Source: Embleya scabrispora DSM 41855 (lineage in GTDB: Bacteria; Actinomycetota; Actinomycetes; Streptomycetales; Streptomycetaceae). Taken from it: a stretch of DNA of 64,000 bases. The stretch is taken from contig NZ_KB889629.1 in assembly GCF_000372745.1 (NCBI RefSeq), positions 17,313-81,312 of the forward strand, in the 5' to 3' direction. Made by a program: the position numbers and the translations under genes. How positions within the stretch are numbered: the first letter of the stretch is position 1; every line of letters starts with the position of its first letter. Under the pieces are notes generated by a model. It made no database searches and was not told the origin of the DNA. It worked only from the letters and a program-made list of their open reading frames with translations. Positions 1 through 64,000 of this stretch are shown piece after piece.

Positions 1-128
1 CGCCCCACTGTGGCCGGGCGCTGTTGCGCGGGCGTTTCGGCGTCGTTACGGACCACCCTTCGCGGGTGAAACGGCTACGTAACGCGACCGACGCCGACCG
101 GCAACGGCGCACCCGTACAACCGTCCCC

Positions 129-1136
129 ATGACCATCACCGAGGCGCCCCCCGTCGCCGTACCGGGCCCCAGGCGGCGCCGGCAGCACCTGCCGTCCCGG
201 CCCGGCACCGTTTTGTGGGGTTGGCTGCCCGGAGCCCGGGACCGTCCCGTGCTGCTCGCCGACTCGGGCGAGACGCTGACCGTGGACACGGTGTCGCACG
301 AGGGCCTGCTCGGCGAACAGGGCCGGGACCCGGTGGCCTTCTTCGGCCGGCACCACATCCCGGCCGACCGCGTGCCGGCGGACCACCGCGAGTTGGCCGC
401 GTCCGACGTCGCGCACGACCCGGTCGTGGACGGCCCCCATGTGATCACCGGCCCGATCGCGGTGGCCGGCGCGCGGCCGGGTGACGTACTCGCGGTGCAC
501 CTGCTCGACCTGGCCCCGCGGACCTCCTACGGCGTGCTGACCGAGCGGCACGGCCGGGGTCGCGGCACCCCGCCGGTCACCGTGTGCCCGATCCGGGACG
601 GCTTCGCCCGGGTCCCCACCGCGGCCGGTGACCTGCGGCTGCGGCTGCGGCCGAGCCTGGCGGTACTCGGGGTGGCGACCCCCGACGGCCTGCGCCGCCT
701 GTCCACCCGGGTGGGTTCGCACGGCGGCAACCTCGACCTGCCGATCCTGGGCGCCGGCACCACCCTCCACCTGCCGGTGCAGACCGCCGGCGCCCTGCTC
801 CACCTCGGAGGCCCGCGCCTGGCGCACGGCCACGGCGCGGCGCTGGAGGGACCGCTACGGGTCACCCTGCGCGTCGAGGTCATTCCGTACGAGGTGGTCC
901 GCATACGATTCGGCAACCCCCGCCGCCCGTTCGCGACCACGGCGGACGCGCTGATCCCGCTGGGCATCGCCGCCGACCCGGCCCTCGCGCTGCGCCAGTG
1001 CGCCGCCCAGGGCGAGGAACTGCTGGTCGCCGGACACGGCCTGACCCGCGATCAGGCCCGCACCTACCTGGGCGCCACCGCCGTATTCGGCACCGGCCGC
1101 ACCGGCGCCCACGCCCGGGTGCCCCTGCCGGGATGA
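129..1136 (+). CDS. Acetamidase/formamidase family protein
   Basis: 335 residues from the ATG at 129; an in-frame TTG at 24 would add an Arg-rich, unlikely N-terminus. The protein resembles the FmdA/AmdA fold: an N-terminal beta-rich region, a central 'GPIAVAGARPGDVLAVHLLDL' type stretch (about residues 115-135), and a 'GSHGGNLDLP' segment near residue 200 matching the conserved metal-site Gly/His/Asn/Asp region. The expected role is cytoplasmic hydrolysis of a short-chain amide to acid plus ammonia; the substrate cannot be told. No good Shine-Dalgarno precedes the ATG. It stands alone, 107 bp before the endonuclease V gene. Family assignment is fairly secure, substrate is inference. Confidence 0.8.
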   Translation: MTITEAPPVAVPGPRRRRQHLPSRPGTVLWGWLPGARDRPVLLADSGETLTVDTVSHEGLLGEQGRDPVAFFGRHHIPADRVPADHRELAASDVAHDPVVDGPHVITGPIAVAGARPGDVLAVHLLDLAPRTSYGVLTERHGRGRGTPPVTVCPIRDGFARVPTAAGDLRLRLRPSLAVLGVATPDGLRRLSTRVGSHGGNLDLPILGAGTTLHLPVQTAGALLHLGGPRLAHGHGAALEGPLRVTLRVEVIPYEVVRIRFGNPRRPFATTADALIPLGIAADPALALRQCAAQGEELLVAGHGLTRDQARTYLGATAVFGTGRTGAHARVPLPG

Positions 1137-1243
1137 CGAGGCGGCCCGTCCCGGCCGCCGCCCGGTCGTCGGGCGGGTCACCCGGGCGGCGCCGATCGCC
1201 GATATCGAGCGGTGGCGCGGAACGCCCGGGGTAGCGTTTCGGG

Positions 1244-2011
1244 ATGAGCACCTCTTCCGCGACCGGCGCGGCCGACACGACGGGCGCGGCCGAGGCGATC
1301 GAGGCAACCGCCGCAACCGCCTCAGCCGCGCCCTGGCCTCGGACCACTGCCGAGGCGTTGGCCGTGCAGGATCGGTTGCGCCCGTCGGTGGACACCGTTG
1401 GGCCCGGGCCGGGGCCGACGGATGTGCGATTCGTGGCCGGGTTGGATGTGGCCTACGCCGAGGACTCCGACGAACTGGCCGCGGCCGTGGTGGTGTTGGA
1501 CGCTCGCACGCACGCCGTGGTGGAGCGGTCCGTCGTGCATGGCGTGGCGACCTTTCCGTACGTGCCCGGCCTGTTCGCCTTCCGTGAGGTACCGGCGCTG
1601 TTGGCCGCGCTCGAACAGCTCGACACCACGCCGGACCTGCTCGTCTGTGACGGTCAGGGCCTGGCCCATCCGCGCCGGTTCGGGCTGGCCTGCCACCTCG
1701 GCGTGCTGACCGGGCTGCCGGCCGTCGGGGTCGGGAAGACGTCCTTCGTCGGCGTGTACGAGACGCCGGGGGAGAAGCGGGGTGAGGCGGCCGACCTCGT
1801 GTACGAAGGTGACGTGGTCGGGCGCGCGCTGCGTACCCGCGATGCGATCAAGCCGGTGTTCGTGTCGATCGGCCACGGCGTCGATCTGGACACGGCCTGT
1901 GCGCACGTGCTTGCCCTCACCTCGCGCTACCGCCTCCCGGAAACCACCCGCCAGGCCGACCAGACCTGCCGTCAGGCCCTGAAGACCCACCGGGAAACCA
2001 ATCGGCCGTAG
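1244..2011 (+). CDS. nfi: Endonuclease V (deoxyinosine 3'-endonuclease)
   Basis: 255 residues. Endonuclease V nicks DNA one base 3' of deoxyinosine, starting repair of deaminated adenine. Visible hallmarks in order are GLDVAY (metal-binding Asp), the FPYVPGLFAFRE wedge motif with its Glu, CDGQGLAHPRRFGLACH (second metal Asp and the HPRR block) and VGVGKTSFVG (catalytic Lys). The first 30 or so residues are an Ala/Thr-rich extension not part of the fold. A TAGCGT element lies 6 nt before the ATG and no Shine-Dalgarno is seen, so the mRNA may be leaderless. The last codons and the stop are duplicated just downstream (see repeat). Confidence 0.93.
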   Translation: MSTSSATGAADTTGAAEAIEATAATASAAPWPRTTAEALAVQDRLRPSVDTVGPGPGPTDVRFVAGLDVAYAEDSDELAAAVVVLDARTHAVVERSVVHGVATFPYVPGLFAFREVPALLAALEQLDTTPDLLVCDGQGLAHPRRFGLACHLGVLTGLPAVGVGKTSFVGVYETPGEKRGEAADLVYEGDVVGRALRTRDAIKPVFVSIGHGVDLDTACAHVLALTSRYRLPETTRQADQTCRQALKTHRETNRP

Positions 2012-2049
2012 CCACCGAGCCCCACCGGGAAGCCGAATCGGCCGTAGCC
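1987..2049. repeat. Imperfect 28-bp direct repeat at the end of nfi
   Basis: Two copies at 1987-2013 and 2022-2049, period 35 bp, sharing CCACCGGGAA then AATCGGCCGTAGCC. The first copy contains the nfi stop codon, so the gene's tail has been copied into the spacer. Confidence 0.75.
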
Positions 2050-2133
2050 CACCCGACTCGCGCCGCCGGACTCCCGTCGCCCGACCCGCCCCCTGTCCGG
2101 GCGGACTCCGCAGCCCGTCTCTCCAGCGCGCGA

Positions 2134-2176
2134 AAGAGCCCCCGAACCACCTGCGCAAGGCGGTTCGGGGGCTCTT
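2134..2176. terminator. Bidirectional hairpin between nfi and the ABC permease
   Basis: Perfect 15-bp stem (AAGAGCCCCCGAACC at 2134-2148 with its complement at 2162-2176) around a 13-nt loop. It lies between two convergent genes and ends in CTCTT, so it could stop transcription from both sides. Confidence 0.8.
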
Positions 2177-2245
2177 CGGTCACCGGCTCCCCAAGGGGGG
2201 AGGATGGAGAGCCGGCTGCTTCAAGGGTGGATCACCCGGTGCGGA

Positions 2246-4810
2246 TCAGTCCGTCGCGATCGCTCGCAGGACGTTCATCCGCGCCGCCCGGAAGGCCGGC
2301 ATCACGGCGGCCAGCAGGCCGACCACCGCCGCGGCGATCACGATCCCGATCACGGTGCCCCACGGGATCTCCAGGACGTCCAGGCCCTGCTTGGCCAGCA
2401 GACGCTGAGCCCCGATGCCCCACGCCATGCCGAGCGCGAGCCCGACCAGGGCGCCGAACACCGCGATGACCATGGACTCCAGGCGGATCATCCGGCGGAT
2501 CTGCCGGCGCGAGGCGCCGATCGCCCGCATCAGGCCGATCTCCCTGGTGCGCTCGACCACCGACAGCGCCAGCGTGTTGATCACACCCAGGATCGAGATG
2601 ATGATCGCCAGGCCGAGCAGGCCGTAGATCAGGTAGAGGAACGTGTCGATCTGCTTGCCGATCAGTTCCTTGTAGTCGCTCTGGTCGCGGGCCTGGACCT
2701 GCGGGAAGGGATCGAGCGACGACTTGAGCGCGGCGCCGACCTTCTTCGCGTCCTGACCATTGGCCGCGTTGATACTCACGCTCTGGTACTGCACGTTGGG
2801 GACGAACTTCTTCATGATCGTGTTCGGGATCACGAGCGTTTCGCCCACACCGATGACATCGTCGGACTTCTTGCGGATCGCGCCGACCTCGACCGTGGTC
2901 TTCTGCAGGTTCGGGAAGGCGATCTCGATCTTGCCGCCGATGCCGAGGTGGTGATCCTTGGCGAAGTCCTCGCCGATGGCCGCCTTGCCCGCCGCGATGG
3001 CCGCGTCGCCGCTGCCCTGGAGGTAGGTGGTCTTGATCGTGCCGTCCATGCCCGGGTCCGAGCCGAGGATGAAGTCCTTCTTGGACTTGCCGTCCGCGGT
3101 GATCGTCGCGTTGCTCAGGGTCGTGGCAACGACGTCGCCGACGCCGGGTGTCTTGCGCACCGCCTGGACGATGGGCTCGGGGAAGGTCCCGGTCAGCGAC
3201 TGGACGGTGTAGTCGGCACCCAGGGACTTGTCGATCTGCTTGTCGAACGAGGCCGACATCGACGAGGCCGCGACCGCCATGCCGCTGACCAGGGCGACGC
3301 CGATCATGATCGCCGACGCGGTGGCACCGGTACGGCGCGGGTTGCGCAGCGCGTTCTCCCGGCTGAGCCGGCCCATCGAGCCGAACAGCTTCGGGTACCA
3401 GGAGGCCAGGGCCGGGACCACCGTGCGGGCCAGGAGCGGCGCCAACACGATGAAGCCGAGCAGTGTGAACAGCACGCCCAGACCGAGGAATCCGCCGCCC
3501 TGTCCGCCGTTCTCCGCGGTGGCCCCCGCGACCAGCGCGAGCGCCCCCAGGCCGAACAGCACCGCGCCGATGATCGAGCGGGTCTTGATCGACTTCTGCG
3601 GCGGCGCACCGGCCTCGCGCAGGGCCGCCATCGGGGCGACCTTGCCGGCGCGGCGGGCCGGCACGTACGCGGCGATGACGGTGACGATCACACCGACCAG
3701 GTAGGCCACGATCGGGGTGGAGGTCTTGATCACCAGGGACGTGCCCTTGAGGTTGATCCCGACCGCGCTGATCAGTGCCTTGAGTCCGACGGCCAGGCCG
3801 AGGCCGGCCAGCAGGCCGAGCGTCGAGCCGACCACGCCCAGCAGGACCGCCTCGAGCAGCACCGAGCGGTTCACGTCCGCCCGGCTCGCGCCGATCGCCC
3901 GCATCAGGCCCAACTCACGGGTGCGCTGGGCGACCAGCATCGAGAAGGTGTTGAAGATCAGGAAGATGCCGACCAGCACGGCGACACCGGCGAAGCCGAG
4001 CATCGCGTACTTCATCACGTTCAGGAAGCCGCTCAGCTGGTCGTTGGCGTCCTTGGCGGACTCCGCGGCCGTCTGGACCTCGAGGTTCTTCGGGTCGTTG
4101 AGCAGCTGCTGTACGCGCTGCTTGAGTTCCTTGTCGCCGACCCCGTCCGCGGCGGTCACCGACACCGAGGTGACCAGGTTCGGGTCGCCGAGCAGTCGCT
4201 GCGAGGCGCTCGCGTTGTCGAACGAGAGCAGGGCCGCGCCGGGGTTGGTGGTGGTGAAGGTCACGATGCCGCTGACCTTGACCGGGAACTCGCCGTTCGG
4301 CGCGATCACCCGCAGCTCGTCACCGATCTTGACGTGCTTCTTCTTCGCCGTGTCCGAGTCGATCATCACCTCGGCCGGGCCCTTGGGCGCGGCACCACTG
4401 GTGATCTTGACCGGGGTGCGGTCGGTCTCGAACCAGTTCGTGGCGATCGTCGGCGCGCCCGAGGACGGGCCGACCGACTTGTTGTGCTTGTCGACCACGG
4501 TCAGCGACTCGAGGTTGACGTTGCCGTGCGCCTCCTTGACGCCGTCCACCTTGGCGATCTTTTCGATCAGCGATCGCTGGAGGGTGGGCGTCTCGCCGGT
4601 GACCGCGAGGTCGTTCTTGTCGAACTCGGACTTGGGCTTGACCGAGACGTCCGACGCGGTGGACTTGAACAGGTCGTCGAACGTCTTGGTGATCGTGTCG
4701 GTGAATACCAGGGTGCCGGAGACGAACGCGACCGACAGCAGCACTGCCAGGGCGGACAGCACCATTCGCCCCTTGTGGGCGAGGAAGCTGCGGAACGTGG
4801 CTTTCAACAT
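2246..4810 (-). CDS. ABC transporter permease, FtsX/MacB type (two FtsX domains)
   Basis: 854 residues from the ATG at 4810. An N-terminal membrane anchor (about residues 14-36) is followed by a large extracytoplasmic MacB-type periplasmic core domain, three membrane segments with an FtsX domain (about 265-400), two central segments, a second extracytoplasmic domain and a second FtsX domain reaching the C-terminus. Both FtsX domains carry the (T/R)RELGLMRAIGASR-like loop that couples to the ATPase. The start lies 22 bp after the ATPase gene, so the two form an operon. The family exports lipoproteins, peptides or drugs, or passes a mechanical signal to cell-wall enzymes; the substrate here is unknown. 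No linked two-component system is present. Confidence 0.92.
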   Translation of the reverse strand: MLKATFRSFLAHKGRMVLSALAVLLSVAFVSGTLVFTDTITKTFDDLFKSTASDVSVKPKSEFDKNDLAVTGETPTLQRSLIEKIAKVDGVKEAHGNVNLESLTVVDKHNKSVGPSSGAPTIATNWFETDRTPVKITSGAAPKGPAEVMIDSDTAKKKHVKIGDELRVIAPNGEFPVKVSGIVTFTTTNPGAALLSFDNASASQRLLGDPNLVTSVSVTAADGVGDKELKQRVQQLLNDPKNLEVQTAAESAKDANDQLSGFLNVMKYAMLGFAGVAVLVGIFLIFNTFSMLVAQRTRELGLMRAIGASRADVNRSVLLEAVLLGVVGSTLGLLAGLGLAVGLKALISAVGINLKGTSLVIKTSTPIVAYLVGVIVTVIAAYVPARRAGKVAPMAALREAGAPPQKSIKTRSIIGAVLFGLGALALVAGATAENGGQGGGFLGLGVLFTLLGFIVLAPLLARTVVPALASWYPKLFGSMGRLSRENALRNPRRTGATASAIMIGVALVSGMAVAASSMSASFDKQIDKSLGADYTVQSLTGTFPEPIVQAVRKTPGVGDVVATTLSNATITADGKSKKDFILGSDPGMDGTIKTTYLQGSGDAAIAAGKAAIGEDFAKDHHLGIGGKIEIAFPNLQKTTVEVGAIRKKSDDVIGVGETLVIPNTIMKKFVPNVQYQSVSINAANGQDAKKVGAALKSSLDPFPQVQARDQSDYKELIGKQIDTFLYLIYGLLGLAIIISILGVINTLALSVVERTREIGLMRAIGASRRQIRRMIRLESMVIAVFGALVGLALGMAWGIGAQRLLAKQGLDVLEIPWGTVIGIVIAAAVVGLLAAVMPAFRAARMNVLRAIATD

Positions 4811-4832
4811 GGTGGGGGACTCTCCGCCTGTT

Positions 4833-5612
4833 TCAGCTGGTCCGGGCGCCGTCGAAGCGCTTCATGCGCTCCAGCACGGCGTCGGACGTGGGACGCAGCA
4901 TTTCGTCGACGATTCGACCGTCTGCCAGGAACAGGACCCGGTCCGCGTAGGACGCCGCGTTCGGGTCGTGGGTGACCATCACGATGGTCTGACCGAGCTC
5001 GTTGACACTGCGCCGCAGGAAGGCCAGCACCTCGGCGCCGGAGCGCGAGTCGAGGTTGCCGGTCGGCTCGTCACCGAAGATGATCTCGGGCCGGCTGGCC
5101 AGCGCGCGGGCGCACGCGACGCGCTGCTGCTGACCACCGGAGAGCTCGCTCGGGCGGTGCTTGAGCCGGTCGCGCAGGCCGACGGTCTCGATCACGGTGT
5201 CCAGCCACGCCTTGTCCGGCTTGCGGCCCGCGATGTCCATCGGCAGCGTGATGTTCTCCAGCGCGGTCAGCGTGGGGAGCAGGTTGAACGCCTGGAAGAT
5301 GAAACCGATGTTGTCGCGACGAAGCTTGGTGAGCGCCTTGTCCTTGAGACCGGTGATCTCGGTGTCGCCGATCCAACTCTTGCCGCTGCTCACCGAGTCG
5401 AGGCCGGCGAGGCAGTGCATCAGGGTCGACTTGCCGGAGCCGGAGGGGCCCATGATCGCGGTGAACTGACCACGACCGATCTGGACGTCCACGCTGTCGA
5501 GAGCGACGACTCGGGTCTCGCCTTCGCCGTACGCCTTGGTGAGCTGCTGCGCGCGGGCGGCGATCGTGCCCCTGGAGTCCGCGTCGGTCATGGCAGCCGT
5601 GGCCGTGGTCAC
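4833..5612 (-). CDS. ABC transporter ATP-binding protein, MacB/LolD type
   Basis: 259 residues from a GTG at 5612, chosen because GGGGGA sits 7 nt upstream; the internal ATG at 5591 has no ribosome site and the longer reading frame to 5852 is Arg/Pro-rich. All nucleotide-binding motifs are intact: Walker A GPSGSGKST, the Q-loop FQAFNLLPTLTALENI, signature LSGGQQQR, Walker B IIFGDEPTGNLD and the H-loop VTHD. It pairs with the FtsX-type permease downstream to form a class of exporter that acts in the inner leaflet using ATP. Confidence 0.93.
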   Translation of the reverse strand: MTTATAAMTDADSRGTIAARAQQLTKAYGEGETRVVALDSVDVQIGRGQFTAIMGPSGSGKSTLMHCLAGLDSVSSGKSWIGDTEITGLKDKALTKLRRDNIGFIFQAFNLLPTLTALENITLPMDIAGRKPDKAWLDTVIETVGLRDRLKHRPSELSGGQQQRVACARALASRPEIIFGDEPTGNLDSRSGAEVLAFLRRSVNELGQTIVMVTHDPNAASYADRVLFLADGRIVDEMLRPTSDAVLERMKRFDGARTS

Positions 5613-5923
5613 GAGTCTGTCCCCCAGTCGAGGTGGTGATGGTTGCGCTCCGCGTTTTGCAGTGCACAGGTTCACCGTAGGGGTGATGAGGGGTTGGCGA
5701 ATCCTCTCGAAGGACAGATCCGGTCGTCCTACGCAGGGAGGACCCCGGGTACGCCGAACGACCCTTCCCCCTAGGGGAGCCCCGTACCGGTGAGGTATGT
5801 CTCGTAGCGGAGTCGACGACTCGTCACGCTCCGTACACCTCGCCCGTACCAACGATCCGTATCCGCCCCCGGGTTCCCGAAATGTCGCGGCCGGTGTCGG
5901 CGCGCCCCGAGAGGAGGGTGCCG
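5613..5923. other. Intergenic region upstream of the ABC exporter operon
   Basis: 311 bp with no gene. It must hold the exporter promoter. It contains a short dyad, TCCCC-CTA-GGGGA, at 5766-5778, about 155 bp before the GTG start, which could be an operator. Nothing else is recognisable. Confidence 0.5.
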
Positions 5924-6916
5924 TCAGCCTTGCGAGGGATCTTCCGTGGGCCGGTGGTTGGCCATGATCGCCGCGCCGACTTCGGCCATGGCGCGGCGCA
6001 GGCTCGGCGGGGACACGGCCTCCACATGCGCGCCCAGCGCGGTCAGTTGGTCCACCGCGATTTCCTCGGACTCGGTGTGCAGTCGCAGCTCACGCCAACC
6101 GGCCGGGTCCGGTGGTCCGGCCGAGGCGAGCGCGTCCGCGGCGACCACCGGGCCGAAGACGCGGGGCAGTTGGCGCAAGCCGTACGGTGAGACCCGGATC
6201 ACGCAGGCCGACCGCATCAGCGAGCGGGCGAAGTCGTCGTTGTTGTGGGCCCACCACGCGCCTAGGTCGAAGCCGTCGGGACGCTCGCAGCGCTCGGGTC
6301 GGGTGCTTGCGGCCACCACCCGGGCCACCCGGTAGCTGCGGATGTCGGTGCGGTGGCGGGCGACCAGATACCAGACGCCCGCCTTGAGGACCAGGCCGAG
6401 CGGGTCCAGTCGGCGGGCCACCTCGCGGTCGCGGCGCGCGTAGCGCAGGTCGAGTCGGCGACCGGTCCACGCCGCACTCGCGATCTCGGTCAGGCACGGG
6501 ACGTCCTCGTCGTGCTGGAACCAGCCCGGCGCGTCCAGGTGGAAGCGCTGCCGGACCCGACCCGCGCGGGTACGCAGGTCGGCGGGCAACGTGGCCATCA
6601 CCTTGGTCTGCGCCGCGACGAGCACGGTGGCCAGGCCCAGCGCGTCGGCGGCGTGCGGCGCGCCGGACAGGAACAGCGCGGCCGCCTCGTCTCCGGTGAG
6701 CCCGTCCAGCCTGGTCCGCCAGCCCTCGACCAGCCGGATCCCGCCGTGCGGCCCGGTCTCGGTCCACAGCGGTACGCCGGATGCCTGGAGCGCGGCGACG
6801 TCGCGGTAGACGGTACGGACCGACACCTCCAACTCGGTGGCCAGCTCGGCGGCGGTCGCCCCGCCGGGTCGGTTCTGCAGGTGGAGCAGCAGCGCCACCA
6901 GTCGGCCGGATCGCAT
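5924..6916 (-). CDS. WYL-domain transcriptional regulator (YafY/DeoR-like)
   Basis: 330 residues. An N-terminal HTH_11 winged helix (about residues 4-58, with ATAAELATELEVSVRTVYRDVAALQASG) is followed by a WYL domain (about 140-220, including LGLVLKAGVWYLVARH) and a WCX C-terminal region. Such proteins are ligand- or nucleic-acid-sensing regulators. It is divergent from the PNPOx-fold gene with 63 bp between starts, and a 15-bp dyad lies in that gap, so it probably controls itself and its neighbour. The inducer is unknown. Confidence 0.93.
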   Translation of the reverse strand: MRSGRLVALLLHLQNRPGGATAAELATELEVSVRTVYRDVAALQASGVPLWTETGPHGGIRLVEGWRTRLDGLTGDEAAALFLSGAPHAADALGLATVLVAAQTKVMATLPADLRTRAGRVRQRFHLDAPGWFQHDEDVPCLTEIASAAWTGRRLDLRYARRDREVARRLDPLGLVLKAGVWYLVARHRTDIRSYRVARVVAASTRPERCERPDGFDLGAWWAHNNDDFARSLMRSACVIRVSPYGLRQLPRVFGPVVAADALASAGPPDPAGWRELRLHTESEEIAVDQLTALGAHVEAVSPPSLRRAMAEVGAAIMANHRPTEDPSQG

Positions 6917-6940
6917 GACACGAAACTAGCTCGGAATCCT

Positions 6941-6955
6941 TGCCAACTGTTGTCA
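6941..6955. promoter_or_regulatory. Dyad in the WYL/PNPOx divergent promoter
   Basis: TGCCAACTGTTGTCA is a 15-bp palindrome with one mismatched pair, centred 32 bp upstream of the regulator start and 32 bp upstream of the flavoprotein start. This placement fits an operator for the WYL regulator; binding is inferred. Confidence 0.6.
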
Positions 6956-6979
6956 GGGATGACGGCGCAGGATTCGGAT

Positions 6980-7477
6980 ATGACGAGTTGGGCGGAGTTC
7001 GAGAAGGTCGAGCCGCAGTTCGCGGCGACGGTGCGTGAGCGCTTCGGGATGTACAAGCACCACGTGCTGGGCACGGTCCGGCGGGACGGGGCGCCTCGGC
7101 TGAGCGGGCTGGAGGCGGATTTTCGGTTCGAGCAGATGTGGCTCGGCATGATGCCGGGTTCGATGAAGGCGCGGGATCTGCTGCGCGACCCACGATTCTC
7201 GATCTTCGCGAACCCGGGGGAGGGCGCCGAGATGACGCACGGCGACGTGCGGGTGAGCGGGCGGGCGATCGAGGTCGTCGACGACGCGGTCAAGGGTCGG
7301 TATGCGGCCGAGACGATGGCGCCGGAGCCGTTCCATCTGTTTCGGGTGGAGTTGGACGAGGTGAGTCGGATCGGGGTCGAGGGGGAGGAGATCGTGATTC
7401 GGGTCTGGCGGCCGGGTGGCCCCGTGCGCACGATTCGGCGGGGGAACGACTCCGCCCCTGCGCGCGAGGAGGGCTGA
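6980..7477 (+). CDS. Pyridoxamine 5'-phosphate oxidase-fold (flavin/F420-binding) protein
   Basis: 165 residues from the ATG at 6980, which has AGGA 7 nt upstream; an ATG at 6959 is in frame but lacks correct ribosome-site spacing. The fold is a split beta-barrel: GTVRRDGAPRLSGLEADF (strands 1-2), MWLGMMPGSMKARDLLRDPRFSIFANP and DVRVSGRAIEVVDD match the general PNPOx_like layout. Members reduce or oxidise small substrates with FMN, F420 or heme. The specific cofactor and substrate cannot be read from the sequence. The divergent WYL gene is its likely regulator. Confidence 0.85.
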   Translation: MTSWAEFEKVEPQFAATVRERFGMYKHHVLGTVRRDGAPRLSGLEADFRFEQMWLGMMPGSMKARDLLRDPRFSIFANPGEGAEMTHGDVRVSGRAIEVVDDAVKGRYAAETMAPEPFHLFRVELDEVSRIGVEGEEIVIRVWRPGGPVRTIRRGNDSAPAREEG

Positions 7478-7507
7478 GGCCGAGGGTGGCCTGAAGCCGG
7501 GCAGGCC

Positions 7508-7530
7508 GGTCGGCCTCGAGCGCCGGCCGG
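7508..7530. repeat. Copy 1 of a dispersed intergenic repeat
   Basis: GGTCGGCCTCGA followed by GCGCCGGCCGG. A near-identical copy is at 10320-10342 and a one-base-shorter one at 34347-34369. Copies 1 and 3 also share GGCCGAGG(G)TGGCCT about 20 bp upstream (7478-7492 and 34316-34329). Confidence 0.65.
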
Positions 7531-7586
7531 ACCGAAGTGGGTACGGCGGGCGCTCGAGGCTCGGTTGGGGTTGGGGCGGTCAGGGC

Positions 7587-9257
7587 TCAGGTCGGGTCGA
7601 CGGGGGTTGCGGTGGGTTCGTCCTCGGGGGGTGTGCCGGGGGGATTGAGGCCGTGGCCTCGGTGGAGGGTGAGTTCTCGGGTGATGGCGATGTTGGTGAG
7701 GAAGGGGCGGTCGTGACTCGCCACCAGGAGGGCTCCTCGGTAGGCGTTGAGGGCCTGTTCGAGTTGGTGGACCGAGGCCAGGTCCAGGTTGTTGGTGGGC
7801 TCGTCGAGGATCAGTAGGTGCGGCGGCGGGTCGGCGGACAGGAGCGCGGCCAGGACCGCGCGGAAACGCTCGCCGCCGGAGAGGGTGCCCACCCGTTGTT
7901 CGGGGCGGTTGCCCTTGAAGAGGAAGCGGGCGAGTCGGCCGCGCAGTTCCGCGTCCGTCGCCGAAGGCGCGAAGCGGCGCACGTTGGCCAGGACGCTCGC
8001 GTCCTCGTCCAGTACGTCCAGCCGCTGGGGCAGATGGCGCACGCCCTCGACGCCGATTCGCACGGTGCCCTCGGCCGGTTGTTCCGCACCGGTGAGCAGC
8101 CGAAGCAGCGAGGTCTTGCCCGAGCCGTTGTCTCCGATCAGCGCGATGCGTTCGGGGCCGCGGACGATCAGATCCAGGCCGTTCGGCCCGTACAGCCCAT
8201 CCGCGGTGTTCAGGCCCTCGGCCACGAGCACCGTGCGCCCGGCGGGCACCTCGGTCTCGGGCAACTCGATCCGGATCTCCTTGTCCTCGCGGACCGCGTC
8301 CTTGGCCTCGGACAACCGCGTGCGGGCGTCGTCGAGCCGGCCCTCGTGGGTGCCCTTGAGCTTGCCCGCGGAGACCTCGGCGGCCCGTTTGAGGTTGCCC
8401 GCGACGATCTTGGGCAGGCCGCCCTCCAACTGGGCCTTGCGGCCGGTTCGGACCCGGCGGGCCAGTCGTACCTGGGCCTCGGCCAGTTCCCGCTTCTGCT
8501 TGCGCAGGTCGGTCTGTGCGGTGCGGACCAGCCGCTCGGCGGTCGCGCGCTCCTGCTCCAGGACCTCCAGATACGCGCTGAGATTTCCGCCGTAGGCGCG
8601 GGCCCGGTCCGGGAGCAATTCGACGATCCGGTCCACCAGGTCGAGCAGGACCCGGTCGTGGCTGACCACCAGGAGCACGCCCGGATACCCCTGCACCGCG
8701 TCGTACAGCCGCTCGCGCGCGGACGCGTCGAGGTTGTTGGTCGGCTCGTCCAGGAGCAGTACGTCGGGACGACGCAGCAGCAGCGCGGCGAGTCCGAGCA
8801 GTACCGACTCGCCACCGGACAGGGTGCCGACCGTGCGGTCGAGATCGACGTGCGGCAGCCCGAGTCGGTCCAGTTGGGCCCGGGCGCGTTCCTCGACGTC
8901 CCAGTCGTCGCCGACCGCGTCGAAGTGCCGTACATCCGCGTCGCCGCCCTCGATCGCCAACAGCGCGGCGCGCGTTCGGGCGATGCCCAGTACGTCGTCG
9001 ACGCGACGGGCCGCGTCGAGCGGGAGGTGCTGCGGCAGGTAGCCGAGGTCGCTGCCGACGGTGATCGACCCGGAGGTGGGTCGCAGGATGCCGGCGATCA
9101 GCTTGAGCAGGGTCGACTTGCCCGCGCCGTTGACCCCGACCAGGCCGGTTCGGCCGTTGCCGATGGCCAGGTCCAGGCCGGTGCAGACCGGGGTGCCGTC
9201 GGGCCAGGCGAAGGACAGGTCGGAACAAACGATCGCGGGTGCGGTCGGAAAAGACAT
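7587..9257 (-). CDS. ABC-F family ATPase (ribosome-associated type)
   Basis: 556 residues from the ATG at 9257 (GGGAG 6 nt upstream; the longer frame is Arg/Ser-rich). Two ABC cassettes without membrane segments: Walker A GVNGAGKST and GDNGSGKTS, signatures LSGGE twice, Walker B VLLLDEPTNNLD and LLILDEPTNNLD, joined by a charged helical linker (about residues 245-320) as in ABC-F proteins. Members act on the ribosomal E-site, either as housekeeping translation factors or as antibiotic-resistance ribosome protectors. Which applies is not clear; the about 200-nt leader favours drug-controlled expression. It follows the yoaK-like gene, and its promoter overlaps that gene's end. Confidence 0.93.
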   Translation of the reverse strand: MSFPTAPAIVCSDLSFAWPDGTPVCTGLDLAIGNGRTGLVGVNGAGKSTLLKLIAGILRPTSGSITVGSDLGYLPQHLPLDAARRVDDVLGIARTRAALLAIEGGDADVRHFDAVGDDWDVEERARAQLDRLGLPHVDLDRTVGTLSGGESVLLGLAALLLRRPDVLLLDEPTNNLDASARERLYDAVQGYPGVLLVVSHDRVLLDLVDRIVELLPDRARAYGGNLSAYLEVLEQERATAERLVRTAQTDLRKQKRELAEAQVRLARRVRTGRKAQLEGGLPKIVAGNLKRAAEVSAGKLKGTHEGRLDDARTRLSEAKDAVREDKEIRIELPETEVPAGRTVLVAEGLNTADGLYGPNGLDLIVRGPERIALIGDNGSGKTSLLRLLTGAEQPAEGTVRIGVEGVRHLPQRLDVLDEDASVLANVRRFAPSATDAELRGRLARFLFKGNRPEQRVGTLSGGERFRAVLAALLSADPPPHLLILDEPTNNLDLASVHQLEQALNAYRGALLVASHDRPFLTNIAITRELTLHRGHGLNPPGTPPEDEPTATPVDPT

Positions 9258-9463
9258 GGGGTGGCTCCCGGAGACGCGTGGTGAACGGATCGCGTGGGAC
9301 ACCGCGCGGCGGGATCGGGAGGGGGCCGGACATGAAGAAGTCGTCCGGGACGGCCACACCGAGGTCGAGAACGCGACCGCGAGCACACAGGGCTCGAGCG
9401 GCGCGATGTCCGGACCTCAGATGCGCAACGGACCATCCAGACGGACGACAATGTGACCGCTAC

Positions 9464-9493
9464 AGGCTAACCCCCGGTTGCCGCGGATCTCAA
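9464..9493 (-). promoter_or_regulatory. Promoter-like element for the ABC-F gene
   Basis: On the minus strand, TTGAGA (9493-9488), an 18-bp spacer and TAGCCT (9469-9464) make a reasonable housekeeping promoter. Transcription would begin near 9457, leaving a leader of about 200 nt before the ATG at 9257. Actual use is inferred. Confidence 0.5.
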
Positions 9494-10290
9494 ACGGTTT
9501 TTTCGTCCGGCGGCGCGCCCCGCTGTGGATCGGCGTCCGCGCGGGCGTCGGGGGCAGCCTCGTCCCGGACTTCGGCCCAGCCGGCCGGGCGATCCAGGCG
9601 ATACGCGAACGCGGCCGTGCCGACCAGCAGTACGAGCGGCACGGCGAAGGCGATCAGGACGTGTACGTGCAGCACCAGCGTCGCGCCGGAGAACGCGCCG
9701 AGCGCCATCGCGCACGCGGAGAGCAGCCGGCGGCCCGCGCGCGAGCCGGGCCCGCCGAACCGGCGGATGTCCGCGGCGAGTCCGGTGAGCGTCTGGGACA
9801 ACACCGTGGTGGTCAGGTCCGGTACGGCCAACCGCCGGGCCACCGCGTTCTGGAGTCCCATGGCCAGGCCGAGGAGCACGATCAGCGGGTACCGCTCGCG
9901 GGTGGCCGGCCCGCTCACCACCGCGGCCACCACCAGGGCCGCCGCGACGAGCACGGCCTGGAGGGCGCAGCCGATCGCGAGCAGGCGCAGCCGCCGGTTA
10001 CCGAACGCGGCGCCGAGTCGGCCTCCGGCGGCGGCGCCGACCAGGAACGCGGCCAGGGCGGCCATCGAGGCGGCCACGGACAGACCCGGGGTGCCGGCCA
10101 GGGCGAAGCCGGTGAAGACCACGTTGCCGGTCATGTTCGCGACGAACACGCGGCCCAGTTCGAGGTAGCTCAGGGCGTCCACCAGGCCGGTCACCACGGT
10201 GAGCACGATCAGGAGCGGCGGGAGCGGGCCGTGCGGGTCCTCGCGGGGTGGCAGGAGGGTGTTCTTCGCGTCCCGAAGCGTTTCGTGCAT
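9490..10290 (-). CDS. YoaK family (DUF1275) membrane protein
   Basis: 266 residues from the ATG at 10290, which has GGGAG 5 nt upstream. Six or seven hydrophobic segments are visible, beginning with PPLLIVLTVVTGLVDALSYL and FVANMTGNVVFTGFAL, the hallmark N-terminal region of DUF1275 (GxxDAxxYLxxGxxFxxNMTGN). The family is an integral membrane protein of unknown function. No operon partner is obvious; the gene ends within the ABC-F promoter region. Confidence 0.92.
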   Translation of the reverse strand: MHETLRDAKNTLLPPREDPHGPLPPLLIVLTVVTGLVDALSYLELGRVFVANMTGNVVFTGFALAGTPGLSVAASMAALAAFLVGAAAGGRLGAAFGNRRLRLLAIGCALQAVLVAAALVVAAVVSGPATRERYPLIVLLGLAMGLQNAVARRLAVPDLTTTVLSQTLTGLAADIRRFGGPGSRAGRRLLSACAMALGAFSGATLVLHVHVLIAFAVPLVLLVGTAAFAYRLDRPAGWAEVRDEAAPDARADADPQRGAPPDEKTV

Positions 10291-10319
10291 CGAGGCTCCC
10301 ATCGGATCGGCCGTGCTGT

Positions 10320-10342
10320 GGTCGGCCTCGAACGCCGGCCGG
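10320..10342. repeat. Copy 2 of the dispersed intergenic repeat
   Basis: GGTCGGCCTCGA followed by ACGCCGGCCGG, one base different from the copy at 7508-7530. It lies 30 bp upstream of the yoaK-like start. Confidence 0.65.
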
Positions 10343-10565
10343 GTTGCTTGGCCTCGAGGACCGACCCGGCTATCCATAGCCCGTTCGGTGCGCGCGGACA
10401 CCTCGGTCGGTTGGTGAGCACGGTTGCGCGGCCGCCGAGTGGGTGTATCGGTTCATCCCATGTGGTGATCATGCTCCTGCGCGCGGCTCGGCGTGTTCCC
10501 AACCGTGGCAACGGGCGTTCTAGCCTGCTGCTGATTCCCTACATTTCCGAGCATTTGGGGCATTC

Positions 10566-11870
10566 GTGCGAGCATCCCGTGGCACGGCCGTAATCGCTCT
10601 GGTGGTGGCGGTGGTTGCTGCCATCGGCTTCGTCGTCTTCGCCGGTGGGCACGACGACGGCCCGAAGCGGAAGGCCGCGGCGCCGACTCGGGGAGCCCAG
10701 GGAGCCCAGGAAGTGCCCGCCCAAAAGCCGGTCACCCTGATCGGCGACGGTTCCACGTCGGACACCGGGGAGCAGCCGGGCCGGGTCAAGCCGGAGAAGC
10801 TCGCGCCGGGCCGGGTCGTGCCGCAGTTCGTGGTGTTCTCCTGGGACGGGGCCGCTGAGGACGAAAAGCATTTGTTCTCCCGCTTTCGCCAGGTGGCCAA
10901 GGAGAGCAACGCCAAGATGACGCTGTTCCTGTCCGGGGTGTACGTGCTGCCGGAGGCCGCGCGGGCCAGGTATCGACCGCCGCACAAGCCGATCGGTGCC
11001 TCGGACATCGGCTACCTCGACGACGCCCACCTGCGGATGACGCTGGAACAGATCGGCGCCGCGTGGAACGAGGGCCACGAGATCGGCACGCACTTCAACG
11101 GCCACTTCTGCGGGCGGACCGGCGGCGGTTCGTGGTCGGCCGACGACTGGCGCAGCGAGGTCGAGCAGGCCAGGGCGCTCGTCAAGACCTGGCGGACCAA
11201 CACCGGCTGGGCCGACCTGCCGGCGCTTCCGTTCGACTACGACAAGGAACTGATCGGCGGCCGGGCGCCGTGCCTGGAGGGCCAGAAGGCGCTGCTCGAA
11301 GCCGCGCCGTCGATGGGCTTTCGCTATGACGCGAGTTCGTCCGGTGGGCGCCAGGTGTGGCCGGACAAGGTGAACGGGACGTGGGACCTGCCGTTGCAGC
11401 AAATCCCGCTGCCGGGACGCAGGTTCGAAGTCCTGTCGATGGACTACAACGTGATGTTCAACCAGTCGCGCACGGTCAAGGGCGACCCGGCCAAGTTTCA
11501 GGCGTGGGAGGACCAGGCGTACGCGAGCTACATGGCCGGCTTCGACCGCGCGTACACCGGGAACCGGGCGCCGCTCATGATCGGCAACCACTTCGAGGGA
11601 TGGAACGGCGGCATCTACATGAAGGCCGTCGAGCGCACCATGCGGACCGTGTGTGTGCGACCGGAGACCAAGTGTGTGAGCTTCCACGACCTGGTGGACT
11701 GGCTCGACGTACAGGACCCGGCGGTGCTTGCGAAGTTGCGGACGTACGACATCGGCGCGACGCCGGACTGGTCGACACTCTCGGCTTCCCCCGAGCCTCC
11801 CGCGCTCCTCGCGCCCGCGATTTCGACGGTGGCTTCCGGCGGGGCCGCGGTCGTGCGGGACCGCTACTGA
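10566..11870 (+). CDS. Exported polysaccharide deacetylase-like protein
   Basis: 434 residues from a GTG at 10566 with GGGG upstream. Residues 7-30 form an uncleaved-looking signal anchor, followed by a low-complexity linker and a domain beginning about residue 80 (VPQFVVFSWDGAAED). Features reminiscent of NodB-fold deacetylases are FSWDG (metal Asp), the helix with HEIGTHFNGHFCG (H-x3-H metal ligands) and a late MIGNHFEGW segment. The likely substrate is a cell-surface glycan; catalytic activity is inference. The C-terminal 40 residues are Ala/Pro-rich. It sits alone between divergent and convergent neighbours. Confidence 0.75.
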   Translation: MRASRGTAVIALVVAVVAAIGFVVFAGGHDDGPKRKAAAPTRGAQGAQEVPAQKPVTLIGDGSTSDTGEQPGRVKPEKLAPGRVVPQFVVFSWDGAAEDEKHLFSRFRQVAKESNAKMTLFLSGVYVLPEAARARYRPPHKPIGASDIGYLDDAHLRMTLEQIGAAWNEGHEIGTHFNGHFCGRTGGGSWSADDWRSEVEQARALVKTWRTNTGWADLPALPFDYDKELIGGRAPCLEGQKALLEAAPSMGFRYDASSSGGRQVWPDKVNGTWDLPLQQIPLPGRRFEVLSMDYNVMFNQSRTVKGDPAKFQAWEDQAYASYMAGFDRAYTGNRAPLMIGNHFEGWNGGIYMKAVERTMRTVCVRPETKCVSFHDLVDWLDVQDPAVLAKLRTYDIGATPDWSTLSASPEPPALLAPAISTVASGGAAVVRDRY

Positions 11871-11915
11871 CCCGGGCCGGCGGCCGGATCTCCGGCGGCG
11901 TCGGCCGTGTGCGGG

Positions 11916-12389
11916 TCAGCCGTGTGTGCGGCGGTCTTCACGGAGGAGTTCGGGGAGGGTTACGGCGCCGGAGCCGTAGCGGCCGGCCACGTCGTCGGGG
12001 TTGGAGATGCGGCAGCGCTTCATCGACAGGCAGCCGCAGCCGATGCACTGCTCCAGACCGTCCCGCAGCCGTACCAGCGCCTCGATCTCCTCCTCCAGCC
12101 GCCCGCGCCAGGCCCGACTGATCTTCGCCCAGTCGGCCGGCGTGGGCGTTCGGCCCTCCGGAAGCTTGCCGAGCGCCTCCTTGATCTCCTCCAGGGAGAG
12201 GCCGATGTTCTGCGCCGCGCGGATGAACGCCAATCGGCGCAGGATGTGCCGCTCGTAGCGGCGCTGCCCACCCGACGTGCGGCTCGCGCTGATCAACCCC
12301 TCCGCCTCGTAGTAGCGCAGGGCGGATGCCGCGAATCCGCTGCGCGCGGTCATCTGGCCGACCGTCAACAAGTCCGTCCCGGTGAGCAC
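11916..12389 (-). CDS. soxR: Redox-sensitive transcriptional activator SoxR
   Basis: 157 residues, the normal SoxR length. An N-terminal MerR winged helix (LTVGQMTARSGFAASALRYY, then EGLISASRTSGGQRRY) is followed by a dimerisation helix and the [2Fe-2S] cluster cysteines C115-x2-C118-x-C120-x5-C126. In actinomycetes SoxR senses redox-active secondary metabolites rather than mounting a general superoxide response. It is divergent from the SDR gene, and a SoxR-box palindrome lies in the shared intergenic region, so the SDR/QueA-like pair is the probable target. Confidence 0.95.
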   Translation of the reverse strand: MLTGTDLLTVGQMTARSGFAASALRYYEAEGLISASRTSGGQRRYERHILRRLAFIRAAQNIGLSLEEIKEALGKLPEGRTPTPADWAKISRAWRGRLEEEIEALVRLRDGLEQCIGCGCLSMKRCRISNPDDVAGRYGSGAVTLPELLREDRRTHG

Positions 12390-12428
12390 GCCGCCTCCTG
12401 AAGTCCGGTCGATTGCGGTTTCGTCCGC

Positions 12429-12450
12429 TTGACCTGAAGTGCACTTGAAC
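12429..12450 (+). promoter_or_regulatory. SoxR box with MerR-type promoter
   Basis: CCTGAAGTGCACTTGAAC (12433-12450) resembles the E. coli soxS SoxR box and has a perfect 10-bp core AAGTGCACTT (12437-12446). It overlaps a -35-like TTGACC at 12429-12434; a -10 19 bp on (CAGTGT, 12454-12459) would give the stretched spacing typical of MerR-family promoters. It faces the SDR gene. Confidence 0.75.
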
Positions 12451-12510
12451 TTGCAGTGTAGAGGGGCAGCCCATCACCGGGTGGGGTGTGGAATTCCCCT
12501 GGAGAACACC

Positions 12511-13215
12511 ATGCCTGTCGCACTCATCACCGGCGCTTCGCGGGGGCTCGGCCTGGCCCTGGCCCACGCGCTCGCCGCCCGCTCCTGGACGCTGGTCCTG
12601 GACGCTCGCGGAGCCGCCGACCTGGCCCGTGCCGCCGACGAACTGCGCGGCGACACCGACGTCATCGCCGTCGCCGGCGACGTGACCGATCCCGCGCACC
12701 GCCGCGAACTGCGCGACGTGGTCCGCGAGTCCGGTCGGCTCGACCTGCTCGTCAACAACGCGAGCGTGCTCGGCCCGAGCCCGATGCCGCCGCTCGCCGG
12801 CTACCCGCTCGCCGAGTTGGCCCGGGCGTACGACGTGAACGTGTTCGCGCCACTCGCGCTCGCCCAACTGACCCTGCCCCTGCTGCTCGGCCGCCCCGAG
12901 CGCGGCGCCGTCGTGAACATCAGCTCGGACGCCGCCGTCAACGCCTATCCCGGCTGGGGCGGCTACGGCTCCACCAAGGCCGCGCTCGACCACGTCACCG
13001 CGACGCTGGCCGCCGAGCAACCCGACCTGGACGTCTACGCGTTCGATCCGGGTGACATGAACACCGACCTGCACCGGCAGGCGTTCCCCGGCGAGGACGT
13101 CTCCGATCGGCCGGCCGCCGAGACGGTGGCGCCGGCGCTGCTGCGGCTGCTCGACGAGCGCCCCGCGAGCGGCCGGTACACCGTCGCCGAGTTCGCCTCG
13201 GTGGTGACCTCGTGA
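12511..13215 (+). CDS. Short-chain dehydrogenase/reductase (SDR)
   Basis: 234 residues from the ATG at 12511 (GGAG 6 nt upstream). Classical SDR motifs are present: ITGASRGLGLALA (NAD(P) glycine motif), NNAS (structural), NISSD (catalytic Ser) and YGSTKAA (Y-x3-K). The protein probably reduces or oxidises a carbonyl/alcohol with NAD(P)H; an Arg at the glycine motif suggests NADPH. Its start lies 50 bp past the SoxR box and its stop overlaps the QueA-like gene by 4 nt, so the pair is co-transcribed and likely induced by SoxR. Confidence 0.92.
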   Translation: MPVALITGASRGLGLALAHALAARSWTLVLDARGAADLARAADELRGDTDVIAVAGDVTDPAHRRELRDVVRESGRLDLLVNNASVLGPSPMPPLAGYPLAELARAYDVNVFAPLALAQLTLPLLLGRPERGAVVNISSDAAVNAYPGWGGYGSTKAALDHVTATLAAEQPDLDVYAFDPGDMNTDLHRQAFPGEDVSDRPAAETVAPALLRLLDERPASGRYTVAEFASVVTS

Positions 13216-14228
13216 GCACCCCGGTCGCCCAGGCGGCGACCGAACCCGCCGAGGCGCGCGGACTGACCCGGGACGGGATCCGACTGCTCGTGCACGCCGA
13301 GGGGCGGGTCGAGCACACCGTGTTCCGCGACCTGGGCCGGCACCTGGGCCCGGGCGACCTGCTGGTGGTGAACACCTCCGCGACGCTGCCCGCCGCGGTG
13401 GACGGCTACCGCGCCGACGGCTCGCCGGTGACCGCGCACTTCGCCACCCGGATCGACGCCGAGACCTGGGTGCTCGAACTGCGGCACACCGACGGCACGC
13501 CCGGGCCGGTGGACGACGTGCGCCGGTTCGAGGCGGTGCGCTTTCCCGGCACCGGATGCGGGATGGCACTGCTGCTGGACCCGTATCCGGCGAAGCACAC
13601 CCCGCAGCGGCTGTGGAAGGCCCGGATCACCGTGCCGCACGCCCGGGTGGAGACCTTCCTGGCCGATCGCGGTCGTCCGATCACCTACGCCTACCTGCGC
13701 GAACGATGGCCGCTGACGGCATATCAGACGGTCTTCGCGCGCGACGAGGGCAGCGCCGAGATGCCCAGCGCGGGACGCCCGTTCACCAACGAACTCGTCG
13801 TCGATCTGATCACCCGCGGCGTCACCGTCGCGCCGATCGTGCTGCACACCGGGGTGTCCTCCCAGGACATGGGCGAGCCGCCGCTGCGCGAATGGTTCAA
13901 CGTCCCGGAGCACACCGCGAGCCTGGTCCGTCAGGCCCGTCGGGTGATCGCGGTGGGCACGACGGTGACCCGGGCGCTGGAGTCGGCGGTCCGACCCGAC
14001 GGCGAGATCACGGCCGCGCGCGGCTGGACCGACCTGCTGCTCGGCCCGGACCGACCGGCCCGGGTGGTGGACGGCATCATCAGCGGCCTGCACGCGCCGG
14101 AGGCGACCCACCTGCTGCTTTTGGAGGCGGTGGTGGGTCCTGCGGTGGTGCGTCGGGCGTACGACGAAGCACTCGCCGAGGGCTACCTGTGGCACGAGTT
14201 CGGCGACAGCTCACTGCTGTTGCCCTGA
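13212..14228 (+). CDS. QueA-like S-adenosylmethionine:tRNA ribosyltransferase-isomerase
   Basis: 338 residues from a GTG at 13212 that overlaps the SDR stop (GTGA). The two-domain QueA fold is recognisable: DLLVVNTSATLPA near the start (QueA: DLLVFNDTRVIPAR), PITYAYLRERWPLTAYQTVFARDEGSAEMPSAGRPFTNEL in the middle (QueA: YQTVYA..GSVAAPTAGLHFT) and an HxGxSSxD-type stretch (LHTGVSSQD). QueA transfers ribose from SAM to preQ1-tRNA in queuosine synthesis. Key positions differ from QueA (NTSA for NDTR, EMPSAGRPF for APTAGLHF), and no other que gene is nearby, so it may act on another substrate. Operon with the SDR. Confidence 0.85.
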   Translation: MSTPVAQAATEPAEARGLTRDGIRLLVHAEGRVEHTVFRDLGRHLGPGDLLVVNTSATLPAAVDGYRADGSPVTAHFATRIDAETWVLELRHTDGTPGPVDDVRRFEAVRFPGTGCGMALLLDPYPAKHTPQRLWKARITVPHARVETFLADRGRPITYAYLRERWPLTAYQTVFARDEGSAEMPSAGRPFTNELVVDLITRGVTVAPIVLHTGVSSQDMGEPPLREWFNVPEHTASLVRQARRVIAVGTTVTRALESAVRPDGEITAARGWTDLLLGPDRPARVVDGIISGLHAPEATHLLLLEAVVGPAVVRRAYDEALAEGYLWHEFGDSSLLLP

Positions 14229-14297
14229 GTCCGGCGCCGCGCACGCGATCCTGCCCCGCCACCCGCACCGGTTGCGCAGCCGCGCCGACGGGCCGAC

Positions 14298-14993
14298 TCA
14301 GCGCGCGAGTTCGGAGACCGGCCCGGATCGGTGTCTCCACGCTCCCGCCGGCAGATCGCGTCGGGAGCGCACCCACCACAGCACGATCACACTCGCGACG
14401 GCCGCCACGGCGCACCAGGTCGAGGCGAAGGAGTGGAACCACAAACGCATCGTGACGGCCGCGCCGACGGCGCAGACCAGGCCCAAGAAGCGCAACAATC
14501 GGTCCCTGGCCAGCAGTAGCGACCCCAGGGTCGCCACCAGATAGCCGGCGATCACCCAGGGGGCGCCGGGAATGCCGACCGAGTAGCGCACGGTGTTTCC
14601 GCAGATCTCCGCGTTCACCGGGCGCGATGCCAGCGCGTGTCCGAGCGCACCGGCGACCACCAGGCCGAGCAGTACGAAGAACCTCGCCCGGACCCGCTCC
14701 CGGCCGCGCCGCAACGGCCATTGCGCGGCCACCGCGGCGAGTGGGACGAAGGCGGGCAGCAGCGGGAAGGCGATGAAGGCCCACGTCTCGCGTGCGATCT
14801 CGGCGGTGCCGGCGGACACCGCGCCCCGCTCGCCCTTCCACACCACCGCCTCGACCAGTTGGTGGGCGCCGAGGAGTACGGGCAGCATCGCCATCGGCAG
14901 ATCGTTGATCCGCCGTACCGACGCGACGCTTGCTATGCCTATGGCCGTGATGGCGCTGCCCATCACGAGATCGGCTTCGGCGCTCCAACACAC
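14298..14993 (-). CDS. DUF6629-type membrane protein
   Basis: 231 residues with about seven hydrophobic segments and the conserved start MCWSAEADL. The family has no known function. An AHQLVEAVVWKG segment in the third helix, with His, Gln and Glu inside the membrane span, and an HSFASTWC segment late in the protein could bind a metal or substrate. The gene is convergent to the QueA-like gene with 69 bp between. Confidence 0.75.
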   Translation of the reverse strand: MCWSAEADLVMGSAITAIGIASVASVRRINDLPMAMLPVLLGAHQLVEAVVWKGERGAVSAGTAEIARETWAFIAFPLLPAFVPLAAVAAQWPLRRGRERVRARFFVLLGLVVAGALGHALASRPVNAEICGNTVRYSVGIPGAPWVIAGYLVATLGSLLLARDRLLRFLGLVCAVGAAVTMRLWFHSFASTWCAVAAVASVIVLWWVRSRRDLPAGAWRHRSGPVSELAR

Positions 14994-15015
14994 GGCTGCC
15001 TCGTCTCGCCAGGGG

Positions 15016-15107
15016 AGGGTTGTCGGGAGGACCTTCGGAAGGGTTGTCGGGACGGCTGCGGCAACGGTTGTTCCGTGGCAGGCGTACCCATGGTTGATGT
15101 ATTCAAC
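15016..15107. repeat. 13-bp direct repeat and nearby dyad upstream of the DUF6629 gene
   Basis: AGGGTTGTCGGGA occurs at 15016-15028 and 15040-15052 (period 24 bp). At 15093-15107 GTTGA-TGTAT-TCAAC is a dyad in locally AT-richer DNA. Both lie in the gap from which the DUF6629 gene is transcribed, so they could be control sites. Confidence 0.45.
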
Positions 15108-15150
15108 AGTTCATACGCTCATTCGGGCGCAGTCACCACCGTGGCCTCGG

Positions 15151-15807
15151 TCACGTTCCGGTGTAGTGAGCACGTACCGCCGGTTGGCCCGTGTAGTTGG
15201 GCCCGGCCGTATCGTCCGCGCCCAGGTAGGCGTAGGGGAACTCCACCTCCCGCGCCCCACGCAGCGTCAGCCGCCGGCGGCGCGCGTCGTACTCGAAGCC
15301 CTGGCGGCGCAACTCGCCCGGCAGGTCGGCGGCGAGCGCGAGTCCGGCCGGGTCGAAGTCGGCGACGAACAGGCCGGTGGGCGTCAGCCAGGACGCGATC
15401 CGGGCGAGCAACCCGAGTCGATCGCCCACATAGTGCAGCCCGTGTACGCAGGTGATCAGGTCGTAGCGCCCAGGCGCGGTCCACCCGGTCGCGTCGGCCG
15501 CGATCAGGTCGAGCCCGGCCGGCCGGGCGGCGGGAAGGAAGAAGTCGACCAGGTCGACTCCGGTGATCCGCACGCCCTCGGCGCGCGGATCACCGGCCGC
15601 CTCGAACAGCGCCCGACCGGACCCGCAACACAGGTCGAGCCACGCCGTCCCGGGGCCCAACCGGGACAGCGGGTCGAAGCCCAACGCGCGCGCGTAGCTG
15701 TTCACTCCGCGCAGGCCCCGCTCGCGGTTCATCGCGTTGTTCGCCACGATCGGCGAGCGGGTCAACGTCGCGTCGTCCAGCAGCGGCGGGTCCTGAGGGG
15801 CGGTCAT
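15151..15807 (-). CDS. Class I SAM-dependent methyltransferase
   Basis: 218 residues. SAM-binding motif I is WLDLCCGSGRAL (about residues 55-66), followed by an acidic GVDLVDF motif II and ITCVHGLHYVGD (motif IV region). The N-terminal segment PIVANNAMNRERGLRGVNSYARALGFD is characteristic of a small uncharacterised actinobacterial group. The substrate cannot be predicted. It is on the same strand as the DUF6629 gene, 157 bp upstream of it. Confidence 0.85.
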   Translation of the reverse strand: MTAPQDPPLLDDATLTRSPIVANNAMNRERGLRGVNSYARALGFDPLSRLGPGTAWLDLCCGSGRALFEAAGDPRAEGVRITGVDLVDFFLPAARPAGLDLIAADATGWTAPGRYDLITCVHGLHYVGDRLGLLARIASWLTPTGLFVADFDPAGLALAADLPGELRRQGFEYDARRRRLTLRGAREVEFPYAYLGADDTAGPNYTGQPAVRAHYTGT

Positions 15808-15853
15808 CCGGACAGATTAGACAGCGTGTGCGAGCCGGCCGGCGGCCGGTGGG

Positions 15854-17041
15854 TCAGTTGCCCGCGGTCCACTGCTCCCAGGTCAGGTTCCACGCGCCGT
15901 AGCCGTTGTCGGCCGCGACCGGCTTCTCCTCGTTGCCCTTGACCTGGACGATGTCACCGCGGATCGAACGCTCGTAGAACCACTTGGCGTTCTCCAGGGT
16001 CATGCTGACGCAGCCGTGGCTGGTGTTGGCTCGGCCGAACGGATTGTTGGGATTCCACGTGTTCGCGTGCAGGAACGTGCCCGACTCGGTGATCCGCATC
16101 GCGAACGGCACGGCCTTTTGGTCGTACTCGTTGCCCAGGCCCACCGTCTGCGAGTTCATGTCGAGCGTGGGGTAGCGCTCCTCCATCACCATGATCCCGT
16201 TCCAGGTCGTGTACTTGGGGTCCTCGCCCGCCGTGATCGGGATCGTCTTGACCACCTGGTCGTTCTCGGAGACGGTCATCGTGTGCGCGTTGGCGTCCAC
16301 GACGGCGATCCGCTTGGTGTCCGAGATCTTGAACGAGAAGCTCTTGAACTGCTTCGACATCACGCCGCCGCCGAGGTCCACACCGCGCAGGTTCAGGTCG
16401 ACCTTGACCTGCGTGCCGACCTGCCAGTAGTCCTTCGGCCGCCACTCCACCCGCGAGTTGCCGAACCAGTGCCACGCGCCGTCCACCGCCGGGGTGGCGG
16501 TGACCTTGATCGCTTCCTGAACCGCCTTGTGGTTCTTCACCGGCTCGTCGAACGTGATCGAGACCGGCTGACCGACACCGACCGTGGAATCGGCGTCCGG
16601 CATGAACGTCGCGGTGGCCGCCTGGGTGGGGTTGAGCACGGTGAACGCCGCGGTCGCGGTGGTCGGCTTGTTCTCCGCGTTGTTGGCGGTCGCGGTCACC
16701 GTGTACTTGCCGCCGTACATGAACGGCACCTTGGGCTTCCACGCGTTGCCCGCCAGCGCGCCGTCCACCGACTCGCCGCTCGCGTTGGTCACCTTGACGT
16801 CGGCGATCTTGCCGCCGCCGACCGCGATGGTGATCGGCGTCCCGGGATCGACACCGGTGGCCTTGTCCGCGGGGGTCAGGGTGACGGCGGCGGGGTCCAC
16901 CGGGCCGGTGCGGTTCTCGCCGGCCGCCTTCGCCGGATCCGGTGTCTTCTTCTTCGCGTCGTCCTTGCTACAGGCTCCGGTCAGCAGCAGCGACGCCGCC
17001 ACGATCGCGGCGACTCCCAAGCGGTGGGTGGTGCGAGGCAT
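15854..17041 (-). CDS. L,D-transpeptidase lipoprotein (YkuD), copy 1
   Basis: 395 residues from the ATG at 17041, with GGGGGA 8 nt upstream. A lipoprotein signal peptide ends in LLTGAC, so it is anchored outside the membrane. Two bacterial Ig-like domains (about residues 65-240) precede the YkuD catalytic domain (about 245-370), whose active site is SHGCVSM with the catalytic Cys and upstream His. These enzymes make 3-3 peptidoglycan cross-links. The layout matches mycobacterial LdtMt2-type enzymes. It lies directly downstream of a close paralogue (see 17223-18497), a tandem duplication. Confidence 0.94.
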   Translation of the reverse strand: MPRTTHRLGVAAIVAASLLLTGACSKDDAKKKTPDPAKAAGENRTGPVDPAAVTLTPADKATGVDPGTPITIAVGGGKIADVKVTNASGESVDGALAGNAWKPKVPFMYGGKYTVTATANNAENKPTTATAAFTVLNPTQAATATFMPDADSTVGVGQPVSITFDEPVKNHKAVQEAIKVTATPAVDGAWHWFGNSRVEWRPKDYWQVGTQVKVDLNLRGVDLGGGVMSKQFKSFSFKISDTKRIAVVDANAHTMTVSENDQVVKTIPITAGEDPKYTTWNGIMVMEERYPTLDMNSQTVGLGNEYDQKAVPFAMRITESGTFLHANTWNPNNPFGRANTSHGCVSMTLENAKWFYERSIRGDIVQVKGNEEKPVAADNGYGAWNLTWEQWTAGN

Positions 17042-17222
17042 GAAAAGGGTCCCCCGTGATCGGCCGTCTGGTGGATTCACCAAAGGGACGCCGGCGGTGC
17101 TGCCGCCGTTGCGCGGGGGACCCTGTGATCGCGGTCTCAATTGACGGGTGTTCGGTCGGAGCGGGTCGCTCGATCGGGGTGCCGGGGGCGACCGCGGCGC
17201 GCCCCCGGAGGTCACCCGCGGG

Positions 17223-18497
17223 TCACTGCTTGGTCGCGCTCGTGGCCAGCCACTGCGACCAGCTCAGGTTCCACGCGCCGTAGCCGTTGTCGGCCGCTAC
17301 GGTGCGCTCCTTGGAGTTGATCACCTTGACCACGTCACCGCGATCCGCGTGGTCGTAGAACCACTTGGCGTCCTCGGGCGTCATGCTCACGCAGCCGTGG
17401 CTGGTGTTGGCCCGACCGAATGGCGGATTCGCTTTGTCGTACCAGTAGTTGCCGTGCACGAAGGTGCCGGAGGTGGTGATCCGGACCGCCGACGGGACGT
17501 CCGCGATGTCGTACTCCTTGCCCAGGCCCACGGTTGCCGAGTTCATCCGGGTCTGGGTGTACTTCTCCATCACCACCATCACGCCGCCCCAGGTGTCGTA
17601 CTTGGGAGACTCACCCGTGGTGACCTTGGTGGTCTTGACCACCTTGCCGTTCTCGGTCGTGGTCATCGTCTTGGCGGCCACGTCGACGGTGGAGATCCGG
17701 GCGATATTGCCGATCCCGAAGTTGAAGCTCTTGTACTGCTTGGAGCCCGCGCCGCCGCCCAGGTCCACGCCGCGCAGATTGAGGTCGACCTTGACCTTCG
17801 TGCCGGCCTTCCAGTAGTCCTTCGGCCGCCACTCCACGCGCGTGTTGCCGAACCAGTGCCACGCGCCGGCAACCGCCGGAGTGGCGGTGACCTTCATCGC
17901 CTTCTCCGCCTCGGCCTTGTTGGTGATCGGCCGGTCGAAGCGCACCGACACCGGCTGGCCGACCCCGACCGTCCCGCCGTCGGGGAAGATCGACGCGGTC
18001 ACCTCCTTGCCCAGCGTCTGCGTGGTGAACTTGGTGGACACCGTCGTCGGGGTGTTGTCCGCGTTGGTGGCGGTCGTGCTCACCGTGTACTGACCGCCGG
18101 GCGTGAACGGGACCTTCGGCTTCCAGGACTTGCCGTCCGCGGCGAGGGTGCCGTCGACCGGCTCGCCCTTCGCGTTGACCACCTTGACCGCGGTGATCTT
18201 TCCGCCCTCGACCGCGAACGCCAGCGGGTCGCCGAGGTCGACACCGGTCGCGCCGTCCTCGGGGCTCGTGGTCACCTGGGGCGCGGCGCCCTTGGCCGAC
18301 TCCTGGGGCTTGCCCGACTCGGCGCCGCCCGCGGCACCGCCGGTCGCTCCGGGTGTCACCGTGGACCCGCTGCCCGCATTGCTCGTCTTGTCGCCCTTGT
18401 CGTCGCCGCCCAGCAGCCCGCAGGCCCCCGTGAACAGGATCGCGCCGGCGACCAGGACGGCCGGAACGGTGCGCCGTCGCATCGCTTTACCTGCCAC
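17223..18497 (-). CDS. L,D-transpeptidase lipoprotein (YkuD), copy 2
   Basis: 424 residues from a GTG at 18497; an ATG at 18482 is also possible. A lipobox-like FTGAC follows the hydrophobic signal segment, then a Gly/Ser/Thr linker, two Ig-like domains and a YkuD domain with SHGCVSM. The last 150 residues follow copy 1 almost block for block (GAWHWFGN-RVEWRPKDYW, VDLNLRGVDLGGG, NGYGAWNL), showing a duplication with divergence in the linker and first Ig domain. Role as for copy 1, 3-3 peptidoglycan cross-linking. 181 bp separate the two genes, enough for separate promoters. Confidence 0.94.
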   Translation of the reverse strand: MAGKAMRRRTVPAVLVAGAILFTGACGLLGGDDKGDKTSNAGSGSTVTPGATGGAAGGAESGKPQESAKGAAPQVTTSPEDGATGVDLGDPLAFAVEGGKITAVKVVNAKGEPVDGTLAADGKSWKPKVPFTPGGQYTVSTTATNADNTPTTVSTKFTTQTLGKEVTASIFPDGGTVGVGQPVSVRFDRPITNKAEAEKAMKVTATPAVAGAWHWFGNTRVEWRPKDYWKAGTKVKVDLNLRGVDLGGGAGSKQYKSFNFGIGNIARISTVDVAAKTMTTTENGKVVKTTKVTTGESPKYDTWGGVMVVMEKYTQTRMNSATVGLGKEYDIADVPSAVRITTSGTFVHGNYWYDKANPPFGRANTSHGCVSMTPEDAKWFYDHADRGDVVKVINSKERTVAADNGYGAWNLSWSQWLATSATKQ

Positions 18498-19548
18498 GTT
18501 TCGGGGTTCCCTTCAAGCGGATCGAGGAAATGGAGGCCGCGCGATGCGAGTCTCCGCATCATTGACTGTCGTAAGGCCCCTCAGGTTGCTCTCCGAGGGA
18601 TGTGATGTACGTCTCGTATCGAGTGCGGGAACCCGACTTCGAGCCGAGGTCGCAGCCGGGTCGCGGGTGCCTCGGATGCCGATCGGAGGTCGATACGACG
18701 GTAAATGCCCGGGTTCGTGCCCATCACGCGGGCGCCTGGCGGCGAGCGCTCCGGTCGTCGAGGCGGCCCCGGCGCCCGGCTTGCGCGGGCAGCGTTCGCA
18801 AAGGTATAGCGGCGCCGTGCCGCCGCGGAAGCGGAATGCCAGGATATGCGACACAGTGCCGCAAACCGGTGCCGGCCGGTGAAATCGGGCCGATCGTAGT
18901 CGGAGTCGGGTTCGAGTGACCCGGTCCGGTCCCGGGGGCGACTCGGCGCGAGCCCCGCGACGGGCACTCCTGTCCGGCTTCACGCGCCTTTGCCGAACCC
19001 CCCGGGGCCTTCGACGACGTGAGACTGATCACCGTTCGGGCTCGCGCCCGGGGGATCCATTGCTTGAGAGGCTCGAGACGCCCGCTGCGACCGGAGCGCG
19101 CGGCCTCGCGCGATCGGCGGCCGAACCAACCCCGCGACGGCCGGCCCGGGGCGCCGGCGGCGACCCCCGGGTGGGCCGATCGTCGATCCCGGGTTCCCGG
19201 GTCCGTGGAGACCGCCCGGCCGGTCGGTGTGCTGGTGGGGCGGTCGTGCGACGGGAATTCGGCCCGTTCGACGGCCCGCCCCGCGGCGTGGCCCCCGGTC
19301 GGCCGCAGGCTCCCGGTCGAGCCGGCGCCATCGGACGGCGAGCCGCCGCGGCGCGACCGGAGTCGGCTGCCGGAGGCGGTTTCGGCGACCCGATCCGGCT
19401 TGTGCAGAGATGGGTAAGTCGCGGACATATCAGGTCGGTTGACCACACGTCAGGCTACGCCTGCGTCCGGAAGGTCGGTGTTGGGCACGTCCGGATCGGG
19501 CCCGGTAGGCTCACGCCCGACCAGCCCCCGGCAACGAGGATCCGCTTG
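18498..19548. other. About 1-kb region without a convincing gene
   Basis: Open frames exist here on both strands but are Arg/Pro/Ser-rich without family resemblance or good ribosome sites. The region must hold the promoter of the second transpeptidase at its left end and of the conservon at its right end. A weak candidate for the latter is TTGGGC at 19481-19486 with TAGGCT at 19506-19511 (19-bp spacer). No tRNA, repeat or mobile-element remnant was seen. Confidence 0.5.
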
Positions 19549-21063
19549 ATGTCAGCTGCACACATGCCCCCTCGCGCCCGGTCCGAACGACCGCCCATGG
19601 GGCGGACACTGCTCGCCTTCGCGGCCGTGTCGATCATCACCGCAGGCGCGGTCGTGTGGGCGGTGACCGCCGTCGGCTCGAACCACCGCACGGCGGTCGC
19701 GGTGGGCGGCGTGGCGGTCGCGCTCGCACTGGCCATCGCGGTCGCGGCCACCGTGTACGCGATCGGCACCGCGGACCTGCTGCGCGCCCGGATCGCCGAC
19801 ATGGACAACGACGCGGCCCGCTGGAACGACGACAACCGGGACCGGATGTCCGCGTACGAGGCCGAGGCCGCCCAACTCGCCGACGAGACGCTGCCCGCGC
19901 TGGTGGCGCTGCTGCGCGGCGGCGCGTCGGTGGACACCGCGCTCGCCGGCGTACCCGCTCCGCGGCACGAGGCATTGCAGCGCACGCTGGCCACCGTCGC
20001 CCGCGAGGTCGGTCAGGGCGAGCGCATGCGCGCCGCGGCGATGTCCGCGTGTGCGAACGCCGCAGGCCGGGTGCAGGCCCTGTCCACCAGCATGCTGGCG
20101 GACCTGCGCGAGATGGAGGGCCGACACGGCGAGGAGGTGTTCGGCGACCTCCTGCGGTTGGACCACAGCACCGCTCAGGCGGGTCGGCTCGCGGACAGCA
20201 TCGCGGTGCTCACCGGCGCGCGTTCGGGCCGCCGGTGGACCAAGCCGATCGTGATGGAGAGCATCCTGCGCGGTGCGGTCGGTCGGATCAGCGCGTACCA
20301 GCGGGTGCGGGTGCACTCGACCAGCGAGGCGGCGGTGGCCGGCTACGCGGCCGAGGGCGTCATGCACGCGCTCGCCGAACTGATGGACAACGCGACCAAG
20401 TTCTCGCCGCCCTCCGAGCAGGTGCACGTCTACGTCGAGGACGTGCCCGCGGGCGTCGTGGTCACCGTCGAGGACGGCGGCCTGGTGATGGGCGAGTTCG
20501 CCCTGCGTCGGGCGGAACAGGCGGTCGCGGCTCAGTCGTTGGACCTGACCACGCTGTCCGGGACCCGATTGGGTCTGGCCGTGGTCGGTTGTCTGGCCCG
20601 CAAGCACGGGTTGACCGTGTCCTTCCGCCCCTCCTCGCGCGGTGGCACCGGCGTCGTGATGATGATCCCGAGGCAACTGGTCGGCGAGGTTCGCCCCGAG
20701 CCGCGCAAGCGGGCCGTACCCGACGCACGTGCGGCCCAGGCGCGCCCCGTCGAGGCGAAGCCGGTCGAGCCGGCACCGGCGGCCGCGGCGCCCTCGGTCT
20801 TCGAATCGGTGGTCGAGCCGACCCCCGCCGTGTCCGAGTCGGCGCCCGCACCCAGGCTCTCCGGGCTGGCCAAGCGCCGTCCCGGGCAGACCCTGGCCGC
20901 CGCGGCCAAGGCGGCGGAGCGGGGCGAGTCGCGCTCCGACGCCGCCCCGCGAGCGGCCAAGCCACGTCCCGCCCCCGGCGCCCGCTTCGGCGCGTTCCGC
21001 CAGGCGGTCCAGGGCGAACGGCCGGGTCGGGACGTGACGGCGTCCCCCGACGACAATTCCTGA
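19549..21063 (+). CDS. cvnA: Conservon sensor-kinase-like protein CvnA
   Basis: 504 residues from the ATG at 19549 (GAGGA 8 nt upstream). Two closely spaced transmembrane helices (about 20-42 and 47-72) leave almost no external loop, so it lacks the large sensor domain of many CvnA proteins. A helical region leads to an HATPase domain with N-box ELMDNATKFSPP, G1 VEDGG and G2 GTRLGLAVVG. The last 120 residues are a disordered Ala/Pro-rich tail. In conservons, CvnA forms a membrane complex with CvnB-D resembling a bacterial counterpart of eukaryotic G-protein signalling. It is first of five coupled genes. Confidence 0.92.
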   Translation: MSAAHMPPRARSERPPMGRTLLAFAAVSIITAGAVVWAVTAVGSNHRTAVAVGGVAVALALAIAVAATVYAIGTADLLRARIADMDNDAARWNDDNRDRMSAYEAEAAQLADETLPALVALLRGGASVDTALAGVPAPRHEALQRTLATVAREVGQGERMRAAAMSACANAAGRVQALSTSMLADLREMEGRHGEEVFGDLLRLDHSTAQAGRLADSIAVLTGARSGRRWTKPIVMESILRGAVGRISAYQRVRVHSTSEAAVAGYAAEGVMHALAELMDNATKFSPPSEQVHVYVEDVPAGVVVTVEDGGLVMGEFALRRAEQAVAAQSLDLTTLSGTRLGLAVVGCLARKHGLTVSFRPSSRGGTGVVMMIPRQLVGEVRPEPRKRAVPDARAAQARPVEAKPVEPAPAAAAPSVFESVVEPTPAVSESAPAPRLSGLAKRRPGQTLAAAAKAAERGESRSDAAPRAAKPRPAPGARFGAFRQAVQGERPGRDVTASPDDNS

Positions 21064-21146
21064 TCACCCCATCGCCGGGTCGTACGCAACGAGAGAACGG
21101 AGGCGGGGGTCGGCCATCCGAACCGGATGTCCACCTCGGAAGCCCT

Positions 21147-21611
21147 ATGAGCGCAACAGCACACGGCACCGACGCACAGCGGATCGGCACCCAGCGGCAG
21201 CCCGAGCGTGACCTCGACTGGCTGCTGGAGAACCTGATCGAGCGCACCCCGGGCACCCGGCACTCGCTGGTGTTGTCCAAGGACGGCCTCAAGTTGTGCC
21301 GTACCGCCGAACTGACGGTGGATCAGGCGGACCAACTCGCGGCCATAGCGTCCGGCATCCAGAGCCTGTCGCACGGCGCCTCGATCGAGTTCGGCGACGG
21401 CAGCGGCGGCGTCCGGCAGTCGATGACCGAGTTCCACGGCGGCATCCTGTTCATCGTCGAGGCGGGCGAGGGCGCCCACCTCGCGGTGATCGCGGACGAC
21501 GACGCGGACGCCGGCGTGGTCGGCCACAACATGAACGAACTGGTCGAACAGATCGGCGAGTACCTGAGCACGCCGGCCCGGGAGTTCGACGAAGGCGGCC
21601 GATCGGCATGA
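21147..21611 (+). CDS. cvnB: Roadblock/LC7 protein CvnB
   Basis: 154 residues from the ATG at 21147. A roadblock/LC7 domain spans about residues 22-135 (DWLLENLIERTPGTRHSLVLSKDGL; LAAIASGIQSLSHGASIEFG). Such proteins regulate small GTPases, related to MglB. Its stop overlaps the CvnC start (ATGA), so translation is coupled; expected partners are CvnA and the GTPase CvnD. Confidence 0.95.
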   Translation: MSATAHGTDAQRIGTQRQPERDLDWLLENLIERTPGTRHSLVLSKDGLKLCRTAELTVDQADQLAAIASGIQSLSHGASIEFGDGSGGVRQSMTEFHGGILFIVEAGEGAHLAVIADDDADAGVVGHNMNELVEQIGEYLSTPAREFDEGGRSA

Positions 21612-21967
21612 TCCGGCGGCCAGTCGACAGCGGGGACCCGGACCGGCTGTACACGGTCACCAACGGCCGGACACGCGCCAACGAGGACGCGTTCGACCTG
21701 GTCACGCTGATCGTCAGCGAGTGCGAACCGAGCCCGGGCATGCAGTCCGAGCACGTCCGGATCCTGCGGATGTGCGATCGCCCCACCGCCGTCGTGGAGA
21801 TCGCCGCCGAACTGGGCCTGCCCGTGGGCGTGGTGAAGATCCTGCTGTGCGACCTGCTCGACACGGGGCGGATCACCGCGCGGCACCCGCGCACCTCCCC
21901 GCGCCGGGCGCAACTACCCGATACCGAGATCCTGAAGCAGGTGCTCGTTGGACTCCACAACCTCTGA
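21608..21967 (+). CDS. cvnC: DUF742 protein CvnC
   Basis: 119 residues from the ATG at 21608 overlapping the cvnB stop. DUF742 with VRPxxxxxGRT-type N-terminal strand (IRRPV ... YTVTNGRTRAN) and a winged-helix-like C-terminal half (RPTAVVEIAAELGLPVGVVKILLCDLLDTGRI). A fixed component of conservons; it may bind nucleic acid or act as an adaptor. Confidence 0.95.
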   Translation: MIRRPVDSGDPDRLYTVTNGRTRANEDAFDLVTLIVSECEPSPGMQSEHVRILRMCDRPTAVVEIAAELGLPVGVVKILLCDLLDTGRITARHPRTSPRRAQLPDTEILKQVLVGLHNL

Positions 21968-22571
21968 GCTCGCCACGTCCGAGCCGGCCGTTCGTACCCC
22001 CTTGGCGAGCACCGCGCGCGACGGGCTCAAGATCGCCATCGTGGGCGGGTTCGGCGTCGGCAAGACGACGATGGTGCGCTCGGTGAGCGAGATCCGTCCG
22101 CTCAACACCGAGGAGACGATGACCCGGGCGGGCGTGGGCATCGACGACGCGCGCAGCGCGGACGGCAAGACCACGACCACGGTCGCCTTCGACTTCGGCC
22201 GGATCTCGCTCAACGACGAGATGGTGCTCTACCTGTTCGGCGCGCCCGGCCAGGAGCGCTTCTGGTTCCTGTGGGACCGGCTGTTCTCGGGCACGCTCGG
22301 CGCGGTCGTACTGGTGGATCCCAGGCGTCTGGAGGACTCCTGGTACGCGATCGACCGGCTGGAGCACCACGGCACGCCGTTCGTGCTCGCCCGCAACAAC
22401 TTCGGCCCGCCCGAGTACACGCTGGACGAGGTGCGCGAGGCGTTGTCGCTGCCCGCACAGATACCGATGGTCGACTGCGACGCGCGCAGTCGGGAGTCCA
22501 GCAAGGCCGTGTTGATCGCGTTGGTGAACCACCTCTACACGTTGTCTGCCGCCCGGGAGCGCGCCCTGTGA
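21948..22571 (+). CDS. cvnD: Conservon small GTPase CvnD
   Basis: 207 residues from a TTG at 21948, which overlaps cvnC by 20 bp and has AGCAGG upstream; no in-frame ATG or GTG fits better. GTPase motifs are the P-loop GGFGVGKTT (about residues 33-41), the switch region TTTTVAFDFGRI, and G3 FGAPGQERF, typical of the MglA/Arf-like ATP/GTP-binding family. It should cycle between GTP and GDP under control of CvnB and signal from the CvnA complex. Confidence 0.95.
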   Translation: MDSTTSELATSEPAVRTPLASTARDGLKIAIVGGFGVGKTTMVRSVSEIRPLNTEETMTRAGVGIDDARSADGKTTTTVAFDFGRISLNDEMVLYLFGAPGQERFWFLWDRLFSGTLGAVVLVDPRRLEDSWYAIDRLEHHGTPFVLARNNFGPPEYTLDEVREALSLPAQIPMVDCDARSRESSKAVLIALVNHLYTLSAARERAL

Positions 22572-23863
22572 CCACGCCTTCGGACCTCAACGACCCGAAC
22601 GCCCCCGCGCCGCCCCAGGGTTGCCCGGCGCATGCGGGCGGCGGGTCGCTGGATGCCTCGCACGCGCAGGCCGAGCGGTTGTCCGGCCCGGGTCTGTGGC
22701 AGGACCCGCATCGGATGTATCGCAAGCTGCGGCAGGAGCACGGCTCGGTGGCGCCGATCCTGCTCGACGGCGACATCCCCGCGTGGTTCGTGCTCGGTTA
22801 CCGCGAGGTGCACCATGTGACCGCGAACGACCAGCTGTTCGCCCGCGACTCGCGGCGCTGGCACGCGTGGGACAAGATCGCGCCGGACTGGCCGCTGATG
22901 CCGTTCGTCGGCTACCAGCCGTCGGTGATGTTCACCGAGGGGCCCGAACACCGGCGCCGCTCCGGGGCGATCAGCGACGCGCTCGCGGCGGTGGATCAGT
23001 TCGAGCTGCGCGCCCAGGCGGAGCGGATCGCGGACCACCTGGTCGACGAGTTCGCCGGGGTCGGCGAGGCCGAGTTGATGGCCGACTACGCGCACCGGCT
23101 GCCCTCGCTCGTGGTGGCCGGGCTGTTCGGGCTGCCCGAGCAGGAGACCCCGGCGCTGGTGCAGGACCTGGCCGGCTCGCTGGACGGCGGCGACGGCGCG
23201 GTCGAGGCGTACCTGCGGGTACGGGCCACGATGGCCCGGCTGCTGGAGCGCAAGCGGGAACGCCCGGGCGCCGACGTGCCCTCGCGGCTGCTGGCGCACC
23301 CGGCCGGGTTGGCCGAGGAGGAACTGATCCAGGACATGCTCGTGGTGATGGCCGCCGCCCAACAGCCCACCGCGAACTGGATCGGCAACACGCTGCGGCT
23401 GATGTTGACCGACGACCGCTTCGCGCTGACCCTGTTCGGCGGCCGGCGCAGCGTCGGTCAGGCGCTGAACGAGGTGTTGTGGGAGGACACGCCCACGCAG
23501 AACTTCATCGGCCGTTGGGCGGTGCGCGCGACGGTGCTCGGTGGGCAGAAGATCAAGGCGGGCGACCTGCTCGTGCTCGGTCTGTCGGCGGCCAACACCG
23601 ACCCGCAGGTGCGCCCGGACTCCTACGTCGGCGCCGCGGGCAACAACGCGCACATGTCCTTCAGCCACGGCGAGCACCGCTGCCCCTACCCGGCCCCGGA
23701 GTTGGCCGAGGTGATCGCGCGCGCCGCGATCGAGGTGCTGCTCGACCGGTTGCCGGACGTCAACCTCTCGGTGCCCACCCGGGAACTGGTCTGGCGCGAC
23801 TCGGTGTGGATGCGCGGCCTGGAGAACCTCCCGGTCGAGTTCACCCCCGCGTACGTGGGCTGA
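22568..23863 (+). CDS. Conservon cytochrome P450, CYP157-like, lacking ExxR
   Basis: 431 residues from a GTG at 22568 overlapping the cvnD stop (GTGA). The heme-ligand region FSHGEHRCPYPA is intact, so heme binding by the Cys is expected. Two otherwise near-invariant features are changed: the K-helix reads NEVLWED (Arg of ExxR replaced by Trp), and the I-helix reads AAQQPTANW in place of AG-x-(D/E)-T-T, removing the acid-alcohol pair. Loss of ExxR is known for CYP157 proteins of Streptomyces conservons. The enzyme may use unusual chemistry or act as a heme sensor within the conservon rather than as a standard monooxygenase. Confidence 0.93.
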   Translation: MTTPSDLNDPNAPAPPQGCPAHAGGGSLDASHAQAERLSGPGLWQDPHRMYRKLRQEHGSVAPILLDGDIPAWFVLGYREVHHVTANDQLFARDSRRWHAWDKIAPDWPLMPFVGYQPSVMFTEGPEHRRRSGAISDALAAVDQFELRAQAERIADHLVDEFAGVGEAELMADYAHRLPSLVVAGLFGLPEQETPALVQDLAGSLDGGDGAVEAYLRVRATMARLLERKRERPGADVPSRLLAHPAGLAEEELIQDMLVVMAAAQQPTANWIGNTLRLMLTDDRFALTLFGGRRSVGQALNEVLWEDTPTQNFIGRWAVRATVLGGQKIKAGDLLVLGLSAANTDPQVRPDSYVGAAGNNAHMSFSHGEHRCPYPAPELAEVIARAAIEVLLDRLPDVNLSVPTRELVWRDSVWMRGLENLPVEFTPAYVG

Positions 23864-23870
23864 TCCCGGG

Positions 23871-23907
23871 CCGGTTCGGGGCGGGCGAGGCGCCCGCCCC
23901 GAACCGG
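23871..23907. terminator. Bidirectional hairpin between the two convergent P450 genes
   Basis: A perfect 17-bp stem (CCGGTTCGGGGCGGGCG at 23871-23887 and its complement at 23891-23907) closed by a 3-nt loop, placed between the two stop codons. Confidence 0.8.
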
Positions 23908-23909
23908 AC

Positions 23910-25124
23910 TCAGGCCACCGGCGTGAAGGTCACCGGCAGCGCGACCGGACCGCGGGTGAACACGCCCTTCTCCGCGGGCGCGAACCCCGGCGCGAAGGCC
24001 AGGTCGGGCATCGCGTCGAGGAGTTGGTTGGTGCCGACCTCGACCTCGGCGACCGCGAGCAGCGCGCCGACGCAAAAGTGCCGGCCGAGCGCGAAGGACA
24101 GGTGGTCGGCCGCCGCGGAGAACGCCGTCTTGGCGGTCAGGTCCTCGCGGAAGATGTCGAACCGGTCGGGGTGCGCGAAGCGCCGGTCGTCGCGGTTGGC
24201 CGCCCCGATCAGGCACGTGAGCGTGCTGCCGGCGGGCACCACGCCGCCGCTGAGTTCGACGTCCTCGGCGGGCTGGCGCATGATCATGTGCACCGGCGGC
24301 GAAAAGCGCAGCGTCTCCGCGAAGGCCCGCGGGATCAGCGACCGGTCCGCGCGTACCGCGGCGAGTTGCTCGGGGTGTTCGAGCAGGTTCTTGAACAGGC
24401 TCGCGATCGCCTTGTCGGTCGTCTCGCCGCCGGCGGCCAGGAGCAGGCTGCAGAACGCCTTGATGTCCTCGTCGCTCATCCGGGTGCCGTCGATCTCGGC
24501 CAGGCACAGCGTGGACAGCAGGTCGGTCCCCGGGTTCGCGCGCCGCTCGGCGATCAGCGGCAGCAGGTACGCGGCGAACTCCTCGCGCGTGCGCAGCCCG
24601 GCCGCGGCCACGTCGGGGTCCTGGCTCAGGTTGCCCAGGAACGCGATGACCGACGTGTACCAGCCCCGGAAGCGCTCGTGGTCGGCCTGGTCCAGGCCGA
24701 GCATGTCCGCGATCACATCGACCGGGAAGCGCTGCGCGAACTCCGGGACCAGGTCCACCGATCCGCGCTCGCGGAAGGTGTCCACGAGCCGCCGGGCATT
24801 GCGCTCGATCACCGGCATGAACGTTTCCTGAAGGGTGTTGCCGCGAAAGGCCGGTGCCACCAGCGCGCGCCGCACCGAGTGTTCGCGCCCGCTCATCTGC
24901 AGGATGGTCCGCCCGTGCACGGGCTCCAACTGCCAGTCGTAGTTGTCGGTGGTGAACACCGGCTCCTTGAAAGCCCGTTCCAGGTCCGCGTAGCGCGAGA
25001 TGATCCAACTTTGCATGCCTTCGTGCCACAACAACGGGTGTTCGTCGCGCATGTTCCGGTAGAGCGGATACGGATCGGCCGCGAACTCGGGCGAAAGTAT
25101 GTCCGGCGCACCCAGAGTGGTCAT
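23910..25124 (-). CDS. Cytochrome P450
   Basis: 404 residues from the ATG at 25124, with AGGGGA 5 nt upstream. All standard motifs are present: I-helix LAAGGETTDKA, K-helix ETLR, and heme loop FALGRHFCVGALLA. The substrate-recognition parts resemble bacterial class I P450s acting on terpenoids, sterols or fatty acids, but the substrate is not predictable. No ferredoxin gene is nearby. It is convergent with, and independent of, the conservon P450; unlike that protein it should be a normal monooxygenase. Confidence 0.93.
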   Translation of the reverse strand: MTTLGAPDILSPEFAADPYPLYRNMRDEHPLLWHEGMQSWIISRYADLERAFKEPVFTTDNYDWQLEPVHGRTILQMSGREHSVRRALVAPAFRGNTLQETFMPVIERNARRLVDTFRERGSVDLVPEFAQRFPVDVIADMLGLDQADHERFRGWYTSVIAFLGNLSQDPDVAAAGLRTREEFAAYLLPLIAERRANPGTDLLSTLCLAEIDGTRMSDEDIKAFCSLLLAAGGETTDKAIASLFKNLLEHPEQLAAVRADRSLIPRAFAETLRFSPPVHMIMRQPAEDVELSGGVVPAGSTLTCLIGAANRDDRRFAHPDRFDIFREDLTAKTAFSAAADHLSFALGRHFCVGALLAVAEVEVGTNQLLDAMPDLAFAPGFAPAEKGVFTRGPVALPVTFTPVA

Positions 25125-25343
25125 CGAATCCCCTTGTCCCACAACGCAATCGAAGATCATCAACCAACCCGTCCAGGCTATGGACGACGACACCCGGGGT
25201 CCACCCCCGTCCATGCGGTGGCGTATTCACCGAGCCATTCACCGATGCGAACACGTGTTCCCGTGACAACGGCCGAAAAGCGGGCCGAAACATGGAGAGG
25301 CCGACATCCGGATGCGCGGGCCGACGCGTGGAAATGGCAAAAC

Positions 25344-25381
25344 GGCGATGGGGCCCTCGGTGAACCGAGGGCCCCATCGCC
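25344..25381 (-). terminator. Terminator of tRNA-Lys
   Basis: 17-bp perfect stem (25344-25360 with 25365-25381) and a 4-nt loop, followed on the minus strand by GTTTTGCC. It lies just past the 3' end of the tRNA. Confidence 0.88.
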
Positions 25382-25393
25382 GCTTTGCGAGGT

Positions 25394-25466
25394 GCGCCGC
25401 CAGGGACTCGAACCCCGGACCCGCTGATTAAGAGTCAGCTGCTCTAACCAACTGAGCTAGCGGCGC
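25394..25466 (-). tRNA. tRNA-Lys(CUU)
   Basis: 73-nt cloverleaf. Acceptor GCGCCGC pairs with GCGGCGC; the D-arm reads TAGCTCAGTTGGTTAGAGC; the anticodon loop CTCTTAA gives CTT; the T-loop is TTCGAGT. CCA is not encoded. It reads codon AAG, the dominant lysine codon at this GC content. Confidence 0.97.
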
Positions 25467-25722
25467 TTGCGTTGCGTGGGAAACATTAGCAGGGGTCGGC
25501 GGTGATCGAAAATCGACACCCTTGGACACGCTCGACCGGCGGTCGGGGGCGCGCGCGGAGCGTATCGAGGGCGCGCAAGGTCCCCCGTAGGACTTCTTCG
25601 AGGACACGGGGAGGACGCCCTTTTCCGGACATCCGCAAAGAGGTCCCCCGGCCCCTCTTACGGCGGGTACCGTCGGCATCACAGCCTGCACAGCACACCG
25701 CACGTCGTAACCGGGAGGGCCG

Positions 25723-27516
25723 ATGGCCATGCGGCAGGGGGCCGGTCCTTCGTCCGGGAATGTCCGGCTCAAGGCCCTACGGCACTCGCATGGCTGGGTT
25801 TCCCAGCAACAATTGGCCGATGCCTTCGAGAAGAAGGCGCTCGAATGCGGACTTCGTCTCGGCGTCAGCGTGCGGCAGGTGCGGCGCTGGGAAAGCGCCG
25901 ATCCGCCCTGGCCGACCCCCGATTATCAGCAGGTTCTGCAGGCTTTGTTCGAGCGGCCGCTGACCGACCTCGGGTTCACCCCGCCCTGGCAGGCGGAGCT
26001 GGCCGAGTACGGCGAGGACTTCACCGACGCGCATCCCACCGCCGAGCAACCGCCGACTCCCTCGGCGTTCCCCGCGCCCGCCCGGGAAATCGGGCGGGCG
26101 CCCGATCGCGGGGAGCAGGCCTTCGGCGAGGCCCGGGTCCGCCGGCAGCCGCCGCCCGTCGGTGGTCCGGTCGGCGGGGCGATGGTCGTGCCCACCCACC
26201 CGGCACCCGCGACCGGCCGCCAGGCGCCGCCGGCGCGCTCCGGCCCGGTACCCCCGCCGGGCCCCCCGCCGCCTCCGCGATCCGCCGCGCCACCCGGCCC
26301 GGTGCCGCCGCCCGGACCCGCGATCGTGCCCCCCCGAACGCCCCTGGAGACCGGCCCCACCGTGGTCGGCGGCCGACGGCTGGAAGGCGACGGCCCGCCC
26401 GGCCTGCCGGTGCGCCCGCCGCTGCGTGCCATCGGTGCGCCGGCCGCCGAGCCGCCGGCCGCCACCCTGGAGATCGCCACCCCCGCGGTGCTGCGCCAAC
26501 TGCTCCGGGATACCCCCGACCCGGGCCCCCTCGCGGTGCCGATGCACTCGCGGGCCGGTCAGCTGACCGTGGTCGGCGCGGACCAGTACGCGATGCTCAC
26601 CCGCACCTACCGACAGATGTACTGGGTCGCCCCCGCCGCCATCGCCTACCCGTCGGTGATCGCCCACGTGCGCCTGGGCACCCAACTGCTCAATGCCCCC
26701 GGCCCCGCCCGGGCCCGCAGGATCCTGGGCGCGTCGCTCGCCGAGACCGCGATGCTGGCGGGCCGGATGGCCTTCTTCGACCTCGCCCGCCCGCACGACG
26801 CGCAGGACCACTACCTGGTCGCCTATCGCGCCGCCAAGGAGGCCGGGGACACCCTGCTCGCCGCCGCCGTGCTCACCCACACCGCGTTCATCCCCGCCTT
26901 CGACGCGGCGCCCTCCGCCGCCGAGGACATCCTCGACTTCGCCCGCAAGACGGCTACGCGCGGTGCGCCGATGGTGATGCTCGCGTGGTTCGACGCGGTG
27001 CAGTCCGAGTTCGAGTCGCTGCGCGGCACCCCCGAGCGCGGGCTGCACCTGCTCGACCGGGCCGAGGACCTGCTGTGCCACCCGGACAACACACCCACGC
27101 CACCGTGGCTGGACTTCTTCGACGCCTCCCGGTTGTGGGGCTTTCGGGGCAAGACCGAACTCACCGCGCGCCGGATGGACCAGGCCCAGGACTCGCTCAA
27201 CGACGCACTGCAGAACCTGCCGCCCAACGGCGACAAGCAGCGCGCGGTGATGTACGCCGACCTGGCCGAGGCGGCCTTCCAGGCGGGCCGGGTGGACGAG
27301 GCGTGCGGCCGGCTGTTCCAGGCCGTCGACATGCTGCGGGTGCACTGGTATTCGATGGCGATGGACCGGGTCCGGATCACCCGCAGGCAGTTGGAGCCCT
27401 ACAAGAACTCGGTCGCGGTCCGCCAACTCGACGAAGTGCTGGAGTCGTTCAGCGAACTCGCGCCCACCGACGAGACCGGATTCGTGGCGCTGCCGGGAGC
27501 GGACGAACAGAGCTGA
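25723..27516 (+). CDS. XRE-type DNA-binding protein with TPR-like C-terminal domain
   Basis: 597 residues from the ATG at 25723 (GGGAGG 4 nt upstream; ATG 25729 is an alternative). The first about 75 residues form a helix-turn-helix (LKALRHSHGWVSQQQLADAFEKKA ... SVRQVRRWESADPPWPTPDYQQVLQALF). Residues 100-250 are a disordered Pro/Ala-rich linker. From about 290 an all-helical TPR-like domain follows (AETAMLAGRMAFFDLARPHDAQ, KQRAVMYADLAEAA). This architecture is typical of Streptomyces regulators of the NsdA/BldD-XRE-TPR kind, where the TPR part may bind a peptide or partner protein. The nuclease operon starts 74 bp downstream on the same strand. Confidence 0.85.
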   Translation: MAMRQGAGPSSGNVRLKALRHSHGWVSQQQLADAFEKKALECGLRLGVSVRQVRRWESADPPWPTPDYQQVLQALFERPLTDLGFTPPWQAELAEYGEDFTDAHPTAEQPPTPSAFPAPAREIGRAPDRGEQAFGEARVRRQPPPVGGPVGGAMVVPTHPAPATGRQAPPARSGPVPPPGPPPPPRSAAPPGPVPPPGPAIVPPRTPLETGPTVVGGRRLEGDGPPGLPVRPPLRAIGAPAAEPPAATLEIATPAVLRQLLRDTPDPGPLAVPMHSRAGQLTVVGADQYAMLTRTYRQMYWVAPAAIAYPSVIAHVRLGTQLLNAPGPARARRILGASLAETAMLAGRMAFFDLARPHDAQDHYLVAYRAAKEAGDTLLAAAVLTHTAFIPAFDAAPSAAEDILDFARKTATRGAPMVMLAWFDAVQSEFESLRGTPERGLHLLDRAEDLLCHPDNTPTPPWLDFFDASRLWGFRGKTELTARRMDQAQDSLNDALQNLPPNGDKQRAVMYADLAEAAFQAGRVDEACGRLFQAVDMLRVHWYSMAMDRVRITRRQLEPYKNSVAVRQLDEVLESFSELAPTDETGFVALPGADEQS

Positions 27517-27590
27517 ATTCCCCGTGTCGGTGACATGGTCCACACTGACCCGGGACCGGACGGTTCGACGACGAAAGCCGTACACGAGAC

Positions 27591-28817
27591 ATGCGCACGA
27601 CGGGTACCACCGGCGCGATCGCCGGCAGGCTGGAGCAGTTGCGCGGCACACTGCCCACCCGCAATCACAACGCCCGCACGGTCGCGGCCCTCGCGGCCAA
27701 TCCGGGCTGCGCCCGCCGGGGCGTGCTGGACGCGGCCGGCATCGAGAAGACCGTGCTCGCCGACCGACTCGGCTTCCCGGCCCGCTACGGCGGTCGCTCG
27801 CCGTTCGCGATCGGGCGCGGCAACGTGTTCGAGGCCCGGGTCAAGGCGGACGGTGGCACCGAGTTGCGCCGACTGCTCGCCGAGACGTTGGGCGCGAACC
27901 CGGACGCCGGCGCGCTGGTCGACGTGGAGCACGAGAGCGCCGGCCGACCGAGCCGCGAGGAACGGGTGGCCCGTACCCGCGACGCCCTGGCCCGGGCCGC
28001 CCGCGGCGAACCGGACGCGTGCGCGATCCTGGATCACCCGCTGCTGCCGCTGGACGTGGCCGGCCGGCGGGCCTACCTGGAGCCGGACGCGATGGCCTGC
28101 CGAGTGGCCGGCCGGCTGTACGTGGTGGAGATCAAGTCCTTCGCGATCATCGACGGGTCCGCCGATCCGGGCAAACTCGCCTCGGCCACCCGCCAGGCCG
28201 CGGTCTACGTGCACGCGCTGCGCCGGCTGGCCGCCGAACTGGGCCTGGACCCGGACGTCGTGGCCACCGACATCGTGCTGGTGTGCGCCCAGGACTTCTC
28301 CAACCGCCCGGTCGCCGTCGTGCTCGACGTGCGGCGCGAACTGGCCACCACCCGACGCCGGTTGGAGCGCCTGTCGGGGGTGGAGGAACTGCTCGGCGAA
28401 CTGCCGGACACGCTGACCTTCGACGTCGACGGCGACCTGGCCGGCGAGGCCGTCGCGCGGGTGCCCGCCGCGTACGTGCCGGACTGTCTGTCCGCGTGCG
28501 AACTCGCGCTGTTCTGCCGGGACGAGGCCCGGGGCTGTGGTCCGGGCGGCGGCAGCGTGGGCACGTTGGGCACCTCGGTGCGCGGTGCGCTCGGCGGGAT
28601 CGAGGACATCGGCGACGCGCTGGCCCTGGCCGACGGCACACGCGCCGCCCGGCCCGGCGAGGAGGACGTGGCCAGGTTGCTCCGCCGGGCCCAGGCGCTG
28701 CGAACCGAGGTGCTGGGCGCCGAGATGCCGGGATCCCAGGCGCCGGGAATCGCGCTGCCACGTCCCGTGGGACCGCCCGCGGCGTCGCGGGCCGAGCTGT
28801 CCGGCGGCGTCGGGTGA
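27591..28817 (+). CDS. RecB/Cas4-like PD-(D/E)XK nuclease with candidate Fe-S cluster cysteines
   Basis: 408 residues from the ATG at 27591. The nuclease core is PDAMACRVAGRLYVVEIKSF: Asp166 and Glu180-x-Lys182 form the PD-(D/E)XK site, followed by a helix with Gln in ATRQAAVYVHAL (RecB-type QhxxY motif). Cys40 (NPGCARRG) and a C-terminal group C299-x3-C303-x5-C309-x6-C316 recall the one-plus-three cysteine layout that holds a 4Fe-4S cluster in Cas4, AddB and Dna2, although the first spacing is x3 instead of x2. Predicted role: DNA end-processing nuclease. It is coupled to the next gene by a GTGA overlap and, through it, to a helicase. Function in repair or phage defence is inference. Confidence 0.8.
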   Translation: MRTTGTTGAIAGRLEQLRGTLPTRNHNARTVAALAANPGCARRGVLDAAGIEKTVLADRLGFPARYGGRSPFAIGRGNVFEARVKADGGTELRRLLAETLGANPDAGALVDVEHESAGRPSREERVARTRDALARAARGEPDACAILDHPLLPLDVAGRRAYLEPDAMACRVAGRLYVVEIKSFAIIDGSADPGKLASATRQAAVYVHALRRLAAELGLDPDVVATDIVLVCAQDFSNRPVAVVLDVRRELATTRRRLERLSGVEELLGELPDTLTFDVDGDLAGEAVARVPAAYVPDCLSACELALFCRDEARGCGPGGGSVGTLGTSVRGALGGIEDIGDALALADGTRAARPGEEDVARLLRRAQALRTEVLGAEMPGSQAPGIALPRPVGPPAASRAELSGGVG

Positions 28818-30352
28818 GCGCGATCGCCGCGCTCGGCCGGCTGCGCGCCGCCGCGACCGGGGCGGCCCAACCGGCCGCGACCGTGCGCCACCGGCATCTG
28901 TCCGCCCGGCCGCTGGTACTGGTGCCCTATGTGCTCGCGGGCGAGGCGTTCGCGCCGTTGGCGGTGTTGGTCGGCACCGACCGGGACCGGCCGCACCTGC
29001 TCGCCGTGCCGCAACCGCGCGACCGCGACCGGCGATTCGCGCACGCGGCCGAATTGGGCCGGCTGTTGCTGCCCTACCTGGGCGCGTTCGCGGCCGAGAC
29101 GGAGACGATCGAGCGGCGCGGCGACGACCCGTACGAGCGCAGCTTGGACGCGCCGCAGGTGTTGGTGCCCACGGCGGGCGGTGTCGAGTATCTGCGCCTG
29201 CTCGGCCGGTCTACCCGATTCCGGCGCACCGACGGCGAGTTCGCGGTGGCCGAGGAGGTGCCGCTGCTCGGCCGGTGGAGCACGTGGCTCGCGGACCGGG
29301 CCGGCGTGCCCGGATCGAGCGTGCTGTTGGCGATGACCGACCTGCTCACCCAGGCGTGGGTGACCGGACAGAGTGCGCTGGAGGACGGCGACCTGGCCGC
29401 GCTGCTCGCCTGGATCGACCCGCCGGCCGGGCAGCGCGGGGATCGGGCGGCCCGCGCGGTCGAGGGCGGCCCGACCGCGGGGCCCGCGACCGATCCGGCG
29501 TTCGACGAGCGCCTGGTGCCGCTGATCGCCGCGTTCGACGAGGCGGTGGCCGCGGAACGGGCCGAGGCCGCGGGCGCCGAGGCCCGCACCGACCTCGGGC
29601 CGCGCGGTCGGGACGCGGAGCAGGCGATCCGCGACGCACTGGCCGCCGAGTTGATGCCGACCTGGGACCGGGTGTGGCGCGGCGTGGAACTGCTCGGCGC
29701 GCTGCCCGCGGGCGGGTCGGTGGCCGGGCGGTGGGAGGCCGATCGGGCCTCGTACAGCTTCTTCGCCGCCGATCTGGCCGACCCCGAGTCGCGTCCGCAG
29801 CCGCGGGTGCCCGGTGCGGTCTCGGCTGCCGCGCAACTGGCCACCCGGGAACGGGCACAGGCCCGACTGGATGCCGAACAGGTGCGTGACGACCCGCTGT
29901 TGATGGCCGCCGTTCGGCTCGCCGGCGAGGCGTTCCGCGGCGGGCTGATCGCGGTGGACGCCGAGCGTATGGTCGCCGAGCCCGGGAAGAAGACCGCCCG
30001 CCCGCGCCCGATGTTGACCTTCGCCACCGACGACGAACCGCTGTTCGGGCCGGGTACCGACCTCGCGTGCGTCGAACGCCCGGACGCGAAGGCGCGAGTC
30101 CTGGAGGCCGAGCCCGGCCGGGTCGTGCTGGAACTGCGCGGCGGCATGGGCGGGGGCAAGGCGCCCAAGCCGGGCAGCGTGCCCGAAGTGGGCGAAGTCC
30201 TGTGCTGGACCTCGCTGATCGCCGAATTCCGGCGCGGCCCGGACTGGCCCGCCGTCGAGGACACCCCCTGGACCCACGGCGGCCCGCCGCCGGAGCCCGA
30301 ACCCGAGGTCGCCTCGGACCCGGACGACGACGCGTTGGAGGAGTGGTCGTGA
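28814..30352 (+). CDS. Protein of unknown function, middle gene of the nuclease-helicase operon
   Basis: 512 residues from a GTG at 28814 overlapping the nuclease stop; its own stop overlaps the helicase start in the same way. No family was recognised. The first 180 residues are mixed alpha/beta with PLVLVPYVLAGEAFAPLAVLVGTDRDRPHLLAVPQPRDRDRRF; a region near residues 210-270 is Ala/Glu-rich; then helical WRGVELLGALPAG and SYSFFAADLA; and the end is a conserved-looking beta section (GRVVLELRGGMGGGKAPKPG, PEVGEVLCWTSLIAEFRRGP) plus an acidic tail. No nuclease or ATPase motif is evident. By position it is probably a structural or DNA-binding subunit of a complex with its two neighbours. Confidence 0.8.
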   Translation: MSAIAALGRLRAAATGAAQPAATVRHRHLSARPLVLVPYVLAGEAFAPLAVLVGTDRDRPHLLAVPQPRDRDRRFAHAAELGRLLLPYLGAFAAETETIERRGDDPYERSLDAPQVLVPTAGGVEYLRLLGRSTRFRRTDGEFAVAEEVPLLGRWSTWLADRAGVPGSSVLLAMTDLLTQAWVTGQSALEDGDLAALLAWIDPPAGQRGDRAARAVEGGPTAGPATDPAFDERLVPLIAAFDEAVAAERAEAAGAEARTDLGPRGRDAEQAIRDALAAELMPTWDRVWRGVELLGALPAGGSVAGRWEADRASYSFFAADLADPESRPQPRVPGAVSAAAQLATRERAQARLDAEQVRDDPLLMAAVRLAGEAFRGGLIAVDAERMVAEPGKKTARPRPMLTFATDDEPLFGPGTDLACVERPDAKARVLEAEPGRVVLELRGGMGGGKAPKPGSVPEVGEVLCWTSLIAEFRRGPDWPAVEDTPWTHGGPPPEPEPEVASDPDDDALEEWS

Positions 30353-31692
30353 CGACCGTGCCCACCGGTCGTGCCGCGGGTGACCCGGCCGCGCTCGCCG
30401 CCGCCGCGACCGACGCCGTGCTCGCCGATCTCGGCTCCGGCGCGCATCGCGGCGTCGTGGTCGACTCGCCGCCCGGCGCGGGCAAGTCGACGCTGGTGGT
30501 GCGCGCGGCGGGGGAGCTGGCCCAGGCCGGCGAGCGGCTGATGATCGTCGCGCAGACCAACAACCAGGTCGACGACCTGCTGGTCCGACTGGTCCAGGAC
30601 CACCCGGCGCTGACCGTGGGTCGGTTGTCCGCCACCGGGTATCGGCTGCCGCCCGCGCTGGTGGGCACCTCGGTGCTGAACGCGGAGAAGGCGGAGGCGC
30701 TGGACGCGTGTGCGGTGGTGGTGGCCACCGCCGCCAAGTGGGCACTCGTGCAGGACCGGCGCTGGCCGTGGGCGATCGTCGACGAGGCGTACCAGATGCG
30801 TTCGGACGCGCTGCTGCTGGTGGCCCGGCTGTTCGATCGGGCGCTGTTCGTGGGCGACCCCGGCCAACTCGACCCGTTCGCCACCGTGGACACCTCGCGC
30901 TGGCACAGCCTGAGCTACGACCCCTCGCAGAGCGCGGTGGTCGTGCTGCGCCGGCACAATCCGGACCTGCCGGTGCATCGACTCCCGGTGTCCTGGCGGT
31001 TGCCCGCGAGCGCGGCGCCGCTGGTGTCCGAGGCGTTCTACCCCTTCACCCCGTTTCGTTCCGGCACCGGTCCGGGCGAGCGGCTGTTGCACTTCGGCGC
31101 GGCACGCGAACACGACGCGTACGACGCGGCCGTGGACGTCGCGGCGAAGTCCGGGTGGGGCCTGCTGGAGTTGCCCGCGCGGTTCACCGCGGCGGCCGAC
31201 GAGGAGGCGGTGCACGCGGTCGCCACGCTGGCCGCGCGGCTGCTCGCGCGGGGCGGGACCACGATCGGCGAGCGCACCCCGGACGGGGTGCCGCTGGACG
31301 CGTCCCGGATCGCGATCGGGGTCAGCCACCGCGAGCAGCGGGCCCGGGTCGAGTCGGCACTGCGCGACCTGGGCGCGGCGGAGATCGTGGTGGACACCGC
31401 GAACCGGCTCCAGGGTCGCGAGTTCGACGTGACCGTGGTGCTGCATCCGCTCTCCGGTCGGCGCGACGCGACCGAGTTCCACCTGGAGACCGGCCGGCTG
31501 TGCGTGCTCGCCTCGCGGCATCGACACGCGTGTCTGGTGGTCGCCCGGGCCGGCATCCCCGACCTGCTCGACGCGCATCCCACCGCCGACCCGGTCCACC
31601 TCGGCGTGCCGGTCAGCTTCCCGGACGGCTGGGAGGCGAACCAGGCGGTGCTGGCCGAACTCGCCCGGCACCGGGTCGCACTGTCCGGGTGA
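30349..31692 (+). CDS. SF1 helicase, Upf1/Dna2-like
   Basis: 447 residues from a GTG at 30349 overlapping the previous stop. Motif I SPPGAGKST (Lys46), motif Ia IVAQTNNQVDDL, motif II AIVDEAYQM (Asp145-Glu146), motif III FVGDPGQLDPF, motif IV-V region IVVDTANRLQGREFDVTVVLHP and motif VI GRLCVLASRHRHACLVV are all in order, so it should be an active DNA or RNA translocase. At 447 residues it is compact: only the two RecA domains with small insertions. The Cas4-like nuclease two genes upstream suggests a nuclease-helicase machine comparable in logic to Dna2 or AddAB, split over three proteins. Confidence 0.88.
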   Translation: MTTVPTGRAAGDPAALAAAATDAVLADLGSGAHRGVVVDSPPGAGKSTLVVRAAGELAQAGERLMIVAQTNNQVDDLLVRLVQDHPALTVGRLSATGYRLPPALVGTSVLNAEKAEALDACAVVVATAAKWALVQDRRWPWAIVDEAYQMRSDALLLVARLFDRALFVGDPGQLDPFATVDTSRWHSLSYDPSQSAVVVLRRHNPDLPVHRLPVSWRLPASAAPLVSEAFYPFTPFRSGTGPGERLLHFGAAREHDAYDAAVDVAAKSGWGLLELPARFTAAADEEAVHAVATLAARLLARGGTTIGERTPDGVPLDASRIAIGVSHREQRARVESALRDLGAAEIVVDTANRLQGREFDVTVVLHPLSGRRDATEFHLETGRLCVLASRHRHACLVVARAGIPDLLDAHPTADPVHLGVPVSFPDGWEANQAVLAELARHRVALSG

Positions 31693-31697
31693 GCGAT

Positions 31698-31736
31698 CGC
31701 GAACGCCGGCCGAGTCGGACCCGACCGGCGTTCGCG
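31698..31736 (+). terminator. Hairpin after the nuclease-helicase operon
   Basis: CGCGAACGCCGG (31698-31709) pairs with 31725-31736, and an inner TCGG/CCGA pair continues the stem. It begins 6 bp past the helicase stop and faces a convergent gene. No T-run follows. Confidence 0.6.
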
Positions 31737-31762
31737 GCCCGGTGCCCGCCGGACGGCCTCGG

Positions 31763-32098
31763 CTACTCGCCGCGCTCCAGCAGCAGCTTCCGGCCGTGCT
31801 CGATCATCTTCGCCGTGTACTCCTCGCCCCATCCGGCCCGCGCCGCGACCTGAGCCGTCGTCAGGTGATCGAAGCGATTCGGATCCGCCATCCGCGCCGC
31901 GGCCATCGCCTGGTAGTCCACCGCCCGGTCGGCCGCCGCGCGAAACGCCTCGGCCAGGTCCGTCGAGCGGGCCAGCACCTCCTGGGGATCGGTCAGATCG
32001 TCCAGGTCGAAGAAGCGTTCGTCGGGCGGCTCGGGTACCGCCGGCTCGAACAACAGCGGCGCGGGCCGCATACGGGGCTTGCGCGACTCGGACGGCAT
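31763..32098 (-). CDS. Conserved small protein of unknown function
   Basis: 111 residues from the ATG at 32098, with AAGGA 8 nt upstream; longer frames run into Pro/Arg-rich sequence. It is mainly helical and acidic at the N-terminus (EPPDERFFDLDDLTDPQEVLARSTDLAEAFRAAADRA) with a C-terminal stretch resembling a helix-turn-helix (FDHLTTAQVAARAGWGEEYTAKMIEHGRKLLLE). It may bind DNA or a protein partner. The gene is convergent to the helicase operon. No family name is recognised. Confidence 0.65.
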   Translation of the reverse strand: MPSESRKPRMRPAPLLFEPAVPEPPDERFFDLDDLTDPQEVLARSTDLAEAFRAAADRAVDYQAMAAARMADPNRFDHLTTAQVAARAGWGEEYTAKMIEHGRKLLLERGE

Positions 32099-32482
32099 GC
32101 GCGGATTCCTTCCGACAGTGCAGACGTGCTGACGACCAATAAGGACAGGGGGAGCGGCGGGATCGGCCGAAACCGGCCCGCAAGATCCCGCGCCCTTGCC
32201 ATTGTCGCCAACCGGACGCCATCCGAAAGACCCTTGCCCGAAAGAGGGACGACAGCGCGGGACCCGCACCGATAAACCCCGAATCGTCGGCGCGCGACCA
32301 GCTGCGCGGGCGGTTTCGGCGGCCGGTAAACCTCGCGGGCCGGGTCCGGACAAGCGGATGCGCCCCCGCGCGCAGTGGCGAGGGGGCGCATCGCGTCTTA
32401 CCGGTACCGGCCGGGTCGAGCAGGTATTGGGGGAGCCGCTCGTGATGTCAGGTCCCCGACCGGTACGTCCTGTGGGGCGATC
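32099..32482. other. Intergenic region with a strong hairpin
   Basis: 384 bp without a convincing gene. It includes a stem of 11 bp, GATGCGCCCCC (32357-32367) with GGGGGCGCATC (32382-32392), which lies downstream of the 32483-32932 gene on the minus strand and probably terminates it. The left end should hold the promoter of the 111-residue protein gene. Confidence 0.6.
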
Positions 32483-32932
32483 TCAGATCGCCTGCTGGTG
32501 GCGCTCGGCCAGCGCGCGGGCGGCCTCGGCGATCGCCGCTCGCACGTGCCGCAACGTCGTCAGGCGGTTGTCGGGCGTCGGCGGCACGAGCCACACCAGC
32601 GGCCCGTCGTTCTGCTCCGGCGGCGGCGGGAAGGTGATCCACGCACCCCGCCCGTGGTGGCGCGGGCCGAGCCGGCGGTCGCGCGGCCGCATCGGCATCA
32701 CAGTGCTCGGCGGTACGAGGAACCCGATCCGGCGGTAGCGGCGGTCGAAGATGACCGGACCGACCGGCACGCGGTGCGCGTGCAGCGTGGCCAGGGCCTC
32801 CCGGCCGAGCCGGTCCTCCACCTCGATCACGTCGAACGTCTCGCCGGCTGCGACCAGGCGAGGGGCGTACGGGTTCCGAAGCGCGTCCTGCGGCAGTGCT
32901 GCCAGCGTCGTCCGGTTCACGTCGGCGTCCAT
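32483..32932 (-). CDS. Conserved actinobacterial protein, possibly primase-polymerase N-domain-like
   Basis: 149 residues from the ATG at 32932 (GAGGA 11 nt upstream). Visible pattern: TFDVIEVEDRLGREALATLHAHRVPVGPVIFDRRYRRIGFLVPPST, then GRGAWITFPPPP and GPLVWLVPPTPDNRLTTLRHVRAAIAEAARAL. The order (FDVVEVP-GRE, GPV, GFLVPPG, VxxPP) weakly resembles a domain found in Streptomyces proteins related to the bifunctional primase-polymerase N-terminus; this is inference only. It is divergent from the exported TPR-like protein at 33295. Function is unknown. Confidence 0.65.
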   Translation of the reverse strand: MDADVNRTTLAALPQDALRNPYAPRLVAAGETFDVIEVEDRLGREALATLHAHRVPVGPVIFDRRYRRIGFLVPPSTVMPMRPRDRRLGPRHHGRGAWITFPPPPEQNDGPLVWLVPPTPDNRLTTLRHVRAAIAEAARALAERHQQAI

Positions 32933-33245
32933 CGGTGAGGCGGTCCTCTCGTTTCGTCGTGGAAACGGAATCGTCCTCGGGGGCCGGGAGGTCCTCGAAG
33001 CGTCCTCTTCGTCCTGCACGAGCCCGAAGCGTCCGAATTCGGGGCGTTCGCTTCTGGCATAGATGCAACCAGGTCGGCACACCGTGTGACGAGGCCCGCG
33101 GTGGGACTCCTGTAGGACGCGCTGAGGACTCTTGCCGCCCTAACGGGCTAGAGGCATGACGCCGCAGGTGGGACGGGGTCACGATCGAGATCCAGCACGG
33201 GAGCGATCGGGCCCGGTGTATCGCGTGATCGGGTCCACGCAGTCA

Positions 33246-33277
33246 TGTCCGTCACCACGACTGTCCGTCATCACGAC
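33246..33277. repeat. Two tandem 16-bp repeats upstream of the TPR protein gene
   Basis: TGTCCGTCACCACGAC (33246-33261) is followed immediately by TGTCCGTCATCACGAC (33262-33277), one base different. They end 6 bp before the ribosome site (GGGAGGA) of the gene at 33295. They could be regulator sites or affect translation. Confidence 0.65.
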
Positions 33278-33294
33278 GCGTATGGGAGGACGCG

Positions 33295-34287
33295 GTGCAA
33301 CGACGTACCTTTCTGGCCGGCGCCGCCGTCGCCGGCCTCACCGTCAGGAGTTCCGCCGCATACGCCTCGTCGGGGCCGGCAGCCACTCTTCCCGATCCCG
33401 CCGCCTACACCGCCACCACCGCCCGTCTGCGATCCCGCTACTGGATCGAGGAACCCGGGCGACTGCTTCCGGTGGTGGCCGAACACGCCCGCAACGGCGC
33501 CCGGCTGCTGGCCGAGGGACCGGAGGGGACGCACTATTCCGCGATCGCGGAGACCGCGTTGCTCGCGTCGAGGATCGCCTTCTTCGACCTGAGCCTGCGC
33601 GGGCCGCACGTGCGGCGCTGGCAGGACCTCGCGCTGGACGCGGCGGACCGGGGCCGGGACGGCTCGCTGGCCGCCGCCGTGCTCGGGCACATGGCGTTCG
33701 CGCCGGCCTGGACCGGGCGGGGCGGGGAGGCCCGGGACACCCTGGCCGCGGCGCGCGAGCGCACCACCGGCGGCGACGCCGGGCCGACGCTGCGGGCGTG
33801 GCTGGACGCGATCGCGGCCGAGGCGGAGGTCCGGCTCGGCACGCCGGACGCGGCCTTTCCGCTGCTGGATCGCGCCGCCGAAACGTACGCGCCGCCGGAG
33901 ACGCCCGGCTCGTGGACGGCGGACGGGCCGCCGGTCTGGCTGGACTGGTTCTCCGCGGCCCGTCTGGAGGGCTTCCGCGGCGCCGCGGAGGTGGCCGCCG
34001 GGCGCTCGGCCCAGGCGCGGGCCAGCCTGGAGCGCACGCTCGCCGGGTTGCCGGCGGACAGCCACAAGCAGCGGGCGATGACACTGGCCGAACTGGCCGC
34101 GACGGCGGTCGGGGCTCGGGAGCCGCAGGACGCGTGTCGGCTGTTGGAGGAGGCGCTCGACCTGGTCGGGGTGCAGGGGTACGCGACGGCGGTGGATCGG
34201 GTGCGCACGGTGCGGGCGTCGCTGGCGCCTTGGGCGCGGGAGACGTTCGTGCGGGAGGTCGACGATCGGTTGCGGGGGGCGACGTAG
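33295..34287 (+). CDS. TPR-like protein with twin-arginine-type N-terminus
   Basis: 330 residues from a GTG at 33295 with GGGAGGA 4 nt upstream. The N-terminus, QRRTFLAGAAVAGLTV then AYASS, looks like a Tat signal. The rest is a TPR-like all-helical domain that clearly matches the C-terminal half of the XRE protein at 25723-27516: AETALLASRIAFFDLS, WLDWFSAARLEGFRG, KQRAMTLAELA, VDRVRTVR. No helix-turn-helix is present. In related Streptomyces proteins an RRxFL motif occurs just after the HTH, so this may be a headless derivative instead of a truly exported protein. Function unknown. Confidence 0.75.
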   Translation: MQRRTFLAGAAVAGLTVRSSAAYASSGPAATLPDPAAYTATTARLRSRYWIEEPGRLLPVVAEHARNGARLLAEGPEGTHYSAIAETALLASRIAFFDLSLRGPHVRRWQDLALDAADRGRDGSLAAAVLGHMAFAPAWTGRGGEARDTLAAARERTTGGDAGPTLRAWLDAIAAEAEVRLGTPDAAFPLLDRAAETYAPPETPGSWTADGPPVWLDWFSAARLEGFRGAAEVAAGRSAQARASLERTLAGLPADSHKQRAMTLAELAATAVGAREPQDACRLLEEALDLVGVQGYATAVDRVRTVRASLAPWARETFVREVDDRLRGAT

Positions 34288-34346
34288 CGCGCGAGGGCCG
34301 ACGCGCCCGGTCTGTGGCCGAGGTGGCCTCATGCGCCGGTCCGGCT

Positions 34347-34369
34347 GGTCGGCCTCGAACGCGGCCGGG
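34347..34369. repeat. Copy 3 of the dispersed intergenic repeat
   Basis: GGTCGGCCTCGA followed by ACGCGGCCGGG; one base shorter than the copy at 10320-10342. It lies between convergent genes and, like copy 1, has GGCCGAGGTGGCCT upstream. Confidence 0.6.
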
Positions 34370-34427
34370 CCGCTCGACCCGCCCGGCCGAGCGTGCTCGG
34401 GTTCGTCGGCGGTCGGGTCGGGTTTTC

Positions 34428-35093
34428 CTATGGCTCGGTGATGCCGTTGATGCGGGCGACCGCGGCGGGGAGGTCGCCGAGGGATTCCAGCCGTAGGTCG
34501 GTGACCGCTACGAGTTCGGGGTCGTCGGCGACCAGGTAGCCCCAGGGGCCGCGGCGTACGTGGGCGGTGCGCAGGCCGGCCAGGTGGGCCGGGCGGACGT
34601 CGTTGTCGAGGCGGTCGCCGACGTACAGGATCTCCTCGGCCGGGCACGGGCACTCGGCCACGAGCCGTTCGAAGAAGGCCGGCTCGGGCTTGCCGACACC
34701 CCAGTCGTCGGAGGTCGCCAACAGGTCCACGCCCAGATCCAGGCCGCGCAGGATGACGCCCGCGGCCACGGTCTGGTTGCCGACCACGCCCAGCCACAGG
34801 CGCTGGTCGCGCAGGGCCTTCAGGCACGGTCGGGTGTCGGTGTAGAGGTCCTCCTCGCCGAACCACTCGGGAAAGCCCGCCGCGGCGCGCGCGACTCGCT
34901 CCGCGGTCAGGTCGAAGCCGGGCCGAAAGCGCTGGAACACCTCGCGGTAGTCGAGGCCCTGCGCGATCACCGCCCCGAAGGTGGCCGCGAACGTGTGTCG
35001 GGGCACCCCGAGCCAGTCGGCCCACGTGCCGTACTCCCGCGTTTCGTCGACGAGGGTCTCGCCCACGTCGAACACCACGGCGCTGATCCTCAT
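34428..35093 (-). CDS. HAD-family hydrolase
   Basis: 221 residues. HAD motif I VVFDVGETL (the nucleophile Asp and the general acid in DVG), motif II GVVGN, and motifs III/IV GKPEPAFFERL and ILYVGDRLDNDV are intact. A helical cap is inserted after motif I. It likely dephosphorylates a small metabolite, though the second Asp of the usual DxD motif is replaced (DVG), a variant seen in dehalogenase-like and other HAD members. Substrate unknown. Confidence 0.9.
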   Translation of the reverse strand: MRISAVVFDVGETLVDETREYGTWADWLGVPRHTFAATFGAVIAQGLDYREVFQRFRPGFDLTAERVARAAAGFPEWFGEEDLYTDTRPCLKALRDQRLWLGVVGNQTVAAGVILRGLDLGVDLLATSDDWGVGKPEPAFFERLVAECPCPAEEILYVGDRLDNDVRPAHLAGLRTAHVRRGPWGYLVADDPELVAVTDLRLESLGDLPAAVARINGITEP

Positions 35094-35285
35094 TACCGCT
35101 CCCCGCTGTCGTCGCCTGCCGGCCCCGTCCCCGGTTCGCCGTGCCTCCGTCCACCATGCGGGGGTCTGGGCCTGTCAGGCCGAGCCCGACCGGGTTCGTC
35201 CGCCGTTGCGGCGGCTTGTCCGATCGGCGTGTGCCCGATGACGGAATCCTTGCCGTTGTCGGGCGCGGGACCACCCAGAAGGTAC

Positions 35286-35306
35286 CGCTTGCCTGCAAGG
35301 CAAGCG
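35286..35306. terminator. Small perfect hairpin downstream of the PAP2 gene
   Basis: CGCTTGCC-TGCAA-GGCAAGCG, an 8-bp stem and 5-nt loop, about 65 nt past the PAP2 stop. A second dyad, GATTG-TGCG-CAATC, spans the stop codon (35359-35372). Either could be a terminator or an operator for the HAD gene; no T-run follows. Confidence 0.45.
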
Positions 35307-35370
35307 TCGTTCGAAGGTCGTATCCGGCTGATCTTGATCGAAATCGTTTATCGGTCGCGATTGTGCGCAA

Positions 35371-36183
35371 TCAAGCGGCGTTTCTCTGATCGAGATCGAT
35401 CGGTCGAACAGGCTGTTTCGACTCCGCCTGGCGCATCGCCACCCCGGCGCGTACCCGATCCACCCCGCGCAGCACCCACGGCGACGCGAGCGCGCCCAGC
35501 CCCATCACCACGAGTCCCGCGACCACGTCCGCGAGGTAGTGGTTCGCGGTGCCCAGCACCACCACGACCACGAAGAGCGGATACAGCACACCCAGGACGC
35601 GCGGTAGCGGAGCGCGACCGTGCCGCCACACCTGCCACCCGCACCAGGCGGCCCAGCCCACGTGCAGCGACGGCATCGCCGCGTACTCGTTGGTCATGTG
35701 CTCCATGCCTCGCGGCGCGCTGGCACCGTCGCCCCACCAGCCCCAGGACGCGAAGTGCGCCATGGTGTCGGTGAAGCCGTCGATCATCCGCGGCGGCGCG
35801 GTCGGGAAGAGCATGAAGCCCGCCAGCGACACCACGGTCGCGATCGCCAGCGTGGTGCGCGCGCCCCGGTAGCGCTCGGGGCGCCGGCGCCACAGCCAGA
35901 ACAGCACCAGCGGGGTCACCGCGTAGTGCAGCGTGGCGTACGCGTAATCGCAGACCACGCCGATGAACACGTGGTTGGTGACCACCTGGTTGAGCACCCG
36001 CTCGGGATCGAGATGACCGAGCGACTCGACGCGCAGTATCCGCTCGGCGTTGCGCAGCGCCGCGTCCGCGTCGCCGGCGACCACGAGTCGGCTGAGCGAG
36101 TACGCCTCGTACAGCACTGCGATCAGCAGCAACTCGGTCCACCAGCGCGGGCGTCGGCGGGCCGTGGCAGGGGTTGGGGGCAT
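35371..36183 (-). CDS. PAP2-family phosphatase, inositol-phosphotransferase-like membrane protein
   Basis: 270 residues from the ATG at 36183; an in-frame ATG at 36234 lacks a ribosome site. Five to six transmembrane helices and the PAP2_3-type catalytic motifs FPTAPPRM, AAMPSLHVGWAAW (catalytic His) and GTANHYLADVVAG (His and Asp). Members remove phosphate from lipids or transfer phospho-head-groups at the outer face of the membrane. It is divergent from the APH-like gene. Confidence 0.88.
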   Translation of the reverse strand: MPPTPATARRRPRWWTELLLIAVLYEAYSLSRLVVAGDADAALRNAERILRVESLGHLDPERVLNQVVTNHVFIGVVCDYAYATLHYAVTPLVLFWLWRRRPERYRGARTTLAIATVVSLAGFMLFPTAPPRMIDGFTDTMAHFASWGWWGDGASAPRGMEHMTNEYAAMPSLHVGWAAWCGWQVWRHGRAPLPRVLGVLYPLFVVVVVLGTANHYLADVVAGLVVMGLGALASPWVLRGVDRVRAGVAMRQAESKQPVRPIDLDQRNAA

Positions 36184-36286
36184 CCGTCCAGTCTGCAACA
36201 CCTGCCGGCCGAGCCGGGCACCGCGTCCGGACATCCGGCCGGCATTCGCCGCGGTACCCGGGTGGACCGGGTTTGGCGACCATTGA

Positions 36287-36319
36287 TGACACGTGTCACA
36301 CATGATAGAACGTGTTTCA
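36287..36319. promoter_or_regulatory. Two operator-like palindromes upstream of the APH-like gene
   Basis: TGACACGTGTCA (36287-36298) is a perfect 12-bp palindrome. TAGAACGTGTTTCA (36306-36319) fits T-nn-AAC-nn-GTT-nn-A, the published KstR operator consensus of mycobacteria and relatives. Both lie about 100-135 bp upstream of the start at 36423 and also face the PAP2 gene. No KstR gene is in the window. Confidence 0.55.
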
Positions 36320-36422
36320 CTTTTGTGGCGGGCAGCCGCCGACAGCAGGGCGGGGACCGGGCGTCGGCAGGGACGCCCGGCCGCGCCGGTCGCATCTTGC
36401 GACGTGGATACCGGAGGTTGTC

Positions 36423-37559
36423 GTGGCCGACCCCGACGAGGTCACCCGTCCGCAGACGAGCACGCGGGACCTGGCGACGGTGCACGACCAACTGCTCGCG
36501 TGGCTGATCGGTCGGCTGCCCGAGGGCGCGGCTCCCGAGATCTCCGAGCTCAAGGCCCCCTCCGGCAACGGGATGTCCAGCGAGACGTTGCTGTTCGACG
36601 CGACCTGGACCGTGGACGGCGAACGTCGCACCGAGCGCTGCGTGGTGCGGATGCGCCCCTCGATGGACGCCAAGCCGGTCTTCCCGACCTACGACCTGGA
36701 CAAGCAGTACGCGGTGCTGACCCTGGTCGGCGAGCGCTGCTCGATCCCGGTGCCCGCGCTGCTGTGGAACGAGCCGGACGAGGGTCCGCTCGGTGCCCCC
36801 TTCTTCGTGATGCGCCGGGTCGAGGGCGCCGCGCCGCCGGACGTGATGCCGTACACGATCGACGGCTGGATGCTCGCGGCCACGCCCGAGCAGCGCCGCC
36901 GGCTCCAGGAGGAGTCGGTCGCCGTGGTCGCCGCGATCCACGAAATCGACGCGAGCCCGGAGGAACTGGCCTTCCTTCAGTACGAGGGCGCCGGGGAGAC
37001 CGCGCTGCGCCGGCACCTGGACGATCTGCGCGCGTTCTACGAGTGGGGCATCGAGGGGCAGCGCGTCCCGCTCCTGGACCGCGCGTTCGCGTGGCTGGAG
37101 GACAACTTCCCCACCGAGGTCGGCCCGGACGTGATCAGCTGGGGCGACGCCCGGATCGGCAACATCCTGTACGTGGACTTCGAGCCGACCGCGGTACTGG
37201 ACTGGGAGATGGCCGCCGTCGGCCCGCGCGAGCTGGACATCGCCTGGATGATCTTCATCCACGCGTTCTTCCAGGACATCGCCACCCGCTACGGCCTGCC
37301 GGGCCTGCCCGACTTCATGCGTACCGAGGACGTGTGCGCGCACTACGAGAAGCTCACCGGGCACACGCCACGTGACATGCGGTACTTCGAGATGTACGCG
37401 GCGGTGCGCCACGGCGTGGTGATGGCCCGGATCGCGCACCGCCAGTGGCACTTCGGCGAGCGTGAGCAGCCGGCCGACCTGGACGAGACGGTGCTGCACC
37501 GCGGACTGATCGAGGCGATGATCGCCGGCACGTACTGGGAGCGCGCCGACGGAAACTGA
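36423..37559 (+). CDS. Phosphotransferase family protein (APH/ACAD10-like kinase)
   Basis: 378 residues from a GTG at 36423 with GGAGG 5 nt upstream. APH-fold kinase: glycine-rich loop region NGMSSETLLFD, an ATP-binding Arg/Met strand CVVRMRP, a PFFVMRRVEG hinge, catalytic ISWGDARIGNILY (Brenner Asp and Asn, with Trp in place of His as in the ACAD10-related group) and metal-binding VLDWEMAAVGPRELD. Members often accompany acyl-CoA dehydrogenases and may phosphorylate hydroxyacyl-CoA or aminoglycoside-like molecules. The KstR-like box upstream also points to lipid or steroid catabolism. Confidence 0.88.
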   Translation: MADPDEVTRPQTSTRDLATVHDQLLAWLIGRLPEGAAPEISELKAPSGNGMSSETLLFDATWTVDGERRTERCVVRMRPSMDAKPVFPTYDLDKQYAVLTLVGERCSIPVPALLWNEPDEGPLGAPFFVMRRVEGAAPPDVMPYTIDGWMLAATPEQRRRLQEESVAVVAAIHEIDASPEELAFLQYEGAGETALRRHLDDLRAFYEWGIEGQRVPLLDRAFAWLEDNFPTEVGPDVISWGDARIGNILYVDFEPTAVLDWEMAAVGPRELDIAWMIFIHAFFQDIATRYGLPGLPDFMRTEDVCAHYEKLTGHTPRDMRYFEMYAAVRHGVVMARIAHRQWHFGEREQPADLDETVLHRGLIEAMIAGTYWERADGN

Positions 37560-37729
37560 CCCCCTGTCAGCACAACCCGCACGCCTGCCGTGCGACGGGT
37601 GCGCCCCCCGAGGCCGGTGGGTGCGCACCCGGACAAGATCCCGAGGGGTTAGGCTGGCCTCTTCACCATCATCCGAGCGGGCGCCATGACCCGTGCGGGT
37701 GATCGTGTGTGACGGGCGACATCACGCGG

Positions 37730-37742
37730 ACACGGTCCGTGT
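37730..37742. promoter_or_regulatory. 13-bp inverted repeat upstream of the RelA/SpoT gene
   Basis: ACACGG-T-CCGTGT is a perfect dyad, 59 bp before the ATG at 37802. Its role is not known; a promoter-proximal regulator site is plausible. Confidence 0.4.
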
Positions 37743-37801
37743 TGTTGTCGGTAGCATGAATCACCGGGGGCGACTCCGGGGGTAGCTGCCGGAGGTGCCG
37801 C

Positions 37802-40066
37802 ATGACGATCGGGGGACTCGACCCGCCGGCCGGTGCGGGTGTGCCCAAGGGTGCACCGCGAGCCGAGGGTGACGTTCCGAGCCGGAGCATGTCCGACCGC
37901 GTCGGACGACTGTCCCGCCGGCCTGTCCAACAACCCATTCAGCGACTGGGTCTGGCCGCGGTCACCTTCCTCACCGGAAGTCGCCGACGCACGCCGGACG
38001 CGGTCGAACCGCTGCTCCAGGTGCATCGTGTGCACCACCCGAAGGCCGATGTGACGGCCATTCAGGAGGCGTACGCGGTCGCGGAGTTGTCCCATCGCGG
38101 GCAAATGCGCAAGAGCGGCGAGCCGTACATCACGCACCCGCTCGCGGTGGCCACGATCCTGGCCGAGCTGGGCGCGGACACCACGACGCTGGTCGCGGCG
38201 CTGCTGCACGACACCGTCGAGGACACCGACCTGACCCTGGAAGAGGTCCGCGCGGCGTTCGGCGACGACGTCACGCATTTGGTCGACGGCGTGACCAAGC
38301 TCGAGCGGGTCGACCTGGGCGACCGGGCCGAGGCCGAGACGATGCGCAAGATCATCGTGGCCACCGGCCGGGACCTGCGGGTGACGGTGATCAAGCTGGC
38401 CGACCGGCTGCACAACATGCGCACGATCCGATATCGCCGCCGGGCCAGCCAGATCCGCACCGCCGAGGCCACGCAGGAGGTGTTCATCCCGCTCGCCGAG
38501 CGGCTGGGCATCCACGTGCTCAAGTCGGAGCTGGAGGACATCGTCTTCGCCACGCTCCGGCCCGAGGAGCACGCCGCGACCGCGCGCACCGTCAGCGCCA
38601 GCCAGGCGGCCACCGACGAGGCCGTGTCCAGGCTGTGCGCGACCGTCAAACGCGCGCTGCGCGACGCCGGGATGGAAGCGGAGGTATCGCCGCGCGCGCG
38701 GCACCACGTATCCGTGCGCCGGGTGCAAAAACGGCGCGGGCGCGAGGAACTGGGCCCGTTCGACCTCTCCCGGCTGATGATCGTGGTGGACGCGGACACC
38801 GACTGCTACGGCGCGCTCGGCGTACTGCACACCTGCTGGTCGCCGATCGCGGGCGAGTTCAAGGACTACATCGCAACCCCCAAGTTCAACCTGTACCAGT
38901 CGCTGCACACCGCGATCACGCTGCCCGAGGGCGACAAGGTCGAGGTGCTCATCCGCACCCGACGCATGCATCGCCTCGCCGAGTTCGGCGTGGTCGCGCA
39001 CACCGGCAAACCGGACACCGGGCCGGACGCCCCCGAGCAGCTCGCGTGGCTGCACCGGCTGCTCGCGTGGCAGGGCGGCATCCCGGACGCGCACGTCTTC
39101 TGGAGCTCGCTGACCGCCGACCTGTCGGCGGACCGCGAGCTCCTGGTCTTCACCCCCGGTGGCCGCCCGCTCACCCTGCCCGCCGGGTCCACGTGTGTGG
39201 ACGCGGCCTACGCGATGGACGAGCAGACCGGCCACCGATGTATCGGCGCGCAGATCAACGGCCGCCTGGTGGCCCTGAGTTCGGTGCTGGCGGACGGCGA
39301 GACCGTATCCATCATCACCGCCCCGCCCGGCGCCGCGGCGCCGTCCAAGGAATGGCTCTCCTTCGTCCGCAGCCCACTGGCCCGGGTCGCGATCGAGGCG
39401 TGGTTGGCCAAGTACCCGCAGGGCATAGAGGGCCGCATCGACCCCCTGCTCGCCCCGCCGCTGGGCAATCTGGCCGCCACCGGCGAGGCCGCCCACGGCG
39501 CAGCGGCCACCGTCCCGGCCCCGGCCGCGCCCCCCGGGGACGCCGCCCAGGCGCCGGCCCGGACCCGGCGCCCACCGTCCGACCCCGGCGAGGCCGTGGT
39601 CAGCGTGCCGGGCTCACCCGGAGCCCCGGTCCGGCTGGCCCGCTGCTGCACCCCGGTTCCGCCGGACGAACTGGCCGGCTTCGTGATCCGAGGCGGCACC
39701 GTCGCGGTACATCGGGCCGACTGCACCAACGTGCAACAGATGCGCCGCGCGGGCCGCGATGTGGTCGCCGCGTCGTGGCTGCCGCACCAGGCCGACCAGG
39801 GCTACCGGGTCACCGTGCAGATCGAGGCCCTGGACCGCCCCCGGCTGCTCGCCGACGTGACCGCCGCGATCGACGCGGAAGGCGCCGACATCACCTCGGC
39901 CTCGATCGCGCCGCCGCAGCAGATGCGGGTCCGCCAGACCTACACGATCCGCTTGGCCGACCTCGCGACCCTGCCGAAGCTGCTGCGGGCGCTGCGCCGA
40001 GTGCAAGGCGTCTACGACGTCTACCGGGCCCGTCCGCGCGTGCACCCCAGGGTGGCGGACAACTAG
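37802..40066 (+). CDS. RelA/SpoT homologue (RshA-like), hydrolase intact, synthetase eroded
   Basis: 754 residues from the ATG at 37802 (GGAGG 7 nt upstream). Domains in order: HD (p)ppGpp hydrolase (about 85-260) with HRGQMRKSGEPYITHP, LLHDTVEDTD and ADRLHNMRTI all preserved; RelA synthetase (about 280-410); TGS (about 440-505); zinc-finger region with ARCCTPVPPDELAGF and HRADC (about 610-650); ACT (about 665-740). In the synthetase, the usual GRPKHYYS reads SPRARHHVS, DLVGIR reads DLSRLM, ELQIRT reads EVLIRT and AHWKY reads AHTGK, while YQSLHT is kept. The protein probably hydrolyses more than it makes (p)ppGpp. It is not the main Rel, which should be elsewhere. Confidence 0.9.
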   Translation: MTIGGLDPPAGAGVPKGAPRAEGDVPSRSMSDRVGRLSRRPVQQPIQRLGLAAVTFLTGSRRRTPDAVEPLLQVHRVHHPKADVTAIQEAYAVAELSHRGQMRKSGEPYITHPLAVATILAELGADTTTLVAALLHDTVEDTDLTLEEVRAAFGDDVTHLVDGVTKLERVDLGDRAEAETMRKIIVATGRDLRVTVIKLADRLHNMRTIRYRRRASQIRTAEATQEVFIPLAERLGIHVLKSELEDIVFATLRPEEHAATARTVSASQAATDEAVSRLCATVKRALRDAGMEAEVSPRARHHVSVRRVQKRRGREELGPFDLSRLMIVVDADTDCYGALGVLHTCWSPIAGEFKDYIATPKFNLYQSLHTAITLPEGDKVEVLIRTRRMHRLAEFGVVAHTGKPDTGPDAPEQLAWLHRLLAWQGGIPDAHVFWSSLTADLSADRELLVFTPGGRPLTLPAGSTCVDAAYAMDEQTGHRCIGAQINGRLVALSSVLADGETVSIITAPPGAAAPSKEWLSFVRSPLARVAIEAWLAKYPQGIEGRIDPLLAPPLGNLAATGEAAHGAAATVPAPAAPPGDAAQAPARTRRPPSDPGEAVVSVPGSPGAPVRLARCCTPVPPDELAGFVIRGGTVAVHRADCTNVQQMRRAGRDVVAASWLPHQADQGYRVTVQIEALDRPRLLADVTAAIDAEGADITSASIAPPQQMRVRQTYTIRLADLATLPKLLRALRRVQGVYDVYRARPRVHPRVADN

Positions 40067-40100
40067 GGCGGGCCCCGGGTCGGGGCGGGTGCCCCTTCGG

Positions 40101-40598
40101 CTACTGCTGCGGTTGTTGTTGGTGCTGTTCGGACTGTTCGCGGCGGTCCGGCTCGGCGGGTTCGCCGGCTTCGCCGCGCAGGACGTCGTTGAACCGGGCC
40201 AGGTGGTCGGCGAGGGCGCCCAGTTCCTCCTTGGGCCAGGAGGCGAACCGTTCCGTCATCACCGCGAGGCTGCGCTGTCGGGCGTCGGCCAGACGCAGGT
40301 GGCCGGCGTCGGTGAGGGTGATCAGGTGCGACCGGCGATTGGTCGGATCGGTGGTTCGGGTGATCAGCCGGGCCTCTTCGAGCGCGGTCAACTGTCGGCT
40401 GATCGTGGTCTTGTCCAGGCTGAGTCGGCAGGCGAGTTCCTTGCCGGTGGAGGTGCCGCGCTCCTCCAGGTGGGCAAGCAGGTGGTATTCCGCCTGGGTG
40501 ATCCCCGCCGCGTGCAACGGGGGACCCATCAGCAGCCGAATCAACCGGGTGGCCGCCCCGACCTCGCGGACCACTCGCCGCTCAACGCTGTCCGACAT
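40101..40598 (-). CDS. MarR-family transcriptional regulator
   Basis: 165 residues from the ATG at 40598 (GAGGAG 7 nt upstream). Winged helix with ITQAEYHLLAHLEERGTSTGKELACRLSLDKTTISRQLTALEEARLITRTTDPTNRRSHLITLT spread over residues 35-100. The C-terminal tail is Gln/Glu-rich (QSEQHQQQPQQ). It is convergent to the RelA/SpoT gene. A GTTG-N7-CAAC dyad upstream suggests autoregulation. Confidence 0.92.
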   Translation of the reverse strand: MSDSVERRVVREVGAATRLIRLLMGPPLHAAGITQAEYHLLAHLEERGTSTGKELACRLSLDKTTISRQLTALEEARLITRTTDPTNRRSHLITLTDAGHLRLADARQRSLAVMTERFASWPKEELGALADHLARFNDVLRGEAGEPAEPDRREQSEQHQQQPQQ

Positions 40599-40653
40599 CG
40601 CCTTGCTCCTCAACACCATGCGCCCTGAATGTGCGCCAAGAGTGCCTGAAACA

Positions 40654-40668
40654 GTTGCAAAACACAAC
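40654..40668. promoter_or_regulatory. Dyad upstream of the MarR gene
   Basis: GTTG (40654-40657), seven bases, CAAC (40665-40668), flanked by ACA and TGT in the opposite sense. Located 56-70 bp upstream of the MarR start, as expected for an autoregulatory operator. Confidence 0.45.
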
Positions 40669-40836
40669 AAGCTGTAAGGGCCATCCGAGTCCCGTTCCCC
40701 GAAACTCCCGAAGTCGGGACAAACTCACCTCCGCCGAAGCCGACGAGCCGGGTGCCGCCCGCATCCACGTTTCGGGCGGGCTGTGGACCGCCGTACCCCG
40801 GGCCGTGAGCGGCGCCGGGCCCGTCTTTGCCTCGGT

Positions 40837-41694
40837 CTAAGGGAGCCCGGGTAGTTCCGGGAGGTCCGTGCTCACTCGGAGGTCGAAGCTGGGGCGGCGT
40901 TTTTCCAGGAAGGCCAGGACGCCCTCTCGGACGTCGGCCGAGCCGCCCGTCCAGTGCAGGGCGCGGGACTCGTGCAGGTGGGCGGTTTCCGGGTCGGGGA
41001 CGGTCTGCATGCCCCACAGCAGCCGCCGGGTCAGTGCGATGGCCACCGCCGGGGTGTTCTCGGCGATCGTGCGGGCCAGGTCGTACGCGCGCGGGAGCAG
41101 GTCCCGCGGTGGGACCGACTCGCGGATCAGGCCGGCCTCCCTGGCCTCCGTCGCGTCGAAGACCCGGCCGGTGAAGCACCATTCGAGGGCCCGGTCCAAG
41201 CCCACCACACGCGGCAGGAACCACGTCGAACAACCGTCGGGAGTGATCCCGCGCCGGGCGAAGACGAAGCCGAACCGGGCGGTGGAGGAGGCGATCCGGA
41301 TGTCCATCGGCAGCGTCATGGTCGCGCCCACGCCCACCGCCGGACCGTTGATCGCGGCGATCAGCGGCTTCTTCGAGCGATACAGCCGCAGCACCAGGCG
41401 ACCGCCGTCATCGCGGAACGCGTCCGCGTCGTCCACCGCGTTCTCGAATCGTCGCGCGTGTGCGCCCGGGTCGAACGAGTCGGCGCCCATCTCCAGATCG
41501 GCTCCCGCGCAAAAGGCCCGCCCGCTCCCGGTGAACACCACCACGCGCACCTCATCGTCCGCGTCCGCCCGGTCCAACGCGTGCGAGATCTCCTGCCGCA
41601 TCCGGTAGGTGTACGCGTTGAGGCGGTCCGGTCGGTCCAGTGTCACGGTCAGCACGTTGTTCTCGACCGACGTCGAGATCTGCTCGTAGTCCAC
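40837..41694 (-). CDS. Enoyl-CoA hydratase/isomerase family protein
   Basis: 285 residues from a GTG at 41694 with GGGGAG 5 nt upstream. Crotonase fold: RVVVFTGSGRAFCAGADLE (oxyanion hole 1) and KPLIAAINGPAVGVGATMTLPMDIRIAS (oxyanion hole 2); GITPDGCSTWFLPRVVG carries Asp near the second catalytic position rather than the usual Glu, suggesting isomerase or other crotonase chemistry. Predicted role is fatty-acid or CoA-ester breakdown. It is divergent from the acyl-CoA ligase gene with 164 bp between, so the two probably share control. Confidence 0.92.
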   Translation of the reverse strand: MDYEQISTSVENNVLTVTLDRPDRLNAYTYRMRQEISHALDRADADDEVRVVVFTGSGRAFCAGADLEMGADSFDPGAHARRFENAVDDADAFRDDGGRLVLRLYRSKKPLIAAINGPAVGVGATMTLPMDIRIASSTARFGFVFARRGITPDGCSTWFLPRVVGLDRALEWCFTGRVFDATEAREAGLIRESVPPRDLLPRAYDLARTIAENTPAVAIALTRRLLWGMQTVPDPETAHLHESRALHWTGGSADVREGVLAFLEKRRPSFDLRVSTDLPELPGLP

Positions 41695-41858
41695 GCAAGC
41701 TCCCCGGTTCGCACGCGTGCCGGTGGTACCCGTCCGGCCACCCTGCCGGGTGATCATGTCGATTGCCAGGGTTCCCGCGATGCGATCTCCGCACTAGCTT
41801 TGATGGGCTCCTACCCCGGTACCAGTCGCTCGCAGTGTGCAGGAGGTGGACCCACCGG

Positions 41859-43580
41859 ATGCTGGATCGGACACAGGCCCTGGCCGAACTCACCGGACCC
41901 GAATCGGCCTACGCGATCGAGGAGGTCGTCCACGACGGCATCCCCTGGCGGGTCCTGAGCAAGGCCCCGCCCACACTGCGCGCGGTCTTCGAGGACCTGG
42001 CGGCGTACGGGACCCGGGACGCACTGGTCGCCGGCGACGAGCGGATCGACTACGCCGAGCAGCATCGACTGGTCGCCCACCTGGCCCGACACCTGGCCAC
42101 CGAGTGCGGCGTGCGGCGCGGCGACCGGGTGGCCATCGCGATGCGCAACCACCTCGAATGGCCGCTCGCGTTCTGGGCGACCCAGGTCATGGGTGCGGTC
42201 GCGGTGCCGCTCAACGCGTGGTGGACCGCCGACGAGCTCCGGTACGCCCTGGAGGACTCCGGCAGCACCGTGCTGATCTGCGACGGCGAACGGGCCGAGC
42301 TGATCCGAGGGCACCTGGATCCGAGCACGGCGCCCGGGATCCTGGTGGTCCGCTCCGAGGCGCCGCCGACCGCCGGCGAGACCGACCTCTCCGCGCTGCT
42401 GCGCGCCTTCACCGGCGAGTGCGCGCTGCCGGCGCAGGGACCGGAGCCGTTCGACGACGCGACCATCCTGTACACGTCCGGCACCACCGGACGTCCCAAG
42501 GGCGCGGTCGGCACGCACCACAACCACACCACCAACCTGCACACGATGCAGTTGTCCAAGGCCGTCGGGATGGCCCGACTGGGCCTGCCCACCGCCGAGT
42601 TGGCCAAGGGTCCGGCCGCCTTCGAGGAGCTGACCGCGGGCCTGCCGGCGCCGAGCAATCTGCAGGTCTACCCGTTCTTCCACATCGCCGGACTGGCCGG
42701 GCTGTACATCGGCGCGGCGCAGGGCGCCAAGCTGTGCCTGATGCACCACTGGGACACCGCCACGGCGCTGGAGTTGATCGAGACCGAGCGCATCACCACC
42801 GCCAACATGGTGCCCACGCTGCTGCGCCGCCTGGTCGAATCACCGCTGCGGGCCAGGCGCGACCTGTCCAGCCTGACCAGCCTGGGCGCGGGCGGCTCGC
42901 CGGTGCCGCCGGACCTGGTCGGGCGGGTGGGCGCGATGTCCGGCAACCCGATCGTGCCGTTGAACGCGTACGGGATGACCGAGACCACGTGCGTGGTGGT
43001 GGCGAACTCGGGTGACGACTACTACGCCCACCCGGACAGCGTCGGCCGGCCGGTGCCCACGGCGGATCTGCGGGTGGCCGATCCGCTGACCGGCGAGGAG
43101 TTGCCTACCGGGCAAACGGGAGAGATCCGCTTCCGCGGCCCGCAGGTGGTCCGCGGCTACTGGAACCGGCCGCGAGAGAGCGAGGAGGCGTTCCCAAACG
43201 GCTGGTTTCGCACCGGGGATCTCGGCTACACCGACGCCGAGGGGCTGCTGTACGTGGTCGACCGGCTCAAGGACGTGATCATCCGCGGCGGGGAGAACGT
43301 CTACTCGGCCGAGGTCGAGGCGGTCCTGTTCGAGCATCCGGCCATCGCCGACGTCGCGGTGGTCGGGGTGGCGCACCACGATCTGGGCGAGGAGGTGGCC
43401 GCCGTGGTTCGGCTGCACGTGGCGGGCGCGGCCACCGCGGCCGAACTGCGCGGGCACGTGGCGCGCCGGCTCGCGGCGTTCAAGGTGCCCACGCTGGTGC
43501 GGTTCACCGAGCGGGCGCTGCCGCGGAACGCGGTGGGCAAGGTGCTCAAGCGCGAACTGCGGGACATGCTGGCCCTGTGA
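41859..43580 (+). CDS. AMP-dependent acyl-CoA synthetase/ligase
   Basis: 573 residues from the ATG at 41859; AGGAGG is 12 nt upstream, a little far. ANL superfamily motifs: YTSGTTGRPKGAV (A3), NAYGMTETT (A5), GWFRTGDLG (A7), DRLKDVIIRGGENVYSAEVE (A8) and the catalytic Lys in NAVGKVLKREL (A10). It should activate a carboxylic acid via an acyl-adenylate and load CoA. The acid is unknown; the neighbouring enoyl-CoA hydratase fits a fatty- or aromatic-acid pathway. Confidence 0.93.
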   Translation: MLDRTQALAELTGPESAYAIEEVVHDGIPWRVLSKAPPTLRAVFEDLAAYGTRDALVAGDERIDYAEQHRLVAHLARHLATECGVRRGDRVAIAMRNHLEWPLAFWATQVMGAVAVPLNAWWTADELRYALEDSGSTVLICDGERAELIRGHLDPSTAPGILVVRSEAPPTAGETDLSALLRAFTGECALPAQGPEPFDDATILYTSGTTGRPKGAVGTHHNHTTNLHTMQLSKAVGMARLGLPTAELAKGPAAFEELTAGLPAPSNLQVYPFFHIAGLAGLYIGAAQGAKLCLMHHWDTATALELIETERITTANMVPTLLRRLVESPLRARRDLSSLTSLGAGGSPVPPDLVGRVGAMSGNPIVPLNAYGMTETTCVVVANSGDDYYAHPDSVGRPVPTADLRVADPLTGEELPTGQTGEIRFRGPQVVRGYWNRPRESEEAFPNGWFRTGDLGYTDAEGLLYVVDRLKDVIIRGGENVYSAEVEAVLFEHPAIADVAVVGVAHHDLGEEVAAVVRLHVAGAATAAELRGHVARRLAAFKVPTLVRFTERALPRNAVGKVLKRELRDMLAL

Positions 43581-43596
43581 CACCGGGCGCGCCGGC

Positions 43597-45267
43597 TCAC
43601 GCCTCGTCCCGGACGCCGTAGCCGTCCAGGCGGTGCTCCCAGTAGGTGAGGTCGTCCCAGACCTCGATGACCAGCTCGTGATTGGGGCCCAGCACCCGGA
43701 TCACGTCAGGGACCAGCGCACGCAGGTGCAGCACCGCGCCGACGAAGTTGCCCGCCTGGCCGTCCCAGCGGGCCCGCTCGCGGCGGACCCGCAGGGTCTC
43801 CAGGTGGTCGGTGCCCAGCACGTGGACCTGGTCCGGGAGCAGGTTCTTCAGCAACTGCGCCGCGTCGGCCGGCCGGCCCGCCTCCCCGGTCCAGTGCGCC
43901 AGCGCCCGGCGAGCGCGCAGCGTGTCCGGGGACAGCGCTCCGCGCAACCGCCCGCCGTCGGAGATCACCCCGCGCAGCAGTGTGATCGCCGCGAGCGGAT
44001 CCCCGTCCTTGCCCAGCCGCGCGGCCAACTGCTCGCGCAGCAGCAGCGTATCCGGGTGGTCCACGCCGAACTCGCGCATCCGTTGCCCGAGTTCGGCCCG
44101 CAACACCTGGAGCGAATCGCTCGCGCGGGCCGGGCGCGGCTCGGCCGTGTCCAGCACCAGCCGGACCGGCTGGTCCTGGGTCGGCTGCGCATCCACCGGT
44201 GCGACCGGGTCCGAGGCCAACATCCCCCACGGCTGCGGCGCGAGGTTGCGCGGCGGTACGACCGACAACTCCAACAGTCGATCGCGCACCTCCGCCGCGC
44301 TCGCCGGCCGGTTCTCCGGTCGTTTGGCGAGCAGCGCGAGCACGAGCGCGGCCAAATCCTCGGGCACCTCCAGCCGGGTATTACGCACCGACTCGGGTGG
44401 GCGTTGCAGATGGGCGGTCATCATCGAATGCGGACGGTCCAGGCCGAACGGCGGCGCACCGGTCAGCAGTTCGTGCAGCACGCAGCCCACGCTGTACAGG
44501 TCGGCGCGGCCGTCGATGCGACCGCCGAGGATCTGCTCGGGCGACATGTAGGCGGGCGTGCCGATCATGCTGCCGGGCATCGTGATGCCCGCGCGTGAGG
44601 ACACCTTCTCCATGTAGCGCGCTATGCCGAAGTCGAGCACCTTGACCACCCCGCGCGAGGTCACCATCACGTTCGCGGGCTTGATGTCGCGATGCAGTAC
44701 GCCGCCCGAGTGCGCGACGTCCAGGCCGTCGCACAGCTGAATCGCCCAGCCGACCACATGTCCCAGCGGCAGCCACGCGCCGTCCGCGACGAGCTGGGCC
44801 AGCGAACGACCCGTGATCAGCTCCATCGCCAGGTACATGACCTTGCCGTCGGTCCGGCGCAGGTCACCCGGTCCCGGGCCGAGCGCGGAGGTGATCTGCG
44901 CGTCGTGCACCGTCTCGGCCTCGTGGGTGAACACCCGGGTCGCGGGATCGAGTCGCCCGGGACCGAGCCGTTCCGGTTCGGACTGCTCCGGCTCGGTCGT
45001 CCCGGGACCGGTCCGGTGCTCCACGACCTCCTTCCGGCCCTGGTCGTGCACGACGATGATGTTCGGCGAGGACAGCCCGCCGACGATGATCGCCTCGCGG
45101 CCGAATCGGTCCACGCTGTTGTTGGACGCTCCGAACGACTCCTTGAGCACCTTGACCGCGACGAACCGTTGCATCTTCTGGTCCCAGGCCCGCCACACGG
45201 TCGCGTTGCCGCCCGAGCCCAGCCTCTTGTCCAGCCGATATCGGCTGCCAAGCCACAACTGAGCCAC
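43597..45267 (-). CDS. Serine/threonine protein kinase with C-terminal 42-residue repeats
   Basis: 556 residues from a GTG at 45267, chosen for GGGGAGG 8 nt upstream; an ATG at 45345 has no good ribosome site. The Hanks kinase domain has LGSGGNATVW, AVKVLK, HRDIKPANV, DFG and GTPAYMSPEQ. A Glu/Pro/Thr-rich insertion of about 60 residues lies between the N-lobe strand IIVVHDQGRK and VMYLAMELI. There is no transmembrane segment. The C-terminal about 150 residues contain three TPR_10-like repeats (GVDHPDTLLLREQLA, LSPDTLRARRALAHWTGEAG, LGTDHLETLRVRRERARWDG). Similar repeats fill the gene at 63278. It is convergent with the acyl-CoA ligase gene (16 bp). Confidence 0.92.
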   Translation of the reverse strand: MAQLWLGSRYRLDKRLGSGGNATVWRAWDQKMQRFVAVKVLKESFGASNNSVDRFGREAIIVGGLSSPNIIVVHDQGRKEVVEHRTGPGTTEPEQSEPERLGPGRLDPATRVFTHEAETVHDAQITSALGPGPGDLRRTDGKVMYLAMELITGRSLAQLVADGAWLPLGHVVGWAIQLCDGLDVAHSGGVLHRDIKPANVMVTSRGVVKVLDFGIARYMEKVSSRAGITMPGSMIGTPAYMSPEQILGGRIDGRADLYSVGCVLHELLTGAPPFGLDRPHSMMTAHLQRPPESVRNTRLEVPEDLAALVLALLAKRPENRPASAAEVRDRLLELSVVPPRNLAPQPWGMLASDPVAPVDAQPTQDQPVRLVLDTAEPRPARASDSLQVLRAELGQRMREFGVDHPDTLLLREQLAARLGKDGDPLAAITLLRGVISDGGRLRGALSPDTLRARRALAHWTGEAGRPADAAQLLKNLLPDQVHVLGTDHLETLRVRRERARWDGQAGNFVGAVLHLRALVPDVIRVLGPNHELVIEVWDDLTYWEHRLDGYGVRDEA

Positions 45268-45430
45268 CGCAAACGCCTCCCCGTACGCGCCGTATGGATG
45301 TGATTCTTTCGTAGCAGCGTGCGTGCGGGGAACGGTATGCGACATCACCACCCGGACACGGATCGGGTCGGCCTCAAGGGGTGGCGGCGACCCTCGATCA
45401 TCCGGGGTGACGGCCGCTACGGTCGAGACC

Positions 45431-46594
45431 ATGACCGAGATCGTCATTGTGAACTCGCCCGACGAGCCGCCGAAGACGTGGGACGCGAGTGTCTTCCTGG
45501 CCGGCCCCACACCCCGCGCGGCGCGTGTGGGCTCCTGGCGTCCGGCGGCGCTGAAGCTGCTCCGGGAGCGGTGGTGCGGGCCGGGTCGCCTGGTGGTGTT
45601 CGTGCCCGAGCCCGGCGATGGACAGTCGTGGCCCACCCATCAGGTGCAGCGGGACTGGGAGTTGCGCAACCTGGACCGCAGCGACCGGGTGCTCTTCTGG
45701 ATCCCGCGCGATCTGCGCGATCTGCCCGGACTGACCACCAACGACGAGTGGGGCTGGCTCAAGGATTCGGGCCGCGCGGTGCTGGGCACCCCGCCGGACG
45801 CACCGCAGGTGCGCTATCAGCGGGCCTATGCGCTCGGCCACGACGTGCCGGTACGCGACACGCTGCCCGCGACGGTCGACACCGTGCTGGACGCGCTCGG
45901 GGCCGGGGCGTCGCGCACGGACGGCGAGCGGGACATCCCGCTGAACGTATGGCTGACCCGGGCCTTTCAAGATTGGTACGCGGCCCAGCGGACAGCGGGC
46001 AACACGCTGCTGGGCGGTCGGATCGCGTGGGTGTGGCGCCGGGGCGCGGCCACCTGGTTGTGGGCGGCGCACGTGCGGGTCGCGATCGCCGCCGAGGGCG
46101 GTCGGGTCAAGGACGACGAGGTGGTGCTCGGCCGGCCGGACGTGAGCGCGGTGGTGCTCTACCGGCGCGCCGAGCCGCTCGAGGAGAGCACCGTGGTGCT
46201 GGTGCGCGAGTTCCGCTCGGCGGCGCGTACCCGGGACGGCTTCGTGCACGAACTGCCGGGCGGGAGCGGGCACACGGCGGCGGACGGATGTACCGAGGTC
46301 GGCCAGGAGACGGGTCTGGCGTTGGCGCCGGAGCGGCTGCGCGCGCACGGCTCGCGGCAACTCGCGGGCACCCTGACGGCGCATCACGCGCACGTGTACT
46401 CGGCCGAACTGACCGAGGCGGAACTGGCCGTACTACGCAGCGACCCCGGCCCACATGGTGTGGCCGGGGACGGGGAACGCACTGACGTCGAGATCACGAC
46501 GTACGGCGAACTGCTGCGGTGCGAGCGCGTCGACTGGTCGACGCTGGGGATGCTGGCGGCGGCTCTGGCAGGCGCCGCCGAGGATCAGCGGTAG
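45431..46594 (+). CDS. Nucleoside 2-deoxyribosyltransferase-like domain fused to a Nudix domain
   Basis: 387 residues from the ATG at 45431; no clear Shine-Dalgarno precedes it. Residues 1-150 resemble nucleoside deoxyribosyltransferases (SVFLAGPTPRA, WELRNLDRSDRVLFWIPRDL). Residues 160-235 are a small helical region (GERDIPLNVWLTRAFQDWYA), and residues 250-380 are a Nudix fold. The Nudix box reads ELPGG then AADGCTEVGQETGLAL: the REUxEE core is TEVGQE, so the Arg and one of three metal-binding Glu are changed. A nucleotide-derivative glycosidase/hydrolase role is plausible, but the Nudix part may be a sensor. Confidence 0.82.
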   Translation: MTEIVIVNSPDEPPKTWDASVFLAGPTPRAARVGSWRPAALKLLRERWCGPGRLVVFVPEPGDGQSWPTHQVQRDWELRNLDRSDRVLFWIPRDLRDLPGLTTNDEWGWLKDSGRAVLGTPPDAPQVRYQRAYALGHDVPVRDTLPATVDTVLDALGAGASRTDGERDIPLNVWLTRAFQDWYAAQRTAGNTLLGGRIAWVWRRGAATWLWAAHVRVAIAAEGGRVKDDEVVLGRPDVSAVVLYRRAEPLEESTVVLVREFRSAARTRDGFVHELPGGSGHTAADGCTEVGQETGLALAPERLRAHGSRQLAGTLTAHHAHVYSAELTEAELAVLRSDPGPHGVAGDGERTDVEITTYGELLRCERVDWSTLGMLAAALAGAAEDQR

Positions 46595-46791
46595 TTGCCC
46601 AGACCGGTGCAGGGGGCGTGCCGCTCGACCAGGCAGACGGTGTCGTCGATGGTCATCAGCCGGCCGCCGACGATCTCCGGGGTGCGAAACGCCGGGGTCT
46701 GCACGGTGACGAGCGGGCGCGGGCTGAGTGCCGCGACGTACGGCTCGCCACAACGGGTGCACATGGCGGGGGCGGTGAGGGTCTTCAGCAT
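46585..46791 (-). CDS. Small CTRC-motif protein of unknown function
   Basis: 68 residues from the ATG at 46791, with GGAGGA 5 nt upstream. It overlaps the end of the Nudix-fusion gene by 10 nt on the other strand. The centre is CTRCGEPYVAAL, followed by a VERHAPC stretch. The same CTRCxEPYxAxL and (I/V)VERHxxCPL elements occur in the protein at 47235-47783, so the two are paralogues and may bind a metal through two Cys pairs. Role unknown. Confidence 0.75.
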   Translation of the reverse strand: MLKTLTAPAMCTRCGEPYVAALSPRPLVTVQTPAFRTPEIVGGRLMTIDDTVCLVERHAPCTGLGNYR

Positions 46792-46922
46792 GGCGTTCCT
46801 CCGTGACTGGTGACGTTAACCTTCCGTTCACCTTCGGTTCGGTCTCCAGTTTCCTTCTTGTATGAGGAAATGTCAACTCTGTTGGCCTACGGAGGTGGCC
46901 GCCCATATGGCATCCTGACAGT

Positions 46923-47165
46923 GTGGATCACGAGGATGTCGACCGGGGACACCCCGATTCCGCCGGAGAGGGCCTGGTCAGGGCCGCGAAGGCGTATCGG
47001 AGGACCGAGAAGGCGCACGAAGAGGCGCGTCAAGAACTCAAACGGGCGGCGGTGCGGGCGATCGCCGCAGGGGTCAAACAGTCCGAGGTGGTCAAGGTGA
47101 CCGGATGGACACGTGAGTACCTGCGCCGACTGAAGAAGGACAAGAAGGCTCACGGCGACGACTGA
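46923..47165 (+). CDS. Small helix-turn-helix-like protein
   Basis: 80 residues from a GTG at 46923 (a GTG at 46921 is out of frame). The sequence is charged and helical, with AIAAGVKQSEVVKVTGWTREYLRRLKKDKK resembling a DNA-binding helix-turn-helix. No Shine-Dalgarno lies just upstream, and CATATG (46904-46909) is a possible -10, so the mRNA may be leaderless. A CCATATGG palindrome is at 46903-46910. It is divergent from the 68-residue CTRC protein gene and followed by the larger CTRC paralogue, which makes a small regulatory locus likely. Confidence 0.7.
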   Translation: MDHEDVDRGHPDSAGEGLVRAAKAYRRTEKAHEEARQELKRAAVRAIAAGVKQSEVVKVTGWTREYLRRLKKDKKAHGDD

Positions 47166-47234
47166 GGCCGGGCCCCCTCGGGGGTCCGGCCTCGGTCGTG
47201 TGCGCCCGGCGTGCCCGGACGGGCGCGCCGGGAC

Positions 47235-47783
47235 TCAGGCGTTGTCCAGGTCGTCCAGGTTCTCGAACTCGGACAGGTCGGACAGGCCGGGCACGTCCTG
47301 GAGCGGGCACAGCACGTGCCGCTCGACGATGTAGGTCGTGCCGGCCGCGTTGAACACGTGGCCCGACACGGGTGCGTCGATGCGCGAGAGGTAGCGTCGC
47401 TGGGTGGGAATCAGCTGGGCGATGTAGGGCTCGTTGCAGCGGGTGCAAGTGGCCGGGGTCGCGGTCGGCGAGGCCGAGGCGTAGCGGTCGAGCGCGTGTA
47501 CGAGCCGGTCGGCCAGGTGCGCGGCGGTGCGCTGGGTGGTGGCGACCCGGGTCGGGTCACCCGCCTCGCGGGACTCGGCGCACGCCCGCATCGCGTCGCC
47601 GATGCGGCGCAGGGCGACCTTGTGGAACGGCGGCGCCTCGCTCGCGAGCGCATCCGCGCGGTCGGCGATCGAACCGGCGGAGCCGGCGAAGGCTGGGTGC
47701 CGCTGGGCGCCGTCGGCGCCGAGGGCCGAGACATCGGCGGCAAGGCCGCGCAGCGCGGCCACGTGCTCGGGCGTCAAGGTCAT
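47235..47783 (-). CDS. CTRC-motif protein, larger paralogue
   Basis: 182 residues from the ATG at 47783 (AAGGA 10 nt upstream). Residues 1-115 are an Ala-rich helical domain (HVAALRGLAADVSAL ... ALRRIGDAMRACAESREAG). Residues 116-182 match the small paralogue at 46585: CTRCNEPYIAQL, then TTYIVERHVLCPLQDVPGL. The helical domain may provide dimerisation, the Cys-containing part metal or partner binding. No family name is recognised. Confidence 0.75.
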   Translation of the reverse strand: MTLTPEHVAALRGLAADVSALGADGAQRHPAFAGSAGSIADRADALASEAPPFHKVALRRIGDAMRACAESREAGDPTRVATTQRTAAHLADRLVHALDRYASASPTATPATCTRCNEPYIAQLIPTQRRYLSRIDAPVSGHVFNAAGTTYIVERHVLCPLQDVPGLSDLSEFENLDDLDNA

Positions 47784-48142
47784 GGTGTGCCGTTCCTTTC
47801 TGCCGTCCGACGGGAGGCAACCCGTCCATAGTGAACAGATTCGCTCAATAAACGCCATGGAATGTGATGATCAGCACGTTGGTGCCCGGTTTGTTCGTGT
47901 TTGTCGAGCGGTAGACCCGTTCGATGCCCACGGTCGGGCGCACCACGCGGCCCAGGCGGCCGCACCCGGCGATCAGCGGCCGGATGGGTGACGCCGGGTG
48001 CCCTTGCGATGCCGGAGGGATGCCCCTCTGCGTCGTAACGGTCGCGGCGACGTAACCGTTGCGCAATGGCAGAAAAGACCCCCTTGTGACCGGCGGAGCC
48101 GGGGGAGGAGAGTCTCGACCAACATCGTTTTAGGGGGAAAGC
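47784..48142. other. Intergenic region between the CTRC protein and a lipoprotein gene
   Basis: 359 bp. Its left part is locally AT-richer and must hold the promoter of the CTRC gene; the right part that of the lipoprotein. AACGGT (48037-48042) and ACCGTT (48055-48060) form an inverted repeat with a 12-bp spacer. A 73-codon TTG-initiated frame on the minus strand (47845-48066) has no supporting evidence. Confidence 0.45.
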
Positions 48143-48622
48143 ATGCGCACCATCAAAGTTGGCCTGGTTGCGGTGATTTTGGCCTGCGCCGTCGGGGCCT
48201 GCGGGAGTGACGGGGACGGCGGATTCGGTGGGCTCGGGGCCCCGAAGACCACCGGCGCGAGCGGGGACGCCACGCCGACGGGGAAGACCCCGACGAGTCG
48301 GGCCACCGATGACGACACGCCGGCGCCGCCCACCAGCACCCGCCCGACCCCCTCGCGCCCGCGCACCACGGCGCCGGCCACGCCGACCTCGACCGGTGCG
48401 GGCGGGGGAGGCAACGACTGGAGTTCGCTCTACTCGACGAACTTCCTCAACGGCTGCCTGAGCACGTCCAACAACAACACGCGGTACTGCCAGTGCGCGC
48501 TGACCGAACTCCAGGGCAAGTACAGCCAGGCCCAGATGAACGCGTTCGACCAGGAGTACGCGCGGACCAACAAGCTGCCGTCCGAGTTGCAGACCACCGT
48601 GCAGAAGTGCCTGAACCGCTGA
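48143..48622 (+). CDS. Small secreted lipoprotein with conserved Cys-containing C-terminal domain
   Basis: 159 residues from the ATG at 48143, preceded by AGGGGGAA. A signal peptide with lipobox-like AVGAC is followed by a Thr/Pro-rich disordered linker (about residues 25-90) and a folded C-terminal domain with four Cys (FLNGCLSTSNNNTRYCQCALTELQGKYSQ and QKCLNR). This domain is seen in several actinobacterial exported proteins of unknown function. It is probably membrane-anchored on the outside. Confidence 0.82.
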   Translation: MRTIKVGLVAVILACAVGACGSDGDGGFGGLGAPKTTGASGDATPTGKTPTSRATDDDTPAPPTSTRPTPSRPRTTAPATPTSTGAGGGGNDWSSLYSTNFLNGCLSTSNNNTRYCQCALTELQGKYSQAQMNAFDQEYARTNKLPSELQTTVQKCLNR

Positions 48623-48733
48623 GCACGCCGAAGAACGGTCCGGCCGTGCGGGGGCACGGCCGACCAGGGTGAGCCGGCGCGGCACCAGCCGTCCCGCCGC
48701 CGCGACCGATGCGGCCGGCGGGACGGCCCGCGT

Positions 48734-49633
48734 TCAGCGCGCGATCGCGTCGATCAGCGCCCGGGCGCCGCGGGCGAGCAGTTCGCCGGCCACGGCGACG
48801 CCGAGCTTCTCCGGCTCGGCGCCGCGGTCGGTGGCCTCCAGCAGGTCCGCGCCGTCGGGGGAGAACACCGCCGCGTGCAGGGTCAGGCCACTCTCGCCGC
48901 CCGTGCAGTAGGCGGCGATCGGGCTGTGGCAGTGGCCGCGCAGCTCGCGCAGCAGGGCACGCTCGGCCTCGACGCAGGCCCGGGTGCGCGCGTCGTCCAG
49001 GGCCCGCGCGGCGGCCAGGGCGGGCGCGTCGTCGCTTCGGCACTGTAGGGCCAGCACGCCCGCGCCGACCGCGGGCAACATCTGACTCGTGGTCAGGATC
49101 TGGGTGATGCGCAGCCCCGCACCGATTCGCTCGAGGCCCGCGACGGCCAGGATCAGGGCGTCGTACTCGCCCGCGTCCAGCTTGGCCAGCCGGGTGTTCG
49201 CCGAGCCGCGGACCGGCACCGGGGTCAGTCGAGGGTGGCCGCGCCGCAGTTGCGCCGCGCGCCGGACCGAACTGGTGCCCACCCGGGCGCCCGGCGGCAG
49301 ATCGGCGAGCCGCGCGCCGACCACGCAGTCGTGCACGTCGTCCCGGGGCAGATAGGCGGCCACGGTAAGCCCGTCGGGCAGCGGCACGTCGCCGGGCATG
49401 TCCTTGAGGCAGTGCACGACCAGGTCCACCTCCCCGTCGAGCTGCGCGCGGTCGAGTTCCTTGACGAACGCGCCCTTGCCGCCGAGTTCGGCGAGGCTGC
49501 CGCCCCAGCGGTCGCCGCTGGTGGACATCGGGACGACGACGGGTTCGTGCGGATGTCTCGGCAACAGGGAGGCGACGAGCCGAGCCTGGGCGAGGGCCAT
49601 GGGGGAGGACCGGGTACCGATGCGGAGCTGCAT
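48734..49633 (-). CDS. hemC: Hydroxymethylbilane synthase (porphobilinogen deaminase)
   Basis: 299 residues from the ATG at 49633. Motifs: IGTRSSPMALAQA, KGAFVKELDRAQL, DLVVHCLKDMP, VGTSSVRRAAQL, RGSANTRLAKLD, and RELRGHCHSPIAAYC with the Cys that carries the dipyrromethane cofactor. It condenses four porphobilinogen molecules in tetrapyrrole synthesis. In Streptomyces the main hemC sits beside hemA and hemD; here it stands alone between secreted-protein genes, so it may be a second copy. Confidence 0.9.
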   Translation of the reverse strand: MQLRIGTRSSPMALAQARLVASLLPRHPHEPVVVPMSTSGDRWGGSLAELGGKGAFVKELDRAQLDGEVDLVVHCLKDMPGDVPLPDGLTVAAYLPRDDVHDCVVGARLADLPPGARVGTSSVRRAAQLRRGHPRLTPVPVRGSANTRLAKLDAGEYDALILAVAGLERIGAGLRITQILTTSQMLPAVGAGVLALQCRSDDAPALAAARALDDARTRACVEAERALLRELRGHCHSPIAAYCTGGESGLTLHAAVFSPDGADLLEATDRGAEPEKLGVAVAGELLARGARALIDAIAR

Positions 49634-49849
49634 GGCCGACACGCTAAGGCTGTGGCGCGCCCGGCACCGCATTTTGCCCGGACCCGATCCCCCGAAGGTG
49701 GGACGCGCACCCGCGCACCCGCCGGGACGAGCCCTGCGGCCCCTCCATTCGGCGCAATCCTCGTGTCCTTCGGGTGCTCTGCCGCGTTGGCGAGTCGCGC
49801 CATCCTCGGCGATCCGAGACCGTCCGCATCGAGACAAGGAACCGTTCCC

Positions 49850-50053
49850 ATGCAGCGCATCGTCCGCGGCCTTCTGGTCAGTACGGCCGTCATCGCGACG
49901 CCCGTCGTCGGCGCGACCGTGGCGATCGCCGCACCGGCCGGCAGCGATACGCGCACCGTGCGGGCCGACCCGATCGACACGGTGGGCGGCGTCTGCGGCA
50001 ACGGGGCGGACGCACCGGGCTTCGTCAACCCGGCCTTCGGCCAACGCTGCTGA
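49850..50053 (+). CDS. Small secreted peptide
   Basis: 67 residues from the ATG at 49850 with AAGGA 9 nt upstream. A Sec signal peptide (RIVRGLLVSTAVIATPVVGA, cleavage likely after ATVAIAA) leaves a mature peptide of about 40 residues with two Cys (GGVCGNG ... FGQRC), which could form a disulphide. No family is recognised. Confidence 0.65.
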   Translation: MQRIVRGLLVSTAVIATPVVGATVAIAAPAGSDTRTVRADPIDTVGGVCGNGADAPGFVNPAFGQRC

Positions 50054-50123
50054 CGCTCGACCGGCAGGCCGCGCGGCGCCGATCCGGCTCACCCCGAGGC
50101 GCCCGCGGGCACACCCGCGCAAA

Positions 50124-50168
50124 CGGCCGCATCGGGCGGGGCCGTGACTCCCCGGCCCGATGCGGCCG
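50124..50168. terminator. Hairpin between the secreted peptide and GH3 genes
   Basis: 14-bp stem CGGCCGCATCGGGC (50124-50137) with 50155-50168, and an inner GGGG/CCCC pairing in the loop. It is placed between convergent genes. Confidence 0.7.
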
Positions 50169-50251
50169 TGTTCCGGTGGCGCGCGCCGTCCCGGCCGCAC
50201 CGGTGCGGAGCCGGGCCGAGGGGGCGGCACCTCGGCCCGGAAACCGCGGTC

Positions 50252-52717
50252 CTAGAGCACGAGGTCCGCGCTCAGCCGCAGGTCCGTCACCGAGCGGCCG
50301 ACGCGCAGCGTGTACGTGCCCGGCGTGGTGGTCCACGCCGCGCCCTGCTCGTCCCAGCGGGCCAGGGTGCGTGCGTCGATCTCCACCGTGGCGGTGACCT
50401 TCGCGCCCGCCGCGGCGTCGATCGCGGCGAACCCGACCAGGCGGATCGGCTCCGGCCGACCCATCAGCGTGCCGTCGGCGGTCTCCAGGTACACCTGCGC
50501 CACTTCGCGGCCCGCCCGCTCGCCGGTGTTGGCCACGGTGATCTCGACGGTCACGCCGCTCGCGTCGCCCTCGACCGCGACCTGCTCGTACGCCCAGGTC
50601 GTGAACCCCAGGCCGTGCCCGAACGGGTACGCGGGTGCCGCGTCGCCCAGCGCCCAGGCGCGGTAGCCGATGTTGCTGGACCGCACCGCGTAGTGGTGCT
50701 CGTCGTTCACCCGGGCGGTGGAGTAGACCGGCACGTCGGCCTCGGCCGCCGGGTAGGTCGTGGGCAGCCGCCCGCCCGGCTCCACCACGCCGGTGAGCAC
50801 GTCGCCCAGCGCCGCGCCGCCCTCCTGGCCGGGCAGCCAGGCCCACAGCACGGCGGCGACCTCGTCCCGCCACGGCATCAGCACGGGCGAACCCGCGTTG
50901 ACCACCACGACGGTCCTGGGGTTGGCCGCCGCGACCCGGCGGACCAACTCGTCGGAGCGGCCCGGCAGGGCGAGGTCCTTGCGGTCGAAGCCCTCGGACT
51001 CGATGTCGTCGGTGGTACCGACCACGACCACCGCGACGTCGGCGGCACGTGCGGCCTCGACCGCGGCCTCCAGTTCGGCCTCCTCGGACCGGCGCGGGTT
51101 CGCCCAGCCCAGACCGAGCGCGGCCATGAGGAACCGCTCGCCCTGGGTGAAGTCGACCCGGATCCGCATCGGCGTGCCGGCTGTCGCCTCGACCTCGATG
51201 CGGGTGGCCTCGGGGCGCATGATCATCTCGATCACGTCGGTGCCCTCGGGGGCGGTCATGTCCACCGTGCGGGTCGTGTCGTCGATGCTCACCTCGAACC
51301 GGCCCGCGCCGCGCACGTCCAGGATGTTGGTCCCGGACACGGTCGGGGTGACGATCGCGCGCAGCCGGATCACCGCGGCCCCGGCCGGAATGTTGTCCGG
51401 CCAGAACATCAGGCTGGAGCCCAGCCGGTGCTCGGAGGAGAGCACGGTGCCCTCGGCGTCGAGGAACTCGGCGCGCAGGCCCGGTTCGCCGCTCTCCGGG
51501 TCGGCGGCCGTGTCCAGGGACAGGTCGGCGAGCGCGCGGTGGGTGAACGCACCCTCGGTCAGCGTCAGTTCGACGTCCTCGCCGAGCGCGGCCCGCAGGC
51601 CCTCGGGGATCGAGACCACGTGCGCGGGGTTCACGTGCGCGCTGCCGCCGCCCTGCGCGGACAGCCGCAGCGCGTTCGGGCCGATCAGCGCGACGCGGGA
51701 GAGCGCCGCGGGATCGAGCGGGAGCGTGCCGTCGTTGCCGAGCAGCACCATCGCCTGCGCGGCGATCGCACGCAGCGTGGCGACGGCGTCCGCGGGCGTG
51801 GTGGTCGTGGCCGGCGTGCGCTCGCCCAATACGCCCACGCGGGCGGCCAGACGCAGGATCCGAACGACCCGCTCGTCGATCAGCGATTCGGCGACCCGAC
51901 CCTCGCGCACGGCCGCGAGCAACGGTTCGCCCCACGCCGGGGTCGGACCGGGCATGGCGATGTCGGTGCCGCCGGCGGCGGCGGCCTCGGTGGAGCGCAC
52001 CGCCATCCAGTCCGAGATCACCACCCCGTCGAAGCCCCACTCGTCCTTGAGCACGCCGTTGACCAGGCGCGAGTTCTCGGTCATGGTCTCGCCGTTGACC
52101 CGGTTGTACGCGCTCATCACGAGCCGGACCCGGCCGGTGCGCACGGCCTCCTCGAACGGCACCAGGTAGACCTCGCGCAGCGAGCGCTCGTCGATCCGCG
52201 AGTCGTAGGACATCCGGTCGTCCTCGGTCTCGTTGCCGACGAAGTGCTTGATCGTGGCACCGACACCGGCGGACTGGACACCCTCGATGAAGGCGGTCGC
52301 GATCCGCGCGGTCAGCAGCGGGTCCTCGGAGTAGCACTCGAAGTGCCGACCGCCCAGCGGGCTGCGGTGCAGGTTCACGGTCGGCGCCAGCAGGACGTGG
52401 ATGTCCTTGTCCCGGGTCTGCGCGCCCATGATGAAGCCGGCCCGGCGGGTGACCTCGGGATCCCAGGCGGCGGCGAGCGCGGTGGGGCTGGGGAACAGCA
52501 GCGAGGTCTCGCGCTCGTCCCACGTGACGCCGCGGACGCCGACCGGGCCGTCCGAGACGCGCAGCTTGCGCAGGCCGATGCCGGGGATCTCGGGAAGCGA
52601 CCAGAAGTCCTCGCCGACGATCAGCGAGAGCTTCTCCTCCAGGGTCAGCCGCGCCAGCAGGTCGCGCAGCTCGTCGTCGCCGGCCTCGTTGCCGGTGGGT
52701 GTGGGGTGGGACGCCAT
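50252..52717 (-). CDS. Glycoside hydrolase family 3 beta-glycosidase with PA14 insert
   Basis: 821 residues from the ATG at 52717 (GGAAGG 6 nt upstream). Domains: GH3 N-terminal barrel (about 15-265) with RHFECYSEDP, ATIKHFVGNE and the nucleophile in VISDW (Asp236); GH3 C-terminal domain interrupted by a PA14-like insert (about 405-540, GLRAEFLDAEGTVLSS ...); and a C-terminal fibronectin-III-like domain. There is no signal peptide, so it acts inside the cell on imported oligosaccharides or glycosides. It is divergent from a TetR gene with a dyad between them. Confidence 0.94.
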   Translation of the reverse strand: MASHPTPTGNEAGDDELRDLLARLTLEEKLSLIVGEDFWSLPEIPGIGLRKLRVSDGPVGVRGVTWDERETSLLFPSPTALAAAWDPEVTRRAGFIMGAQTRDKDIHVLLAPTVNLHRSPLGGRHFECYSEDPLLTARIATAFIEGVQSAGVGATIKHFVGNETEDDRMSYDSRIDERSLREVYLVPFEEAVRTGRVRLVMSAYNRVNGETMTENSRLVNGVLKDEWGFDGVVISDWMAVRSTEAAAAGGTDIAMPGPTPAWGEPLLAAVREGRVAESLIDERVVRILRLAARVGVLGERTPATTTTPADAVATLRAIAAQAMVLLGNDGTLPLDPAALSRVALIGPNALRLSAQGGGSAHVNPAHVVSIPEGLRAALGEDVELTLTEGAFTHRALADLSLDTAADPESGEPGLRAEFLDAEGTVLSSEHRLGSSLMFWPDNIPAGAAVIRLRAIVTPTVSGTNILDVRGAGRFEVSIDDTTRTVDMTAPEGTDVIEMIMRPEATRIEVEATAGTPMRIRVDFTQGERFLMAALGLGWANPRRSEEAELEAAVEAARAADVAVVVVGTTDDIESEGFDRKDLALPGRSDELVRRVAAANPRTVVVVNAGSPVLMPWRDEVAAVLWAWLPGQEGGAALGDVLTGVVEPGGRLPTTYPAAEADVPVYSTARVNDEHHYAVRSSNIGYRAWALGDAAPAYPFGHGLGFTTWAYEQVAVEGDASGVTVEITVANTGERAGREVAQVYLETADGTLMGRPEPIRLVGFAAIDAAAGAKVTATVEIDARTLARWDEQGAAWTTTPGTYTLRVGRSVTDLRLSADLVL

Positions 52718-52809
52718 CGTCTGCCTTCCGCTTGCGTTGCCGATCGACCCGCGGTCCGGGCGACCCGCCGGTCGAGTCGGCCGGAGGATCCGCTCGTACC
52801 GTAACCACA

Positions 52810-52831
52810 AAACCTATTGCACGGTAGCTTT
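52810..52831. promoter_or_regulatory. Imperfect 22-bp dyad in the GH3/TetR divergent region
   Basis: AAA-n-CTA-nn-G / C-nn-TAG-n-TTT centred between 52820 and 52821; 7 of 11 base pairs match. Lies 61 bp before the TetR start and 93 bp before the GH3 start, as an autoregulatory TetR operator would. Confidence 0.45.
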
Positions 52832-52891
52832 GTGATCTCGACGTGACATACATCCGGGCGGGTCACCGTCGGGACACGGCAGGATGACCCC

Positions 52892-53557
52892 ATGGACGCG
52901 CAACCGAAGGACCTCCCCACCAACCCGTCGACCCCGACCCGGACCGCCCGGGCGAGACCGCGCGGGCGTGGTTACGCCTCCGGCGACGCCCGGCGCACCC
53001 GCATCCTCAACATCGCGCTCCAGGAATTCGCCGAGAACGGCTACCGCGGCACCTCGCTGGCCCGGATCGCCGAGCGCGCCGAACTGACCCAGGCGGGCCT
53101 GCTGCACCACTTCCGCAGCAAGCAGGAACTGCTGGTGGCGGTGCTCGACCTGCGCGACCGGATGGACACGGAACATCTGGACCTGGGCGTGCTTCCGCTC
53201 GGCGGCGCGGCGGCCCTGGACAAACTCGCCGAACTGGCCGAGCACAACCGCAACATCCCCGGCCTGGTCCAGCTCTTCACCGTGCTCACCGGCGAGGCGG
53301 TGACCACCGACCACCCCGCGCACGGCTGGGCCCAGGACCGCTACGCGATGCTGCGATCGGGCATCACCGCGTCGCTGGAGGCCGGGCGGGCGTCCGGCGA
53401 ACTGCGCGCGGACATCGATCCGCCCGCGGTCGCGGCGCAGGTCTTCGCGATGATGGACGGCCTGCAGCTGCAATGGCTGCTCGACCCCGAACACGTGGAC
53501 ATGGCAACGCTGTTCCGCGACTACGTGGAGCACCTGCTGCGCCGCATCCGGGCCTGA
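52892..53557 (+). CDS. TetR-family transcriptional regulator
   Basis: 221 residues from the ATG at 52892 (AGGA upstream). The HTH is in TRILNIALQEFAENGYRGTSLARIAERAELTQAGLLHHFRSKQELLVAVL (about residues 35-85). The C-terminal ligand domain includes GLVQLFTVLTGEAVTTDHPAHGWAQDRY, a pattern seen in TetR proteins that regulate sugar or glycosidase genes. It probably represses the divergent GH3 gene and responds to a sugar derivative. Confidence 0.93.
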   Translation: MDAQPKDLPTNPSTPTRTARARPRGRGYASGDARRTRILNIALQEFAENGYRGTSLARIAERAELTQAGLLHHFRSKQELLVAVLDLRDRMDTEHLDLGVLPLGGAAALDKLAELAEHNRNIPGLVQLFTVLTGEAVTTDHPAHGWAQDRYAMLRSGITASLEAGRASGELRADIDPPAVAAQVFAMMDGLQLQWLLDPEHVDMATLFRDYVEHLLRRIRA

Positions 53558-53579
53558 GCCGAGCACGGCCCGAAGCCGG

Positions 53580-54776
53580 CTACGCGTTCGTGCCCTCGCC
53601 CGCGGTCAGCTCGCGCAGCACCGCGCCCAGGTCCCAGTTGGACAGGCTGGCCAGCGCCTCGCGGAAGACGGTGAGCCCGAACAGATCGCCGCGGGCGGTC
53701 ATCCGACCGGTGGCCAGTGCCTCGCGCGGCGCGTGGCGGTCGTTGAGCAGGATCACCCGGCGCGCGGTGTCGTAGTCCATGTGCACCACCAGGTCCGGGC
53801 CCGGCAACAACCCGGGGCGGACCAGTACCCGGCCCTGGAAGACGTCCAGGTGCAGCTCGGCCGGGTCGTCGCGGTCCGGCACGTCGCTCACCACGATGTC
53901 CACGATCGCCGGATGCGGCGTGCGCTTCTCCGGATCCGGCGTGATCAGTCGGCTGAGCCGGGACACCGCCGCGATCCACGCGTCCGACATGAACGGGTGC
54001 CGATCGAGAGTGGGCTCCTCGTCGCCGACCGGCTCCGGCCGACGCCGGGTGGGCTCCGGCTCCTCGCGCAGCACCTTCCCGAGCTCCTCGCCGAGCCGGC
54101 GCGCGGCCGTGCGGCGCATCGCCCGGGCGAGTTCGGCCTCCACCGCGCGCAGCGCCAGCGGTCGCATCCGGCGGATCATCTCCGCCGTCTCGTCCGCGTC
54201 GCCGTCGGCGGGCAACAGGTGCGACTCCATCAACCGGCCGAACCCCTCGGCCACGTGCTCCATCGCCGTCCGCAACATCCGCAGCTGCTCGGTGACCGCC
54301 GCCACCGGCACGCCGGCCGCGTGCAACTCGGCGCCCACCGCCAGCTCGCGCGGGCTGGGTACCCGGAACACGGTCAGCGAGTCGTCCTCGGGTTCGAGCA
54401 GGCCCAACCGCACCGCCGCGGCGAGCGCCACCGGGTCGGACAGGCCGCCGAACATCGCGATCAGCTCGGCCCGGGTCATTCGCTCCGGGCTCTCGTCGCT
54501 CCACGGCCCGCTCGCCTCGGCGACCAGCCCCAGTACTCCGCCGAGACTGCGGCCGCCGTCCCACGCGTCGAGCAGTTCCTTGATGCTCACCAGGCTGTAG
54601 CCGCGCTCCAACAACTGGCCGATCAGCCGGAGCCGGCCCAGATGGCCGTCGTCGTACAGGGACACCCGTCCCTGTCGCCGCGGCCGCGGCAACAGTCCGC
54701 GATCCTGGTACGCCCGTATGTTACGAACGGTCGTGCCCCCCTCGCGGGCGAGGTCCTCGATCCGGTACTCCGCCAA
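53580..54776 (-). CDS. MerR-type regulator fused to an SCP2-like sterol-carrier domain
   Basis: 398 residues. The N-terminus is a MerR winged helix (YRIEDLAREGGTTVRNIRAYQDRGLLPRPRRQGRVSLY, residues 4-42) followed by a helical segment. The middle (about 100-290) is an Arg/Glu-rich helical linker. The last 100 residues look like an SCP2 domain: VVHMDYDTARRVILLNDRHAPREALATGRMTARGDLFGL, matching the (D)-x-(D)-x9-L-x-G-x3-P-x2-A-x3-G-x(3)-GD pattern. A lipid or sterol-like ligand may control DNA binding. It is convergent to the TetR gene. Confidence 0.82.
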   Translation of the reverse strand: MAEYRIEDLAREGGTTVRNIRAYQDRGLLPRPRRQGRVSLYDDGHLGRLRLIGQLLERGYSLVSIKELLDAWDGGRSLGGVLGLVAEASGPWSDESPERMTRAELIAMFGGLSDPVALAAAVRLGLLEPEDDSLTVFRVPSPRELAVGAELHAAGVPVAAVTEQLRMLRTAMEHVAEGFGRLMESHLLPADGDADETAEMIRRMRPLALRAVEAELARAMRRTAARRLGEELGKVLREEPEPTRRRPEPVGDEEPTLDRHPFMSDAWIAAVSRLSRLITPDPEKRTPHPAIVDIVVSDVPDRDDPAELHLDVFQGRVLVRPGLLPGPDLVVHMDYDTARRVILLNDRHAPREALATGRMTARGDLFGLTVFREALASLSNWDLGAVLRELTAGEGTNA

Positions 54777-54952
54777 CCTCGTGCCTCGCGATCCTCGTGC
54801 CCCGTGTCCGCGGCCAACGTAATGCAGATGTGTTCGAGGTTCGATGCGGATGTGTTCCGGGATCGATCACGGGGCGGCTGAAAAGGCGCGGGAAGGCACG
54901 GAAAACGAGCGGCGAGGGCGCGCCGGCCTCCGGATCGGGCGGGCGGCGACCG

Positions 54953-55450
54953 TCAGGGGATCACCACGACCGGCCGCTTGGCATGCTTGACCAGGCGGCA
55001 CGCGACCGAACCGAAGATTCGGCTGGCCAACCCGGTGGATCCGCCGACCACGATCGCGTCGGCGGTGAACTCGCGCGCGACGTCCTCGATCTCGTGGCAG
55101 ATGTCACCCCCGCGCTCGACCAGGATCCACGGCACGTCGCTGAGGTGGTCCGCGCAGGCCAACTCCAAGCCCAAAGCCTCGGAGCGGCTGTCCGGCACGT
55201 CGATGAAGACCGGCGGCTCGCAGCCGGCCCACACGGTGGCCGGAATCCGGTTGGCCACATGCACGATGACCAGCCCGCCGCCGAGCCTGCGCGCCATACC
55301 GGACGCGTAGGCGAGGGCACGTTCGCTGGACTCGGACCCGTCGAAGCCGACGACGACAGGGTGTTGGAACGCGGGGTCGCGCTGATGAGGGGAGTCGGGA
55401 CGGAGCAACGGAGTGCCGTCCGGAAGGTCACTGAACTCGAAAGCAGCCAT
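54953..55450 (-). CDS. Universal stress protein (UspA family), single domain
   Basis: 165 residues from the ATG at 55450; no clear Shine-Dalgarno. A Usp fold from HPVVVGFDGSESSERAL (strand 1 and ATP-binding Asp) to IVVGGSTGLASRIFGSVACRLVKHAKRPVVVIP at the end. The ATP loop is shorter than the usual G-x2-G-x9-G(S/T), as in some actinobacterial copies. It probably binds nucleotide and responds to stress or hypoxia. It has its own promoter in the following gap. Confidence 0.9.
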   Translation of the reverse strand: MAAFEFSDLPDGTPLLRPDSPHQRDPAFQHPVVVGFDGSESSERALAYASGMARRLGGGLVIVHVANRIPATVWAGCEPPVFIDVPDSRSEALGLELACADHLSDVPWILVERGGDICHEIEDVAREFTADAIVVGGSTGLASRIFGSVACRLVKHAKRPVVVIP

Positions 55451-56098
55451 GGGAATCGGGCGTCTTTGCTGTGGAGGGGCGCCTCGGGGCTTCCTGGAAC
55501 CAGATTACTGCGCCGGCCCGCACATTCGAAGTGTCAACCGGGGTTCTCCCGGACAAATACGACACCACGACGCGTGCCGGCCGGGGCTTGGTGCGATCCG
55601 CCGGACCACGCGCGGGGATGGCGCCCCCGACAAAGCCTCGGCGAGACACGCACATTAGCCGGACAACGCCGTGAATGGGGAGACCCGGGCGCCCGTGTGG
55701 GTGATTGCGATCCGGTCGCGGTCGGTTCCCGGCGCTCACCGAGGGCGGTCGGCGGCCCGGTCCGGGACCCGTTCGGGCCGGTGGAGGGCCCGTTCGGGCC
55801 GGCTTCCGGGCCCGTTCGAGGGTGCGCACTGACGCCGCAGGAGGGAACGGGCGTTACCCCGGGCCCCGCCCGAGCGTTGGTCACGACGACACCGTGCGTC
55901 CGGGCGACCGCGTCGAAACGGGCGGCGATCCGCAGGCCGGACGCCGACCCTCCCTCACGCCGACCCGACCCGCGCCGCGGCGCCGACGTCGAACCTGTCT
56001 GACGGCCCGTCACGCGCCGGGCCGTCGGCGGGTTCGACGTACTTCCGGACGCGCGTGCCTGTCGGTGGCCTCGGCTCGTCCGGGGCCGGCCGGCGAGC
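55451..56098. other. Gene-free region with short repeats
   Basis: 648 bp with no supported gene. The frames present are Arg/Gly/Pro-rich. Between 55767 and 55820 the element CCCGTTCG occurs three times (55768, 55789, 55811) with a period of 21-22 bp. The left end should hold the universal stress protein promoter. Confidence 0.5.
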
Positions 56099-57151
56099 TC
56101 ACATGGTCAGCAGCACGCCGCCGTAGGCGGCGCCGGCGATCAGCACCCAGGACGCGAGGCCCAGGAGCAGCGCCCGCCAACCGGTGCGCACCAGCCGGCT
56201 CAGGTCGACCATGCTGCCCAGGCCGAACAGCGCGGCGGCCAACAGCAGGTCCTGCGCGGTGCCCGCGACCTCCAGCACCGAGACCGGCAGCAGACCGGTG
56301 CTGCGCACGGCGACCATGGCCAGGAAGCCGACCACGAACAGCGGCATCAGTGCCGGCCGCCGAGCCCCCGCCGCCCCGGTGTCGCCGGCCCGCGCGGCCC
56401 GACGGCGCAGCGCGTACCCGGTGCCCACCACGATCGGCGCGAGCAACAGCACCCGCATCAGCTTGACCACCACCGCGATGTGCAGCGCGACCGGCCCGGC
56501 CACGCCGCCGGCGGCGACCACCTGGCCGACGTCGTGCACGCTCGCGCCGACCCAGCCGCCGTACCGCACCGCGTCCAGGCCCAGCGGCGCCCGCAGCAGC
56601 GGCAGCGCGACGATCGCCAGGCTCCCGCACAGCGTGACCAGCGCGACGGAGGTGGCCACGTCCTCCTCGTCGCTGTCGCTGACGCCGTTCATCGCCGCCA
56701 CGGCGGAGGCGCCACAGATGGAGAAGCCGGTCGCGATCAGCAGCGGTTGATCACCGGGCAGACCGATCCGGCGACCCAGCCACCGGGTGCCGAAGAAGGT
56801 CAGCACGACCACCGCGATCACCATCGCCACCGGCGCGAAACCGAGCCCGACGATGTCGCCGAGGGCGAGCTTGAGGCCGAGCAGCACCACGCCGGCGCGC
56901 ATCAGCCGCTTGCCCGCGAAGCCCAGTCCCGGCACGGTCGCGGCGGGCAGCGCGCGCACGTTGGCGGCAAGGATGCCCAACGCGACGGCGACCGTGAGCA
57001 TCGGCAGCCCCGGCCAGACGCGATGCGCACCCCAACTCGCCGCCATCGCGAGCGCCGCCGCGAGCAATCCCGGCCACAATCGCGGCTTCGTCGTCTCGGC
57101 GGTGGCCGAAAGTCGCTCGGGGCGGGTGCGGTGCGCGGTGGTCAGGGTCAC
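56099..57151 (-). CDS. YeiH/UPF0324 family putative sulfate exporter
   Basis: 350 residues from a GTG at 57151 with AAGG 8 nt upstream. A longer start at 57211 would leave only 11 bp to the divergent LysR gene, so the shorter form is preferred. About ten transmembrane helices; conserved GFSICGASAVAAMNGV and GASVHDVGQVVAAG motifs identify UPF0324. Members are proposed exporters of sulfate or related anions and are usually under LysR control, as here. Confidence 0.88.
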   Translation of the reverse strand: MTLTTAHRTRPERLSATAETTKPRLWPGLLAAALAMAASWGAHRVWPGLPMLTVAVALGILAANVRALPAATVPGLGFAGKRLMRAGVVLLGLKLALGDIVGLGFAPVAMVIAVVVLTFFGTRWLGRRIGLPGDQPLLIATGFSICGASAVAAMNGVSDSDEEDVATSVALVTLCGSLAIVALPLLRAPLGLDAVRYGGWVGASVHDVGQVVAAGGVAGPVALHIAVVVKLMRVLLLAPIVVGTGYALRRRAARAGDTGAAGARRPALMPLFVVGFLAMVAVRSTGLLPVSVLEVAGTAQDLLLAAALFGLGSMVDLSRLVRTGWRALLLGLASWVLIAGAAYGGVLLTM

Positions 57152-57222
57152 GACCACCACCTTCGGCCCGGCGTGCTCGCTCGGGTAGCGGTCGATTGCC
57201 TGGTAGGTCATAGGGTTTGGCT

Positions 57223-58149
57223 ATGACCTCGCCGGCGCGCCTCTCGGACCGACTGCCCGATCTGTACACGCTCGAACTGCTCGTCGCGGTGACCGAGAGC
57301 GGCAGCCTGGGCAGCGCGGCTCGCCGATTCGGCATCAGTCAGCCCTCGGCCAGCGCGCGGATGCGCACGCTGGAGCGGCGGCTGGGGGTGCGGTTGCTGG
57401 AGCGCAGCACCACGGGCTCGGTGCCCACCGCGGCCGGCCTGGTGATCACCGACTGGGCCCGCGGTGTGCTCGACCAGGCGCACGCGCTCGTGGAGGGGGC
57501 GGCCGCGCTCAAGGCCCGGCAGGAGGACCGGCTGCGGGTCGCGGCGAGCCTGACCGTGGCCGAACATCTGGTGCCCGGGTGGCTGACCGCGCTGCGCGAG
57601 GCGGTGCCCGGGGTGCACGTGGGCCTGCAGGTGACCAACAGCCTGCATGTGATCGAGGCGCTGCGGGCGGGCGAGGCGGACCTGGGCTTCGTCGAGGGGC
57701 CCTGGGTCCCGCGCGACCTGCAGTCGGCGGAGGTGGGCCGGGATCGACTCGTGGTGGTGGTCGCGCCGACCCACCCGTGGGCCCGGCGGCGGCGCCCGAT
57801 CGCCGCGGCCGAGTTGGCCGCGACGCCGCTGTTGCTGCGCGAGGCCGGGTCGGGCACCCGGGAGACGCTGGAGCGGGCGCTGGCCGCCTATGACGGAGTG
57901 GCCGTGCCGGCGCTGGAGTTGGGGGCCACCGCGCCGCTGCGCTCGGCGGCGATCGCCGGGTCCGCGCCCGCGGTGCTGTCCGATCTCGCGGTCCGCGAGG
58001 ACCTGGCCGACGGGCGCCTGGTGGCCGTGCCGATGGCCGATCTGCCCGCACTGGACCGCATTCTGCGGGCGGTCTGGCCGCGTGGCCGGGAGCTGCCCGA
58101 GGCGGCCCTGCACCTGCTGCACGCGGCCCGCAGGCGCCCCGGGGCATGA
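57223..58149 (+). CDS. LysR-family transcriptional regulator
   Basis: 308 residues from the ATG at 57223 (AGGG 7 nt upstream). HTH in YTLELLVAVTESGSLGSAARRFGISQPSASARMRTLERRLGVRLLERS, then a periplasmic-binding-protein-like effector domain. It is divergent from the YeiH transporter, the normal arrangement for regulators of this transporter (compare E. coli YeiE/YeiH). Likely activator of the transporter in response to a small anion. Confidence 0.93.
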   Translation: MTSPARLSDRLPDLYTLELLVAVTESGSLGSAARRFGISQPSASARMRTLERRLGVRLLERSTTGSVPTAAGLVITDWARGVLDQAHALVEGAAALKARQEDRLRVAASLTVAEHLVPGWLTALREAVPGVHVGLQVTNSLHVIEALRAGEADLGFVEGPWVPRDLQSAEVGRDRLVVVVAPTHPWARRRRPIAAAELAATPLLLREAGSGTRETLERALAAYDGVAVPALELGATAPLRSAAIAGSAPAVLSDLAVREDLADGRLVAVPMADLPALDRILRAVWPRGRELPEAALHLLHAARRRPGA

Positions 58150-58182
58150 CAGCGCGGGTAAATGTCGATAAGTTCCGCGATG

Positions 58183-58286
58183 TGACCACCGTCACAAACA
58201 CGCATATCTACATAACGTCACGTAGAGAACACCATGCATAGACAAGGTAAGAGAGAGTAAGTTCCGATCTTGGGTTACGTGAGTGA
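58183..58286. promoter_or_regulatory. adpA upstream region with two TnAC-N4-GTnA dyads
   Basis: The 185-bp gap before adpA is AT-richer than its surroundings. It contains TGAC-CACC-GTCA (58183-58194, flanked by TG and CA to give a 16-bp dyad) and TTAC-GTGA-GTGA (58275-58286). The shared half-site spacing suggests one regulator. The spacing is one base shorter than the BldD consensus, so identity is open. Confidence 0.5.
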
Positions 58287-58334
58287 CGCCTGTGACCTAC
58301 TGGGGCGTGAGGGGTGAAGGGGGCGATCGGGGCC

Positions 58335-59630
58335 ATGAGCAGGATCGACAGCCGTAAGGACCGACGGCGGGGGCGGGCCCGTGTGGTCGATGCCGACCAT
58401 CCGGCCGAGATCACCGCGATCGACGGCGTCGACGCCGTCCCGGTCGGCGACCAGGACGCGGTGGTGATCGTCGCGGCGTCCACCGTGCTGTCCGAGGCCC
58501 CGCCGGAGAACGACTCGATCCAGGGCGACGGCGACCTCACCGACGACATCGACTTCGACGGCGAGTACGACCCCGACGCCGAGAGCGTCCTGGCCCCGGG
58601 GCGCGAGCGCCCGCTGCTCGGTCGGCGTCGCCCGGACACGATCGCGGTGCTGCTGTTCGCGAACTCGCCGATCCTGGAGAGTTCGATCCCGATATCGGTG
58701 TTCGGTGTGGATCGACGCGACGCCGGCGTGCCGAACTACCGATTACTGGTGTGCGCGGCCGAACCCGGACCGCTCCGCACCACCGGCGGCGTCGAACTGA
58801 TCGCGCCGTACGGCCTCGACGCCCTGGCCCGGGCCGGCACCGTGATCGTGCCCGCGTGGCACTCGCCGTCGCGGATGCCACCGCCGCCCGTGCTGGAGGC
58901 GCTGCGCCGGGCCCACCGTGAGGGAGCCCGGATCGTCGGCCTGTGCGGCGGCGCGTTCGTGCTCGCCGCGGCCGGCCTGCTGGACGACCGTCCGGCGACG
59001 ACGCACTGGATGTACGCGCCCGCGCTGGCCAAGCGCTACCCGAAGGTCCGGGTCGACCCCCGTGAGCTGTACGTCGACGACGGTGACATCCTCACCAGCG
59101 CCGGCACCGCGGCCGGCATCGACCTGTGCCTGCACCTGGTCCGCCTCGACCACGGCCCGGACGCGGCCAACGCGCTCGCCCGCCGACTGGTCGTACCGGC
59201 CCACCGGATCGGCGGTCAGGCGCAGTACATGGACCTGACCCTGCCCGAGGAGATCAGCGGCGACCCGCTGGCCACCGTCATCTCGTGGGCGCTGGAGAAC
59301 CTGGCCGAGCGCTTCGACATCGAGCAGTTGGCGACGCGCGCGTACATGAGTCGGCGCACCTTCGACCGGCGCTTTCGCACGCTCACCGGCAGCGCCCCGC
59401 TGCAATGGCTGCTCACCCAGCGGGTGCTCCAGGCCCAGCGGCTGCTGGAGACCACCGATCTCCAGGTCGAGGAGATCGCCCGCCGTTGCGGGTTCCGCTC
59501 GCCGGTCGCACTGCGCGGCCATTTCCGCAAACAACTGGGTGTTCCACCGGCCTCCTACCGGGAGACCTTCCGTACCCGCAGCCCGGAGGAGACCGGGGAC
59601 GAGGAGGTGTGTGCCCGGGCCGTAGGGTGA
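58335..59630 (+). CDS. adpA: AdpA/BldH-type AraC/XylS regulator (GlxA family)
   Basis: 431 residues from the ATG at 58335. The core is typical of Streptomyces AdpA: DJ-1/PfpI-like domain (about 95-275: [71 protein letters not shown]) and AraC HTH (about 315-415: [59 protein letters not shown]). An acidic extension of about 80 residues precedes it, longer than in S. griseus AdpA. Codon 137 is TTA (58743-58745), a bldA-dependent control site. AdpA is the master regulator of development and secondary metabolism. The next gene is orn, the conserved Streptomyces order. Confidence 0.95.
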
Positions 59631-59634
59631 CCCT

Positions 59635-60246
59635 ATGAACGACCGCTTGGTCTGGATCGACTGTGAGATGACCGGACTCGACCTGTCCCGGGACGCGTTG
59701 GTGGAGGTGGCGGCCCTTGTCACCGACTCCGAGCTGAACATCCTGGGCGACGGGGTCGACGTTGTGATCCGCCCGCCCGCCGAGGCGCTGGCCGGCATGC
59801 CCGATGTGGTGCGCAAGATGCACACCGCTTCAGGTCTGCTGGAGGAGCTGGAGGCGGGCGTCAGCCTCGCCGAGGCCGAGGCCGAGGTGCTCGCCTACAT
59901 CAAGAAGCACGTCCCGGACGGCCGCAAGGCACCGCTGTGCGGCAACTCGATCGGCACCGACCGGGGCTTCCTGGCCCGGGACATGCTCGATCTGGAGGCG
60001 TTCCTGCACTATCGGGTGATCGACGTCTCGTCGATCAAGGAGCTGGCCCGCCGCTGGTATCCGAGGGTCTACTTCCAGAGCCCGCCGAAGGCAGGCAACC
60101 ACCGCGCGCTGGCCGACATCCACGAGAGCATCGAGGAACTGCGCTACTACCGCGAGGCGATCTTCGTCCCGGATCCCGGTCCGGACAGCGACACCGCCAA
60201 GGCGATCGCAGCCAAGTACGGCCACAAGCCGGCCGAACAGCCCTAG
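59635..60246 (+). CDS. orn: Oligoribonuclease
   Basis: 203 residues from the ATG at 59635, four bp after the adpA stop. DEDDh exonuclease: [12 protein letters not shown] (motif I Asp and Glu), [13 protein letters not shown] (motif II), and [17 protein letters not shown] (motif III His/Asp). It degrades 2-5-nt RNAs, including pGpG from cyclic di-GMP, to mononucleotides. Close spacing to adpA means they may share transcripts, linking development with small-RNA turnover. Confidence 0.96.
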
Positions 60247-60249
60247 GCC

Positions 60250-60283
60250 CGGTCCGGCGGACCCGCCGAGATCCGCCGGACCG
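60250..60283 (+). terminator. Hairpin downstream of orn
   Basis: CGGTCCGGCGGA (60250-60261) pairs with 60272-60283 across a 10-nt loop, just after the orn stop. No T-run follows. Confidence 0.7.
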
Positions 60284-60423
60284 AGCCCCGGCCGAGGTCC
60301 GCCGGGAAGGGCCCGGATGCGATGTCGCGCGGGGGCGGAACCGGCCTCCCGGAAACCCTGCGGCGAGCAGCCTCCGCGAGCCTGTACACTTTTCCTCGCC
60401 GGGACGGAAACGCCTCGGTGATG

Positions 60424-60496
60424 GTGGGTGTAGCTCAGCTGGTAGAGCACCTGGTTGTGGTCCAGGAAGTCGCGGGTTCAAGTCCCGTCACTCACC
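60424..60496 (+). tRNA. tRNA-His(GUG)
   Basis: Cloverleaf with acceptor GTGGGTG/CACTCAC, anticodon loop TTGTGGT (GTG), T-loop TTCAAGT and C73. The extra G-1 needed by HisRS is encoded at 60423, and CCA is encoded at 60497-60499. Confidence 0.97.
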
Positions 60497-60501
60497 CCAG
60501 A

Positions 60502-60537
60502 CGAGGTCCCGAGGCGCGTTGGCGCCTCGGGACCTCG
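60502..60537 (+). terminator. Terminator of tRNA-His
   Basis: Perfect 16-bp stem (60502-60517 with 60522-60537), GTTG loop, followed by CTCGTTTTGC. Confidence 0.88.
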
Positions 60538-60662
60538 CTCGTTTTGCGCCGGTTGTCGCCCCGATGCGCCGATGTCGCCGTTCGCGTTGTGTGCGATGCC
60601 GCGCGCGGCGTAGCGTGCGGTCACCTGAGGGTTACGCACGCGTCATCGGGAGGGTTTCGATC

Positions 60663-60965
60663 ATGAGCACCGGCGAGTCCGAGCAGCCTTCGCGGCAGCA
60701 GTTGGACGACGAGAAGGCCGCGCTGTACGCCATGGACATCAGCGGTGTCACCTGGATCGGCTACGGCGAGGACACCACCGGCGAAGGCATCGTGGAGACC
60801 GCCGAACTGCCCGGTGGGGGCATGGCGATGCGGAACTCGATCCACCCGGAGGGGCCGATCCTGCGGTTCACCGAGGGCGAGTGGACCGCGTTCGTGCTCG
60901 GGGTGCGTGACGGCGAATTCGACCTGGACCGGCTCGCCGAGCCGCTGCCGGAGCAGCGCGGCTGA
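60663..60965 (+). CDS. DUF397-like small protein
   Basis: 100 residues from the ATG at 60663 (GGGAGG upstream). The second half fits DUF397: VRNS-like MRNSIHPEGPILRFTEGEWTAFVLGVRDGEFDLDRL. DUF397 proteins in Streptomyces normally sit beside an XRE regulator and act as its antagonist; no such regulator is adjacent here, so it is an orphan. The N-terminal half is more divergent than usual. Confidence 0.8.
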   Translation: MSTGESEQPSRQQLDDEKAALYAMDISGVTWIGYGEDTTGEGIVETAELPGGGMAMRNSIHPEGPILRFTEGEWTAFVLGVRDGEFDLDRLAEPLPEQRG

Positions 60966-61115
60966 CGCCTGCCTCGGCGTTCGTCCCGGCCTCGCCCGGC
61001 GCCCCGCCTGACGCTTCGTCAGGCGGGTGGGCGCACGGGCGTCATCCGTTTCGCCCGTTTGGCATTCCGTGTACCGGTTATCCCTGGGTGGACGTCCCGC
61101 CGATGAGGGAGATCC

Positions 61116-61775
61116 GTGTCCACAACCACCTCCGGGGTGGAGATCAGCGCGGTCGGCCTCGCGGCATCCGGTCCGGACGGCACAATCTTTCGCGACGTTC
61201 GACTGAGCGCGCCGGCGGGCGGCCTGACCGTACTCGTCGGGCCCGCCGGCGCCGGTCGCACCTCGCTGCTGCTCGCCCTCGGCGGCCGGTTCCGTACCGA
61301 TGAGGGCAGCGTGACCGTCGCGGGCAGCCGCAGTGCCGCGACCGCCCGGGCGCACACCGCGATCGCGCGCGCCCGACCCGGCCTGGACCTGGAACCCCGC
61401 CTGTTCGTCACCGAGACGATCGCCGAGCGCCGGGCCATCGGCGGCGGCCGGCCCACCGAAACCGCGCTCGCCCGGATGTACGACCTGCTGCGGATCGAGC
61501 CGCCCGGCCGGGTCCTGGTCGAGCACTTGGCCGCGGTGGACCAGTTGTTGTTCTCGGTCGCGCTGGCCGCGGCCGGCCATCCGGGCGCGGTTCTGGTCGA
61601 CGACGTGGACAGCGGCATCGCGGGCGCCGATCTGCTGCGTGCGTGGCGGGCCCTGCGCGAGCTGGCCGATACCGGCGTCACCGTCGTGGCCACCGCGACC
61701 GAGGCGCCGCGCGGTGCCGACGCGGTGGTGGACCTGCCCGGACACCACCTGTACCCGAGAGGCGGTATCGCCTGA
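61116..61775 (+). CDS. ABC-type ATPase domain protein with altered P-loop
   Basis: 219 residues from a GTG at 61116 (GAGGGA 5 nt upstream). The fold follows an ABC ATPase, but Walker A is GPAGAGRTS with Arg in place of the catalytic Lys, no LSGGQ signature is seen (the position reads VEHLAAVDQLL), and Walker B is AVLVDDVDS with Asp instead of the catalytic Glu. ATP hydrolysis is therefore doubtful. The stop overlaps the start of the membrane protein gene (TGATG), so the two are one unit. It may be a regulatory or structural partner of that protein. Confidence 0.82.
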   Translation: MSTTTSGVEISAVGLAASGPDGTIFRDVRLSAPAGGLTVLVGPAGAGRTSLLLALGGRFRTDEGSVTVAGSRSAATARAHTAIARARPGLDLEPRLFVTETIAERRAIGGGRPTETALARMYDLLRIEPPGRVLVEHLAAVDQLLFSVALAAAGHPGAVLVDDVDSGIAGADLLRAWRALRELADTGVTVVATATEAPRGADAVVDLPGHHLYPRGGIA

Positions 61776-63136
61776 TGGGTGTGCTGCGCCTGGCCTGGCT
61801 CGAACTACGGCGCTTCCGGGGCCCGTTGCCCCGCTTGGTCCCGGTCATGCTGATGCTGGTGCCGACCCTGTACGGCGCGCTGTACCTGTGGTCCAACTGG
61901 GACCCGTACGGACGGCTGAACCAGGTCCCGGTCGCGTTCGTGAACGAGGACCGGCCGGTGGACGTGCGCGGGCAGCACATCGACGCGGGCGGCCGGTTGA
62001 CCGAGGTGATTCGCACGGACAAGAACTTCGAATGGAAGGTCACCGACGCGAAGGACGCCCGAACGGGCCTGGAGGACGGCGACTACCACTTCGTGGTCAC
62101 CGTGCCGCCGGACTTCAGCGCGACGCTGGCCACCACGGCCTCGGCCGAGCCGAGGCAGGCGACGTTGTTCATGACCCTCGACGACGCCAACGGCTTCATC
62201 ATCGGCAAGATGGCCGAGGTGGCCAAGACCCGGCTTCAGCAACAGATTTCGGCCACCACGCAGAGCACCCTGGTGCAGCAGCTGTACGGGCAGACCGGGG
62301 CGCTCAAGGAACAGCTGGACCAATCCGCCGCCGGTGTGCGGCAGTTGGCCGACGGCATCGGCACCACGCCGCCGGATCAGCTCCGGGAGAGTGCCGAGCA
62401 ACTCGCCGGCGACCTGACCCGGTTGAATGCCGCGGTGCCGGCTCCGCCGCCGGCGCGGGCGGCGGGCGAGGACGCGCGGGTGCTCGGTGCGCCAGTGGCG
62501 ATCGAGGTGACGAACAGGCATTCGGCAGAGCTGTACGGCCGCGGGCTGGCGCCGTTCTTCTTCGGCATCGCGTTGTGGGTGTTCGGACTGGTCGGCTTCC
62601 TGCTCCTGCGGCCGTACAACCCGCGTGCGCTGGCGGGACGGGCGGGTGCGGTCAAGGTGGCCCTGGCCGGTTGGCTGCCCGCCGCCGTGCTCGGCCTGGC
62701 GGGTGCGTTCGTGCTGTACGCGGTGGTGCAACTCGGGTTGGGTCTGGACGCCGACGACCCCGGACTGAGCCTGCTGTTGATCGCCTTGGCGGCGGTCACC
62801 TTCGTGGCCATCGCGCAGTTCCTGCGGGCCGCCCTCGGCGCGGTGGGCGACGTGGTGATCCTGGTCCTGCTGATGCTCCAGCTCACCTCGTGCGGCGGGC
62901 TGTACCCGGTCACCACGACGCCCGAGCCGTTCCAGGCGCTGCATCCGGTGATACCGATGACGTACCTGGTGAATGGGCTGCGGGTCACTCTCACGGGTGG
63001 CGAAGGCGAGCGTTTGGCGGTCGCCTTCGCGGTGCTCGGCGGCTACCTGGTGGTGGCGCTGATCGCGACCGTGTTCGTGGTCCGGCACCGCCGAATGTGG
63101 ACGATGGCGTCGCTGAAACCGGCAGTGGAGTTGTGA
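61775..63136 (+). CDS. YhgE/Pip-like ABC-2 type membrane protein
   Basis: 453 residues from the ATG at 61775. N-terminal transmembrane helix (about 21-40), then a long extracytoplasmic region with helical segments (about 45-280), then about five transmembrane helices (about 285-440). Sequence landmarks: PVAFVNEDRPVD (YhgE/Pip start: VAVVNED), DYHFVVTVPPDFSATL, and TSCGGLYPVTTTPEPFQALHPVIPMTYLVNGLRVTLTGG, the conserved ABC-2 C-terminal motif. It is likely an exporter or phage/peptide-interaction protein. The preceding degenerate ATPase is its partner. Confidence 0.88.
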   Translation: MGVLRLAWLELRRFRGPLPRLVPVMLMLVPTLYGALYLWSNWDPYGRLNQVPVAFVNEDRPVDVRGQHIDAGGRLTEVIRTDKNFEWKVTDAKDARTGLEDGDYHFVVTVPPDFSATLATTASAEPRQATLFMTLDDANGFIIGKMAEVAKTRLQQQISATTQSTLVQQLYGQTGALKEQLDQSAAGVRQLADGIGTTPPDQLRESAEQLAGDLTRLNAAVPAPPPARAAGEDARVLGAPVAIEVTNRHSAELYGRGLAPFFFGIALWVFGLVGFLLLRPYNPRALAGRAGAVKVALAGWLPAAVLGLAGAFVLYAVVQLGLGLDADDPGLSLLLIALAAVTFVAIAQFLRAALGAVGDVVILVLLMLQLTSCGGLYPVTTTPEPFQALHPVIPMTYLVNGLRVTLTGGEGERLAVAFAVLGGYLVVALIATVFVVRHRRMWTMASLKPAVEL

Positions 63137-63277
63137 GTACACACGCCGATGGGTCAATTCGCTCCCCCGTACGGTTGTACCCGGGGAGCGCAACCACGCC
63201 CGCTCCGTGCACGTCGCCCACAATCAGGGGGTACCGCGGGTTTGCCACCTGTGGTGGAGGAGGGAGAATCAGCGGCG

Positions 63278-64000
63278 ATGAACGAGCAGGAGATACAGAA
63301 ACTGAGGGCCGAGGCCGAGACCCGGATTCGGGCACTCGGGCCCGAGCACCCCGGTTCGCTCGACGCGCGCGCCGCGTGGGCCCGGGTGGTCGGTGACGAG
63401 GGCAGGCCCGCAGAGGCCGCTCGGATGTTCGGCGAGCTCGCGGGCGACTACGCGCGCGTGCTCGGCCCGCAGCATCCCGATACGCTCCTGGCCCGGCACA
63501 ACCATGCCTATTGCCTGGGGTTGTCCGGAAACGCGGTCACCGCCGAGTCGCTGGCACGCGATGTCGCGGCCGACTGTGTCCTGGTGCTCGGTCAGGACGA
63601 TCCCGAGACGCTCAACGTGCGTGCCGGGTGGGCCCGATGGATCGGCGAGGCGGGCGATGCCGCGGGCGCGGCCCGAATGTTGCGACCGATCGTGGAGGAG
63701 GCGACCGACGCGCTCGGACCGGTGCATCCGGACACGCTGACCATCCGACACCAGCACGCGCATTGGGTGGGCCGGTCCGGCGAGACGATCCAGGCGGCCC
63801 GGTTGATGGCGGCGATCGCCGACGAGCGCGGCGAGGTGCACGAGCCGGACGACCCCGCGGCGTTGACGGCTCGGCACGACCGGGCGATGTGGGCGGGTGA
63901 GGCAGGCGACGTCTCGATTGCCCGGGACGCGCTGGTGCAGCTCGTCGAGGACGCGACGCGCGTGCTGGGACCGGACCACCACGACACGTTGGTGATCCGG
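63278..64000 (+). CDS. 42-residue TPR-type repeat protein, cut by the window end
   Basis: At least 241 residues from the ATG at 63278, with GGAGGAGGGA upstream; no stop before 64000. It is made of TPR_10-like repeats of exactly 42 residues: LGPEHPGSLDARAAWARVVG, LGPQHPDTLLARHNHAYCLG, LGQDDPETLNVRAGWARWIG, LGPVHPDTLTIRHQHAHWVG, and two more. The same repeat occurs at the C-terminus of the Ser/Thr kinase at 43597-45267. Such repeats normally mediate protein contacts. Confidence 0.82.
   Translation, partial: MNEQEIQKLRAEAETRIRALGPEHPGSLDARAAWARVVGDEGRPAEAARMFGELAGDYARVLGPQHPDTLLARHNHAYCLGLSGNAVTAESLARDVAADCVLVLGQDDPETLNVRAGWARWIGEAGDAAGAARMLRPIVEEATDALGPVHPDTLTIRHQHAHWVGRSGETIQAARLMAAIADERGEVHEPDDPAALTARHDRAMWAGEAGDVSIARDALVQLVEDATRVLGPDHHDTLVIR

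Follow-up and report, generated by a model that had tools for sequence, protein, structure and literature searches.

The locus comprises three genes on the forward (+) strand of the window, the whole 64,000-nt stretch of DNA that was analysed, and all features described below lie on this strand. P1 (P0001, 27591..28817) starts with ATG and encodes 408 residues of a putative PD-(D/E)XK nuclease of the RecB/Cas4/Dna2 type. P2 (P0002, 28814..30352) starts with GTG and encodes 512 residues of no named family, and P3 (P0003, 30349..31692), which also starts with GTG, encodes a predicted SF1 Upf1/Dna2-like helicase of 447 residues. The P1 stop and P2 start overlap by 4 nt in the sequence GTGA (28814..28817), as do the P2 stop and P3 start (30349..30352). 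The three-gene operon with GTGA junctions that the initial annotation had placed at 27591-31692 was thereby recovered, with its open reading frames and both overlaps. The G+C fractions at the three codon positions were 0.787/0.561/0.919 for P1, 0.803/0.564/0.916 for P2 and 0.785/0.521/0.931 for P3, and dN/dS relative to Embleya hyalina was 0.23, 0.14 and 0.16, respectively. Because of this combination, P1, P2 and P3 look like genes under purifying selection. At unannotated loci, genes were called with a simple codon-position score and no trained gene finder. A search by title or abstract start found no published account of the P1-P2-P3 operon, subscription papers being mostly outside its scope.

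P1 is predicted to be a RecB-type nuclease with a four-cysteine Fe-S cluster, the latter on the basis of conserved cysteines. It was aligned across 67 loci (66 distinct, as L055 and L100 are one contig), some of which belong to a second branch of the operon that carries an extra gene, C4. The proposed active site, Asp166 (28086..28088) and Glu180-x-Lys182 (28128..28136), held up in this alignment: the aspartate is present in 64, the glutamate in 60 and the lysine in 58 of the 67 loci, and Q202 and Y206 in 66 and 62. The D-E-K triad is complete in all 33 C4-minus loci, the window included (32 distinct, for the same duplicate), and altered in 10 of the 34 C4-plus loci, where all departures fall. 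The predicted Fe-S ligands are the N-terminal Cys40 (27708..27710; cysteine in 66/67 loci, one being unreadable) and the C-terminal Cys299-x3-Cys303-x5-Cys309 (28485..28517; each in 67/67). The single N-terminal cysteine of the initial annotation stands, but its four C-terminal cysteines reduce to three: the fifth cysteine is not conserved across the aligned loci, and hence the signature is 1+3, not 1+4.

Structural comparison of the P1 model with VIA-align matched it with Cas4 (7mi4; Z 10.2, rmsd 4.7, 197 aligned residues), EXO5 (7lw7; Z 8.9, rmsd 5.1, 214 aligned), lambda exonuclease (3sm4; Z 8.6), RecB (Z 8.1), AdnA (Z 7.9) and Dna2 (5ean; Z 7.1, rmsd 4.7, 210 aligned). P1 matched no sequence of a solved structure up to E 1, and no Pfam, NCBIfam or PADLOC model at E 1, including those for Cas4 and PDDEXK_1/pfam12705. 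An N-terminal OB domain was not evident from the secondary structure of the model, the only aspect inspected for this purpose.

The description of P3 as an SF1 Upf1/Dna2-like helicase with its motifs was confirmed. Its best family match is AAA_11 (E 5.8e-12), with UvrD_C_2 reaching just E 0.14. Walker A (SPPGAGKST, residues 40-48) lies at 30466..30492, Walker B (DEAY, with D145 and E146 in 65/65 loci) at 30781..30792, and motifs V and VI at 31390..31542. Sixteen motif positions were checked in total. Those in motifs I-IV are invariant in 65/65 loci except for one S in place of T48, and those in motifs V-VI in 63/63 readable loci except for one A in place of D349. Because Walker A already occupies residues 40-48, P3 leaves no room for a domain 1B ahead of this motif, and judged from its sequence it is an SF1B Upf1-like helicase with space for two RecA domains only. 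Among the sequences of solved structures, IGHMBP2 and Dna2 matched best (E 0.01-0.04), with two unrelated entries at E 0.06-0.1. Comparison of P3 with PADLOC gave partial helicase matches only, the best being MkoA (1.6e-9), with a best stretch of 48 residues.

P2 had been described as a protein of no known family. This holds for family models, as no Pfam, NCBIfam or PADLOC family matched at E 1, but not for its fold, since the confident predicted model resembles known structures in two regions. Residues ~31-299 (28904..29710) resemble the 3'-5' exonuclease domain of B-family DNA polymerases, for which the evidence is moderate; 7b0f_A matched (Z 9.3, rmsd 3.7, 182 aligned, model residues 31..360), as did many KOD, Tgo and 9N entries. 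The sequence D-x-E belongs to exonuclease motif I, and it was not seen in this fold of P2. Residues ~303-466 (29720..30211) form long helices and a beta barrel in the model, like the stalk-barrel (helicase 1B-like) domain of Upf1, IGHMBP2 and Dna2. The structures matched were IGHMBP2 (4b3f, Z 9.9, rmsd 4.5, 129 aligned; 4b3g_A, Z 9.8, rmsd 2.0, 83 aligned), Setx (8ftm; Z 8.1, rmsd 3.5, 85 aligned), Dna2 (5eax; Z 7.9, rmsd 2.3, 92 aligned) and Sen1 (5mzn; Z 7.4, rmsd 3.2, 82 aligned). These fold matches, at Z 8-10, are to be read against unrelated barrels that reach Z 7-7.5 with the P2 model. Foldseek returned nothing below E 0.001 for the P1 and P2 models; for P2, an unrelated flavohaemoglobin ranked first (E 0.008) and Dna2 second (E 0.013).

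Co-occurrence of the three genes in other genomes, on which the initial annotation had staked its proposed complex, was found. Of 296 genomes of the class, 48 hold both P1 and P2, and the two sets coincide except for two additional marginal matches for P1. P1, P2 and P3 are adjacent and in this order in 33 of 35 loci, frequently with overlaps. In the two exceptions (G095 and G196), P3 (66% identity) lies ~36 and ~49 kb from P2. A break-up of the trio in family f37 was considered and rejected, P3 being located elsewhere in both genomes. Within the window's family, 152 of 155 genomes and 17/17 genera contain P2, mostly as one match per genome; the names of the family (Streptomycetaceae) and genera of these compared genomes are inferred from the Embleya-like identity of the window. 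P2 had no match among phage records and only three among 72,556 plasmid records, one of which is a Nonomuraea entry of 11.85 Mb that is catalogued as a plasmid.

The window copy has ordinary neighbours with no adjoining defence genes, and looks like the core chromosomal version of the operon. None of the 33 C4-minus loci matched a defence probe, a count that is biased because all 20 probes were taken from C4-plus loci. A fairer comparison is the PADLOC scan of the proteins nearest to the operon, which gives families and not which neighbour matched, with 25 of 133 families among the matches listed. For the 66 nearest-neighbour proteins of C4-minus loci (the L055/L100 locus counted twice), it yielded just two mads models (mad3 2, mad2 1). 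In the corresponding C4-plus pool, the pick for L145, a P3 fragment, was replaced by hand with the next gene, JetA2, and G199 was omitted.

The link to defence that had been suggested for the operon is seen in the C4 branch and not at the window copy. Within the window's family, 21 of 23 C4-plus loci adjoin SbcCD, pPIWI-RE, CRISPR I-E, Wadjet, type III R-M or DUF262-type genes. At several C4-branch loci, CRISPR, Wadjet or type III R-M genes on the same strand follow P3 by ~50-210 nt, in varied combinations. In contrast, among C4-plus loci outside the family, the eight that lack SbcCD (L033, L034, L037-L041 and L052) yielded a single probe match, to the Cas3e probe at L040, which weakens C4 alone as a defence marker. 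A pPIWI-RE partner occurs at 7 of the family's 23 C4-plus loci; PF18155 is found in 64 family genomes, within ~4 kb of the cassette in 7 and 20-25 kb away in two (G101 and G454). Two papers propose that pPIWI-RE systems act on R-loops (PMC3702460, PMC10542128). The P1 active site is changed in 7/7 pPIWI-RE-linked loci versus 0/12 SbcCD-linked and 0/33 C4-minus loci, although the 7/7 versus 0/12 comparison (Fisher test) ignores kinship, the pPIWI-RE-linked loci being one related group in the tree, and no weight was placed on its p-value. These altered loci retain the cysteines and the tested helicase residues. Decay of the P1 site also extends beyond pPIWI-RE partners, to L144, L145 and L052, all of them C4-plus.

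A more distant relative was found in G176, where a P1-like part opens a longer protein (P0004) whose gene overlaps that of a helicase, next to a type ISP R-M enzyme. The relationship of this helicase to P3 extends across most of its sequence (hhalign E 2.5e-21). The fused form is present on two Rhodococcus plasmids. One carries the same fused-protein/helicase pair, with a 57% identical helicase, and after it a methyltransferase and a DEAD/DEAH helicase. Profile comparison of P2 with P0004 was not significant (E 0.16), and hence we make no claim that P0004 contains P2. P0004 was found in 0 of 246 genomes of the phylum, a draw that included no confirmed holder and is therefore uninformative about its range.

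On balance, we consider it rather probable that the operon represents a Dna2-like helicase-nuclease distributed over three polypeptides, with a core branch acting on DNA ends and a C4 branch recruited by defence systems. P1 would be the Fe-S PD-(D/E)XK nuclease, its cluster holding the nuclease ring together. P2 would contribute the stalk-barrel (1B-like) domain and the exonuclease-like fold, the latter probably as a scaffold, and P3 would be the two-RecA SF1B motor, with the P2 barrel acting in trans. P3 may pull single-stranded DNA from an end, presumably in the 5'-to-3' direction, and feed it to P1, which would cut. Both the physical complex of P1, P2 and P3 and its function are what we infer from these features. 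The core version in the family, to which the window copy belongs, most likely processes DNA ends, such as broken replication or recombination ends or linear foreign DNA. The C4 version may be a processing cassette recruited to the vicinity of defence systems that recognise ends or cut DNA (SbcCD, pPIWI-RE, Wadjet, CRISPR I-E, R-M), and probably degrades the DNA that these partners open. The split Dna2/Cas4-type machine originally proposed is thereby supported in part, by the co-occurrence of the genes, the conserved nuclease site and the colinearity with Dna2, including the stalk-barrel of P2.

An alternative explanation, which we regard as unlikely, might be that the operon serves housekeeping repair only, as an extra end-resection route beside AdnAB/RecBCD-type enzymes, and that the C4 branch has defence genes beside it because genes of all kinds collect in accessory regions. 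The near-universal locus with mostly one P2 match per genome, its ordinary nearest neighbours and the eight other-family C4-plus loci with only the one Cas3e-probe match would be consistent with this. Yet passive collection predicts neither the close co-directional CRISPR, Wadjet and type III R-M genes after P3, in several combinations, nor the altered P1 site in all seven pPIWI-RE-linked loci. Less probable still is a reading in which the core operon would be an innate nuclease against plasmids or phages that degrades linear foreign DNA across the family. Such a nuclease-helicase would be fit for that task, and the related branch adjoins defence genes, also on plasmids; however, the core copy showed no defence genes with the C4-plus-derived probes and only the two mads models among its neighbours, and a defence system would not usually be near-universal. 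A complex that surveys RNA or R-loops seems very improbable, for although P2 has a predicted Upf1/IGHMBP2/Senataxin-type barrel, action on RNA is common among Upf1-like helicases and pPIWI-RE is a partner at 7 of 23 loci, P1 resembles DNA nucleases and the other partners (SbcCD, Wadjet, Cas3 and R-M) are DNA-acting families.

The Dna2-like reading could be taken further, albeit tentatively. The split processor may be a general cassette that, with C4, fronts defence systems of unrelated kinds (CRISPR I-E, Wadjet, type III R-M, pPIWI-RE) or adjoins a dedicated Mre11-Rad50 pair, destroys the DNA they open, and drops its own nuclease activity if the partner supplies one. The C4-less form would then be a near-universal core set of the Streptomycetaceae, a bacterial counterpart of Mre11-Rad50 plus Dna2 resection.

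This putative DNA-end processor is nearly ubiquitous in the family, and yet two of its components lack a Pfam, NCBIfam or PADLOC model. If it is Dna2-like in action, bacteria would possess the architecture of Dna2 in the form of separable parts, and the operon would open end resection, chromosome-arm instability and barriers to plasmids in Streptomyces to direct testing. The C4 branch would show one processing module common to systems so far treated separately, and the altered P1 site beside pPIWI-RE offers a natural experiment on which part cuts.

Among known systems, pPIWI-RE, Wadjet, CRISPR I-E and type III R-M are neighbours or partners of the C4 branch, not relatives, and the anti-phage models of PADLOC-DB 2.0.0 gave no match for P1 and P2 and only partial helicase matches for P3. 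The AddAB, AdnAB and RecBCD enzymes are nuclease-helicases for DNA ends, with a nuclease fused to a UvrD-type helicase. The P1 fold is near the nuclease domains of AdnA and RecB, but in the operon the helicase is of the Upf1 type and both helicase and nuclease have their own genes. The TM0106 family (TIGR03491) links a RecB-like nuclease to an AAA_11/AAA_12 helicase; we rejected this identity, as the model matched neither the window's genome nor P1-P3, while it matched in 7 of 14 control genomes. P1 shares its fold, four cysteines and D-E-K (D-ExK) site with Cas4, EXO5 and Cas4-like pfam12705 proteins. It differs from Cas4 in matching no Cas4 or PDDEXK_1 model, and in having an Upf1-like helicase and P2 as partners. 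A Cas4 survey describes links of the nuclease with UvrD-like and YprA-like helicases, and the word Streptomyces is absent from its main text (PMC5704561).

The closest likeness is to Dna2, in which a nuclease, a barrel on a two-helix stalk, 1A and 2A follow each other in linear order (PMC4716839). The operon would have the same predicted components, a RecB-type nuclease with an Fe-S cluster, a stalk-barrel and an SF1B helicase with two RecA domains, and the gene order P1-P2-P3 equals the domain order of Dna2. Dna2 is a single polypeptide, whereas the operon is bacterial, consists of three overlapping genes, has an additional exonuclease-like fold in P2 and shows no evident OB domain in the secondary structure of the P1 model. 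Given the shared order, the operon is best read as a Dna2-like machine that is split in three.

Reading of the open reading frames in the window bore out the three overlapping genes of the initial annotation, with their order and coordinates. On the forward strand, P1 (27591-28817) encodes a PD-(D/E)XK nuclease, P2 (28814-30352) the middle protein and P3 (30349-31692) an SF1 helicase, with GTGA as the overlap at both the P1/P2 and the P2/P3 junction. All three genes have a high G+C content at third codon positions, and their dN/dS is 0.14–0.23 versus Embleya hyalina, the closest named relative found (86% identity in the best-matching segment of P1), and 0.24–0.40 versus Yinghuangia seranimata. 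A search of the 11.4-Mb genome carrying the window found a single copy each of P1 and P2. At an E cut-off of 1, searches of Pfam, NCBIfam and PADLOC gave nothing for P1 or P2; P3 matched AAA_11 of Pfam, in line with its description as an SF1 helicase. No earlier description of the operon was found in the literature searched. A tRNA-Lys gene lies ~2.1 kb upstream of the operon (25391-25466).

P1 was matched in 50 of 296 genomes of the class, two of them marginally (G176, 2e-4; G263, 6e-4), and the P2 profile matched in exactly the 48 non-marginal P1 genomes. Within the window's family, taken to be Streptomycetaceae from the kinship with E. hyalina, P1 occurred in 26 of the 27 listed genomes of one genus (g2). 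In a separate draw of that family, P2 was present in 152 of the 155 genomes and missing from none of the 17 genera. Linkage was read from 36 loci (20 stretches of genomes and 16 named records), of which one that ends at a contig edge (L061) was dropped. The order P1, P2, P3 was found in 33 of the remaining 35 loci, with intergenic distances from overlap up to 424 nt. In the two others, both of family f37 (L035, L036), a mannanase or GGDEF-EAL gene comes after P2 instead, and P3 was found elsewhere in the genome (66% identity, ~36 and ~49 kb off). Hence, the shared genomes, the ordered loci and the distant P3 copies show that the three genes co-occur, as expected of the split machine proposed initially, and the P3 copies in both f37 genomes speak for that reading. 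The earlier observation is confirmed, and is more coherent than was visible from the sequence alone.

A midpoint-rooted FastTree of 67 concatenated loci places the window with Embleya, Yinghuangia and the core copies from Streptomyces and its relatives. None of these has C4, a gene of ~280 aa that precedes P1 in some other loci. This C4-minus group adjoins one group with C4 (C4-plus), and further C4-plus groups lie elsewhere in the tree. From this grouping, the window appears to carry the core form of the operon. The genes around the operon in the window are ordinary (P450, HAD hydrolase, PAP2, APH), and 11 core loci from Streptomyces and its relatives have a homologue of the PAP2_3 gene upstream of P1 (Pfam for one). 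Two homologous genes flank the operon, 75 nt upstream (25723-27516) and 1.6 kb downstream (33295-34287); they are XRE/TPR-type by eye, had no Pfam match over the cut-off, and have both been retained in L053, L054 and L059, the loci of Embleya and Yinghuangia.

C4 had no Pfam match (one sequence scanned). Its profile matched 15 of the 296 class genomes; all 13 at E 5.4e-95 or better also hold P1-P2, and a weak match fell in a genome without them (G087). In the window's family it matched 25 of 345 genomes, 24 at E 1e-59 or better. C4 stands directly before P1-P2-P3 in 23 of these 24, and one genome has C4 alone. Upstream of and divergent from this cassette are SbcC and SbcD homologues in nine of the 23 loci, a pPIWI-RE module (PprPDDEXK, PprRE, PprDinG) in seven, and neither in seven. 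Two of the last seven have CRISPR type I-E genes downstream (L140, Cas3e 8e-220; L142, Cas8e 4e-115), and one each has Wadjet II (JetA2 3e-268), a type III R-M pair (MTase_III 1e-213) or a DUF262-type Orf5 (2e-153). L144 gave weak matches only (HEC-07 2.7e-13, NsnC 8.9e-9), and L146 matched none of the probes in the probe scan, a search with 20 proteins taken from C4-plus loci. HmaA lies behind L049 (E 0), type III R-M genes lie behind three pPIWI-RE-linked copies, and JetC3 lies near four SbcCD-linked copies (L131 by PADLOC; L046, L138 and L141 by probe). Two Streptomyces plasmids carry SbcC-SbcD, C4-P1-P2-P3 and then Wadjet JetA-D; on the plasmid of WAC00288 the SbcCD stretch is annotated as short fragments only. 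All nine SbcCD-linked genomes have a stronger SbcD match elsewhere, so the cassette-linked SbcCD pair is an additional one. The C4 branch is a recurrent neighbour of defence systems.

Several other features were seen around C4 copies. In L143 and L144, a large SMC/AAA_21-type ATPase lies divergent beside C4, in the slot held elsewhere by SbcCD or pPIWI-RE, and L139 has a protein of similar length ~4 kb upstream. An HA-domain helicase follows P3 in L046 and L050 (PF03457) and in L130 and L132 (probe); similar genes occur close to the ends of Streptomyces replicons. Repeats spaced ~169 bp right after P3 (L045:13150-13900) re-encode its last residues, and single similar stretches occur at L048:6376-6432 and, ~4 kb away, at L067:18670-18729. 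Some individual C4 copies are close to the end of a contig or replicon: the one in G406 is 18 kb from where its contig stops, and another is on a linear plasmid; the consulted part of one study describes Wadjet and Lamassu as enriched toward Streptomyces chromosome ends (PMC10482375).

A straightforward rule, that C4 by itself marks defence, is told against by C4-plus loci of other families: in the probe scan, seven of eight had no match and one matched the Cas3e probe. A further such locus with SbcCD and Wadjet II (L044) was counted apart. With PADLOC at 1e-10, only mad3 (2 members) and mad2 (1) were matched among the 66 proteins encoded nearest to the operon in the 33 C4-minus loci. For the 23 C4-plus loci of the family, 22 of which were covered, the 44 neighbours matched 133 models; among those listed, PprPDDEXK leads (in 6), followed by R-M models (in 4) and HmaA and Cas3e (in 2 each). 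At L046 and L050, at least, the R-M matches are helicase parts of HA-domain helicases. None of the 33 C4-minus loci matched in the probe scan, whose probes came from the C4-plus branch. The pPIWI_RE_Z model occurs in 64 of the 345 family genomes, with the cassette within ~4 kb in 7 of these.

The Asp/Glu/Lys site claimed for P1 was upheld by alignment: the D166-E180-K182 triad is intact in 33/33 C4-minus loci, window included. It is also intact in 12/12 SbcCD-linked loci. All 7 pPIWI-RE-linked loci have an altered triad, which reads DLR in five and QER in two, and so do 3 of the other 15 C4-plus loci (L052, L144, L145). The four conserved P1 cysteines are kept in every C4-plus locus. Since the pPIWI-RE module includes its own PD-(D/E)XK protein, it is plausible that this partner took over cutting while the predicted Fe-S shell and the motor were retained. 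In the FastTree, however, the pPIWI-RE-linked loci form one related group, so the change reflects few events, not seven. Their nearest relatives are L144 and L145, which have no pPIWI-RE nearby; possibly, the change started before this partner arrived. In L145, P3 also seems frameshifted near motif V, so this copy may be in decay or may contain an error of sequencing.

A distant fused form of the arrangement, near R-M genes, appears to occur in G176 and in the Rhodococcus plasmid pDF02 (L154). In G176 (L103:1656-5845), the N-terminal part of a protein of 836-896 aa resembles P1 (hhalign E 2e-6) and shares its cysteine cluster; a P2 part in this protein was not confirmed by profile comparison. 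The overlapping gene encodes a helicase whose relation to P3 spans most of the protein (E 2.5e-21), and a type ISP restriction enzyme is encoded divergently from the pair. pDF02 has the same pair (helicase 57% identical to that of G176), then a DNA methyltransferase and a DEAD/DEAH helicase.

One N-terminal and four C-terminal cysteines had been claimed for P1. C299, C303 and C309 are invariant in the 67 loci (66 distinct), and C40 is present in 66, the remaining one being ambiguous; the fifth cysteine is not conserved, which leaves 1+3, the arrangement of Cas4, AddB and Dna2. The AlphaFold model of P1 (pLDDT 84.8) best matched Cas4 by VIA-align (7mi4, Z 10.2, rmsd 4.7 over 197), followed by EXO5 (Z 8.9), then phage exonucleases, RecB, AdnA and Dna2 (Z 7.1); the best Foldseek E was only 0.002. 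In two Streptomyces loci (L067, L068), ~150 residues are inserted in frame into P1 around residue 220.

That P2 belongs to no known family holds for the database searches, but its confidently predicted model (pLDDT 90.5) resembles known folds. The helicase IGHMBP2 is matched with its N-terminal region by residues 332-485 (4b3f, Z 9.9, rmsd 4.5 over 129) and with its barrel by residues 366-469 (4b3g_A, Z 9.8, rmsd 2.0 over 83), ahead of Setx (Z 8.1), Dna2 (Z 7.9) and Sen1 (Z 7.4); unrelated barrels score Z 7-7.5. Residues 31-360 resemble the exonuclease domain that B-family polymerases of archaea carry (7b0f_A, Z 9.3, rmsd 3.7 over 182; many similar rows). Foldseek was weak, with an unrelated flavohaemoglobin best (0.008) and Dna2 second (0.013), and we therefore regard the evidence for both predicted likenesses as moderate. 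In the alignment, the Asp-x-Glu of exonuclease motif I is missing from the first strand of this N-terminal fold, which is therefore probably not an active exonuclease.

The weak Foldseek rows, together with L144 and L145, weigh against overstating a split machine. For the core copy, the most likely putative role is the processing of DNA ends. Every P3 motif residue tested is unchanged throughout, apart from an S in place of T48 in one of 65 loci and an A in place of D349 in one of 63 readable loci. In Dna2, according to the portion of PMC4716839 consulted, the nuclease is followed by a barrel on a stalk of two long helices and then by RecA 1A and 2A; the same portion gives the stalk-barrel as common to Dna2, Upf1, Ighmbp2 and Senataxin, and an excerpt of PMC10542128 calls the stalk a hallmark of the entire UPF1/DNA2-like family. 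Walker A of P3 already lies at residues 40-48, which leaves no space for such a domain, whereas P2 ends in a predicted stalk-barrel. The gene order P1-P2-P3 would thus match the domain order of Dna2, and the best reading of the operon is a putative split Dna2-like nuclease-helicase.
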